Shown here one piece after another: positions 1 through 39,769 of a DNA stretch of 39,769 bases. A model generated the notes under the pieces. That model was not told where the DNA came from, did not search any database, and saw only the letters and a program-made list of their open reading frames with translations. A program made the position numbers and the translations under genes. Source of the DNA: an uncultured Bacteroidota bacterium (lineage in GTDB: Bacteria > Bacteroidota > Bacteroidia > Flavobacteriales > Flavobacteriaceae); NCBI GenBank assembly GCA_902510475.1, contig CABXCC010000011.1, positions 1 through 39,769 of the forward strand, read 5' to 3'. Each line of letters begins with the position of its first letter. Within the stretch, counting starts at the first letter, position 1.

Positions 1-1
1 T

Positions 2-841
2 TTGACCACTCGAGAATGAATTCATTCTACCTCCTTTAAATGCCGAGTTTTTATCTTCAGAATATTTTTTTGCTAAGTATTCAAAACTTGAACCCTTGTT
101 GATTGAATCAAGTATAGAATTAATTTTCTCTACTGAATTTTCTTTTGATTTAAAAATCATAATATGACCTACATTTATTTCTCCAAGTGAAGGTCTTTTA
201 TCATGAAGCCTAATTATATGATAACCAAATCTTGTCTTAAATGGAAGAGAAACTTCACCAATTTGAGAATCATATGCAACATTTTCAAAATTATATATCA
301 TTTTAAAAGCAGAAAAATATCCTAAATCTTCAACTATATATTTATTGTTTTTATTATGTTTTTTATTGAAATTGTCAATACTTAATTTTAAAAAATCATT
401 TCTTAAATTTTTTAACTTTTCAATAACTTTAATTGAATCATTATCTGATTCACTATGTCTAATTAAAACATGGGAAACCTTAACTTCATATTTAGTTCTT
501 TCGTATGCTTCTTTAAGAAATTTTTCTTCAGTTTCTTTATCTGTTAAGTAAGAGCTTTGTAATTGTTTTGCATATTTATTTAACTCTTTTAAATAGGTGT
601 TTTCCTTGTGCAGGTCTAAACTATATGCTTCAGCCAATTTCAATTTGTAATTAATAAATAAATCTAAGTAAGTCTGAACGTCTCTCTGATCTGAATCTTT
701 AATCAAATCAATATTTTTATTATACACCCTATGAAACTCATCCACATATACAGGGCTTTCGCTTACAGTAAATAGTACATCTTTTTCATTTTGAGAAAAA
801 GAAAAAGAAAAAAAGAAAAAAAACAGAAATATCTTGTACAT
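2..841 (-). CDS. Peptidylprolyl isomerase, SurA/PpiC type (3' end cut by window edge)
   Basis: I read an open frame from an ATG at 841 running off the left edge, 280 codons without a stop. It opens with a signal peptide made almost only of Phe and Ser and ending FSQN, so the product is exported to the periplasm. Two PpiC-type rotamase modules are visible. The first runs from about residue 120 (KVSHVLI) to about 228 (RFGYHIIRLHD). The second begins at about 233 (INVGHIMI) and is cut. This layout is that of SurA-like chaperone/isomerases that help outer-membrane proteins fold. It follows guaB with a 50 bp gap that holds its own TAnnTTTG box; guaB next to PpiC-type genes is, as I recall, a usual flavobacterial order. 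The family assignment is firm, but the exact orthologue is not. Confidence 0.85.
   Translation of the reverse strand, partial: MYKIFLFFFFFSFSFSQNEKDVLFTVSESPVYVDEFHRVYNKNIDLIKDSDQRDVQTYLDLFINYKLKLAEAYSLDLHKENTYLKELNKYAKQLQSSYLTDKETEEKFLKEAYERTKYEVKVSHVLIRHSESDNDSIKVIEKLKNLRNDFLKLSIDNFNKKHNKNNKYIVEDLGYFSAFKMIYNFENVAYDSQIGEVSLPFKTRFGYHIIRLHDKRPSLGEINVGHIMIFKSKENSVEKINSILDSINKGSSFEYLAKKYSEDKNSAFKGGRMNSFSSGQ
793..823. repeat. Homopurine A-tract cluster in signal-peptide codons
   Basis: On the plus strand this is 31 purines in a row, made of A5, A5, A7 and A8 runs separated by single G residues. On the coding (minus) strand these are T8, T7, T5 and T5 within codons 6-17 of the PpiC-type isomerase. 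A one-base slip in the T7 or T8 run would shift the frame inside the signal peptide. Confidence 0.8.
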
Positions 842-858
842 AGAATTAAATTAGATGG

Positions 859-866
859 CAAAAATA
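859..866 (-). promoter_or_regulatory. -7 box for the PpiC-type isomerase
   Basis: The minus strand reads TATTTTTG, a match to the Bacteroidota TAnnTTTG box, 17 nt before the start codon and inside the 50 bp gap after guaB. I see no TTG -33 element at the usual distance. The gene may therefore be transcribed both by read-through from guaB and from this site. Confidence 0.45.
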
Positions 867-891
867 AAAATATATAAACAATTTAAAATAT

Positions 892-2361
892 TTATCTGGA
901 GTAATTTGGAGCTTCTTTAGTAATATTTACTCCGTGAGGGTGGCTCTCAACAATTCCAGAAGTGGTAATTTTTACAAATTTTGCGTTTTTCTGTAAAGAG
1001 GAAAGATCTTCAGCTCCACAATACCCCATTCCCGCTCTAAGTCCACCGACAAATTGATGAATACTCTCAACTAAATCCCCTTTGTAAGGGACCCTACCAA
1101 CTATTCCTTCAGGAACTAACTTTTTTACATCACTTTCTACATCTTGAAAATACCTGTCTTTACTACCCATTTTCATAGCTTCTAAAGAACCCATTCCTCT
1201 GTAAGATTTAAATTTTCTTCCTTCATAAATAATAGTTTCACCAGGGGACTCTTTTGTTCCAGCTAATAATGAACCCAACATTACAGAGGATGCGCCAGCT
1301 GCAATTGCTTTGGCAATATCACCCGTATATTTTATTCCACCATCTGCGATAACCGGAACCTCTTTATTTATTTCATTGCATACTTGTAAAATGGCAGAAA
1401 ATTGGGGAAAACCAACACCAGCAACAACTCTGGTTGTGCAAATTGAACCAGGCCCAATTCCTACTTTAATGCCGTCAGCTCCCGCTTTAATTAAAAATTT
1501 GGCTGCCTCAACTGTAGCAATATTTCCAACAACTATATCAACCTCTTTAAAATTCTTTTTTAATTTTTTGAGTAAATTAACGACCCTTTCTGTATGCCCA
1601 TGAGCAGTATCAACAACTATAGCATCTACGCCACATTTAATTAAAGCTTCAGATCTTTCTAATGAATCATCAGTGACTCCAATAGCTGCTGCAACTCTCA
1701 ATCTTCCATATTTATCCTTGTTAGCTATAGGTTTAAGTTTAAGTTTAATGATGTCACTAAAAGTAATAAGACCGACTAATTTATTTGATTTTGTAACCAC
1801 TGGAAGTTTTTCAATCTTATTCTCTTGTAAAATTACCTCTGCCTCCTCTAATGAAGTCCCTACTCCTACAGTGATTAAATTTTCTTTTGTCATCACCTCG
1901 GTAATGAGTTTATCGTCTTTCTTTTCAAACCTCATGTCGCGGTTGGTAACAATTCCCTTAAGAAAACCTGTATCATCAACAATTGGAATACCTCCAATTT
2001 TATTTTCCTTCATACTTTTTTTGGCGTCTGAAACTTTGGAATTCATAGGTAAGGTTACCGGATCCATTATCATACCGCTCTCAGCTCTTTTTACTCTTCT
2101 TATTTTTTCAGCCTGTTTTTTTACAGGCATGTTTTTATGTATCACACCAATCCCACCCTCTTGAGCGATTGCTATAGCCATTCTACTCTCAGTTACAGTA
2201 TCCATTGCAGCCGAAACAATCGGAATATTTAACGGAATATTTTTTGAAAATTTTGATCTAATACTTACCTCTCTAGGTAAAACATTGGAATATCCAGGGA
2301 CTAATAATACATCGTCATATGTTAAGGCTTCGGAAATAATTTTATTGGAGGTAGATTTCAT
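892..2361 (-). CDS. guaB: IMP dehydrogenase GuaB
   Basis: This enzyme oxidises IMP to XMP with NAD+, the first committed step of guanine nucleotide synthesis, in the cytoplasm. The N-terminal barrel segment carries [10 protein letters not shown]. It is followed by two CBS domains (about residues 95-215), the nucleotide-binding part, and the loop GPGSICTTR with the catalytic Cys at about residue 308. GMGSLEAM and the YKG and [12 protein letters not shown] segments follow in normal order. Length from this start is 489 aa, usual for the family. A longer frame begins at an ATG seven codons upstream (2382). I prefer the ATG at 2361 because MKSTSNKII fits family N-termini and because a TAnnTTTG box at 2384-2391 would put the upstream ATG at or before the transcription start. 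The start codon lies in an 11 bp inverted repeat. Confidence 0.97.
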
Positions 2362-2383
2362 GCAATTAAAGATTAATTGCATG
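2359..2383. promoter_or_regulatory. Perfect inverted repeat over the guaB start (operator or hairpin)
   Basis: The arms CATGCAATTAA and TTAATTGCATG (11 bp each, perfect) are separated by 3 bp. The repeat abuts the -7 box at 2384-2391 and includes the chosen start codon of guaB. The outer arm also joins the box to form a 10 bp palindrome TTGCATGCAA (2377-2386), and a related TTGCATGAAA lies 21 bp away on the same strand (2365-2356). The position fits a repressor site or an mRNA hairpin that hides the start codon. No regulator can be named. Confidence 0.5.
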
Positions 2384-2391
2384 CAAATATA
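2384..2391 (-). promoter_or_regulatory. -7 box for guaB
   Basis: The minus strand reads TATATTTG, a full TAnnTTTG match, 22 nt before the preferred start at 2361. No TTG -33 element is seen at 17-21 nt further upstream. It favours the shorter GuaB reading. Confidence 0.45.
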
Positions 2392-2468
2392 CGATTTGCT
2401 AATTAAACATTACTCATTTTAAACATCAATTAATTTCTACAGGGAAAATAATAAAATGACTTATTTAA

Positions 2469-3332
2469 TTATCTATAATTTTTAAATATGTCCTTCGCAT
2501 AATTGTACGAAACTTCAAAGTTAAACGGTTTTATAAATGAATTAATTTTATTTTCGTTACAAAAAGAGATAATCTTTTCTGTTGGCATATTCCCTACTAA
2601 ATCATCGGAGGCCATCGGACATCCGCCAAATCCTTGAATTGCTCCATCAAGTCTTTTACATCCAGATTTTACAGAAGCCTCAACCTTATCTCTCCACAAA
2701 CTAGGTGTTGTGTGCAGGTGTAAACCAAACTCTATATCAGGATATTTTAAAGACATAAATGTATATAATTTATTAATTAATTCGGGGGTAGCAGAACCTA
2801 TTGTATCACTTAGAGAAATAATTTTTATTCCTGCATAAACAAGTTTTGAAACCCATTTATCAATTAAATTTAAATTCCACACCTCTCCGTAAGGATTACC
2901 AAAGCACATGGATAGATAAACAACCAATTGCTTATCAACTGACTTAGTAATCTCATTAATATTAATCAGAGTATCAAATGACTCAACAATTGTCTTATTG
3001 GTATTTCTCATTTGAAAATTTTCAGAAATGGAAAATGGATAACCAACATAGGAGATATTATTAAATTTTGCAGCACTTTCAGCTCCTCTTATGTTGGCAA
3101 CAATCACCAATAGTTTTGTCTTTGATATGGAAAGATCTAAAGAATTAAGAACATCAGCTGTATCTCTTAGCTGAGGAATAGCTTTTTGAGAAACGAAACT
3201 ACCCATATCTAATGTGTCAAATTCCACTTCAATTAAACTTTGAATGTATTTGATTTTTTTTTCAGTTGGGATAAACATTTTTATGCTTTGCATTGCATCC
3301 CTGGGACATTCGATAATTTTAAATTTAGACAT
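2469..3332 (-). CDS. Hydroxymethylglutaryl-CoA lyase-like protein
   Basis: This protein belongs to the HMGL/DRE-TIM family. HMG-CoA lyase splits HMG-CoA to acetoacetate and acetyl-CoA, the last step of leucine breakdown. Visible family marks are IECPRDAMQ near residues 7-15 (the catalytic Arg-Asp pair), FVSQKAIPQL at about 47-56, the SLSDTIGSATPE segment, the metal-binding HLHTTP, and the Cys-bearing loop GGCPMASDDLVGN at about 240, which in HMG-CoA lyase supplies the catalytic Cys. The length of 287 aa is normal. It starts 10 bp after the LysE-type exporter on the same strand, so the two are probably co-transcribed. Some relatives use other acyl-CoA substrates, so the substrate is inferred from the motif set. 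Confidence 0.88.
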   Translation of the reverse strand: MSKFKIIECPRDAMQSIKMFIPTEKKIKYIQSLIEVEFDTLDMGSFVSQKAIPQLRDTADVLNSLDLSISKTKLLVIVANIRGAESAAKFNNISYVGYPFSISENFQMRNTNKTIVESFDTLININEITKSVDKQLVVYLSMCFGNPYGEVWNLNLIDKWVSKLVYAGIKIISLSDTIGSATPELINKLYTFMSLKYPDIEFGLHLHTTPSLWRDKVEASVKSGCKRLDGAIQGFGGCPMASDDLVGNMPTEKIISFCNENKINSFIKPFNFEVSYNYAKDIFKNYR

Positions 3333-3342
3333 TTGAATCTTT

Positions 3343-3972
3343 CTATTCTAAAGTTAAATTATTTTCTGTAAATAAAATTAAAATTGAAATGATCAGTAGA
3401 ACAATTACATTTATGTGCTTGACTATTTTATTTGAATTTGAAGTTTTATTAAATTTTGAATAAAAAGAATTAGAAAAAATTACTAAAATTCCAAAAACCA
3501 GAATTGTTGAGCATACAAAGATTAAACCTAGATATATTAGCTGGATCTCAATAGAAATAGTTTGGGAAAAAATAAAGTTTGGAAAAAAAGCAACAAAAAA
3601 AAGAAATACTTTTGGATTTAATAAGTTCATTAAAACCCCTTTTTTAAAAAAATTAAAATATGAGCTCTTTAATTCTAAAGCCCCTTTAAAGTTGTTTTGT
3701 TCTTTTGAAAAACACAATTGAATAGCAAGAAACATTATGTAAGAAAAACCAAATAACTTTAATAAATTAAATACAAACTTACTTTCTAAAATAAAAATAC
3801 TGAATCCAAAAGAAAGTAATAAAGTGTGTATTAAACAACCTACTACTAAACCTGATAAAAATAAAAATCCTGCATTTTTCCCAGACCTCATAGTAAGAGA
3901 AATAAGGAACATGTTGTCCGGGCCAGGAGTGATTGCAAGAAGGATACATGAAACTAAAAAAGAAAACAGCAT
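3343..3972 (-). CDS. LysE/RhtB-family amino-acid exporter
   Basis: This is a 209 aa inner-membrane protein with about six hydrophobic segments. The N-terminal segment carries ITPGPDNMFLI, the signature of LysE/RhtB exporters, followed by a second helix with GLVVGCLIH. Family members export amino acids or their analogues by proton antiport; the substrate cannot be read from sequence. The gene lies directly upstream of the HMG-CoA lyase-like gene with a 10 bp gap, which may hint at leucine-type amino acids, but that is guesswork. It is divergent from the metalloprotease gene across 61 bp. Confidence 0.87.
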   Translation of the reverse strand: MLFSFLVSCILLAITPGPDNMFLISLTMRSGKNAGFLFLSGLVVGCLIHTLLLSFGFSIFILESKFVFNLLKLFGFSYIMFLAIQLCFSKEQNNFKGALELKSSYFNFFKKGVLMNLLNPKVFLFFVAFFPNFIFSQTISIEIQLIYLGLIFVCSTILVFGILVIFSNSFYSKFNKTSNSNKIVKHINVIVLLIISILILFTENNLTLE

Positions 3973-4033
3973 TAAATGGAATTATTATTGATATAAGTAT
4001 AATTATATATAAATTTACAGTTTATTATCACAT

Positions 4034-5767
4034 ATGGTTAAAATAAAACTCACAATTTTTTTATTATTTTTTCATGTTTTCTCTTATAATTTTTCTCAAG
4101 AAAATTCATCCCTTTGTGGTACTGTTGTACCCCAAAATTTCTTGGAAATTGAATTGAATTCAAAATCAAATTACAACTATTATATAAATGAGTTTTATGA
4201 TAAAATTCAATTGAAAACTTCAACTGCTTTAACTGATATTCCGGTAAAAATACATGTTGTTAGAAATGACTTTGGCTCAACTAACATAAGTATTGATGAG
4301 ATTTTATCAGAAATTGATGAGGTTAATTCTTTTTTACAAAATTCATTTCTTAGAATAAATATTTGTGATGAAATAAATTACATTAACGATAGCTCTTTAC
4401 ACGAATTTGATTTAGAACAAATAGAATCTTTATATAGTAATCATCAAGAAGATATTTTAAATATATATTTTGTTGAATCTATTACAACTAATAATTCAGA
4501 ATTGTGTGGATATACTTACATGCCAGGCAATCAAAATCAGTTTTATGATGTTATTGTAATGGATAATCAGTGCACAAACTCGTCTGTGAATCAAACATTG
4601 GTTCACGAATTTGGACATCACTTTAATTTAATTCATACACATGGACCTCAAAACGGAGTATTAACGGATGAATTTGTAAATGGAGCTAATTGTTCTAGTG
4701 CAGGAGATAGAGTTTGTGATACACCAGCTGACCCAGAATTAAATTCATCAAATGTTAGTAATGTTAATTGTTTATACAGTGGTAATGTCACAGATGAATA
4801 TGGGCTTCTATTTGATCCAGATACTTCAAATATAATGTCCTATGCCCCACAAATATGTCGTGATAATTTTACAATTGAACAATATGCTAGAATGTATGCT
4901 GGATTTCATACATTTAAAACATATTATAAATGTCCTTCCTTAAATGTTGATTTTTACTCTGAAAATGTGATTGATTACTGCAATGATTTAATGTCTGTTA
5001 ACTTTTTTGATGATAGTGAGGGTGCAATTTCTTGGGAATGGGATGTAGACGGTGATGATATAATTGACTATACGGATCAAAACTTTTCACATAGCTATTC
5101 GCCAGGAGTTTATGATATTGCTTTAAAAATAACTAACGCAAATGAATCTATAACAAAAGTTTTTCCTGAGTATATTAATTTTGAATCAAGCGTGTTTGAA
5201 ACCTCTAAAGTTATTTTAAAGCTAGTAATTATTGATACAGACGAAAATACATGGGAATTAAAAAATAGTGGCGGAGAACTTGTTTACTCTGGTGGACCCT
5301 ACTCAGAGAGCGGAGAATATATTGTAGAGTTAGAAATTATGCCATCTGAATGTTACACATTTACTATTTATGATTCAACAGGAAATGGACTTGCTAACTA
5401 CAGCTCAGAAGGAGTAGAATATTACAGATTAACCACTGAAGAAGGAGAATTAATAAGGTATAATCAAAATTTTGGATTTGATGAGTCTACATACATTAAT
5501 ACTTACTATTTAAGTTTTAATGAAGTTAATGCACCTAACTTTTTTGTTTCACCAAACCCATCTGACTCATTTATTAAAATCAACCACAGCAATGAATTAC
5601 CAGATCATTTTAAAATTTATGATATTAACGGAAGAACAATGAAAATAGGCGATATTAAAGATGAAAAGGATTTAACAATTTCAACGATTGATTTAAGTAG
5701 TGGAATGTATTTTATTTCAATTTATAACGAAAGTAAGACGGAAAAACTAAAATTTATAGTTAAGTAA
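4034..5767 (+). CDS. Secreted M43-type metalloprotease with type IX sorting domain
   Basis: The 577 aa product starts with a clear signal peptide (about residues 1-22, ending FSQ). The protease domain has [11 protein letters not shown] at 191-201, with zinc ligands His191, His195 and His201 and catalytic Glu192. A Met-turn NIMSY at about 266-270 and several Cys (residues 159, 180, 220, 228) fit the pappalysin-like M43 metzincins. A PKD-like domain follows at about 303-375 (WEWDVDGDD), then a beta-rich region. The last 75 residues ([19 protein letters not shown], ending KLKFIVK) form a type A C-terminal sorting signal for type IX secretion, so the protein is probably placed on the cell surface or released. 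The gene overlaps pyrD tail-to-tail by 21 bp. Its substrate is unknown. Confidence 0.92.
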
Positions 5768-6769
5768 TTCTTTATTTATTTTTTTTATAAAACCAGGCCC
5801 TTCATAAATTAAACCTGTGTAAATTTGTATCAAGTGTGCTCCTGCTTTAATTTTTTCAATTGCCTGTTCTACAGATGATATACCCCCCACACCAATTATT
5901 GGCAACTTTCCATTTGTACATTTTGAAATAAATGAGATTACCTCATTACTCCTATCATATAATGGAGCACCACTCAACCCTCCTTTTTCATTTCTATTTT
6001 TAGAATTTAGTTTTGGAAAATTTACAGTAGTATTTGTAGCTATTATTCCATCAATCTTATTAACGCTAATTACGTCTAAAATTTCTAGGATTTTTTCCTC
6101 ATTTAAATCCGGTGAGATTTTTAAAAGAATAGGTTTTGGGTTTAAAGATTCAAACCTTATTTTATTCAAATCATAAAATAAATCATTTAAAAATTCTTTG
6201 GATTGTAATTCTCTTAAGCCAGGGGTGTTTGGGGAACTTACATTTATAACAAAATAATCAACCTGATTATATAATTCCTTAAAACAATAAATATAATCAC
6301 TTTTTGCATCTGAATTTGGGGTCACTTTGTTTTTACCAATATTTCCACCAACAATAATGTTGAATTTTTTTTTTAATCTTTTCTTAATCAATTCGACACC
6401 ATCATTATTGAAACCCATCCTATTGATTACCCCTTTGTCTTCTTTTAATCTAAATAATCTCTTTTTGGGATTTCCAAACTGGGGTTTTGGAGTTACAGTT
6501 CCAATTTCAATAAAACCAAAACCAAATTTTTCAAACTCGTTTATATGGGTAGCATTTTTATCAAAACCAGCAGCCATACCAATAGGGTTAGGAAATTTTA
6601 AACCAAATAGTTCTCTTTCAAGACTATTGTGTCTGACGGAATATATAGATTTTACAAAAAATCCACTAAAAGGAATTTTAAGCAGGATTTTTAATAAATA
6701 AAAGGTTAAATGGTGAATTTTTTCAGGGTCAAATAAAAATAAAAAAGGAGAAATAAACTTCTTATACAT
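5747..6769 (-). CDS. pyrD: Dihydroorotate dehydrogenase (quinone), class 2
   Basis: PyrD oxidises dihydroorotate to orotate with FMN, passing electrons to quinone in the inner membrane; this is the fourth step of pyrimidine synthesis. The N-terminal amphipathic/hydrophobic segment (about 1-45) is the membrane-docking part typical of class 2. FMN and substrate motifs are present: [12 protein letters not shown] (about 61-72), the catalytic loop [12 protein letters not shown] with Ser179 as base, [15 protein letters not shown] and GVGGISS. The length of 340 aa is normal. It lies 16 bp after yajC on the same strand and probably ends that operon. It shares 21 bp with the protease gene coming the other way. 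Confidence 0.96.
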
Positions 6770-6785
6770 TAAATCAAAACATTTT

Positions 6786-7061
6786 CTATTTATTTAGTTC
6801 ATTAGACGCATCCATCGAAATCATTGATTTATTAAATTTTAATTTACCAGCAGTAGTTTCAATAATACAAGTACCTTCTTTTGAATTTATGTGGTTAATT
6901 CTAGCATGCATACCACTCTTCATAACAACCTTGTCTCCAGATTTGAGCTCTTTTAAAAACTTTCTTTCTTTTTTAGCCTTTCTCATTTGTGGTGCAATCA
7001 TAAAAATATAAATTACTCCAAACATTAATAAAAAAGGAGTGAACTGAGAAAAACCTTCCAT
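6786..7061 (-). CDS. yajC: Sec translocase accessory subunit YajC
   Basis: This is a 91 aa single-pass inner-membrane protein. A hydrophobic helix ([15 protein letters not shown]) is followed directly by [20 protein letters not shown], the hallmark of YajC. A small beta-rich domain ([12 protein letters not shown]) follows. YajC associates with SecDF and SecYEG; it is usually dispensable. The gene begins 2 bp after the DUF1573 gene ends, so they are certainly in one transcript. Confidence 0.95.
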
Positions 7062-7063
7062 AA

Positions 7064-7540
7064 TTAATTTATTATTAACGGACCAGATGGTGAAACCCCG
7101 TTTGCCTTATTAATAAAAGCCATAATTCTTACAGATTCAGTTCCTTTTTGCGTATTTGCATTAACAGTAACTGTTTTTGTAGTTTTATTTGCACCTTTCC
7201 CGTTAAATTTAACGGTAAATTGCGATGATTCACCTGGCAATAAAGGAGCTCTACTCCAATCTTGAGGAACCGTACAGCCACATGTTGATTTAATCTCACT
7301 GATGACCAAGGGAGCATCCCCTGTATTTGTGTAAGAAAAAACAGTTTCCTGAGCTTCACCGTCGTTAATTGTTCCAAAATCGTGAACATTTCTGTCAAAA
7401 GTCATAACAGGATATTTAAAAGGGGTATTATCACGTACCTCAGCAGATTTTACATTCTCAGACTTTACTTTGCTAAATGGATCATCACCACAGCTAGTAA
7501 ATACAAACATTATTGCAAAGAGATAAATAATTTTTTTCAT
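7064..7540 (-). CDS. DUF1573 lipoprotein
   Basis: The 158 aa product has a lipoprotein signal (MKKIIYLFAIMFVFTSC), with Cys17 as the lipidated residue after FTS. The rest is a single DUF1573 immunoglobulin-like beta domain with FDRNVHDFGTINDGE, TNTGDAPLVI, STCGCTVP and PGESSQFTVKFN, all typical. The role of DUF1573 proteins is not established. The nusB - DUF1573 - yajC order is, as I recall, widely kept in Flavobacteriia. A full TTTG-N19-TATTTTTG promoter stands just upstream. Confidence 0.93.
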   Translation of the reverse strand: MKKIIYLFAIMFVFTSCGDDPFSKVKSENVKSAEVRDNTPFKYPVMTFDRNVHDFGTINDGEAQETVFSYTNTGDAPLVISEIKSTCGCTVPQDWSRAPLLPGESSQFTVKFNGKGANKTTKTVTVNANTQKGTESVRIMAFINKANGVSPSGPLIIN

Positions 7541-7560
7541 TGGTATAAATATTTAGATTT

Positions 7561-7591
7561 CAAAAATAAAGAAAAATATTATTCCCTCAAA
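7561..7591 (-). promoter_or_regulatory. Promoter for DUF1573 - yajC - pyrD
   Basis: The minus strand has TTTG (7591-7588), a 19 bp spacer, then TATTTTTG (7568-7561), matching the Bacteroidota -33/-7 pair. It ends 20 nt before the DUF1573 start. The -33 part reaches into the last codons of nusB, so this gives the downstream genes a promoter separate from nusB. Confidence 0.6.
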
Positions 7592-8526
7592 CCTCTTCCC
7601 TCCTTAATTAGAGATTTTTTTTCTAAAAGATCTTTAACCAACTTGTCTAATATTCCATTTATAAAAAAACTACTCTTTTCGGTTGAGTAGTCCTTAGCGA
7701 TTTCAATGTATTCATTTAAACTTACTTTTACAGGAATCAACTTGAAATCTATTATTTCCGTTATCGCTAAATTAAGAATAACTAAATCTATTTTTGCAAT
7801 TCTATCAACATCCCAGTTCGAAACATATTTATTGATTAACTCATTATTTTTTTTAAAATTTCTCAAGGAAAGATTTACCAAATCATTTGAGTATTTTTTA
7901 TCAGAACTATTAGAGTGTAACTTAAAATAAAAATTTTTATCAAAACTTTTGACTGTACAATTCTTAATGAATTTTAAAATCATTGTGTTTACAAGCGGAA
8001 AGTCATCCATCCAAAAAATATTCTTTTCCTCTAAAAATTCCTGAAACTTTTCATTAGGCATAATAATGTCTTTACAAAGATTATATATAAGTTTTCTGTC
8101 TAAATCAAAAGAATTGTCATCGGATGAAATATAATGTTTGAAAAGGTCTGTATTTATAAATTCATTGTAAATCATTATTACATATTTGTAATCTACCTCC
8201 CAATTAATAAAATCCCTTGAATTTATTAACGAAGTAATCTTAGAATTTTGTGATACAAGTTCAAGAAATATATTTTTTGACATTCTTTCATTAGAATACT
8301 TTGAACTTGCATTTCCGTATAGACTGTCTTTTGAAATTGTATAAGTGCTTTTAGCTTTTTTAAAAATCTCAATTAAGAAAGATATTTGTAATATGTATTG
8401 GTCATGGATAGATTCAATACCCTTAAGAAGATTTTTATGATGTTCTTTTGTATCTTCGAAATCGGAGATTTCAAGTGCATACAAAAATTGCATTATTTTA
8501 AGCCGAATATGTCTTCGATTTAACAT
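7579..8526 (-). CDS. nusB: Transcription antitermination factor NusB (long form)
   Basis: NusB joins NusE (S10) at boxA RNA and favours full transcription of rRNA operons. The N-terminus NRRHIRLKIMQFLYALE matches the first helix of NusB. The C-terminal half carries the usual core: KIDLVILNLAITEI, then IPVKVSLNEYIEIAKDYSTEKSSFFINGILDKL. At 315 aa it is about twice the length of E. coli NusB (139 aa); a helical insert occupies about residues 40-190. Such long forms are, as I recall, general in Bacteroidota. It heads the minus-strand run leading to yajC and pyrD. Confidence 0.93.
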   Translation of the reverse strand: MLNRRHIRLKIMQFLYALEISDFEDTKEHHKNLLKGIESIHDQYILQISFLIEIFKKAKSTYTISKDSLYGNASSKYSNERMSKNIFLELVSQNSKITSLINSRDFINWEVDYKYVIMIYNEFINTDLFKHYISSDDNSFDLDRKLIYNLCKDIIMPNEKFQEFLEEKNIFWMDDFPLVNTMILKFIKNCTVKSFDKNFYFKLHSNSSDKKYSNDLVNLSLRNFKKNNELINKYVSNWDVDRIAKIDLVILNLAITEIIDFKLIPVKVSLNEYIEIAKDYSTEKSSFFINGILDKLVKDLLEKKSLIKEGRGLRE

Positions 8527-8586
8527 TTTAAAGAACGATCAAAAGTTGCTGCAAGATAATACTAATAATTATATAATTTAATCCCC

Positions 8587-10344
8587 TTGAAAGAATTAAA
8601 ATATTTAAATAAATATTTATTAAAGTACAAAACGAATCTCCTATTAGGTTTCTTTATAATTATAATAGCAAGAATTTTATTATTATTCACACCAGGTCTA
8701 ATAAGAAATTCTGTTAATGTTATTGATGAGTTTAGAAAAGGAAATGTAACGGATATAGAAATCGTACAAACAGAACTCATTGAAAATATTTTTTTAATCT
8801 TACTTGCTGCAATCTCAGCAGGTATATTTACTTTTTTAACTCGGCAAACAATTATTAATGTTTCAAGGTATGTAGAGTTTGATCTCAAAAATGAGATTTA
8901 CAATCAATATCAGAAACTTTCATTAAGTTTTTATAAAAAAAATCAAACAGGGGATCTAATGAATAGAATTAGTGAAGATGTTTCTAGAGTTAGGATGTAT
9001 GTTGGTCCTGCAATAATGTACTCAACAAATACGATTACTTTGTTAGTAATCACTTTTTTTTACATGTACAAACAATCGCCTGAATTGACTCTTTATACAG
9101 TTAGCCCACTACCAATTCTATCATTTACAATTTATAAATTAAGTAGAATAATAAATATTAAAAGTAAAATAGTTCAAGAATCTTTATCAAATCTATCCTC
9201 CTTTTCACAAGAAATATTTACAGGAATTAAAATTGTAAAATCGTATTCAATGCAAGCTTCAAATACAGATAAATTTGAAGAAATATCTCAAGTTAATAAG
9301 GAAAACCAAGTGAGCCTTGCAAAAATGCAAGCACTATTCTTTCCCTTAATGATATTATTAATTGGAGTCAGTAACATTTTTGTAATTTATATTGGAGGTA
9401 AACAATATTTAGAGGGATCTATCGAAAGTATAGGTATTATTGCTGAATTTATAATTTATGTTAATATGCTAACATGGCCAGTAGCATCATTAGGATGGAT
9501 TAGTTCAATCGTTCAGCAGGCTGAAGCATCTCAAAAAAGAATTAATGAATTTTTGATAGAAAAATCAGAAATTAAAAACGTTAAAAATGGTATAAGAAAA
9601 GTAAACGGAAAAATTGAGTTTAAAAATATATTATTCAAATACACTGATTCTAATGTTCAAGCTTTAAATGGAATAAGTTTTCTGATAAAACCAAAGTCAT
9701 CTCTTGGGATAATTGGGGTGACTGGTTCAGGAAAAACTACAGCATTAAAACTTATTACAAGATCTTACAATACAAGTTCAGGTGAAATTCTTTTAGATGA
9801 TCATTCCTTAAATAAAATCGACTTGATCCATTTGAGGGAAAATATTGGAGTTGTTCCTCAGGACTCTTTTCTTTTTTCCGACACAATTATAAATAATATT
9901 CGATTTGGAAACGAAAAAGCAAGTAAAAAAGAAATTGAAAAAGTTTGTAAGATAGCTGGAATTCATAAAGAAATTTTAAAATTTAAAGATCAATACAACA
10001 CAATGCTAGGCGAAAGAGGTGTGAACTTAAGTGGTGGTCAAAAACAACGTGTCTGCATTGCTAGAGCATTAATAAAAAAACCTAAAATATTAATTATGGA
10101 TGACTGTCTTTCTGCACTAGATACAGAAACCGAGGAAAAAATCATAAAGTCCCTTAATGAGTACATCAAGGATACAACAACGATTATTTCAAGCCACAGA
10201 ATTTCATCGATTCAAAACTTAGACAAGATAATTGTTTTAAATGATGGAAATATTATTCAAAAAGGGTCTCATGAAGAGTTAATTAACGAAAATGGATACT
10301 ATAAACAGTTATATTTCAAACAATTAACAGAAAAAGAAGATTAG
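8587..10344 (+). CDS. ABC exporter, MsbA/MdlA-like half transporter
   Basis: The 585 aa product has a six-helix membrane domain (about 1-320) fused to an ATPase domain. Seen are Walker A GVTGSGKT, the Q-loop region VVPQDSFLFSDT, the signature LSGGQKQR and Walker B LIMDDCLSALD, then the H-loop SSHRIS. The residue after the Walker B Asp is Asp, not the usual catalytic Glu, as in MdlA-type exporters. Such half transporters work as dimers that export lipids or drugs; the substrate is unknown. The start is TTG: KELKYLNKYLLKYK is the expected N-terminus and no ATG stands nearby. It is divergent from nusB. Confidence 0.9.
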   Translation: MKELKYLNKYLLKYKTNLLLGFFIIIIARILLLFTPGLIRNSVNVIDEFRKGNVTDIEIVQTELIENIFLILLAAISAGIFTFLTRQTIINVSRYVEFDLKNEIYNQYQKLSLSFYKKNQTGDLMNRISEDVSRVRMYVGPAIMYSTNTITLLVITFFYMYKQSPELTLYTVSPLPILSFTIYKLSRIINIKSKIVQESLSNLSSFSQEIFTGIKIVKSYSMQASNTDKFEEISQVNKENQVSLAKMQALFFPLMILLIGVSNIFVIYIGGKQYLEGSIESIGIIAEFIIYVNMLTWPVASLGWISSIVQQAEASQKRINEFLIEKSEIKNVKNGIRKVNGKIEFKNILFKYTDSNVQALNGISFLIKPKSSLGIIGVTGSGKTTALKLITRSYNTSSGEILLDDHSLNKIDLIHLRENIGVVPQDSFLFSDTIINNIRFGNEKASKKEIEKVCKIAGIHKEILKFKDQYNTMLGERGVNLSGGQKQRVCIARALIKKPKILIMDDCLSALDTETEEKIIKSLNEYIKDTTTIISSHRISSIQNLDKIIVLNDGNIIQKGSHEELINENGYYKQLYFKQLTEKED

Positions 10345-10350
10345 AATAAG

Positions 10351-10379
10351 TTGATAACATATTTTTTTTTTTACATTTA
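10351..10379 (+). promoter_or_regulatory. Candidate promoter with T11 spacer tract, before DUF3276 gene
   Basis: TTG (10351-10353), an 18 bp spacer, then TACATTTA (10372-10379, one mismatch to TAnnTTTG). A run of eleven T (10362-10372) fills most of the spacer. The box ends 28 nt before the start codon at 10408. Length change in the T run would alter promoter spacing. Confidence 0.4.
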
Positions 10380-10407
10380 TAAATAATAACCCAATAATTA
10401 CCTGAAG

Positions 10408-10785
10408 ATGGAGAGAGAAGAAATTTTTTCTAAATTACTTAGAGCTGGAAGAAGAACATACTTTTTTGATGTTAGATCTACCAAAGCTGGAGACTATTAT
10501 TTGACACTTACAGAAAGTAAAAAATTTACAAATGATGATGGATCATTTCATTATAAAAAACACAAAATTTATTTATACAAAGAAGATTTTAAGGAATTCT
10601 CTGAAATTTTAAATGAAATGACGGACTACATTATTTCTGAAAAAGGCGAAGAAGTTATCAGTGAAAGACATCAAAAAGATTTCAAAAAGGAAGAAAATCA
10701 TGAAACCAATAATGATGATGATAATGAAGATTCAAAAGATGACTCGTCTAATGAATTTACGGATGTAAGTTTTGATGATATTTAA
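10408..10785 (+). CDS. PUR-type nucleic-acid-binding protein (DUF3276)
   Basis: The 125 aa product contains one PUR repeat. EEIFSKLLRAGRRTYFFDVRSTKAGDYYLTLTE is diagnostic and gives a beta-sheet plus helix (LYKEDFKEFSEIL). Residues from about 85 on are a highly charged tail rich in Asp, Glu and Asn (DDDNEDSKDDSS), probably disordered. DUF3276 proteins are bacterial relatives of Pur-alpha that bind single-stranded DNA or RNA as dimers; the cellular role in Bacteroidota is not settled. The 3' end overlaps by 14 bp the longest possible reading of the next gene, but not the start I prefer there. Confidence 0.92.
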   Translation: MEREEIFSKLLRAGRRTYFFDVRSTKAGDYYLTLTESKKFTNDDGSFHYKKHKIYLYKEDFKEFSEILNEMTDYIISEKGEEVISERHQKDFKKEENHETNNDDDNEDSKDDSSNEFTDVSFDDI

Positions 10786-10798
10786 CCCTAAAGCCTCT

Positions 10799-13306
10799 AT
10801 GAGAATATTTTTAATTGCTATTATCCTGAGTGTAAATGTTTATTCTCAGGGTTCAAACGATAATCTAGACTATTATTTTTCCCAATTAGACAAAGATTTA
10901 AATGAATCCATCCCAAAACCCCAAGATGTAATTGGACATAATATTGGCGATTGGCATGTTACACACGATAAACTGGTTCAATACATGTACACCCTAGCTG
11001 ATATCTCAGACAGAATTAGCATAGAAAACAGGGGAGTTACCTTTGAGAATAGACCGATTATACTTCTTACTATCACGTCAAAGGAAAATCATAATAGTAT
11101 AAGCGAGATACAATCATCTCATAAAGAAATTACAAATTTTAATAAAAATGTTGAGTTAGAAAATCAACCAATAGTTGTTTATCAAGGTTTTTCTATTCAC
11201 GGAAACGAAGCAAGTGGTTCAAATGCAAGCTTATTATTAGCATATTATTTAGCTGCATCAGAAAGCGATTTTGTTAAAAATCTTTTAGATAAGACAGTTG
11301 TCTTACTTGACCCTTCTTTGAATCCTGATGGTTTACAAAGGTTTTCTTATTGGGCAAATTCAAATAAAAATTTAAATCTTACCTCTGATCCATACGACAG
11401 AGAATATAGTGAAGTATGGCCAAGTGCAAGAACAAATCACTACTGGTTTGATCTAAATAGAGATTGGTTACCTGTCCAATTACCCGAATCCCAAGCTAGA
11501 ATAAAAAGTTTTAACAAGTGGCAACCTAATATTTTAACTGACCATCATGAAATGGGAACCAATGCAACTTTCTTTTTTCAGCCTGGAGTACCCTCTCGAA
11601 CACATCCCCTTACTCCAAAATTAAATCAAAAATTAACAAAAAAAATAGCTGAATATCATATTGAAAGTTTGGATGAAATTGGTTCATTATATTATTCAGA
11701 AGAAAAATTTGATGACTTCTACTACGGAAAAGGCTCTACATTTCCAGATATAAATGGTTCTATAGGAATTTTATTCGAACAAGCTAGCTCTAGGGGGCAT
11801 ATTCAGAAAACTGCAAATGGAATTTTAACTTTTCCTTTTACAATTAAAAATCAGTTTACAACAGCAATATCAACCTTGAAAGCTGCAAAAAACTTAAGAT
11901 TAGAAATATTAGATTATCAAAAAACATTCTTTATTGAATCCCATAAAGAATCTGAAAAATTTAAAAATGATGCTATAATTTTTGGAAATACTAAAGATAG
12001 ATACAGAACTAACAAATTAGCCGAAATTCTAAAAAGACATGAAATAGAGTTTTTTACCCTTGACTCTGATATAATACATAATAAAAAATTATATAAAAAA
12101 GATTTTTCTTACGTGATTCCAAAAAATCAAAAAAAATATAAGCTTATTAATGCAATGTTTGAAACCAGGACAAAATTTAAAGATAGCCTGTTTTATGATG
12201 TTTCCTCATGGACACTTCCTCTTGCATTTAATTTAGATTATGACCTAAATTTTCCAGTCAAAAATGCTTTAAAAAAAGTTGATGAAATTGATTTTAAGGG
12301 TACTCACACTTTTGACTTAAGTAATTATGCTTATTTGATGGAATATCATGAATATCTTACGCCTAGGGTAGTAAATAAGCTTCTTAAGAAAGATATTATT
12401 ATTAAAGTTTCTACAAAACCATTTGAGATTAACGGAAGAAAATTTGATTACGGAACTATCCTAATCCCTGTCTTGGATAATGATCCAGACAAACTTTTCA
12501 AAATTATTACTGAAATAGGTAATGATAGTCACGTAAGAATTCACTCTGTTAATACAGGATATGCAGAAGGACCTGATTTGGGTAGTGATTATTTTAAGCG
12601 ATTAAAAAAGAAAAATATTGGTTTATTAGTTGGTGATGGAGTAACCTCATATGATGCCGGTGAAATTTGGCATCTTCTCGACACAAGATATCATATAACT
12701 GTTAACAAATTAGACATTCGTGATTTTGAAAAAATAAATTTAGATAAGTATACCACAATTATTTCTCCAAGTAGTAATATTAAAAACCCCTCCGTGATGA
12801 AAAAGATTCATGATTGGGTTGAAAACGGTGGGGTTTTGATTGGATACAAAAATTCTATCAATTGGTTAAAAGAAGCTAATTTACTAAAGGTGCAAGAAAA
12901 AGAATCTAATCTAATTGCAAAGGATATAAGCTTTATTGAAAAATCAAGTTTTATAGGTGCTCAAAAAATAGGAGGGGCAATATTTGAAACAAAAATTGAC
13001 AGGTCCCATCCGATTAATTATGGTCAAACTGATTCTTCCATGCCAATATTCAGAAATTCTGCAATCTTTCTAAACCAAGATCAGCAAAGCTATAATAACC
13101 CTATTAAATATTCAAGTAGCCCATTAATTAGCGGATACATTTCTAAAGAAAATTATAATCTTTTAAAATCAACTACTCCGATAAAAATTCAAAAATTTTC
13201 AAAAGGAAAAGTCATATACCTAACAGATAACACAAATTTCAGAGCATTTTGGTATGGAACTAACAAAATATTGATGAATGCTATTTTCTTTTCTGGAATA
13301 ATGTGA
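10799..13306 (+). CDS. Secreted M14-family zinc carboxypeptidase-like protein
   Basis: From the ATG at 10799 the product has 835 aa and a good signal peptide (MRIFLIAIILSVNVYSQ). An ATG nine codons upstream (10772) would overlap the previous gene and spoil the signal, so I reject it. The peptidase domain shows IHGNEASGSNAS with zinc ligands His134 and Glu137, DLNRDW, TDHHEMG for the third ligand, and FEQASSRG with the likely catalytic Glu. The C-terminal third (about 595-720: GLLVGDGVTSYDAGEIWHLLD, GGVLIGY) resembles a class I glutamine-amidotransferase-like fold without known activity. It is probably periplasmic or outer-membrane facing and may process peptides for nutrition. It stands 2 bp from the convergent gene end. 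Confidence 0.92.
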   Translation: MRIFLIAIILSVNVYSQGSNDNLDYYFSQLDKDLNESIPKPQDVIGHNIGDWHVTHDKLVQYMYTLADISDRISIENRGVTFENRPIILLTITSKENHNSISEIQSSHKEITNFNKNVELENQPIVVYQGFSIHGNEASGSNASLLLAYYLAASESDFVKNLLDKTVVLLDPSLNPDGLQRFSYWANSNKNLNLTSDPYDREYSEVWPSARTNHYWFDLNRDWLPVQLPESQARIKSFNKWQPNILTDHHEMGTNATFFFQPGVPSRTHPLTPKLNQKLTKKIAEYHIESLDEIGSLYYSEEKFDDFYYGKGSTFPDINGSIGILFEQASSRGHIQKTANGILTFPFTIKNQFTTAISTLKAAKNLRLEILDYQKTFFIESHKESEKFKNDAIIFGNTKDRYRTNKLAEILKRHEIEFFTLDSDIIHNKKLYKKDFSYVIPKNQKKYKLINAMFETRTKFKDSLFYDVSSWTLPLAFNLDYDLNFPVKNALKKVDEIDFKGTHTFDLSNYAYLMEYHEYLTPRVVNKLLKKDIIIKVSTKPFEINGRKFDYGTILIPVLDNDPDKLFKIITEIGNDSHVRIHSVNTGYAEGPDLGSDYFKRLKKKNIGLLVGDGVTSYDAGEIWHLLDTRYHITVNKLDIRDFEKINLDKYTTIISPSSNIKNPSVMKKIHDWVENGGVLIGYKNSINWLKEANLLKVQEKESNLIAKDISFIEKSSFIGAQKIGGAIFETKIDRSHPINYGQTDSSMPIFRNSAIFLNQDQQSYNNPIKYSSSPLISGYISKENYNLLKSTTPIKIQKFSKGKVIYLTDNTNFRAFWYGTNKILMNAIFFSGIM

Positions 13307-13308
13307 TT

Positions 13309-13638
13309 TTAATAAATTTTAAGACCATTATTAACCTGTGAGTCAGGTCTTAAAAGAACTACTCCTTTGTCATTAACTACACCTAAAATCAAACATTCAC
13401 TCATAAAATTTGCAATCTGTTTTTTTGGAAAATTTACAACAGCTATAACCTGAGTATCTACGAGGTCTTTAACTTTGTATAATTCAGTTATTTGAGCAGA
13501 AGATTTTAAAATACCAAAATCTCCAAAATCAATTGTTATTTTAAAAGAAGAATTAATGGCTTCTTTAAAGAGCTCAGCGTGAATGACTGTACCTACTCTT
13601 ATATCTAAATCTTTGAATGATTTAAATAAATTATCCAA
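13309..13638 (-). CDS. tRNA-binding OB-fold protein (CsaA/YgjH-like)
   Basis: The 109 aa product is a stand-alone tRNA-binding domain. It has DLDIRVGTVIHAE at the start, then ITIDFGDFGILKSSAQITELY, VIAVVNFPKKQIANFMSECLILG and a closing VVLLRPDS. This is the EMAP-II/ARC1-like OB fold found in CsaA, in YgjH and at the ends of some tRNA synthetases. CsaA has been described as a chaperone-like factor, YgjH as a tRNA binder; which applies here is open. It starts 5 bp after the membrane-protein gene and is probably co-transcribed. Confidence 0.9.
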   Translation of the reverse strand: MDNLFKSFKDLDIRVGTVIHAELFKEAINSSFKITIDFGDFGILKSSAQITELYKVKDLVDTQVIAVVNFPKKQIANFMSECLILGVVNDKGVVLLRPDSQVNNGLKIY

Positions 13639-13643
13639 ATCAA

Positions 13644-13988
13644 TTATTTTTTAGATCGATTGGCTATAAATCTCTTTATAAATACGATTAAAGCCATAAG
13701 AGTTGAAATCATCATAAGAGCAACCCTTGTAACACCCATAGTATTTCCACTTTCAAGTGTACTCATTAAGGGTTTTACAAGACCACCTAAAATTAAAAAG
13801 GTTAATAATACAACTATGTGTGTAACTACTCTATTTTCTCTTTTCAAGCCAGGATTTAATATCAGGATAATTACACCAAAGATTACCGGAATCAAGGCTG
13901 TTGGAGAAAAATCTACGTCGATGTAACCCCAAAGACCAAAAGAAATGAGTGTAATTGCGTTAACAAAGCTTATTTTGTGTGGTTTCAT
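13644..13988 (-). CDS. Small four-helix membrane protein, unknown function
   Basis: I do not recognise this family. The 114 aa product has about four hydrophobic segments: about 8-25, 28-46, 58-74 and 86-104. Short charged links lie between them (NPGLKRENRV) and a basic end (KRFIANRSKK) follows. The pattern suggests an inner-membrane protein with both ends in the cytoplasm. The third and fourth segments are rich in Leu, Thr and Met. It lies 5 bp before the tRNA-binding-domain gene and is divergent from the thioredoxin-fold gene. Confidence 0.75.
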   Translation of the reverse strand: MKPHKISFVNAITLISFGLWGYIDVDFSPTALIPVIFGVIILILNPGLKRENRVVTHIVVLLTFLILGGLVKPLMSTLESGNTMGVTRVALMMISTLMALIVFIKRFIANRSKK

Positions 13989-14033
13989 AAAAAATTTTTT
14001 TGTAAAATTACAACTAAATAATATTTTAAAAAA

Positions 14034-14588
14034 ATGGCAAAAACTCCTTCTAATATGGTTTCATTAGGAACCGTAGCTCCTGATTTTAATTTACCAGACG
14101 TTACTTCAGATAGTTATGTTAATTTAAATGATCTTAAAGGCTTAAAGGGAACCTTGATTATGTTTATTTGTAATCATTGCCCCTACGTAAAACATGTTAA
14201 TAATACAATTGTACATTTAGCTAACATATATCAAGCTAAAGAAGTAAATTTTATTGCAATATCTAGTAATGATGTGATAAATTATCCTGAAGATAGCCCC
14301 GAACTAATGAAAAAAAATGCAGTAGAATATAATTTTAGCTTTCCATATTTGTACGATAAAACACAAAATACTGCGAAAGAATATGATGCAGCATGTACTC
14401 CAGATTTCTATTTATATGATAGTAATTTAAAGTTAGTTTATAGAGGTCAACTAGACGATTCAAGACCAGGAAATGGGATAAATTGTGACGGAAGAGATTT
14501 AAAAAATGCTATTGAATGCCTATTAGGAAATGAAGAAAATAATTCTTTGCAAAAACCTAGTATTGGATGCAATATCAAATGGAAATAA
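14034..14588 (+). CDS. Thioredoxin-fold AhpC/TSA-like protein
   Basis: The 184 aa cytoplasmic protein (no signal peptide) is of the peroxiredoxin/thiol-disulfide family. APDFNLPDVTSDSYVNLNDLKG is the AhpC/TSA start, followed by LIMFICNHCPYVKHV, where C-N-H-C at about 45-48 takes the place of the thioredoxin CxxC. The conserved cis-Pro region is ACTPDFYLYD, and YRGQLDDSRPGN is typical of this subfamily. It is probably a thiol reductase or peroxide-related protein; the actual substrate is not known. Its stop lies 4 bp from the end of the convergent isomerase gene. Confidence 0.9.
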   Translation: MAKTPSNMVSLGTVAPDFNLPDVTSDSYVNLNDLKGLKGTLIMFICNHCPYVKHVNNTIVHLANIYQAKEVNFIAISSNDVINYPEDSPELMKKNAVEYNFSFPYLYDKTQNTAKEYDAACTPDFYLYDSNLKLVYRGQLDDSRPGNGINCDGRDLKNAIECLLGNEENNSLQKPSIGCNIKWK

Positions 14589-14592
14589 AAAA

Positions 14593-15525
14593 TTAACCTG
14601 CAGAAATTAATTCAACTTCAAATAATAAAGGTGCATTTGGAGGGATAACACCACCAGCTCCAGATTCACCATAGGCTAAATCGCTTGGTATTATAAAGCT
14701 TGCTTTGTCTCCAACACCTAAAAGAGAAATTCCTTCATCCCAACCCTTAATAACTTGACCAATTCCAAGAGTGAATTCAATAGGCTGATTTCTTTTAAAT
14801 GACGAATCAAAAACTGTCCCGTCTAATAACATCCCTTTGTAATGAACCTTTACTTTTTCACCCTTTGATGGTTTGTTCGAGTTTTTATTATCCAAAAACT
14901 TATACATTAGTCCAGAGTCAGTTTTAGAATAACCATCGGATAGGTCATTTAACAATTTTTCCGTTCTTTTCTTTTGTTCATTGATTCTTTCCTCTTTTAA
15001 CTTATTAAAATTTTCAAAAGCCTTTACCGGATCATAAGCCTGGGCCTTCTCTCCAACAGCATTTATCTTAATATTAATAATTTCATCGTCTTGAACAATT
15101 GAGTTAACAACATCTATTCCATCTGTCACATGTCCAAAAACTGTGTGTTTATTGTCGAGCCAAGGGGTTTCAATATGAGTAATAAAAAACTGACTTCCAT
15201 TTGTTGCAGGTCCTGAATTAGCCATTGAAAGGATGCCTGGCTTATCATGTTTCAAATCAGCATTGAATTCATCATCAAACTTATAACCAGGATCTCCGGT
15301 TCCTGTACCAATGGGACAACCTCCTTGAACCATAAAATCGTTAATCACTCTGTGAAATTTTAATCCATCGTAATAAGGTTTTCCAAGGTCCTTATTTGAA
15401 TTTTTTATCTTACCAATAGATAAACCAACAAAATTTCCTACGGTACCAGGTGTTTTTTCAAATTCAAGCTGAATTACGATTACCCCTTTGGTTGTTTTGA
15501 TTTGAGCAAATAAGCCTTCTTTCAT
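14593..15525 (-). CDS. Cyclophilin-FKBP fusion peptidylprolyl isomerase
   Basis: This 310 aa protein joins two unrelated prolyl isomerase folds. The cyclophilin part (about 5-170) has KFHRVINDFMVQGG, MANSGPATNGSQFFIT and DNKHTVFGHV, holding the usual catalytic Arg and the Gln/Phe pair. A helical linker of about 30 residues follows (NKLKEERINEQKKRTEKL). The FKBP part (about 215-310) has VKVHYKGMLLDGTVFDSS, GQVIKGWDEG and IPPNAPLLFEVEL, all binding-pocket residues kept. No signal peptide is present, so it probably acts in the cytoplasm on nascent or refolding proteins. It begins 28 bp after recQ and has its own TAnnTTTG box. Confidence 0.93.
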   Translation of the reverse strand: MKEGLFAQIKTTKGVIVIQLEFEKTPGTVGNFVGLSIGKIKNSNKDLGKPYYDGLKFHRVINDFMVQGGCPIGTGTGDPGYKFDDEFNADLKHDKPGILSMANSGPATNGSQFFITHIETPWLDNKHTVFGHVTDGIDVVNSIVQDDEIINIKINAVGEKAQAYDPVKAFENFNKLKEERINEQKKRTEKLLNDLSDGYSKTDSGLMYKFLDNKNSNKPSKGEKVKVHYKGMLLDGTVFDSSFKRNQPIEFTLGIGQVIKGWDEGISLLGVGDKASFIIPSDLAYGESGAGGVIPPNAPLLFEVELISAG

Positions 15526-15541
15526 TTTTATTAATTTTTGG

Positions 15542-15549
15542 CAAATATA
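15542..15549 (-). promoter_or_regulatory. -7 box for the cyclophilin-FKBP gene
   Basis: The minus strand reads TATATTTG, a full TAnnTTTG match, 16 nt before the start at 15525. It sits in the 28 bp gap after recQ. No clear -33 TTG is seen. Confidence 0.45.
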
Positions 15550-15553
15550 TTAA

Positions 15554-17743
15554 CTAATTCCCTAACTCACTTAAAAATTTAACCCTATAAAGTCTTAATT
15601 CAAATTCGTCAAACTCACCGTCAAATTCTTCTAACGCTAATTCAATACTGTCAGATTCAGATTCTATAAAATAGTCATACATTTCCTCCTGCTGATCCTC
15701 ATCTAAATATTCTTCCAAACAATAATTCAAATCTAGTTTTGTTCCAGAGTATACAATTGACTCCATTTCTTTTATAAAATCCATCATATCCATTGATTTT
15801 GAACCTGCTATATCATTAAGAGATAATTTTCTATCAATACTCTGAATGATATATAATTTTAGAGATGAATTCTTTCCCGAAGATTTAATCACAAAATCAT
15901 CAGGTCTAGAAATGTTATTTTCAACTACATATTTTGATATTAATTCAATAAATTCTTTTCCATATTTTTTTGACTTCCCTTCACCTACCCCAAAAATTGA
16001 GGATAACTCATCCATTTTAACTGGGTATTTAAGAGTCATTTCAATCAAAGATGGATCTTGAAATATCACATAGGGTGGTACCGAATGCTTTTCTGCAATT
16101 TTTTTTCTTAAATCTTTTAAGAGCAACATCAATGTTTCATCCCCTGAATTGCCAAGCTTTTTAACATTGGTTGTTTGATTTGAATCTTTAAAATCCCTGT
16201 CATAATGTATTTTAAACTTAACAGGGTTTTCTAAAAAACTATGTCCTAATTCAGTAATACCAATAGACCCATAATTTTCAATGTTTTTGTTCATATAAGA
16301 CTCTACTCTGGCATGCCAAATTAAACTTCTCCAATAGGAGGCATCTTTTGATTTACCTATCCCAAAATTTGGGTTCGAAGTTATGTTGTGTGAATTTAAA
16401 AGAGCATTACTTTGACCGATTAGAATACTAACTATATCTTTTTGTTTATAAATAAATTTAGTGTCAATAAGTAATTTTAAGACGGAAATAAGATCTTCAC
16501 CAGCATCAATTGATTTCTTTGGATTTTGCATATTATCATCCATAAGCCTTCCCTCACCAATTTCAGAGTCAAAATATTCTCCAAAATAGTTTAATAAATA
16601 TTTTCTTCTGCTTAATGAAGTTAAGCAATAAGCAGTCACTTCCTCTAGAAGTAATGATGCAATATCTTTTTCAGATTTTGGTTTTGATTCAAGAAATTTT
16701 TCAAGCTTTTCAATATCCTTGTGAGAATAATAAGCTAAACAATAACCTTCTCCACCATCTCTTCCTGCCCTACCTGTTTCCTGATAATATCCTTCAAGAC
16801 TTTTAGGAACATCATAGTGAATAACAAATCTAATATCTGGCTTATCTATACCCATTCCAAAAGCAATTGTAGCCACTACAACGTCGACATCTTCCATTAA
16901 AAATTTGTCTTGATTTAGATGTCTAAGTTTTGAATCTAATCCTGCATGATAAGCAACTGCTTTAATATTATTGAGAATTAATAATTGTGCTATTTCCTCA
17001 ACTTTTTTTCTACTTAAACAGTATATTATACCAGACTTACCCTTATTTTTCTTAACAAATTTAATTAGGTCTGAATTTACACTTTCTGTTTTTGATTTTA
17101 CTTCGTAAAAAAGATTTGGCCTGTTAAAGGAAGACTTAAAAATATTTGCATCTGAAATTTCTAAATTTTTTAAAATATCTGACTGAACTTTTGGTGTTGC
17201 TGTTGCTGTAAGTGCAATGATTGGAGTTTTGCTGTTAATCTGATCTAAAACTGATTTAATATTTCTGTATTCAGGTCTAAAATCATGTCCCCACTCGCTG
17301 ATACAATGTGCTTCATCAACAGCTAAAAAAGAAATATTTATTGATTTTAAAAATTCAATATTTGATGATTTTGAAAAAGATTCTGGAGCTAGATATAAAA
17401 GTTTCGTCTTTTTATCAATAAGATCTTTTTTAACTTGACTGATCTCTTCAGTTGTTAATGAAGAATTTAAAACATGAGCAATACTATCCTCTTCTGAAAA
17501 CCCCCTAATTGCGTCAACTTGATTTTTCATTAGAGCTATTAGAGGTGAAATTACAATAGCTGTACCTTCCAAAAGTAGTGCAGGTAATTGATAACATAAA
17601 GACTTACCACCACCTGTTGGCATAATAACAAATGTGTTATTTGATTTGGTAATATTTAGTATTATATCTTCCTGAGGCCCCTTAAACTCATCAAATCCAA
17701 AAGTCTTTTTAAGACAGTTGAAAATTTTTTCTTTATTACTCAT
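15554..17743 (-). CDS. recQ: ATP-dependent DNA helicase RecQ
   Basis: RecQ is a 3'-5' DNA helicase that works in recombination and fork repair. The helicase core shows Walker A MPTGGGKS (41-48), DEAH in AVDEAHCISEWGHDFRPEY, TATATPKV, and motif VI QETGRAGRDGGEG. An RQC-like region follows, with the four zinc-binding Cys of E. coli RecQ not evident. An HRDC-type domain lies at about 530-610 (RKKIAEKHSVPPYVIFQDPSL). A long acidic C-terminal part (about 640-729) follows. The 729 aa length is typical of flavobacterial RecQ. The gene is divergent from kdsD across 113 bp, with no TAnnTTTG box at the usual place. Confidence 0.96.
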   Translation of the reverse strand: MSNKEKIFNCLKKTFGFDEFKGPQEDIILNITKSNNTFVIMPTGGGKSLCYQLPALLLEGTAIVISPLIALMKNQVDAIRGFSEEDSIAHVLNSSLTTEEISQVKKDLIDKKTKLLYLAPESFSKSSNIEFLKSINISFLAVDEAHCISEWGHDFRPEYRNIKSVLDQINSKTPIIALTATATPKVQSDILKNLEISDANIFKSSFNRPNLFYEVKSKTESVNSDLIKFVKKNKGKSGIIYCLSRKKVEEIAQLLILNNIKAVAYHAGLDSKLRHLNQDKFLMEDVDVVVATIAFGMGIDKPDIRFVIHYDVPKSLEGYYQETGRAGRDGGEGYCLAYYSHKDIEKLEKFLESKPKSEKDIASLLLEEVTAYCLTSLSRRKYLLNYFGEYFDSEIGEGRLMDDNMQNPKKSIDAGEDLISVLKLLIDTKFIYKQKDIVSILIGQSNALLNSHNITSNPNFGIGKSKDASYWRSLIWHARVESYMNKNIENYGSIGITELGHSFLENPVKFKIHYDRDFKDSNQTTNVKKLGNSGDETLMLLLKDLRKKIAEKHSVPPYVIFQDPSLIEMTLKYPVKMDELSSIFGVGEGKSKKYGKEFIELISKYVVENNISRPDDFVIKSSGKNSSLKLYIIQSIDRKLSLNDIAGSKSMDMMDFIKEMESIVYSGTKLDLNYCLEEYLDEDQQEEMYDYFIESESDSIELALEEFDGEFDEFELRLYRVKFLSELGN

Positions 17744-17829
17744 TAAATTTGCACGTATGTGATTAATGGAACTTTAAGTTAAAACATTCTTTTTTCATTT
17801 AAGAAATTCTTTAATAAAATTTTTGTTTT

Positions 17830-17859
17830 TTTGCATAATATATAATCAGTCTAATTTTG
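17830..17859 (+). promoter_or_regulatory. Full -33/-7 promoter overlapping the presumed kdsD start
   Basis: TTTG (17830-17833), an 18 bp spacer, then TAATTTTG (17852-17859), both full matches. The last three bases of the -7 box are the TTG taken as the kdsD start codon. If this promoter is used, transcription begins after that TTG. Confidence 0.4.
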
Positions 17860-18822
17860 GATAAAAAAAGTATTATAGAATTTGGAAAGGAAGTGATTAA
17901 ACTTCAATCAGAAAGTATTAATAGTATTTCTAAATATATTGATGAAAATTTTGATAAAGCAATTCAAATAATTCTTAAATCAACAGGAAGAGTTGTGGTT
18001 ACAGGAATCGGAAAAAGCGCTATAATTGCTAATAAAATTGTTGCTACCTTAAATTCTACTGGGACCCCTTCAATATTTATGCATGCTGCTGATGCAATTC
18101 ATGGTGACCTAGGAATAATTAAAAGTGACGATGTTATTATTTGCATTTCAAAAAGCGGAAATACTCCTGAAATAAAAGAGCTAGTTCCGTTTATAAAAAT
18201 GAATAATAATCAGTTAATCGCTATAACTGGTGACAAATCATCTTTTTTAGCCAAAAACTCCTCTGTAATACTAAACAGTTATGTTGAGGTTGAAGTTTGT
18301 CCAAACAACCTTGCGCCTACAAACAGCACAACTGCTCAGCTAGTCATTGGAGATGCCATTGCTGTTACTTTAGTAAAAATTAAAGGATTTACAAAAAATG
18401 ATTTTGCCAAATTTCACCCCGGTGGAAATTTAGGAAAGAAACTAATTTTAAAAGTAAAAGATCTTGTAGAATCTAGTTTAATACCCTCAAATAAAATAAA
18501 TGATTCAATTAATGAGGTTATTATAGAAATTAGTGAAAAAATGCTAGGCATTACAGCTGTATTAAATGACGAAAAGATAGTTGGTGTGATTACCGATGGC
18601 GATCTTAGAAGGACTCTTTTAAATCATAAAGAAATTAAAAATTTAACTGCTCAAGATATCATGTCTGTAAATCCACAGATAATTGATCATGAATCATTAG
18701 CTGTTGAAGCCTTAGAGCTAATGAAAAAACATAAAATTTCGCAATTGGTTACTACAAAAAATGACAAATATCACGGAATTCTTCATATCCAAAGTTTAAT
18801 TAAAGAAGGAATAGCATCATGA
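17857..18822 (+). CDS. kdsD: D-arabinose 5-phosphate isomerase KdsD (KpsF/GutQ family)
   Basis: KdsD turns ribulose 5-phosphate into arabinose 5-phosphate, the precursor of Kdo for LPS. An SIS domain covers about 1-200, with VVVTGIGKSAIIANKI, HAADAIHGDLG, CISKSGNTPEI and PTNSTTAQLVIGDA, followed by FAKFHPGGNLGKKL. Two CBS domains fill the rest. The length of 321 aa fits. The only start that keeps the usual N-terminus is TTG at 17857; no ATG is near, and a promoter box overlaps this codon, so a shorter start (in-frame GTG at 17893, or ATT/ATA) is possible. Its 3' end overlaps tatC by 4 bp. Confidence 0.94.
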   Translation: MDKKSIIEFGKEVIKLQSESINSISKYIDENFDKAIQIILKSTGRVVVTGIGKSAIIANKIVATLNSTGTPSIFMHAADAIHGDLGIIKSDDVIICISKSGNTPEIKELVPFIKMNNNQLIAITGDKSSFLAKNSSVILNSYVEVEVCPNNLAPTNSTTAQLVIGDAIAVTLVKIKGFTKNDFAKFHPGGNLGKKLILKVKDLVESSLIPSNKINDSINEVIIEISEKMLGITAVLNDEKIVGVITDGDLRRTLLNHKEIKNLTAQDIMSVNPQIIDHESLAVEALELMKKHKISQLVTTKNDKYHGILHIQSLIKEGIAS

Positions 18823-19622
18823 GCAATGGTCATGATAATATGTCATTTCTTGAACATCTAGAAGAGCTTAGATGGCATATAATTCGCTCATTAATCGCTA
18901 TCATCTCAGTTGGTTTTATATGTTTCTTAATGAAGGAATTTGTTTTTGATACAATTATACTTGGTCCAAAAAAAATGAGTTTTCCAACCTATACATTTTT
19001 ATGCCAAGCTGCAACTTTTATCGGAGTAGAAACAACTTTTTGTGGTGATGAGTTCCCTTTTGTTATTCAAAACAGGACCATGGCAGGCCAATTTTCAGCT
19101 CATGTTATGACTTCAATAATCGCTGGATTTATCCTTTCTTTCCCATATGTTCTGTATGAATTTTGGAAATTTATCAGTCCTGGGTTATTAGCTAAAGAAA
19201 AAGCACGATCAAGAGGCTTTATTTTCATCTCTTCATTACTCTTTTTCATTGGGGTATTGTTTGGGTATTATATAATAACTCCTCTATCAATTAATTTTTT
19301 AGGCACCTATCAGGTGTCTAATGAAGTTTTAAACGAATTTGATCTAGGATCATTTATCGGTTTGGTTAGGTCATCATCACTTGCTTCAGGGATCATTTTT
19401 GAATTACCAATAATAATTTATTTTTTAACAAAAGCTGGAGTTGTTACTCCAAAGACTTTAGTTCAATACAGAAAATATGCACTGGTTTTAGTTTTGGTAT
19501 TAGCAGCCATAATCACCCCTCCAGATGTCGCTAGTCAAATAATAGTAGCAATTCCAATCGTTATTTTATATCAAGTAAGTATATTTATTTCAAAAATTGT
19601 TGTAAAAAATCAATCAAAATGA
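18819..19622 (+). CDS. tatC: Twin-arginine translocase subunit TatC
   Basis: TatC is the receptor for twin-arginine signal peptides in the inner membrane. The 267 aa product begins with a cytoplasmic stretch FLEHLEELRWHIIRSL, the site that reads the Tat signal. Six membrane helices follow, with YVLYEFWKFISPGL, the conserved Glu in IIFELPI and IITPPD near the end. The first periplasmic loop is long and holds two Cys (in FLCQAA and TFCGDE). The gene overlaps kdsD by 4 bp (ATGA) and lptB by 4 bp, showing translational coupling. No tatA/B gene is in the window. Confidence 0.96.
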   Translation: MSNGHDNMSFLEHLEELRWHIIRSLIAIISVGFICFLMKEFVFDTIILGPKKMSFPTYTFLCQAATFIGVETTFCGDEFPFVIQNRTMAGQFSAHVMTSIIAGFILSFPYVLYEFWKFISPGLLAKEKARSRGFIFISSLLFFIGVLFGYYIITPLSINFLGTYQVSNEVLNEFDLGSFIGLVRSSSLASGIIFELPIIIYFLTKAGVVTPKTLVQYRKYALVLVLVLAAIITPPDVASQIIVAIPIVILYQVSIFISKIVVKNQSK

Positions 19623-20353
19623 TTTTAAAGGCTCAAAATTTACTTAAATCATACGCTGGCAAAGCGGTTGTTAAGGATGTTTCACTCAATCTTAAGCAAG
19701 GAGAAATTGTTGGTTTATTAGGTCCTAATGGTGCAGGCAAAACTACGTCTTTTTATATGATAGTAGGTTTGATTAAACCAAACTCAGGATCTATCTTTTT
19801 GGATGATAGAGAAATAACCAAATTCCCAATGTATAAGAGGGCACAAAATGGGATTGGTTACTTAGCTCAAGAATCTTCTGTGTTCAGAAAAATGAGTGTT
19901 GAAGATAACATTCATAGTGTATTACAAATGACTGATCTCTCGAAAAAAGAACAAAATGATAAAGTTGAATCTTTACTTGATGAATTTGGATTACAGGCCA
20001 TTCGTAAAAGTCGAGGGGATTTATTATCCGGTGGAGAAAGAAGAAGAACTGAAATTGCTAGAGCACTAGCCACTAGTCCAAGTTTTATATTATTAGACGA
20101 GCCTTTTGCTGGAGTTGATCCCTTAGCAGTAGAAGATATTCAAAAAATTGTTAGAGATTTAACCAAGAAAAATATTGGTATTCTTATCACAGACCATAAT
20201 GTTCAAGAAACCCTTGCAATTACAGATAGAACTTACTTAATGTTTGAAGGAAGTATTCTTAAAGACGGTAAACCCGAAGAACTTGCATCCGACGAAATGG
20301 TAAGAAAAGTATACCTGGGTAAAAACTTTGAATTAAGAAAAAAAACTATCTAA
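19619..20353 (+). CDS. lptB: LPS export ATPase LptB
   Basis: LptB powers LptFG to pull lipopolysaccharide from the inner membrane. The 244 aa protein has Walker A GPNGAGKT (about 34-41), Q-loop AQESSVF, signature LSGGERRRTEIARAL, Walker B FILLDEPFAGVDP and switch ITDHNV, all matching LptB closely. It overlaps tatC by 4 bp and shares an operon with kdsD, linking Kdo supply to LPS export. Its stop overlaps the stop of pssA on the other strand by 4 bp. Confidence 0.96.
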   Translation: MILKAQNLLKSYAGKAVVKDVSLNLKQGEIVGLLGPNGAGKTTSFYMIVGLIKPNSGSIFLDDREITKFPMYKRAQNGIGYLAQESSVFRKMSVEDNIHSVLQMTDLSKKEQNDKVESLLDEFGLQAIRKSRGDLLSGGERRRTEIARALATSPSFILLDEPFAGVDPLAVEDIQKIVRDLTKKNIGILITDHNVQETLAITDRTYLMFEGSILKDGKPEELASDEMVRKVYLGKNFELRKKTI

Positions 20354-21066
20354 GTCTTTAATTTGTAATAGGTGCCTATTGATATTAAAATATACAAGCC
20401 TAAAATTAGTGGTATTGCATAGATCCCATATATTATAATTGAAGGAACTGAAACAAAAATTATTAAAAATCTTCTTCTGTTTCCAATAAATTTAAGGCTC
20501 TTAAACTTGAAATTTAAAAGTTTTATGTTTGAAACTAGTAAAAACCCACAAATCAGAGTAATAAACATGATTACATTATAATTTAATATCATGTCAGAAA
20601 AAGCAGATCCATCATTAGAAATTATTGAAAATGAATAAATTAACATTGTATTGGCTGGAGTTGGAAGGCCTTTAAAAAATTTCGAATTTGTTTTAAGTGT
20701 ATTAAACTTAGCTAATCTGTAAGCTGAGCAAAGAGTAATCACAAAACCCGTGAAAGGGACAAAAGAAGAAAAAATTGAACCTACCGAAGATGAAGGTGCA
20801 TCAAGAAACATATTGTAAAGAAGTACTCCTGGGACCAAGCCAAAACTAATCATGTCAGCTAAGGAATCTAATTGTAAACCCAATTCAGACTTAGCATTTA
20901 ATTTTCTAGCAATATATCCATCCAAAAAGTCTAAAATCAGACAGATCACTGATATAACAAAAACATATTTAACTTCTACATTGTTTTCTACAAGTAGTAA
21001 AACTACTACACATCCAATAAAAAGATTAAGTAAAGTAATTGAATTTGGAAAAAATCTGAGATTCAT
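20350..21066 (-). CDS. pssA: CDP-diacylglycerol-serine O-phosphatidyltransferase
   Basis: This integral membrane enzyme joins CDP-diacylglycerol and serine to phosphatidylserine, the precursor of phosphatidylethanolamine. The CDP-alcohol phosphotransferase motif is complete: DGYIARKL, then ELGLQLDSLADMISFG, giving D-G-x2-A-R-x8-G-x3-D-x3-D. FGLVPG and PTPANTM also fit the PssA group. There are about seven to eight hydrophobic helices in 238 aa. It converges on lptB with a 4 bp overlap and is divergent from the PorV2-like gene. A TAnnTTTG box stands 18 nt before its start. Confidence 0.94.
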   Translation of the reverse strand: MNLRFFPNSITLLNLFIGCVVVLLLVENNVEVKYVFVISVICLILDFLDGYIARKLNAKSELGLQLDSLADMISFGLVPGVLLYNMFLDAPSSSVGSIFSSFVPFTGFVITLCSAYRLAKFNTLKTNSKFFKGLPTPANTMLIYSFSIISNDGSAFSDMILNYNVIMFITLICGFLLVSNIKLLNFKFKSLKFIGNRRRFLIIFVSVPSIIIYGIYAIPLILGLYILISIGTYYKLKT

Positions 21067-21084
21067 TTTTTTAGTTTAATTAAT

Positions 21085-21092
21085 CAAAACTA
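21085..21092 (-). promoter_or_regulatory. -7 box for pssA
   Basis: The minus strand reads TAGTTTTG, a full TAnnTTTG match, 18 nt before the pssA start at 21066. No -33 TTG at the usual distance. Confidence 0.45.
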
Positions 21093-21152
21093 ATAATTTA
21101 TAATCGTAAAATATTAAATTAATTACTTAATTAAAGTTTGAAAAACAATATA

Positions 21153-21160
21153 TAACTTTG
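21153..21160 (+). promoter_or_regulatory. -7 box for the PorV2-like gene
   Basis: TAACTTTG, a full TAnnTTTG match, ends 18 nt before the start codon at 21179. A TTTG lies 12 bp further upstream, too close for a standard -33 element. Confidence 0.45.
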
Positions 21161-21178
21161 AAATAGGTTATTAATCAT

Positions 21179-22249
21179 ATGGATAAATACATATTAATCA
21201 TCTTTTTTTTAATTGGTCATCTATTAACTGCACAGAACAGATCAAAGTATTCAAACGAATTTTTAAATATTGGAGTTGATGCAAAATCAATCGGTATGGG
21301 TAATGCGGTATCTTCAACCGTAGATGATGTTAATGCGACCTATTGGAACCCCGCAGGATTGATTAATATTGAAAGAGATGAGATCTCATTAATGCATTCC
21401 AACTATTTTGCTAACATTGCTAACTTCAATTTTATCTCTTATGCTAAAAAAATTGATAGTGAATCAGCTATGGGTTTTTCATTAATTCGATTTGGTGTTG
21501 ATGACATAATGGACACCACGCAGCTTATTGATAATCAGGGAAATATTGATTACAATAGAATTGAACTGTTTTCTGCAGCGGACTATGCATTTATTTTTAG
21601 TTATGCAAAAAGAAATAAACTTCTTAATCTAAATTTTGGGGTTAACGCTAAGATTATTAGAAGAATTATAGGAGACTTTGCAAATTCATGGGGCTTTGGA
21701 TTTGATTTGGGTATACAACATGAAAATAAAAACGGATGGAAATTTGGATTAATGGCTAGGGATATAACCACAACCTATAATTCCTGGTCCTTCGATGAGG
21801 ATAGGCTAAATGATATTCAAAATGCATTGGAAGGAGAAAATCAAGAAATACCAGAAAAAAATGAAATTTCAATACCAAAAATTCAGTTAGGTGTTTCAAA
21901 AGAAATCTCTCTCAGTAGTGATTATTCCATGTTGGCTGCAATTGACTTATTTATGCTCTTTGAGCAAACTAACGATATAATATCAACAAGCTTTGCAAGT
22001 ATAAACCCATCTTTAGGCTTGGAATTTACATATGCCGAACTTGTATATTTAAGATTAGGTTTAGGAAACTTTCAAAATGAACTTCAATTTGATTCAACAA
22101 CAGAATTAAGTTTTCAACCCAATTTTGGAATTGGATTTAATCTTCAAGACATTGAAGTAAATTATGCATTTACAGATATTGGCAATCAATCTGCAGCACT
22201 TTACTCCAATATATTTTCTTTAAAATTTAACCTTAACCTTCTAAGATGA
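21179..22249 (+). CDS. PorV/PorQ-family outer-membrane protein (PorV2-like)
   Basis: The 356 aa product has a signal peptide (about 1-18, ending LLTAQ). An N-terminal family mark follows: LNIGVDAKSIGMGNAVSST, then NATYWNPAGL. Beyond this it is a string of amphipathic beta strands with aromatic girdles (FGFDLGIQHENKNGWKFGLMARDIT), ending in FSLKFNLNLLR, as expected of a beta barrel of the FadL-like PorV/PorQ group. PorV shuttles type IX cargo to the attachment complex; PorV2 is a paralogue without an assigned role. Its stop overlaps the start of the DUF4105 gene by 4 bp, so the two are translated together. Confidence 0.88.
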   Translation: MDKYILIIFFLIGHLLTAQNRSKYSNEFLNIGVDAKSIGMGNAVSSTVDDVNATYWNPAGLINIERDEISLMHSNYFANIANFNFISYAKKIDSESAMGFSLIRFGVDDIMDTTQLIDNQGNIDYNRIELFSAADYAFIFSYAKRNKLLNLNFGVNAKIIRRIIGDFANSWGFGFDLGIQHENKNGWKFGLMARDITTTYNSWSFDEDRLNDIQNALEGENQEIPEKNEISIPKIQLGVSKEISLSSDYSMLAAIDLFMLFEQTNDIISTSFASINPSLGLEFTYAELVYLRLGLGNFQNELQFDSTTELSFQPNFGIGFNLQDIEVNYAFTDIGNQSAALYSNIFSLKFNLNLLR

Positions 22250-23433
22250 TTAGACTTTACTTAATACTATTTTGGCTTTCTATTCACAGTCTTTATTGTA
22301 TCAATAAAACTGAGGGAACAAAAACATCTTTTGAAGAAACAAAATTAAGTATAATATCAATCGGGGAAGGATCTAGTTTGGCAGACGCTTTCGGACATAC
22401 AGGTATCAGAGTTATTAGTAATGGAAATGACATTGTTTTTAATTTTGGAGTTTACGATTTCTCGGCCCCAAATTTTTATACAAATTTTGTAAAAGGTAGA
22501 CCTGTTTACAAATTAGCTATTCAGAAATATGAAAATTTTAAAGATGGTTATATATATCAAAATAGATATTTAGTTGAGCATGAACTAAACATAAGTGAAG
22601 AGTCAAAAATGAATATTATTGATCTGTTAGTCAATAACTCTAGACCGGAAAATAAATATTATACTTATGATTATTTGAGAGATAATTGCTCAACCAGGGT
22701 AGCTGATATTTTAATTGATGATACAAATAATAAATTTAAAGACGACAAATTAGAATCAAAAGCCATCTTTACATACAGAGAACTTATCCATGAAAAAATA
22801 AGCGAAAATTCTTGGGCAGCACTTGGAATTGATTTGTGCTTGGGTGCAATAATTGATAAAAAAATCTCAGTTAGAGAAACTTTTTTTATTCCGGAAACAT
22901 TAATGAAATACTTGGATGAGCTCATGATTGATTATTCAAAACCAATCACAAAAAATATTATTTTTTCACCTGATTCACCATCTAAATATAATGAAGGATT
23001 TCCAAAACCTTTCCTTGTAAATTCAATAATCTCTCTGTTAATTATTGTGCTTACCTATTTTAATTTTAAAAATAATTCTTGGAATAGATCAATAGATTTT
23101 ATCATTTATCTATTTTCAGGACTTATTGGTGTATTAATAATCTATTTATGGTTTTTTAGCAATCACTTTGCTTCAGCACAAAACTTTAATTTTTTATGGG
23201 CGTTTCCTTTTAATTTGGCAGTGGTTTTTGCATTAATTAGAAAAACCCCTCCGATGTGGACAATTAACTTTGTGAAACTAAATATAATTTTACTGATACT
23301 ATTATTTATACATTGGACAACCGGAGTTCAAAAATATAATATAACTTTACTGCCAATATTTATCTCTTTACTGGTTAGATATTCTTATTTAGTAATCCAA
23401 ATAAACAAAACCAGATATGAAAATTTACAGTAA
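22246..23433 (+). CDS. DUF4105 membrane enzyme, candidate lipoprotein N-acyltransferase (Lnb-like)
   Basis: The 395 aa product has a signal peptide or signal anchor (about 1-18), a periplasmic domain (about 30-235) and five membrane helices at about 251-270, 283-306, 314-332, 343-361 and 366-387. The domain is DUF4105, renamed in Pfam, as I recall, as the Lnb N-terminal periplasmic domain. The likely catalytic residues are His51 in FGHTGIR and Cys148 in DNCSTR, the expected His/Cys pair of this papain-like fold. In Bacteroides a DUF4105 protein was reported to add the N-acyl chain to lipoproteins in place of Lnt. That role here is inference. It overlaps the PorV2-like gene by 4 bp and the adenosyltransferase gene by 17 bp. 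Confidence 0.85.
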   Translation: MIRLYLILFWLSIHSLYCINKTEGTKTSFEETKLSIISIGEGSSLADAFGHTGIRVISNGNDIVFNFGVYDFSAPNFYTNFVKGRPVYKLAIQKYENFKDGYIYQNRYLVEHELNISEESKMNIIDLLVNNSRPENKYYTYDYLRDNCSTRVADILIDDTNNKFKDDKLESKAIFTYRELIHEKISENSWAALGIDLCLGAIIDKKISVRETFFIPETLMKYLDELMIDYSKPITKNIIFSPDSPSKYNEGFPKPFLVNSIISLLIIVLTYFNFKNNSWNRSIDFIIYLFSGLIGVLIIYLWFFSNHFASAQNFNFLWAFPFNLAVVFALIRKTPPMWTINFVKLNIILLILLFIHWTTGVQKYNITLLPIFISLLVRYSYLVIQINKTRYENLQ

Positions 23434-23959
23434 AAATGGCGATAAAGGAAAGACTTCGTTAATTGGCGGAGAAATTGTTTCTAAACATGATTTAAGAGTT
23501 GATGCTTATGGGACAATTGACGAATTAAATTCATTTTTAGGTATAATTAAAGATTATTCTAATGAAAAAGACATAAATGAAGTATTATTCAAAATTCAAT
23601 TAAAACTTTTTACCATTGGATCAATTCTTGCTCAATTTGAAACCAAAGAAGAAAACCAGCCAGAAAAACTACAAATAAGTGCTGAGGATACAATCTTTAT
23701 CGAATCTCAAATTGATAAAATTCAGAAAGAATTACCAGTGCTAAATAAGTTTATTATCCCTGGAGGTGACAAATTAGTTTCTTTCTGTCATGTTTCAAGA
23801 GCAGTTTGTAGAAGAGCTGAAAGAAAAATCACAAAATTAAGTGAATTTACTGAGGTTAATGAAAACATACTTACTTATATAAATCGTCTTTCTGACTTTC
23901 TATTTGTACTTGCCAGATATTATACCATAATTTTAGATATAGAGGAATCTTATTGGTAA
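23417..23959 (+). CDS. Cob(I)alamin adenosyltransferase, PduO type
   Basis: This enzyme transfers the adenosyl group of ATP to cobalamin, making the coenzyme B12 used by methylmalonyl-CoA mutase. The 180 aa sequence has the PduO-type marks: KIYSKNGDKGKTSLIGGE (ATP site), YGTIDELNSFLG, then HVSRAVCRRAERK and INRLSDFLFVLAR. It overlaps the DUF4105 gene by 17 bp. A meaB gene, encoding the chaperone that protects the same mutase, lies 3.7 kb downstream beyond secA. No mutase gene is in the window. Confidence 0.95.
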   Translation: MKIYSKNGDKGKTSLIGGEIVSKHDLRVDAYGTIDELNSFLGIIKDYSNEKDINEVLFKIQLKLFTIGSILAQFETKEENQPEKLQISAEDTIFIESQIDKIQKELPVLNKFIIPGGDKLVSFCHVSRAVCRRAERKITKLSEFTEVNENILTYINRLSDFLFVLARYYTIILDIEESYW

Positions 23960-23976
23960 AATTTAAATTAAATATC

Positions 23977-24006
23977 TTGCGTAATTCCATTAAAAATTTA
24001 TTTTTG
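23977..24006 (+). promoter_or_regulatory. Promoter for the DUF2795 gene (and perhaps secA)
   Basis: TTG (23977-23979), a 19 bp spacer, then TATTTTTG (23999-24006), the full Bacteroidota -33/-7 pair. The box ends 17 nt before the start codon at 24024. This is one of the two best promoters in the window. Confidence 0.6.
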
Positions 24007-24023
24007 CAAAAAAATAATTTGTC

Positions 24024-24245
24024 ATGTATTGGACTCTAGAACTTGCATCATACCTAAGTGACGCCCCTTGGCCAGCAACTAAAGACGAGTTAATCGACTA
24101 CTCAATTAGAACTGGTGCTCCCTTGGAAGTTGTTGAAAATTTACAATCCATTGAGGATGAGGGTGATTTATACGAATCTATTCAAGAAATTTGGCCAGAT
24201 TATCCTACTGATGATGACTACTTATGGAATGAGGACGAATATTAG
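24024..24245 (+). CDS. Small acidic DUF2795 protein upstream of secA
   Basis: The 73 aa product starts MYWTLELASYLSDAPWPATKDELIDYSIRTG, the single DUF2795 helical domain, and ends in an acidic tail (DDDYLWNEDEY). No signal peptide or membrane helix is present. Function is unknown. Its place directly before secA is, as I recall, kept in many Flavobacteriia, which suggests a link but proves none. It has its own full promoter, and 100 bp separate it from secA. Confidence 0.9.
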   Translation: MYWTLELASYLSDAPWPATKDELIDYSIRTGAPLEVVENLQSIEDEGDLYESIQEIWPDYPTDDDYLWNEDEY

Positions 24246-24345
24246 CATCTAATTATTAATAATTTTCTTCTGTTTATTTCATCACATAATACGTAAACAT
24301 ATTGTATATTTAATCAGTTATTATAACCAATAATGCTAATCATTA

Positions 24346-27300
24346 ATGCTTGGTAAAATTCTAAAATTATTTGTGGGCGATAAATCTAAAAAAGATTTAA
24401 AGACAATTACGCCCATAATTGATCAAATTCACTCTTTTGAAGACGAAATTGGTAAATTAAGTAATGACGAATTACGAAATCAAACTTCCCTGTTCAAAGA
24501 ACAAATTAAATCATCTGTTTCCGATGTTGATGATAAGATAGAAAATCTCAAAATTGAACTTGAAAAAACTAAAGATTTTGACAAAAAAGAAAGCTTATTT
24601 ACAGAGATTGACAAGTTAAATGAAGAAGCATACAAGATCAATGAAATTACATTGAATCAAATCTTACCCAAAGCTTTTGCTGTAATTAAAGAAACTGCAA
24701 AAAGATTTGTTGACAATAAAGAAATAGTTGTTACTGCTAGTGAATACGACTTAGAATTATCAACAGAAAAAGATTATGTAAACGTGACCAAAGATAAAGC
24801 AACCTGGTTAAATTCATGGGATGCTGCAGGTAAAAAAATTGTATGGGACATGGTACATTACGATGTGCAGCTTATCGGAGGTGTAGCCATGCATCAAGGT
24901 AAAATTGCTGAGATGCAAACCGGAGAAGGAAAAACATTGGTTGCAACCCTACCCGTTTATTTAAATGCCCTAACTGGTAAGGGTGTTCATCTAGTTACGG
25001 TAAATGATTATTTAGCAAAACGTGATAGTGCATGGATGGCACCAATATTTCAATTTCACGGACTTAGTGTAGATTGTATTGATTATCACAGGCCTAACTC
25101 TGCAGAACGAATAAAAGCTTACAATTCAGATATAACTTATGGAACCAATAATGAATTTGGGTTTGATTATCTAAGGGATAATATGGCAAATTCAACAGAC
25201 GATTTGGTTCAAAGAAAACACAATTTTGCAATTGTTGATGAGGTTGATTCGGTATTAATTGATGATGCCAGGACTCCATTAATCATTTCCGGTGCGATTC
25301 CAAAAGGTGATAAACACGAATTTAATGAGCTTAAGCCCAAGATTGAAAGAATTGTTTCAACTCAAAGAAAATTTTTGGTAAATACTCTTGCAGAGGCAAA
25401 AGGTCAAATATCATCTGGAAATGATGATGAAGGATCCTTTAATTTATTAAGAGTTTTTAGAGGAATACCTAAAAATAAGGCTTTGATTAAGTACTTAAGT
25501 GAAGGTGGAATCAAACAACTTTTACAAAAGACTGAAAACTTCTACATGCAAGATAATAATAGAGAAATGCCAAAAATTGACAAGGAACTCTATTATGTAA
25601 TTGATGAGAAAAACAACCAAATTGAACTTACCGACAAAGGAATTGAATTTCTTTCTGGAAAAGATGATCCAAATTTCTTTATCATGCCAGAAATTGGAAT
25701 TGAGATTTCAAAAATTGAAGAAAAAGGTTTATCAAAAGAAGAGGAAGCCAAGGAAAAAGACGAGCTATACAGGGATTTTAGCATAAAGTCTGAACGAATA
25801 CATACAATTAATCAATTATTAAAAGCATACGCTTTATTTGAAAAAGACATTCAATACGTTGTAATGGAAAATAAGGTGATGATTGTAGACGAGCAAACAG
25901 GTAGAATCATGGATGGTAGAAGATATAGTGATGGTTTACATCAAGCTATTGAAGCCAAGGAAAATGTTAAAATTGAGGCGGCTACCCAAACTTTTGCTAC
26001 AATTACCTTACAGAACTATTTTAGAATGTATAATAAGCTTTCTGGAATGACCGGAACGGCAGTAACCGAAGCGGGTGAATTTTGGGAGATTTATAAACTT
26101 GATGTGTTTGAAATTCCAACAAATAGACCTATTCAAAGAGACGATAGACAAGACCTAATTTATAAAACAAAAAGAGAAAAATACAATGCAGTTATTGATG
26201 AGGTAACTGATTTATCTAGATCTGGAAGACCGGTATTAATTGGTACGACTTCAGTTGAAATTAGTGAGCTACTTGGAAGGATGTTAAAAATCAGAAAGAT
26301 TCCACATAATATTTTAAATGCAAAACTTCATAAAAAAGAATCCGATGTAGTAGCCGAAGCAGGAAAACCAGGACAGGTAACTATTGCAACAAATATGGCA
26401 GGTCGTGGAACTGACATAAAATTAATTGATCAAGTAAAAGAAAATGGAGGACTTGCAATTGTTGGTACTGAAAGACATGACTCAAGAAGAGTTGACAGGC
26501 AGTTAAGAGGACGGTCTGGCCGTCAAGGTGACCCTGGAAGCTCTCAATTCTATGTTTCGTTAGAAGATAATTTAATGAGATTATTTGGGGCAGAAAAAAT
26601 TGCTAAAATGATGGATAGAATGGGATTAAAAGAGGGTGAAGTAATTCAACACTCAATGATAACTGACTCGATTGAGAGAGCACAAAAGAAAGTTGAAGAA
26701 AATAACTTTGGAATCAGAAAAAGACTCTTAGAGTATGATGACGTAATGAATGCACAAAGAGAAGTGATATACAGAAGAAGAAATAATTCACTTTTTGGGG
26801 AAAGATTACGTATCGATATATCCAATATGATTTATGATACTTGTGAAAGTATTGTAATTTCTAATAAAAGTGTCAATGATTATAAGAATTTTGAATTCGA
26901 ATTAATACGTTATTTTTCCATTACAACAGATATAAATTCAGATTCTTTTGAATCTATGAATGAAAAGGAAATTACCGATAAAATCTATTCAGTTGTTTTA
27001 AAGCATTATTTAAATAAAATTGAAAATAATGCCAAATTAGCTTTTCCAGTCATTAAGCATGTTTATGAAAAACAAAGGGAAAAATACAAAAGAATTGTTG
27101 TGCCCTTTACAGACGGTATAAAAACATTACAAGTAATAACAGATTTAGAGAGGGCATATAATTCTGATGGAGAACAATTGGTTACAGACTTTGAAAAAAA
27201 TATTTCTTTGGCAATATTAGATGATTCATGGAAAACCCATCTAAGAAAAATGGATGAACTTAAACAATCAGTTCAACTTGCAGTTCATGAACAAAAAGAT

Positions 27301-27696
27301 CCCTTACTTATATATAAATTTGAAGCTTTTGAGTTATTTAAAACACTAATTGATTCTGTGAATAAGGAAATCCTATCTTTTCTTTTTAAAGCTGAAATTT
27401 CAACGGATAATAACAAAAATGTTCAAGAGGCCTCTAGTAGAAGAAGACCAATGAATGTAAATACCTCTAAGGATGAAATTCCAAACACAGAAGAGTTGAG
27501 ACAAAGAAATAGAGCTATTACAAACCAGCAAAGTAATCAACAGGTAGAAACTATCATAAGGTCAAAACCAAAAGTGGGAAGAAATGATAAGGTTACAATT
27601 AAAAACATAAAAACTGCTGAGAAAAAAGAAATGAAATACAAGCATGCTGAAAAACTCGTTAACTCAGGAGAATGGATGATTACAGGAAATGGCTAA
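24346..27696 (+). CDS. secA: Protein translocase ATPase SecA (long Bacteroidota form)
   Basis: SecA drives preproteins through SecYEG by ATP hydrolysis. The 1116 aa sequence shows Walker A MQTGEGKT (190-197), VDEVDSVLIDDARTPL, TNMAGRGTDI and LRGRSGRQGDPGSS in order. It is longer than E. coli SecA (901 aa) by an insert near the N-terminus (about 55-105, helical and charged) and another at about 335-450. Both seem general in this phylum. The C-terminus ends KLVNSGEWMITGNG, with no Cys-rich zinc/SecB-binding motif. The ATG at 24346 gives the expected MLGKILKLFVGDKSKKD start. The gap of 100 bp before it holds a weak TATATTTA at 24305-24312; meaB follows after 12 bp. Confidence 0.97.
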   Translation: MLGKILKLFVGDKSKKDLKTITPIIDQIHSFEDEIGKLSNDELRNQTSLFKEQIKSSVSDVDDKIENLKIELEKTKDFDKKESLFTEIDKLNEEAYKINEITLNQILPKAFAVIKETAKRFVDNKEIVVTASEYDLELSTEKDYVNVTKDKATWLNSWDAAGKKIVWDMVHYDVQLIGGVAMHQGKIAEMQTGEGKTLVATLPVYLNALTGKGVHLVTVNDYLAKRDSAWMAPIFQFHGLSVDCIDYHRPNSAERIKAYNSDITYGTNNEFGFDYLRDNMANSTDDLVQRKHNFAIVDEVDSVLIDDARTPLIISGAIPKGDKHEFNELKPKIERIVSTQRKFLVNTLAEAKGQISSGNDDEGSFNLLRVFRGIPKNKALIKYLSEGGIKQLLQKTENFYMQDNNREMPKIDKELYYVIDEKNNQIELTDKGIEFLSGKDDPNFFIMPEIGIEISKIEEKGLSKEEEAKEKDELYRDFSIKSERIHTINQLLKAYALFEKDIQYVVMENKVMIVDEQTGRIMDGRRYSDGLHQAIEAKENVKIEAATQTFATITLQNYFRMYNKLSGMTGTAVTEAGEFWEIYKLDVFEIPTNRPIQRDDRQDLIYKTKREKYNAVIDEVTDLSRSGRPVLIGTTSVEISELLGRMLKIRKIPHNILNAKLHKKESDVVAEAGKPGQVTIATNMAGRGTDIKLIDQVKENGGLAIVGTERHDSRRVDRQLRGRSGRQGDPGSSQFYVSLEDNLMRLFGAEKIAKMMDRMGLKEGEVIQHSMITDSIERAQKKVEENNFGIRKRLLEYDDVMNAQREVIYRRRNNSLFGERLRIDISNMIYDTCESIVISNKSVNDYKNFEFELIRYFSITTDINSDSFESMNEKEITDKIYSVVLKHYLNKIENNAKLAFPVIKHVYEKQREKYKRIVVPFTDGIKTLQVITDLERAYNSDGEQLVTDFEKNISLAILDDSWKTHLRKMDELKQSVQLAVHEQKDPLLIYKFEAFELFKTLIDSVNKEILSFLFKAEISTDNNKNVQEASSRRRPMNVNTSKDEIPNTEELRQRNRAITNQQSNQQVETIIRSKPKVGRNDKVTIKNIKTAEKKEMKYKHAEKLVNSGEWMITGNG

Positions 27697-27708
27697 ATCA
27701 CTATCAGT

Positions 27709-28695
27709 TTGGAGATAAAAAGAAATATCAATTACAAAGACATTTGTAAAAAACTAGTCAATAAAGACCTTACTTCTTTATCAAAAGCAATTACACTTAT
27801 TGAAAGCAATAATAAAAATGACAGATTATTAGCCAATAAGATTCTCACGGAACTTCAAAATAAAAATGAAAAAAACACCCTCAGAATAGGAGTAACGGGT
27901 GTTCCTGGTGCAGGAAAAAGTACATTTATTGAAAATTTTGGATCAAATCTAACAGATCTAGGAAAAAAAGTTGCTGTTCTTACAATTGATCCATCTAGTA
28001 CTATTAGCAAAGGAAGTATACTTGGTGATAAAACAAGGATGGAGAAACTTTCTCAAAATAAAAATGTATTCATTAGACCTACAGCAGCCTCTAATTTTCA
28101 AGGTGGAGTGGCTAAAAATACTCGTGAATCTATTTTTTTATGTGAATCTGCAGGTTATGATATTATTATTGTTGAAACTGTTGGAGTTGGGCAAAATGAA
28201 ATTAGTGTGTCTGAGATGGTTGACTTTTTTTTATTACTTAAAATAGCAGGTTCTGGAGATGAACTTCAAGGAATAAAAAGAGGTATAATAGAGATGTCTG
28301 ATTTAATTGCAATCAATAAATGCGATGGTGAAAATATTGAGAATTCTGAGAAATCTAAAAATGAATTTAAATTAGCTCTTAAACTATTTCCTAAAAAAAA
28401 TTCTGAATGGATTCCAAAAGTTTTAACCTGTAGTTCTGTGAATGGGAAAGGGTTAGAGGAAATTTGGAAGAATATTAAAAGCTATCAAGAATTGACTAAA
28501 AAGAACAATTATTTTTTTGAAAACAGAATCAATCAGAATAAATTTTGGTTAAGGCAAATGATAAATGAATCGATTCAGCGAAATTTCTACGAAAATTCAG
28601 CTGTAAAAAAAGAACTACTAAAGCAATTAAAAAAAATAGAGAAATGCGAAACTTCTGTTTTTGAAGCCACTCAAGCTATTTTAGCTTCTCAATAA
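27709..28695 (+). CDS. meaB: Methylmalonyl-CoA mutase-associated GTPase MeaB
   Basis: MeaB (ArgK family) is a G-protein chaperone that guards and reactivates adenosylcobalamin-dependent methylmalonyl-CoA mutase. The 328 aa protein has Walker A GVPGAGKS (64-71), DPSSTISKGSILGDKTRM, the switch segment VETVGVGQNE, and the base-specificity motif NKCD. The start is TTG at 27709, 12 bp after secA; SKAITLIESN fits the family's early residues and no ATG is near, so the TTG is well supported. It is probably read through from secA. The 3' end overlaps the PAP2 gene tail-to-tail by 15 bp. Confidence 0.95.
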   Translation: MEIKRNINYKDICKKLVNKDLTSLSKAITLIESNNKNDRLLANKILTELQNKNEKNTLRIGVTGVPGAGKSTFIENFGSNLTDLGKKVAVLTIDPSSTISKGSILGDKTRMEKLSQNKNVFIRPTAASNFQGGVAKNTRESIFLCESAGYDIIIVETVGVGQNEISVSEMVDFFLLLKIAGSGDELQGIKRGIIEMSDLIAINKCDGENIENSEKSKNEFKLALKLFPKKNSEWIPKVLTCSSVNGKGLEEIWKNIKSYQELTKKNNYFFENRINQNKFWLRQMINESIQRNFYENSAVKKELLKQLKKIEKCETSVFEATQAILASQ

Positions 28696-29247
28696 TTTGA
28701 AATAATTTATAATATAGGAGGCAGTATTTCCAAAAATAAAACCAAAACAAAGTCCAGTAATGGTATCTAAAGGGTAGTGTACCCCTAAATAGACCCTACT
28801 GTATGCAAAAACGGCAACCCAGAAAACTAATAATAACGAAATCCACTTTTTATAAGAAAACTTAAAGGTGGTTATTATAAGAGTAGTTACAGCAATGGAG
28901 TTGGCAGCATGTGCAGAGAAAAAACCGTATTTTCCACAACGAATATCGATATTTCTTAAGTATTGCTGAAGCTCTTCTACCCTACAGGGCCTTAATCTTT
29001 CAAATGTATCTTTTACAAGGTTTGTGAATTGATCTGTAAAAAGAATTAGAAGTGCAATTGAAAATAAAATAAGGAATAATTTATAAAATCCATTTTCTTT
29101 GTATAGGAGAAATATAATAATCAAAAACAGTGGTAAAAAAGTATATTTATCTGTAATTGCTAACCATATATAGTCCCATGACTCATTTCCTAAATTGTTA
29201 AGAAAAATAAGAAGTTCTGTATCTAGTTCTTTTAACTTATCTAGCAT
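28681..29247 (-). CDS. PAP2-family membrane phosphatase
   Basis: The 188 aa inner-membrane protein has about five to six helices and the three-part PAP2 signature: KDTFERLRP (K-x6-RP), FSAHAANS (in place of PSGH) and SRVYLGVHYPLD (SR-x5-H-x3-D). Catalysis uses the two His. Members remove phosphate from lipids such as undecaprenyl pyrophosphate, phosphatidic acid or lipid A; the substrate here is not certain. The gene start overlaps the MATE gene by 11 bp, so it closes the minus-strand run from the LPS-kinase-like gene. Confidence 0.92.
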   Translation of the reverse strand: MLDKLKELDTELLIFLNNLGNESWDYIWLAITDKYTFLPLFLIIIFLLYKENGFYKLFLILFSIALLILFTDQFTNLVKDTFERLRPCRVEELQQYLRNIDIRCGKYGFFSAHAANSIAVTTLIITTFKFSYKKWISLLLVFWVAVFAYSRVYLGVHYPLDTITGLCFGFIFGNTASYIINYFKLLRS

Positions 29248-30613
29248 ATTTAATCATCTTATTGGTAACGTAAGCGAATCTTAAATATAGGAAAACTGAA
29301 GAGAAAAGAAGACCGCATAATAAACCAATCCATATACCTACCTCTTTTAATTGAGAAAAGTCTCCATAGTAATAACTAATAGGGAATCCAACAACCCAAT
29401 AAGCAATGAATACAATAATTGTTGGAATTTTTACGTCTTGCATTCCTCTTAATGTACCTAAAATTATGACCTGTGCACTATCAAATAACTGAAATAGAGA
29501 AACAATTATAAATAAAGTTGCTGCTTTGTCAACAATTTCTAAATTTTTTGCATAATTAATCGTGTCTGTAATATCTATATAGATATAGGGCAAAGCGTCT
29601 CTTAAGAGAAATATTAATAATGAAAAAATAGTTGCAAATACAATACCCAAGAAAAGAATAGACAATGATATTCTTTTAAGTTCCAGATAATTATTTAAGC
29701 CTTTTTGGTTACCTGCCCGAATAGCTGCGCTGACACTGAGTCCGCTTGCTATCATAAAGGTCATTGAAGAAATATTTAATACAATTTGGTTTGCAGCTTG
29801 GGTAATTTCACCAAGTAAACCACTCAACCAAATGGCAGCAGTAAAAATACCTACTTCAAATAACATTTGTAGGGATGTAGGCAAGCCTAAAGAAACTATT
29901 TTTTTTATCATTTCTCTGTTAATAATAAACTTAAAAACATGGGAAAGATAATCTCTAATTATATTTCGATTGTAAAGAAGGAAAAACAGAAATCCAAACA
30001 TAATTATCCTTGAAATTAATGTTCCAATTGCTGCACCAATAATACCCATCTGAGGAAAACCAAATTTTCCAAAAATTAGAATATAATTTATAATAACATT
30101 TACAACATTTGCCAGAATTGTTGCATACATTGAATTTGCTGTAAGGGATAAGCCATCGCTAAATTGCTTGAGAGCTTGAAACATTAATAAAGGAATCAGC
30201 GAAAATGCAACAATATCTAGATAAGGAATTGCTAATTCAACAACATTCTCAGGTTGATCTAAAACATACAATAAAGGTTTAAACAAAAGAATTGCACCAA
30301 ACAGAAAACAACCTAGAAACAAACACAAAATAAATCCGTTAACAAAAGATTTTTTTAGGTCCGTTTTATGATTTCTACTATGTGCTTCTGCTACAACTGG
30401 AGTAATAGCTGCAGAAAAGCCTATTCCAATTGACATTGCTATAAAAATAAAACTATTTCCCAGTGATACGGCTGCAAGATTTGTTGGGTCAAGTTTTCCA
30501 ACCATAATATTGTCAATCATACCAACTAGCGTATGGCCTAGGAGCCCAAGAATAATAGGGAATGATAATTTTAAGTTATAGGAAAATTCCTTTGTGTAGT
30601 CTTGTAAAAACAA
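29237..30613 (-). CDS. MATE-family efflux transporter
   Basis: The 458 aa protein has about twelve hydrophobic helices in two similar halves. The first carries GLLGHTLVGMIDNIMVGKL and LAAVSLGNS, typical of MATE proteins; the second half begins with IKKIVSLGLPTSLQMLFEVG. MATE pumps expel cationic drugs or metabolites with H+ or Na+; the substrate cannot be told. It begins 2 bp after def ends and overlaps the PAP2 gene by 11 bp. Confidence 0.94.
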   Translation of the reverse strand: MFLQDYTKEFSYNLKLSFPIILGLLGHTLVGMIDNIMVGKLDPTNLAAVSLGNSFIFIAMSIGIGFSAAITPVVAEAHSRNHKTDLKKSFVNGFILCLFLGCFLFGAILLFKPLLYVLDQPENVVELAIPYLDIVAFSLIPLLMFQALKQFSDGLSLTANSMYATILANVVNVIINYILIFGKFGFPQMGIIGAAIGTLISRIIMFGFLFFLLYNRNIIRDYLSHVFKFIINREMIKKIVSLGLPTSLQMLFEVGIFTAAIWLSGLLGEITQAANQIVLNISSMTFMIASGLSVSAAIRAGNQKGLNNYLELKRISLSILFLGIVFATIFSLLIFLLRDALPYIYIDITDTINYAKNLEIVDKAATLFIIVSLFQLFDSAQVIILGTLRGMQDVKIPTIIVFIAYWVVGFPISYYYGDFSQLKEVGIWIGLLCGLLFSSVFLYLRFAYVTNKMIKYAR

Positions 30614-30615
30614 AC

Positions 30616-31191
30616 TTATTTTTTAAAAAATTTCATTTTATAATCAACAGAAACTTTGCCAATCATTATGTTGTTTAGTTTTCCTTTTATTAATTTCTTT
30701 TTAAAAGGCGAAATTTTATCTGTAAATAAGGCACCTTCCAAATGATCATATTCGTGTTGAATTACCCTTGCTAAAATACCCGAAAAAGTTTCCTGGTGAT
30801 AGGTAAAATTTTCATCTTGGTATTTTATAGTTATATCAGACTTTCTATTAATATGTTCACGAATATTAGGAATACTTAAACAACCTTCTTCAAAAGAAGC
30901 ATTTTCACCAAATTCATCGATCATAACAGGATTAATAAAAGTTTTTTTAACAGATTTGACCTCAAAACCAGAATTTTGCTCAAAATCATCAGTGTCAAAA
31001 GGGGATGTATCAATCACAAATAGACGTATTGATTTGCCAATTTGAGGAGCAGCAAGGCCTACTCCACTTGCATCATACATTGTTTCATACATATCAGAAA
31101 TCAATTTATTAAGCTCTGGATAGTCTGCTGGAATTTCTATAGCTTTTGTTTTTAAAACTATTGCACCATACCCTGTAATTGGTAAAACCAT
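30616..31191 (-). CDS. def: Peptide deformylase
   Basis: Def removes the formyl group from the initiator Met of new proteins. The 191 aa sequence has all three motifs: GVGLAAPQIG, EEGCLSIP (metal-binding Cys) and IQHEYDHLEG (two metal-binding His and the catalytic Glu). The start MVLPITGYGAIVLK fits the family. It lies 33 bp after ruvX, with a TAnnTTTG box in the gap, and 2 bp before the MATE gene. Confidence 0.96.
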   Translation of the reverse strand: MVLPITGYGAIVLKTKAIEIPADYPELNKLISDMYETMYDASGVGLAAPQIGKSIRLFVIDTSPFDTDDFEQNSGFEVKSVKKTFINPVMIDEFGENASFEEGCLSIPNIREHINRKSDITIKYQDENFTYHQETFSGILARVIQHEYDHLEGALFTDKISPFKKKLIKGKLNNIMIGKVSVDYKMKFFKK

Positions 31192-31204
31192 CTAAAAATT
31201 TTTT

Positions 31205-31212
31205 CAAAATTA
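31205..31212 (-). promoter_or_regulatory. -7 box for def
   Basis: The minus strand reads TAATTTTG, a full TAnnTTTG match, 13 nt before the def start. A TTTG stands 15 bp upstream (31231-31228), shorter than the usual spacer. It would let def, MATE and PAP2 be expressed apart from ruvX. Confidence 0.4.
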
Positions 31213-31224
31213 CGATAATAAAAA

Positions 31225-31647
31225 TTACAAATTCGATTTATTGTAAGTCAAATAATCTTGTAATATTATTGCAGCACTAACCTTATCTATTAACGACTTG
31301 TTAGATCTTTTCTTTTTACCCAAACCACTAGAAGCAATGACCCTAGATGCTAATTTTGAGGTAAATCTCTCATCAAATCTTTCTATTTCAATTGCAGGAA
31401 ATTTGTTCTTGAACTTTATTATAAAAATTTTGATTGAACTTTCAATTTCCGAATCAACTCCTGACAACCTTTTTGGGTAACCAATAATCACTTTAGAAAT
31501 CTCCTCTTTTAAAAATAAATCCATGAAGAAATTAAATGCATTGTCGTATTCAATAGTTGTTAAAGGAAAAGCAAAAATTTTTTCCTGATCGGTTATTGAT
31601 AAACCAATTCTTTTTAAACCAAAATCGATAGCTAGGTATTTAGACAT
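31225..31647 (-). CDS. ruvX: RuvX/YqgF RNase H-fold nuclease
   Basis: The 140 aa protein is the YqgF family, thought to resolve Holliday junctions and also tied to 16S rRNA 5'-end maturation. It shows YLAIDFGLKRIGLSITD with the first catalytic Asp, VIGYPKRLSG, FDERFTSKLA and the closing DKVSAAIILQDYL. The length is normal. It begins 2 bp after the LPS-kinase-like gene, so both are on one transcript. Confidence 0.95.
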   Translation of the reverse strand: MSKYLAIDFGLKRIGLSITDQEKIFAFPLTTIEYDNAFNFFMDLFLKEEISKVIIGYPKRLSGVDSEIESSIKIFIIKFKNKFPAIEIERFDERFTSKLASRVIASSGLGKKKRSNKSLIDKVSAAIILQDYLTYNKSNL

Positions 31648-31649
31648 AA

Positions 31650-32402
31650 TTAACTTTTAAAAATATTTTTTATTTTTTTTCGCTTTCCCCTGTTGGTTTG
31701 GAAATTTTGAGAATATTTTTTGATCTTTTCAAAAATCAAATCTTTATTTATATTTACAATTTCTGAATAAAAATGACTTACTTTTTTAATTGATTCATCA
31801 GAAAGATTAAGTCTTCTAAAATTTTTTAATCGATCTTCAAAATTCATTTTTTTAAAATTCATCCTATTTAAATCAATTAAAAATAATTTGTAATCATTTT
31901 CAATCTTCTTAATTATTGTATTACTAGTTGAGTGATCTAAAAACATGAATCCGTTTTCATGAAGCTTATGAGTAAACAATACAAATTTCTTGATCAATTT
32001 ATCCCTTGACTCTAATTCTTTGTTTTCAAAAACATGTTTCATATCGAAATCATAATCAATATTTTTACAAACGTAAAAACTATCATCTAAAAGATAATAT
32101 TTTGAATTTTCAATATAAGCTATTGGGTCAGGTGTTAAAATATTGTAATCCAATAACTTGTTTGCATGTAAAAAGGATCTACAAGCTTTTGTAGACCTGA
32201 AAACAGAATATACCAGTCGGTTAATAAAATTGGGCCGTTTGAATCTTTTGATATTAATATATAAATCATCAATTCTAAAAACTTTAACAGTGTTTCTCGA
32301 ATCTTTAATCAATTCCCCCTCACGATCAAAGTTTTTAATACATAGATTAATCTTTTCTTGAAAAGAAAAATATTTATCGTTAATAGAAGAGAATTTATTC
32401 AA
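31650..32402 (-). CDS. LPS/Kdo kinase-like protein (InaA/WaaP superfamily)
   Basis: The 250 aa protein has a eukaryote-like kinase fold cut down as in LPS core kinases. The likely ATP Lys is Lys52 in NIKRFK. The catalytic loop is HENGFMFLDHSTSNTI with Asp156 and Asn161, and the metal-binding Asp177 lies in LIDLNRM. It probably phosphorylates Kdo or a heptose of the LPS core at the inner face of the membrane, but the acceptor is inferred. The end is strongly basic (GKRKKIKN). It leads the run ruvX - def - MATE - PAP2 and is divergent from the tsaC-like gene across 37 bp. Confidence 0.82.
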   Translation of the reverse strand: MNKFSSINDKYFSFQEKINLCIKNFDREGELIKDSRNTVKVFRIDDLYINIKRFKRPNFINRLVYSVFRSTKACRSFLHANKLLDYNILTPDPIAYIENSKYYLLDDSFYVCKNIDYDFDMKHVFENKELESRDKLIKKFVLFTHKLHENGFMFLDHSTSNTIIKKIENDYKLFLIDLNRMNFKKMNFEDRLKNFRRLNLSDESIKKVSHFYSEIVNINKDLIFEKIKKYSQNFQTNRGKRKKIKNIFKS

Positions 32403-32413
32403 AAGGTATTTTA

Positions 32414-32421
32414 TATTTTTG
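32414..32421 (+). promoter_or_regulatory. -7 box for the tsaC-like operon
   Basis: TATTTTTG, a full TAnnTTTG match, ends 18 nt before the start codon at 32440, inside the 37 bp divergent gap. No -33 TTG at the usual distance. Confidence 0.45.
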
Positions 32422-32439
32422 ATGTAAATATATCTATTA

Positions 32440-33009
32440 ATGGGTAATAATGTAAACGATCAGGTTAAAAAGGCTTTTGATACAGTGAGATCTGGTGGTG
32501 TAATATTATATCCAACCGATACTATTTGGGGATTGGGATGTGATGCAACCAAAAGAGATGCAATTGAAAAGCTTAATTCGATAAAAAAAAGAAATAGTAA
32601 AAGTCCAATGTTATCTCTCGTTAGTGACGTTGAAATGATTTCAAATTACATTGAGGAAATGCCTAAAAATTTATATCAACTTATCTCTCAATTAAACGAA
32701 CCGTCAACAATCTTATACAAATCACCCAAAAATATATGCAATCTTCTAATTTCTGACGACAATAGAGTGGGTTTTAGAATTGTAGAAAATGAATTTTGTA
32801 AATTACTTCTGAAATTAATGAATAGACCACTGGTTTCAACTTCTGCAAATCTGCACAATGAAACTTTTCCAAAATCTTTCAAAGAAATAAATGAAGAGAT
32901 TTTAAAACAAGTTGACTATGTTGTAAATTTGCCGACAGAAAATTGGAATCATAAACCTTCTTCAATTTTTAAAATAAATTTAGATGGTAACTTATTTAAA
33001 ATCAGATAA
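32440..33009 (+). CDS. Threonylcarbamoyl-AMP synthase (Sua5/YrdC family)
   Basis: This enzyme makes threonylcarbamoyl-AMP from threonine, bicarbonate and ATP, for the t6A base at position 37 of tRNAs reading ANN codons. The 189 aa protein is a single YrdC domain: GGVILYPTDTIWGLGCDA at the start, IKKRNSKSPM, VGFRIV, and RPLVSTSANLHNE, all binding-site parts. It has no Sua5-type C-terminal domain, so it is TsaC-like. It opens the operon with cca (4 bp gap), ctaA, the PRiA4b gene and uvrB. Confidence 0.93.
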   Translation: MGNNVNDQVKKAFDTVRSGGVILYPTDTIWGLGCDATKRDAIEKLNSIKKRNSKSPMLSLVSDVEMISNYIEEMPKNLYQLISQLNEPSTILYKSPKNICNLLISDDNRVGFRIVENEFCKLLLKLMNRPLVSTSANLHNETFPKSFKEINEEILKQVDYVVNLPTENWNHKPSSIFKINLDGNLFKIR

Positions 33010-33013
33010 TTAA

Positions 33014-34432
33014 ATGACTAATCTTCAACAAGCTGTTAATCATCCTATTTTTGACAAAATATCTAATTATTGTCAAGAAAAAAATAAAGAATGCTTTGTT
33101 GTTGGGGGTTATGTTAGAGATTTTCTTTTGAAAAGAAAATCAAAAGACATTGATATTTTAGTACTTGGTAGTGGCATTGATGTTGCAAAAAATATTGCAA
33201 AACAAATCGATGAAAAAATTCAGGTTACTGTTTTTAAAAATTTTGGAACCGCATATTTTAAATTTCAAGATTTTGAAATTGAATTTGTTGGCGCAAGAAA
33301 GGAATCTTATTCATCTGATAGCAGAAATCCAATTGTAGAAAGTGGAACTTTAGAGGACGATATAAATAGAAGAGATTTTAAAATTAATTCTATGGCCATT
33401 TCTTTGCATCCGAAAAATTTTGGTCAGCTTATTGATATGCACAACGGATTAGAGGATTTGGAAAAGAAAATAATCAACACACCTCTTGACGCTAAAATCA
33501 CCTTCTCTGATGATCCCCTTAGAATGTTGAGAGCTGTAAGATTTGCAAGTCAATTAAACTTTTCAGTTTCTGATAGTTTAATTAAGACTATGGAGAATTT
33601 AAATTCTAGAATTGAAATCGTTACAAATGAAAGAATTGTAGAGGAGTTAAATAAGATTTTATTATCAGAGACCCCGTCTGTTGGTTTCAAGTTATTAGAA
33701 AAAACAGGACTTCTTGATTACATTTTACCAGAAATTACTAACCTTAAAGGAATAGACGAAATTGAGGGTCAAAAACATAAGGATAATTTCTATCACACAC
33801 TGGAAGTATTAGATAATATTTGTGAGGCCACTGATAATCTTTGGTTACGATGGGCAGCCCTATTACATGATATTGGAAAGGCACCTACTAAGAAATTTAA
33901 CAAAAAAATAGGTTGGACTTTTCACGGACACGAATTTGAAGGTAGTAAAATGGTATACAAATTGTTTAAGAGACTTAAGATGCCGTTAAATGAGAAGATG
34001 AAATATGTGCAAAAACTGGTACTAATGAGTTCCAGACCAATTGTTTTAGCTCAAAAAAATGTTACAGATTCAGCGGTGAGAAGACTTATTTTTGACGCAG
34101 GTGAAGCTGTGGATGATTTAATGACTTTATGTGAAGCAGATATTACAACTAAAAATAAAAGTCGTTTTGAAAAATATCATGACAACTTTAGACTTGTAAG
34201 AAAAAAAATAACTGAAGTTGAAGAAAAGGACAATATTAGAAATTTTCAACCTCCAATTTCCGGAGCAGAAATAATGAAAACATTTAATTTAAAGCCTTGC
34301 AAAACAATTGGTATAATTAAAGAAAATATTAAAGAAGCAATTCTAGAGGGTGATATTGGAAATAATTACGAAGATGCATATAACCTCATGATAAAAGAAG
34401 GTGAAAAATTGGGACTATCTGATGGAAAATAA
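33014..34432 (+). CDS. cca: CCA tRNA nucleotidyltransferase with HD domain
   Basis: This enzyme adds or repairs the CCA 3' end of tRNAs. The 472 aa protein has the class II nucleotidyltransferase head: CFVVGGYVRDFLL, DIDILV (metal-binding Asp pair) and RRDFKINSMA. FSDDPLRMLRAVRFASQL follows, typical of the tRNA-binding neck. An HD phosphohydrolase domain sits at about 255-360 (HTLEVLDNI, LLHDIGKAP, FHGHE). Poly(A) polymerases share the head, but the HD domain and length fit CCA enzymes. It starts 4 bp after the tsaC-like gene and overlaps ctaA by about 11 bp. Confidence 0.92.
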   Translation: MTNLQQAVNHPIFDKISNYCQEKNKECFVVGGYVRDFLLKRKSKDIDILVLGSGIDVAKNIAKQIDEKIQVTVFKNFGTAYFKFQDFEIEFVGARKESYSSDSRNPIVESGTLEDDINRRDFKINSMAISLHPKNFGQLIDMHNGLEDLEKKIINTPLDAKITFSDDPLRMLRAVRFASQLNFSVSDSLIKTMENLNSRIEIVTNERIVEELNKILLSETPSVGFKLLEKTGLLDYILPEITNLKGIDEIEGQKHKDNFYHTLEVLDNICEATDNLWLRWAALLHDIGKAPTKKFNKKIGWTFHGHEFEGSKMVYKLFKRLKMPLNEKMKYVQKLVLMSSRPIVLAQKNVTDSAVRRLIFDAGEAVDDLMTLCEADITTKNKSRFEKYHDNFRLVRKKITEVEEKDNIRNFQPPISGAEIMKTFNLKPCKTIGIIKENIKEAILEGDIGNNYEDAYNLMIKEGEKLGLSDGK

Positions 34433-35462
34433 CTTTCACAAGCTTGCTAAATTATCTTTAGTATTAATTTACATTGTAATTATTGCCGGTGCATTTGTTA
34501 GAATGACTGGCTCAGGTATGGGATGTCCAGATTGGCCAAAATGTTTTGGTTTTTACATTCCTCCCACTGAACAATCTCAAATTTTATTTAAACCCAATAC
34601 AGATTATAATAAAGGACAAATGATAATTTATAATCAGGAAGAGTTATTGGTCGCTAAATCTGATTTTAAAACCGACAAAAGTTTAAATTTAAATAACTGG
34701 GAAGTTTACGAAAAACATGACTATGTCATATTTAACCCCGTACACACATGGATTGAGTATATAAATAGGCTAATTGGAGCAATTTCAGGGATCCCGATTT
34801 TACTATTTACTATTTTATCCATTGTTTACTATAAAAAGTTTAGGCATTTAACTTTCCTTTCGATAGTAACTGTTTTTGCAATGGGATTCCAGGCTTGGCT
34901 AGGTAAAACCGTTGTTGATTCAAATTTAGCTGCATATAAAATTACCATACACATGTTAATGGCGTTATTTATTGTTGCCTTACTTATCTATTTAGTGTAT
35001 TCTGGAAGCAAAAATTTCATTAAAACAAACAAGACATTCAAATATTTAATACTTTTTGGATTGTTTCTTACTTTAATTCAAATTGTTTTAGGTACACAGG
35101 TAAGACAACTGGTAGATGAACAAGCCAAAGTATTTGCATATGATAAATCTATGTGGCTTATCGATATCCCAGATGTTTATGAATATCATAGAACATTTTC
35201 AATATTAGTTATATCCGTTAATACGGCTTTATTTTTAATAAACAAGAAATTACAACTTGGAAATAGGTACATTAACTATGTTATGATGCTTCTTGTATTA
35301 GAAATTTTTACGGGTGCCTCGATGTTTTATTTTGATTTTCCTTTTGGAACTCAGACAGCACATTTGGTGTTTGCTAGTATAATTTTTGGACTTCAATTTT
35401 ATATATTACTTCAAAATTTTTTAACAGAAAATAAATTAAAAGTAAATGATTTACAGACTTAG
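34422..35462 (+). CDS. ctaA: Heme A synthase, COX15/CtaA family
   Basis: This inner-membrane enzyme turns heme O into heme A for cytochrome oxidase. About eight helices are seen, with the family mark GAFVRMTGSGMGCPDWPKCFG at the end of helix 1 and further His-bearing helices (VHTWIEYINRLIGA, ITIHMLMAL, EYHRTFSILV, QTAHLVFA), which bind the hemes. A polar insert of about 60 residues lies between helices 1 and 2. I start at the ATG at 34422 because ENNFHKLAKLSLVLIYIVIIAG is the expected beginning; an ATG at 34401 would add seven residues and lengthen the overlap with cca. The product is then 346 aa. Confidence 0.93.
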   Translation: MENNFHKLAKLSLVLIYIVIIAGAFVRMTGSGMGCPDWPKCFGFYIPPTEQSQILFKPNTDYNKGQMIIYNQEELLVAKSDFKTDKSLNLNNWEVYEKHDYVIFNPVHTWIEYINRLIGAISGIPILLFTILSIVYYKKFRHLTFLSIVTVFAMGFQAWLGKTVVDSNLAAYKITIHMLMALFIVALLIYLVYSGSKNFIKTNKTFKYLILFGLFLTLIQIVLGTQVRQLVDEQAKVFAYDKSMWLIDIPDVYEYHRTFSILVISVNTALFLINKKLQLGNRYINYVMMLLVLEIFTGASMFYFDFPFGTQTAHLVFASIIFGLQFYILLQNFLTENKLKVNDLQT

Positions 35463-35913
35463 GGTAATTCTTGACAACGATACAAAGGAAGACATTCTTA
35501 GGGATGTAGAAATAGATAAAAACTCAAATCTAACAGATTTGCATGAGCTTATTTTACTGTCGTTTAATTTTAGTGCTGATCAAATGGCATCGTTTTACAC
35601 TGTTGATGAAGATTGGAACCAAATAAATGAAATAAGTTTAATGAATTTTGATGAATCAACGGATTCAATGGATTCCATATTAATAGCTAATGTTCTTAAT
35701 AATCAAAATACAAAACTTCTGTATATCTATGATTTCATGAATATGTGGACATTCTACGTGGAACTCATAGAAGATGCTCAAGAAATCAATAATATTCTTT
35801 ATCCAAGAATAATATTTTCTGTCGGAAATGTTCCTGAAAAAGCTCCAGAAAAAAAATTCACAAACGAGGACAAGGGGGAAGAAGATTTAGACGAGGATGA
35901 ATATTTATATTAA
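35446..35913 (+). CDS. PRiA4b/ORF-3-domain protein, unknown function
   Basis: The 155 aa protein matches the plasmid pRiA4b ORF-3 / IS1096 TnpR-like domain. YRLRVILDNDTKEDILRDVEIDKNSNLTDLHELILLSFNF is the diagnostic start, then MASFYTVDEDWNQ and LLYIYDFMNMWTFYVELI. An acidic tail (EDKGEEDLDEDEYLY) ends it. No catalytic residues are known and function is not established; the name does not mean a transposon here. It overlaps ctaA by 17 bp and ends 9 bp before uvrB, so it is fixed in the operon. Confidence 0.88.
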   Translation: MIYRLRVILDNDTKEDILRDVEIDKNSNLTDLHELILLSFNFSADQMASFYTVDEDWNQINEISLMNFDESTDSMDSILIANVLNNQNTKLLYIYDFMNMWTFYVELIEDAQEINNILYPRIIFSVGNVPEKAPEKKFTNEDKGEEDLDEDEYLY

Positions 35914-35922
35914 TTCAATCCA

Positions 35923-37920
35923 ATGAAATTCAATCTAATTACTGACTTTATTCCCACCGGTGATCAGCCATCTGCAATTCAGTCACTCATCGACGGAATT
36001 AAAAATAACGAGAAGCATCAAACTTTATTAGGGGTTACCGGATCTGGGAAAACATTCACAGTGGCAAATGTAATAAAGGAAGTTAAAAAACCAACCTTGG
36101 TACTGGCTCACAACAAAACTCTTGCTGCTCAACTTTATTCAGAGTTCAAAAGTTTTTTTCCAGAAAATCTTGTGGAATATTTTGTGTCTTATTATGACTA
36201 TTATCAACCTGAGGCATACATCCCCACAACAGGTGTTTACATTGAAAAAGATTTGTCAATAAACGAAGAAATTGAAAAGTTAAGATTAAGTGCAACCTCT
36301 GCCCTTCTTTCAGGAAGAAAAGACATAATAATCGTTGCTTCGGTTTCATGTATTTATGGAATGGGAAATCCACAAGAATTTAAAAACAATACAGTTGAGA
36401 TTAAAGACAATTCAAATATCTCTAGAACTGATCTTCTAAACAAACTAGTTCAAAGCTTATATTCAAGATCCATTAGTGACGAATTCAAACAAGGAAAATT
36501 TAGAATAACTGGAGATACGATCGATGTTTTTCCTGCTCACACAGATTATGCGTATAAAATTCATTTTTTTGGAGATGAAATTGAGGAAATAGAAAGATTC
36601 GATCCTTATACAAATGAGATTTTTAATAAGGAGGAAACAATCACCATATACCCGGCTAATATCTTTGTTAGCTCACCTGATAAAATACATGATGTCATAA
36701 AGCTTATCCAGGATGACCTATTAAAACAATACGAGTACTTCATGGAAATTGGAAATACACTTGAGGCCAATAGAATCAAAGAAAGAACAGAGTTTGATAT
36801 GGAAATGATTAAAGAACTGGGATATTGCTCAGGAATTGAAAATTATTCTAGGTACTTTGATGGAAGGAAACCAGGAACTAGACCCTTTTGCCTACTTGAT
36901 TACTTTCCAGATGATTATTTAACCATTATTGATGAAAGTCACGTGACCCTACCTCAAGTAAGAGCAATGTATGGCGGAGATAGAAGCAGAAAAGAAAACC
37001 TTGTTGAATACGGATTCAGACTTCCTGCTGCAATGGATAACAGACCTTTAAAGTTTGAAGAGTTTGAATTGTTGCAAAATAATATTATTTATGTTAGCGC
37101 TACACCAGCTGACTATGAATTAGAGATGTCAGAGGGAATCATAGTAGAGCAAATAATTAGACCCACGGGTTTATTAGATCCAAAAATAATTATCAAGCCT
37201 CTTAAAAATCAGATTGATGATTTGATTGATGAAATTCAAGATAGAGTAAATCTAAAAGAGAAAATACTTGTGACAACTCTAACCAAAAAAATGGCTGAAG
37301 AGTTAACCAGTTTCCTTACAAAAATTGATATAAGATCAAAGTATATTCACTCAGATGTTGATACAATAGAAAGAGTACAGATAATGCAGGGATTACGAGA
37401 AGATAAATTTGATGTACTTATCGGTGTGAATTTACTGCGTGAAGGTTTAGATCTTCCAGAAGTTTCACTGGTAGCTATTCTTGATGCGGATAAAGAAGGT
37501 TTTTTGCGATCTCATAGATCTTTAACCCAAACCGTGGGTAGAGCAGCAAGACACATAAACGGAGTTGCAATTTTATATGCAGATAAAATGACCAAAAGCA
37601 TTAACAAAACAATTGAAGAAACGAATTATAGAAGATCAAAACAATCTGAGTATAACAGAAAAAATAACATTATTCCCAAGCCTGTAATTAAGAGTATCGA
37701 AAATCCCTTAACAGAAAAATTACTCAAAAATAAATCTGAAACAGAAGATGATACAATAATTGATTTTGTGATACCAAAAAAATCAAAGGACTTTGATAAA
37801 AAAATTAGAGAATTAAGAAAACTAATGGAAAAATCTGCCAAAGAGTTAGATTTTAAATCTGCGGCAATTTACAGAGATCAAATAAAAAAAATGAAAGAGC
37901 TTAAATTAAGCAGTCACTAA
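35923..37920 (+). CDS. uvrB: Excinuclease ABC subunit B
   Basis: UvrB checks DNA damage handed over by UvrA and loads UvrC in nucleotide-excision repair. The 665 aa protein has Walker A GVTGSGKT (about 38-45), the damage-probing beta-hairpin YYDYYQPEAYIPTTGVYIEKD, DESHVTLPQ, GVNLLREGLDLPEVSLV and QTVGRAARHING. A UVR domain closes it (about 625-660: LRKLMEKSAKELDFKSAAIYRDQIKKM), which contacts UvrC. The length is normal. It is last in its operon; its 3' end overlaps sucC tail-to-tail by 15 bp. Confidence 0.97.
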   Translation: MKFNLITDFIPTGDQPSAIQSLIDGIKNNEKHQTLLGVTGSGKTFTVANVIKEVKKPTLVLAHNKTLAAQLYSEFKSFFPENLVEYFVSYYDYYQPEAYIPTTGVYIEKDLSINEEIEKLRLSATSALLSGRKDIIIVASVSCIYGMGNPQEFKNNTVEIKDNSNISRTDLLNKLVQSLYSRSISDEFKQGKFRITGDTIDVFPAHTDYAYKIHFFGDEIEEIERFDPYTNEIFNKEETITIYPANIFVSSPDKIHDVIKLIQDDLLKQYEYFMEIGNTLEANRIKERTEFDMEMIKELGYCSGIENYSRYFDGRKPGTRPFCLLDYFPDDYLTIIDESHVTLPQVRAMYGGDRSRKENLVEYGFRLPAAMDNRPLKFEEFELLQNNIIYVSATPADYELEMSEGIIVEQIIRPTGLLDPKIIIKPLKNQIDDLIDEIQDRVNLKEKILVTTLTKKMAEELTSFLTKIDIRSKYIHSDVDTIERVQIMQGLREDKFDVLIGVNLLREGLDLPEVSLVAILDADKEGFLRSHRSLTQTVGRAARHINGVAILYADKMTKSINKTIEETNYRRSKQSEYNRKNNIIPKPVIKSIENPLTEKLLKNKSETEDDTIIDFVIPKKSKDFDKKIRELRKLMEKSAKELDFKSAAIYRDQIKKMKELKLSSH

Positions 37921-39105
37921 TACTTTCTGAACTTTATCTGCAGCTTCTTTAAATTCAACTGCACTATGAAAGTTTAACCCTGATGAATCAATTATATCTT
38001 TAGCTATTTTTGAATTAGTCCCTTCGAGCCTTACAATTATAGGAACAGAAATCTCATCTTTCATATTCTTACAGGCATCAACAATTCCATTTGCCACACG
38101 ATCACATCTTACGATTCCACCAAAAATATTAATTAGAATAGCTTTTACATCGGGGTCTTTCATAATGATTCTAAAAGCTGTTTCTACTCTTTCACTGTCA
38201 GCAGTACCACCAACATCTAAAAAGTTTGCAGGCTCACCACCAGCTTGTTTGATTAAATCCATTGTGGCCATTGCTAGTCCTGCGCCGTTTACCATACAAC
38301 CCACATTTCCATCTAAATCAACATAATTTAATCCTACTTCTTTGGCTTCCACTTCAATGGGGTTTTCTTCCCTAACATCTCTCATTTCAGCATAATCTGG
38401 ATGTCTAAACAATGCATTATCATCAATGGAAACCTTTGCGTCAACGGCTAATATTTTATCATCACTTGTTTTAATAACTGGATTAATTTCAAAAAGTGAG
38501 GAGTCTGATTTGTCATATGCCTCATATAATGCTTTTACAAACTGAATCATTTCATTTTTGGCATTGCCTTCTAAATTTAGATTTGTTGCAATTTCTTCTG
38601 CATTTAAATCTGTTAGACCTTCTTTTGGACACACATCGAGCGTATGAATCAAGTCAGGGGTGTTTTCAGCTACTGTTTCAATGTCCATACCTCCCTCTGT
38701 CGAATACATGATCATATTTTTTGCCGTTGATCTATTTAGAAGCACTGAAATGTAATATTCTTCAACTTCATTTTCACCAGGATAATAAACATCTTCTGCT
38801 ACTAATACTTGATGAACTTTCTTTCCTTCTGCAGATGTTTGAGGAGTGATCAAATTCATTCCAATGATTTTATCAGAAATTTCATGAACATCATCAATAG
38901 ATTTTGCAAGTTTTACTCCACCACCTTTACCCCTACCACCAGCATGAACCTGAGCCTTTATTACAAAAAAATCTGTACCCGTTTCCTTGTTTAATTGCTT
39001 TGCCTTTTCAACCGCAATATCGGGTGTATTTGCAACATAGCCCCTCTGAATTCTAACCCCAAAACCGTTTAGAATTTCTTTTGCCTGATATTCATGTAAA
39101 TTCAT
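37906..39105 (-). CDS. sucC: Succinyl-CoA synthetase (ADP-forming) beta subunit
   Basis: SucC with SucD makes succinate and ATP from succinyl-CoA in the citric acid cycle. The ATP-grasp domain starts MNLHEYQAKEILNGFGV, with VIKAQVHAGGRGKGGGVKLA for ATP binding, and NPVI and DAKVSIDDNALFRH later. The C-terminal CoA-ligase part has FLDVGGTAD, INIFGGIVRCDRVA and VRLEGTN, all expected. I choose the ATG at 39105; an ATG six codons upstream (39123) comes right after the -7 box and is unlike family N-termini. The length is then 399 aa. No sucD is in the window. Confidence 0.97.
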   Translation of the reverse strand: MNLHEYQAKEILNGFGVRIQRGYVANTPDIAVEKAKQLNKETGTDFFVIKAQVHAGGRGKGGGVKLAKSIDDVHEISDKIIGMNLITPQTSAEGKKVHQVLVAEDVYYPGENEVEEYYISVLLNRSTAKNMIMYSTEGGMDIETVAENTPDLIHTLDVCPKEGLTDLNAEEIATNLNLEGNAKNEMIQFVKALYEAYDKSDSSLFEINPVIKTSDDKILAVDAKVSIDDNALFRHPDYAEMRDVREENPIEVEAKEVGLNYVDLDGNVGCMVNGAGLAMATMDLIKQAGGEPANFLDVGGTADSERVETAFRIIMKDPDVKAILINIFGGIVRCDRVANGIVDACKNMKDEISVPIIVRLEGTNSKIAKDIIDSSGLNFHSAVEFKEAADKVQKVLVTA

Positions 39106-39124
39106 AGATATTTTTTTATGCAAA

Positions 39125-39132
39125 CAAATTTA
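39125..39132 (-). promoter_or_regulatory. -7 box for sucC
   Basis: The minus strand reads TAAATTTG, a full TAnnTTTG match, 19 nt before the sucC start at 39105. It leaves no room for transcription of the ATG at 39123 with a leader. Confidence 0.45.
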
Positions 39133-39213
39133 GTAAACAAATTAAATTAAGATTATAATGAAGTGGTTAATTTATTATAATTTATCACAAATTTTATATT
39201 ATTTTTACGAACC

Positions 39214-39769
39214 ATGAAAAATATACTATTAATCACTTTATTATTAATCCTTTCGGGCTGTAAATCTGCGGAAGGCCCTATACAGGATGCATTAAAATCT
39301 TCAAAATCTAGAATTTCAATTGTAAAGAAAAACATTAAAAACCATAATATTCAGATAAAACTTTCTGTGTTAAATTCAGATAATAGTTATAAGGATTACG
39401 GTTTTAATATTGACGATGAAAAATATTTCTATCCAGCCAGTACTGTAAAACTTCCAATCGTTTTATTAGCTCTTGAAAAAATTAATGAGTACGAAGATAT
39501 TTCGGTAAAAACCCCGTTCAAGATTGAGGACGATACTCTAAGTACAACCATGGAAGATGAGATTTATAAAATTTTTACAATTAGTGACAATCGGGCAAAT
39601 AACAGGTTATTTGAATTTCTAGGACAAGACTATATAAATGAAAAATTAGATAAAAAGGGCTTTAAAAATTCCAGAATAGTTCATCGTTTGTCAACACCAA
39701 ATTCTGAAAACCTTAGAACAAAGAATGTGTTATTCTATGCGGCAGATTCAACATTAGTATTTAATTCAA
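39214..39769 (+). CDS. Class A beta-lactamase-like serine hydrolase lipoprotein (cut at right edge)
   Basis: The frame starts at the ATG at 39214 and runs off the window, 185 codons without a stop. The first 16 residues (MKNILLITLLLILSGC) are a lipoprotein signal with Cys16 after LSG. The mature part shows YPASTVKLPIVLLALEK, an S-x-x-K serine hydrolase motif, and later ISDNRANNRLFEFLG, which matches the SDN motif of class A beta-lactamases. The KTG-type motif would lie past the window end. It may be a penicillin-binding-like hydrolase or a lactamase relative; resistance should not be assumed. It is divergent from sucC across 108 bp. Confidence 0.85.
   Translation, partial: MKNILLITLLLILSGCKSAEGPIQDALKSSKSRISIVKKNIKNHNIQIKLSVLNSDNSYKDYGFNIDDEKYFYPASTVKLPIVLLALEKINEYEDISVKTPFKIEDDTLSTTMEDEIYKIFTISDNRANNRLFEFLGQDYINEKLDKKGFKNSRIVHRLSTPNSENLRTKNVLFYAADSTLVFNS

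Follow-up and report, generated by a model that had tools for sequence, protein, structure and literature searches.

Why should a gene that appears to encode the last enzyme of lipoprotein maturation begin inside the end of a gene for an outer-membrane protein, and is this neighbourhood kept elsewhere? The question is raised by a locus in 39,769 nucleotides of DNA from an uncultured member of the Flavobacteriaceae (contig CABXCC010000011.1; this whole stretch is hereafter the window), for which a first-pass annotation, made from the letters alone, had suggested a lipoprotein N-acyltransferase of the Lnb type coupled to a PorV/PorQ-family gene. In Bacteroides, the enzyme that N-acylates lipoproteins is Lnb (Armbruster et al. 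2024, as cited in the available parts of PMC12994826 and PMC13103446). Taking domain content, gene distribution and gene order together, we consider it very likely that the window gene encodes an apolipoprotein N-acyltransferase of this type, and that it shares its step with the unrelated enzyme Lnt, in most loci read at one and the same genomic slot.

Domain content and conserved residues place the window protein in the Lnb family

The gene, lnb (22246–23433, forward strand), starts with ATG and specifies 395 residues, and its assignment draws on Pfam, NCBIfam and an alignment of relatives. A Pfam scan found Lnb_N (PF13387) at residues 32–182 (76.1 bits; cut-off 22.2), a search that the first-pass annotation had proposed as a check, and 5TMH_Lnb (PF25221) at residues 249–388 (103.3 bits; cut-off 25.2); these two domains, both named after Lnb, are the pair by which Pfam now defines the family, formerly known as DUF4105. 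The NCBIfam equivalog model for Lnb, NF051878, aligned over nearly the full length of the protein with a score of 236.7 bits, below the curated cut-off of 550 for membership. Seven further Lnb proteins, taken from close relatives (L004, L006), another genus of the same family (L170), other families within its class (L164, L167) and outside the class (L171, L173), scored 209–322 bits, all below 550, which suggests that the threshold was drawn around a narrow clade. By these matches, we assign the window protein to the Pfam Lnb family and not to the NCBIfam equivalog.

Residue 51 is histidine and residue 148 is cysteine, and both are invariant, in this His-before-Cys (permuted) order, across all 47 rows of an alignment of the window protein with 46 members of the Lnb cluster from loci L001–L094 (L001 is the window region again, so that protein is counted twice). 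The available parts of a superfamily paper (PMC12994826) place DUF4105 among the lipid-acting permuted NlpC/P60 enzymes with a conserved His and Cys and attribute importance to the pair, and an earlier survey, in its available part, lists DUF4105 among papain-like families (PMC10318531). Hydropathy analysis marked a hydrophobic N-terminus (residues 1–19) and, in the C-terminal part, five hydrophobic segments (251–275, 281–311, 313–332, 335–361 and 365–386). A structure prediction built from 7 sequences was of low confidence (pLDDT 49.9 overall and below 50 around the Cys), with helices that coincide with the hydropathy segments; no solved structure was related to Lnb by sequence, the best match being an antibody chain (E 0.14). 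The DUF4105 domain, the His51 and Cys148 pair and the five C-terminal helices noted in the first-pass annotation agree with the Pfam domains, the residues and the hydropathy profile, and the Lnb-type identity it proposed holds at the level of both Pfam domains, under the NF051878 cut-off.

By analogy with the characterised family, a permuted NlpC/P60 (papain-like) domain would face the periplasm, anchored in the inner membrane by the five helices. Cys148, activated by His51, would accept an acyl chain from a donor that we infer to be a phospholipid, for transfer to the free amino group on the cysteine of a diacylated, signal-peptidase-processed lipoprotein. This N-acylation would be the last step of lipoprotein maturation, carried out in the family either by Lnb or by Lnt, an unrelated enzyme. 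Two lipoproteins that had been named as possible substrates are both present in the window, a DUF1573 lipoprotein (7064–7540, reverse strand) and a serine hydrolase of the beta-lactamase family (from 39214, running past the window end), and the lipobox-like motifs FTSC and LSGC were read in them by eye.

Lnb takes the place of Lnt within the family and class

To describe the distribution of the two enzymes, we used a family sample of one genome per genus (n = 139: the window's own and 138 at ≥90% completeness). Lnb_N was found in 103 of these genomes and Lnt (E ≤ 1e-25) in 39; 37 of the latter exceeded the curated Lnt cut-off, and those below it were a fragment at a contig end in G186 (124 bits) and a match of 101 bits in G275. 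Lnb alone was present in 100 genomes, Lnt alone in 36, both in 3 and neither in 0, a complementarity with a P-value of 3.5e-30 (Fisher's exact test, in which kinship of the genomes is ignored). Among the three genomes with both enzymes, G194 and G246 carry Lnb near a contig start, and G275 is the genome with the weak Lnt.

Lnt over cut-off was found in 0 of 21 genomes of the window's genus (its own, 65% complete, and 20 others; mean completeness 70.7%), which makes an overlooked universal lnt in the genus very unlikely; the lack of lnt that the first-pass annotation had singled out for checking is thus seen across the genus. The window genome itself gave two weak stretches of similarity to Lnt (29 and 19 bits), both in one 264-aa frame. 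We rejected the absence of lnt from this one genome as stand-alone evidence, because Lgt, LspA and SprA were also missed in searches of the same incomplete assembly.

Beyond the family, we drew on a phylum sample of 148 genomes (8 shared with the family sample), of which 58 were tested for Lnt, namely all 38 Lnb-positive genomes and the 20 Lnb-negative genomes listed. Within the same class (37 genomes), Lnt over cut-off accompanied Lnb in 2 of 22 genomes (G017 and G084) and was present in all 15 Lnb-negative genomes among those listed. The Lnt proteins of G017 and G084 both pass the Lnt model and are divergent, with 29% identity between the two and roughly 22–24% to others where matched. Outside the class, 11 of 16 Lnb-positive genomes also carry Lnt over cut-off, and replacement of Lnt by Lnb is therefore not strict across the phylum: Lnb takes the place of Lnt within the family and class, and not outside the class.

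The coexistence of both enzymes outside the class would fit a reading in which this Lnb-fold protein acts on another acyl substrate, as a phospholipase-like enzyme or as some other acyltransferase. The score below the NF051878 cut-off and the phospholipase nature of a superfamily relative, Tox-Act1 (as described in the available parts of PMC12994826), point in the same direction. Set against them are the nearly full-length alignment to NF051878, the shared transmembrane domain and, inside the family, a distribution almost perfectly complementary to that of Lnt together with the exchange of position between the two, and we hold a different substrate to be highly improbable.

Either enzyme fills one slot of a conserved gene block

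In the window, the slot is bordered on the left by a gene for a PssA-like CDP-alcohol phosphatidyltransferase (20350–21066, reverse strand; PF01066, 71.6 bits), which scored 101.9 bits against TIGR00473 (pssA), slightly below the cut-off of 107. The right neighbour encodes a PduO-type cob(I)alamin adenosyltransferase (23417–23959, forward strand; PF01923, 196.7 bits; TIGR00636 over cut-off) and overlaps the 3′ end of lnb. Further left, on the forward strand, the conserved block holds what we take to be genes for a KdsD/KpsF-like isomerase (17857–18822), a TatC-like protein (18819–19622) and an LptB-like ABC ATPase (19619–20353), and the right flank, in its PduO/SecA arrangement, continues with a presumed SecA-like protein (24346–27696, forward strand). 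These four names, together with RecQ, AhpD and several others used for the block, are tentative assignments from sequence.

Gene order was read in 85 regions, drawn from 79 of the 139 family genomes, and the commonest order, found in most regions, was RecQ-KdsD-TatC-(AhpD)-LptB-PssA-[PorV2]-enzyme, where PorV2 is the outer-membrane protein gene that precedes lnb in the window and the enzyme is Lnb or Lnt. In 33 of 42 PorV2 loci (41 genomes), PssA lies upstream at a distance of at most two genes. At loci that lack PorV2, the enzyme directly follows PssA in 32 of 38 cases (15 of 18 Lnt loci and 17 of 20 Lnb loci; among the three other Lnb loci, the enzyme was dropped by the ORF caller in two and one is arranged differently). 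Because the enzyme adjoins PssA where PorV2 is missing, the shared slot belongs to the block as a whole rather than to PorV2 alone. Either enzyme, Lnb or Lnt, stands at this same slot in most of the loci read.

The 42 PorV2 loci also allow the two links to be compared, albeit in small numbers: the link to the enzyme is kept with the link to PssA lost in 6, the reverse holds in 2, neither link is present in 3, and 2 loci stop at a contig or region edge.

PorV2 directly precedes the enzyme and overlaps lnb in the window

The gene before lnb (21179–22249, forward strand) encodes a 356-residue outer-membrane protein that matches the PorV2 model NF052325 at 428 bits (cut-off 325). Like PorV and PorQ of the type IX secretion system (T9SS), it is a member of the PorV/PorQ family by NF033709, whose cut-off it exceeds, and it is a distant sequence match of a solved PorV (6h3i_F, E 1.2e-5); unlike them, it falls far below the NCBIfam equivalog cut-offs for PorV and PorQ. 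Its structure prediction, built from 7 sequences, was poor (pLDDT 31.1). The PorV2 stop codon (TGA, 22247–22249) and the lnb start codon (ATG, 22246–22248) share the four nucleotides ATGA (22246–22249, forward strand), and from this arrangement Lnb is probably co-translated with PorV2 in the window genome. The pairing with a PorV2-like gene that had been proposed stands, the partner being PorV2 by NF052325.

The same −4 overlap occurs in L004–L009, which are all six relatives from the named-genome scan. Across all loci read that hold both genes and a start placeable by script, the distance from the PorV2 stop to the first in-frame ATG is at most 20 nt in 16 of 28 loci with Lnb (among them the window and L004–L009) and in 2 of 15 with Lnt, and tight coupling is therefore not general.

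Adjacency is much more widespread. Counting as adjacent two genes on the same strand with at most 500 nt between model ends, we found Lnb directly downstream of PorV2 in 73 of the 77 family genomes that have both, which answers the question of how often the PorV2-DUF4105 pair stays together that the first-pass annotation had raised. Four genomes depart from this: in G169 one gene on the opposite strand intervenes, in G184 the two genes are on separate contigs, and in G194 and G246 Lnt holds the place after PorV2 instead of Lnb. Among the 21 genomes with PorV2 and Lnt, Lnt lies directly downstream in 14, with 186–288 nt between model ends, and G186, where an Lnt fragment follows PorV2 at the contig end, makes a fifteenth pair. 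In G159 the contig stops just past PorV2 and Lnt sits at the end of another contig; the two genes are apart in G176, G185, G255, G267 and G275, the last of which has PorV2 preceding Lnb. The pairing with Lnt is thus less frequent (15 of 21) than that with Lnb, and in all 88 of 95 PorV2 genes are directly followed by Lnb or Lnt.

PorV2 (E ≤ 1e-40) is present in those 95 of the 139 family genomes and missing from 44, all of which carry SprA; SprA was found in 138 of the 139, the sole miss being G000, and its presence is that of a gene and no measure of secretion. A requirement of PorV2 for T9SS, and equally a simple dependence of PorV2 on T9SS, were accordingly considered and rejected, as SprA is found in all 138 other genomes with or without PorV2, and co-occurrence of PorV2 with SprA is not measurable because SprA does not vary across the sample. 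One of the proteins encoded in the window carries a T9SS type A sorting domain, and T9SS is therefore likely in its organism too.

The slot has switched repeatedly between Lnb and Lnt

On a tree of four linked flanking genes, enzyme type requires 8 changes, 7 of them forced by starred (well-supported) branches (58 of 60 genomes counted, after removal of the two that carry both enzymes). With the unlinked gene SprA as the tree, it requires 7, of which 6 are forced (57 of 59 genomes counted; the window's genome has no SprA match). Shuffled enzyme labels need about 18.5 changes, so enzyme type is inherited and yet repeatedly switched, with at least six switches between Lnb and Lnt forced on the unlinked SprA tree.

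The same-slot pattern could have arisen by recombination in the conserved flanks or, in a second account, from an ancestor with lnb and lnt side by side and differential loss thereafter. Among splits with support ≥95, conflict with the SprA tree is seen for Lnt in 2 of 8, versus 0 of 11 for the flanks of those 24 genomes, and for Lnb in 4 of 9, versus 7 of 14 for the flanks of its 32 genomes, so that both enzymes may have descended vertically, as the second account would have it. A tandem lnb-lnt pair was found in 0 of the 139 family genomes, the three with both enzymes having the genes apart, and the six or more switches would demand a long-lived tandem; we consider differential loss possible but doubtful.

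Is PorV2 a partner of the enzyme or a neighbour by descent?

The pairing of PorV2 with the enzyme may reflect the inherited order of an old block, KdsD-TatC-LptB-PssA-[PorV2]-enzyme, in which PorV2 would have no bearing on lipoprotein acylation. We regard this reading as fairly probable. It accommodates the enzymes that directly follow PssA at PorV2-less loci (15 of 18 for Lnt, 17 of 20 for Lnb) and the 44 genomes without PorV2, and outside the family none of the 15 genomes whose PorV2 exceeds the cut-off has it, by coordinates, beside Lnb or Lnt. It sits less easily with the 88 of 95 PorV2 genes that directly precede Lnb or Lnt, unrelated enzymes which serve the same step, with the −4 overlap in the window and L004–L009, and with the enzyme link outlasting the PssA link (6 versus 2 among 42 loci, too few to decide). 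The first-pass annotation had suggested that the pairing could tie lipoprotein maturation to surface export; this may be so, but the place of the enzyme after PssA at PorV2-less loci, the 0 of 15 pairs outside the family, the less frequent pairing with Lnt and the dispensability of PorV2 weigh against it.

PorV2 and the enzyme might instead cooperate, the barrel handling triacylated lipoproteins (in their surface display or assembly) or the lysophospholipid by-product, with either enzyme. The PorV2 neighbourhood is kept across unrelated enzymes, and the PorV2 tree (26 genomes) is unsorted by enzyme type, requiring 6 changes, equal to the SprA tree, of which 3 are forced; no travelling of PorV2 with enzyme type was seen on this weak tree (4 starred of 23 inner branches). 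A possible parallel is BamG, a FadL-type barrel in a Bacteroidota BAM complex; the complex with BamG is proposed to serve barrel–surface-lipoprotein complexes, according to the available parts of PMC12578637. The same text, however, deems a PorV-like function of BamG unlikely, and PorV2 may rather shuttle particular T9SS substrates, as a review, in its available parts, suggests for other PorV-like barrels (PMC10202324). Every point in favour of inherited order also counts against cooperation, as does the low pLDDT of the PorV2 model. Cooperation thus appears unlikely to us, and slightly more so the specific proposal of an outer-membrane PorV2 dedicated to N-acylated lipoproteins, or to the lysophospholipid that N-acylation leaves behind, in a unit kept while its enzyme was repeatedly swapped between two unrelated families. 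A functional tie is possible and would account for the persistence of the pair through changes of enzyme; the same facts follow from inherited order, which we rate higher.

The survival of the PorV2 neighbourhood through enzyme replacement is in our view the most interesting part of these results. Little is understood of how surface lipoproteins come to be flipped outward (available parts of PMC12578637), and a barrel and the putative last lipoprotein-maturing enzyme, as a two-gene unit kept through enzyme replacement, provide a concrete genetic handle. In addition, the in-place exchange of Lnt and Lnb offers natural pairs of relatives in which both enzymes can be compared.

Relation to known systems

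The window protein resembles Bacteroides Lnb in its two domains over about the full length, in its His-before-Cys order and in its five-helix C-terminal domain, and differs from it in scoring 237 bits against the cut-off of 550 and in being coupled to PorV2 within the KdsD-TatC-LptB-PssA block. Lnt has a nitrilase-type fold. With Lnt (TIGR00546), the window protein would share its pathway step, and it shares its slot, Lnt too directly following PorV2 in other family genera; Lnt is of a different protein family and has no match over cut-off in the window's genus. Tox-Act1, LRAT and YiiX, likened here by description, have a His-then-Cys permuted papain-like core and act on acyl chains, as the predicted enzyme would, but they are toxins or lipid enzymes of other clades (available parts of PMC12994826).

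That DUF4105 proteins have repeatedly been displaced by Lnt, in three genomic contexts, is reported in the available parts of PMC12994826, and the general idea of displacement is therefore already known. The word PorV is absent from the text of that paper as available to us, and one of the three contexts in its figure 4B may be the PssA/PorV2 slot. As far as the literature searched shows, what is added here is the fixed PssA-[PorV2] slot, the complementarity at genus level and the count of switches. That literature, outside which most subscription papers fall, held no link between PorV2 and an N-acyltransferase, and its sole match to PorV2 by name was false (PorV followed by the reference number 23).

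Outside the family, the enzymes have other neighbours. None of 18 regions read there held a labelled PorV2, and one region, L172, was without a labelled enzyme as well. A CHU_C-domain protein follows Lnb, behind an alpha/beta hydrolase, in G007, G033 and G091, and directly follows Lnt in G115; methionyl-tRNA synthetase adjoins Lnb in G091 and Lnt in G064 (Pfam was run on one member of each of these two contexts).

Co-occurrence of Lnb and Lnt

Among the 37 sampled genomes of the class Bacteroidia, only two (G084 and G017) carried both Lnb and Lnt, the unrelated enzyme for the same step, and in each the Lnt was divergent (positions 4956-6473 of genomic region L169 in G084 and 4787-6340 of region L163 in G017). 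These two Lnts share 29% identity with each other, compared to about 22-24% with other Lnts where matched, and they may represent a second Lnt type. A further sampled genome, G149, holds two Lnt genes, the second scoring 170 bits. Outside the class, Lnt exceeded the cut-off in 11 of the 16 Lnb-bearing genomes (G003, G008, G030, G050, G058, G061, G085, G089, G100, G108, and G135). Outside the family Flavobacteriaceae, a CHU_C-domain protein and methionyl-tRNA synthetase are other neighbors common to Lnb and Lnt (regions L158, L161, L164, L168, and L160). Within Lnb itself, H307 (window Lnb numbering), a histidine of the transmembrane domain, is also invariant, occurring in 47/47 alignment rows (the window being counted twice).

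Secretion and lipoprotein-like features of the window

The C-terminus of a 577-aa protein encoded at window positions 4034-5767 (+ strand) matches TIGR04183, the type A sorting domain of the type IX secretion system (T9SS), with a score of 54 bits, indicating that the source organism probably possesses a T9SS despite the lack of a match to the T9SS protein SprA in its own, 65%-complete assembly. A lipoprotein-like serine hydrolase of the beta-lactamase family (PF13354) lies at 39214-39769 (+ strand), where it is cut by the window's end.
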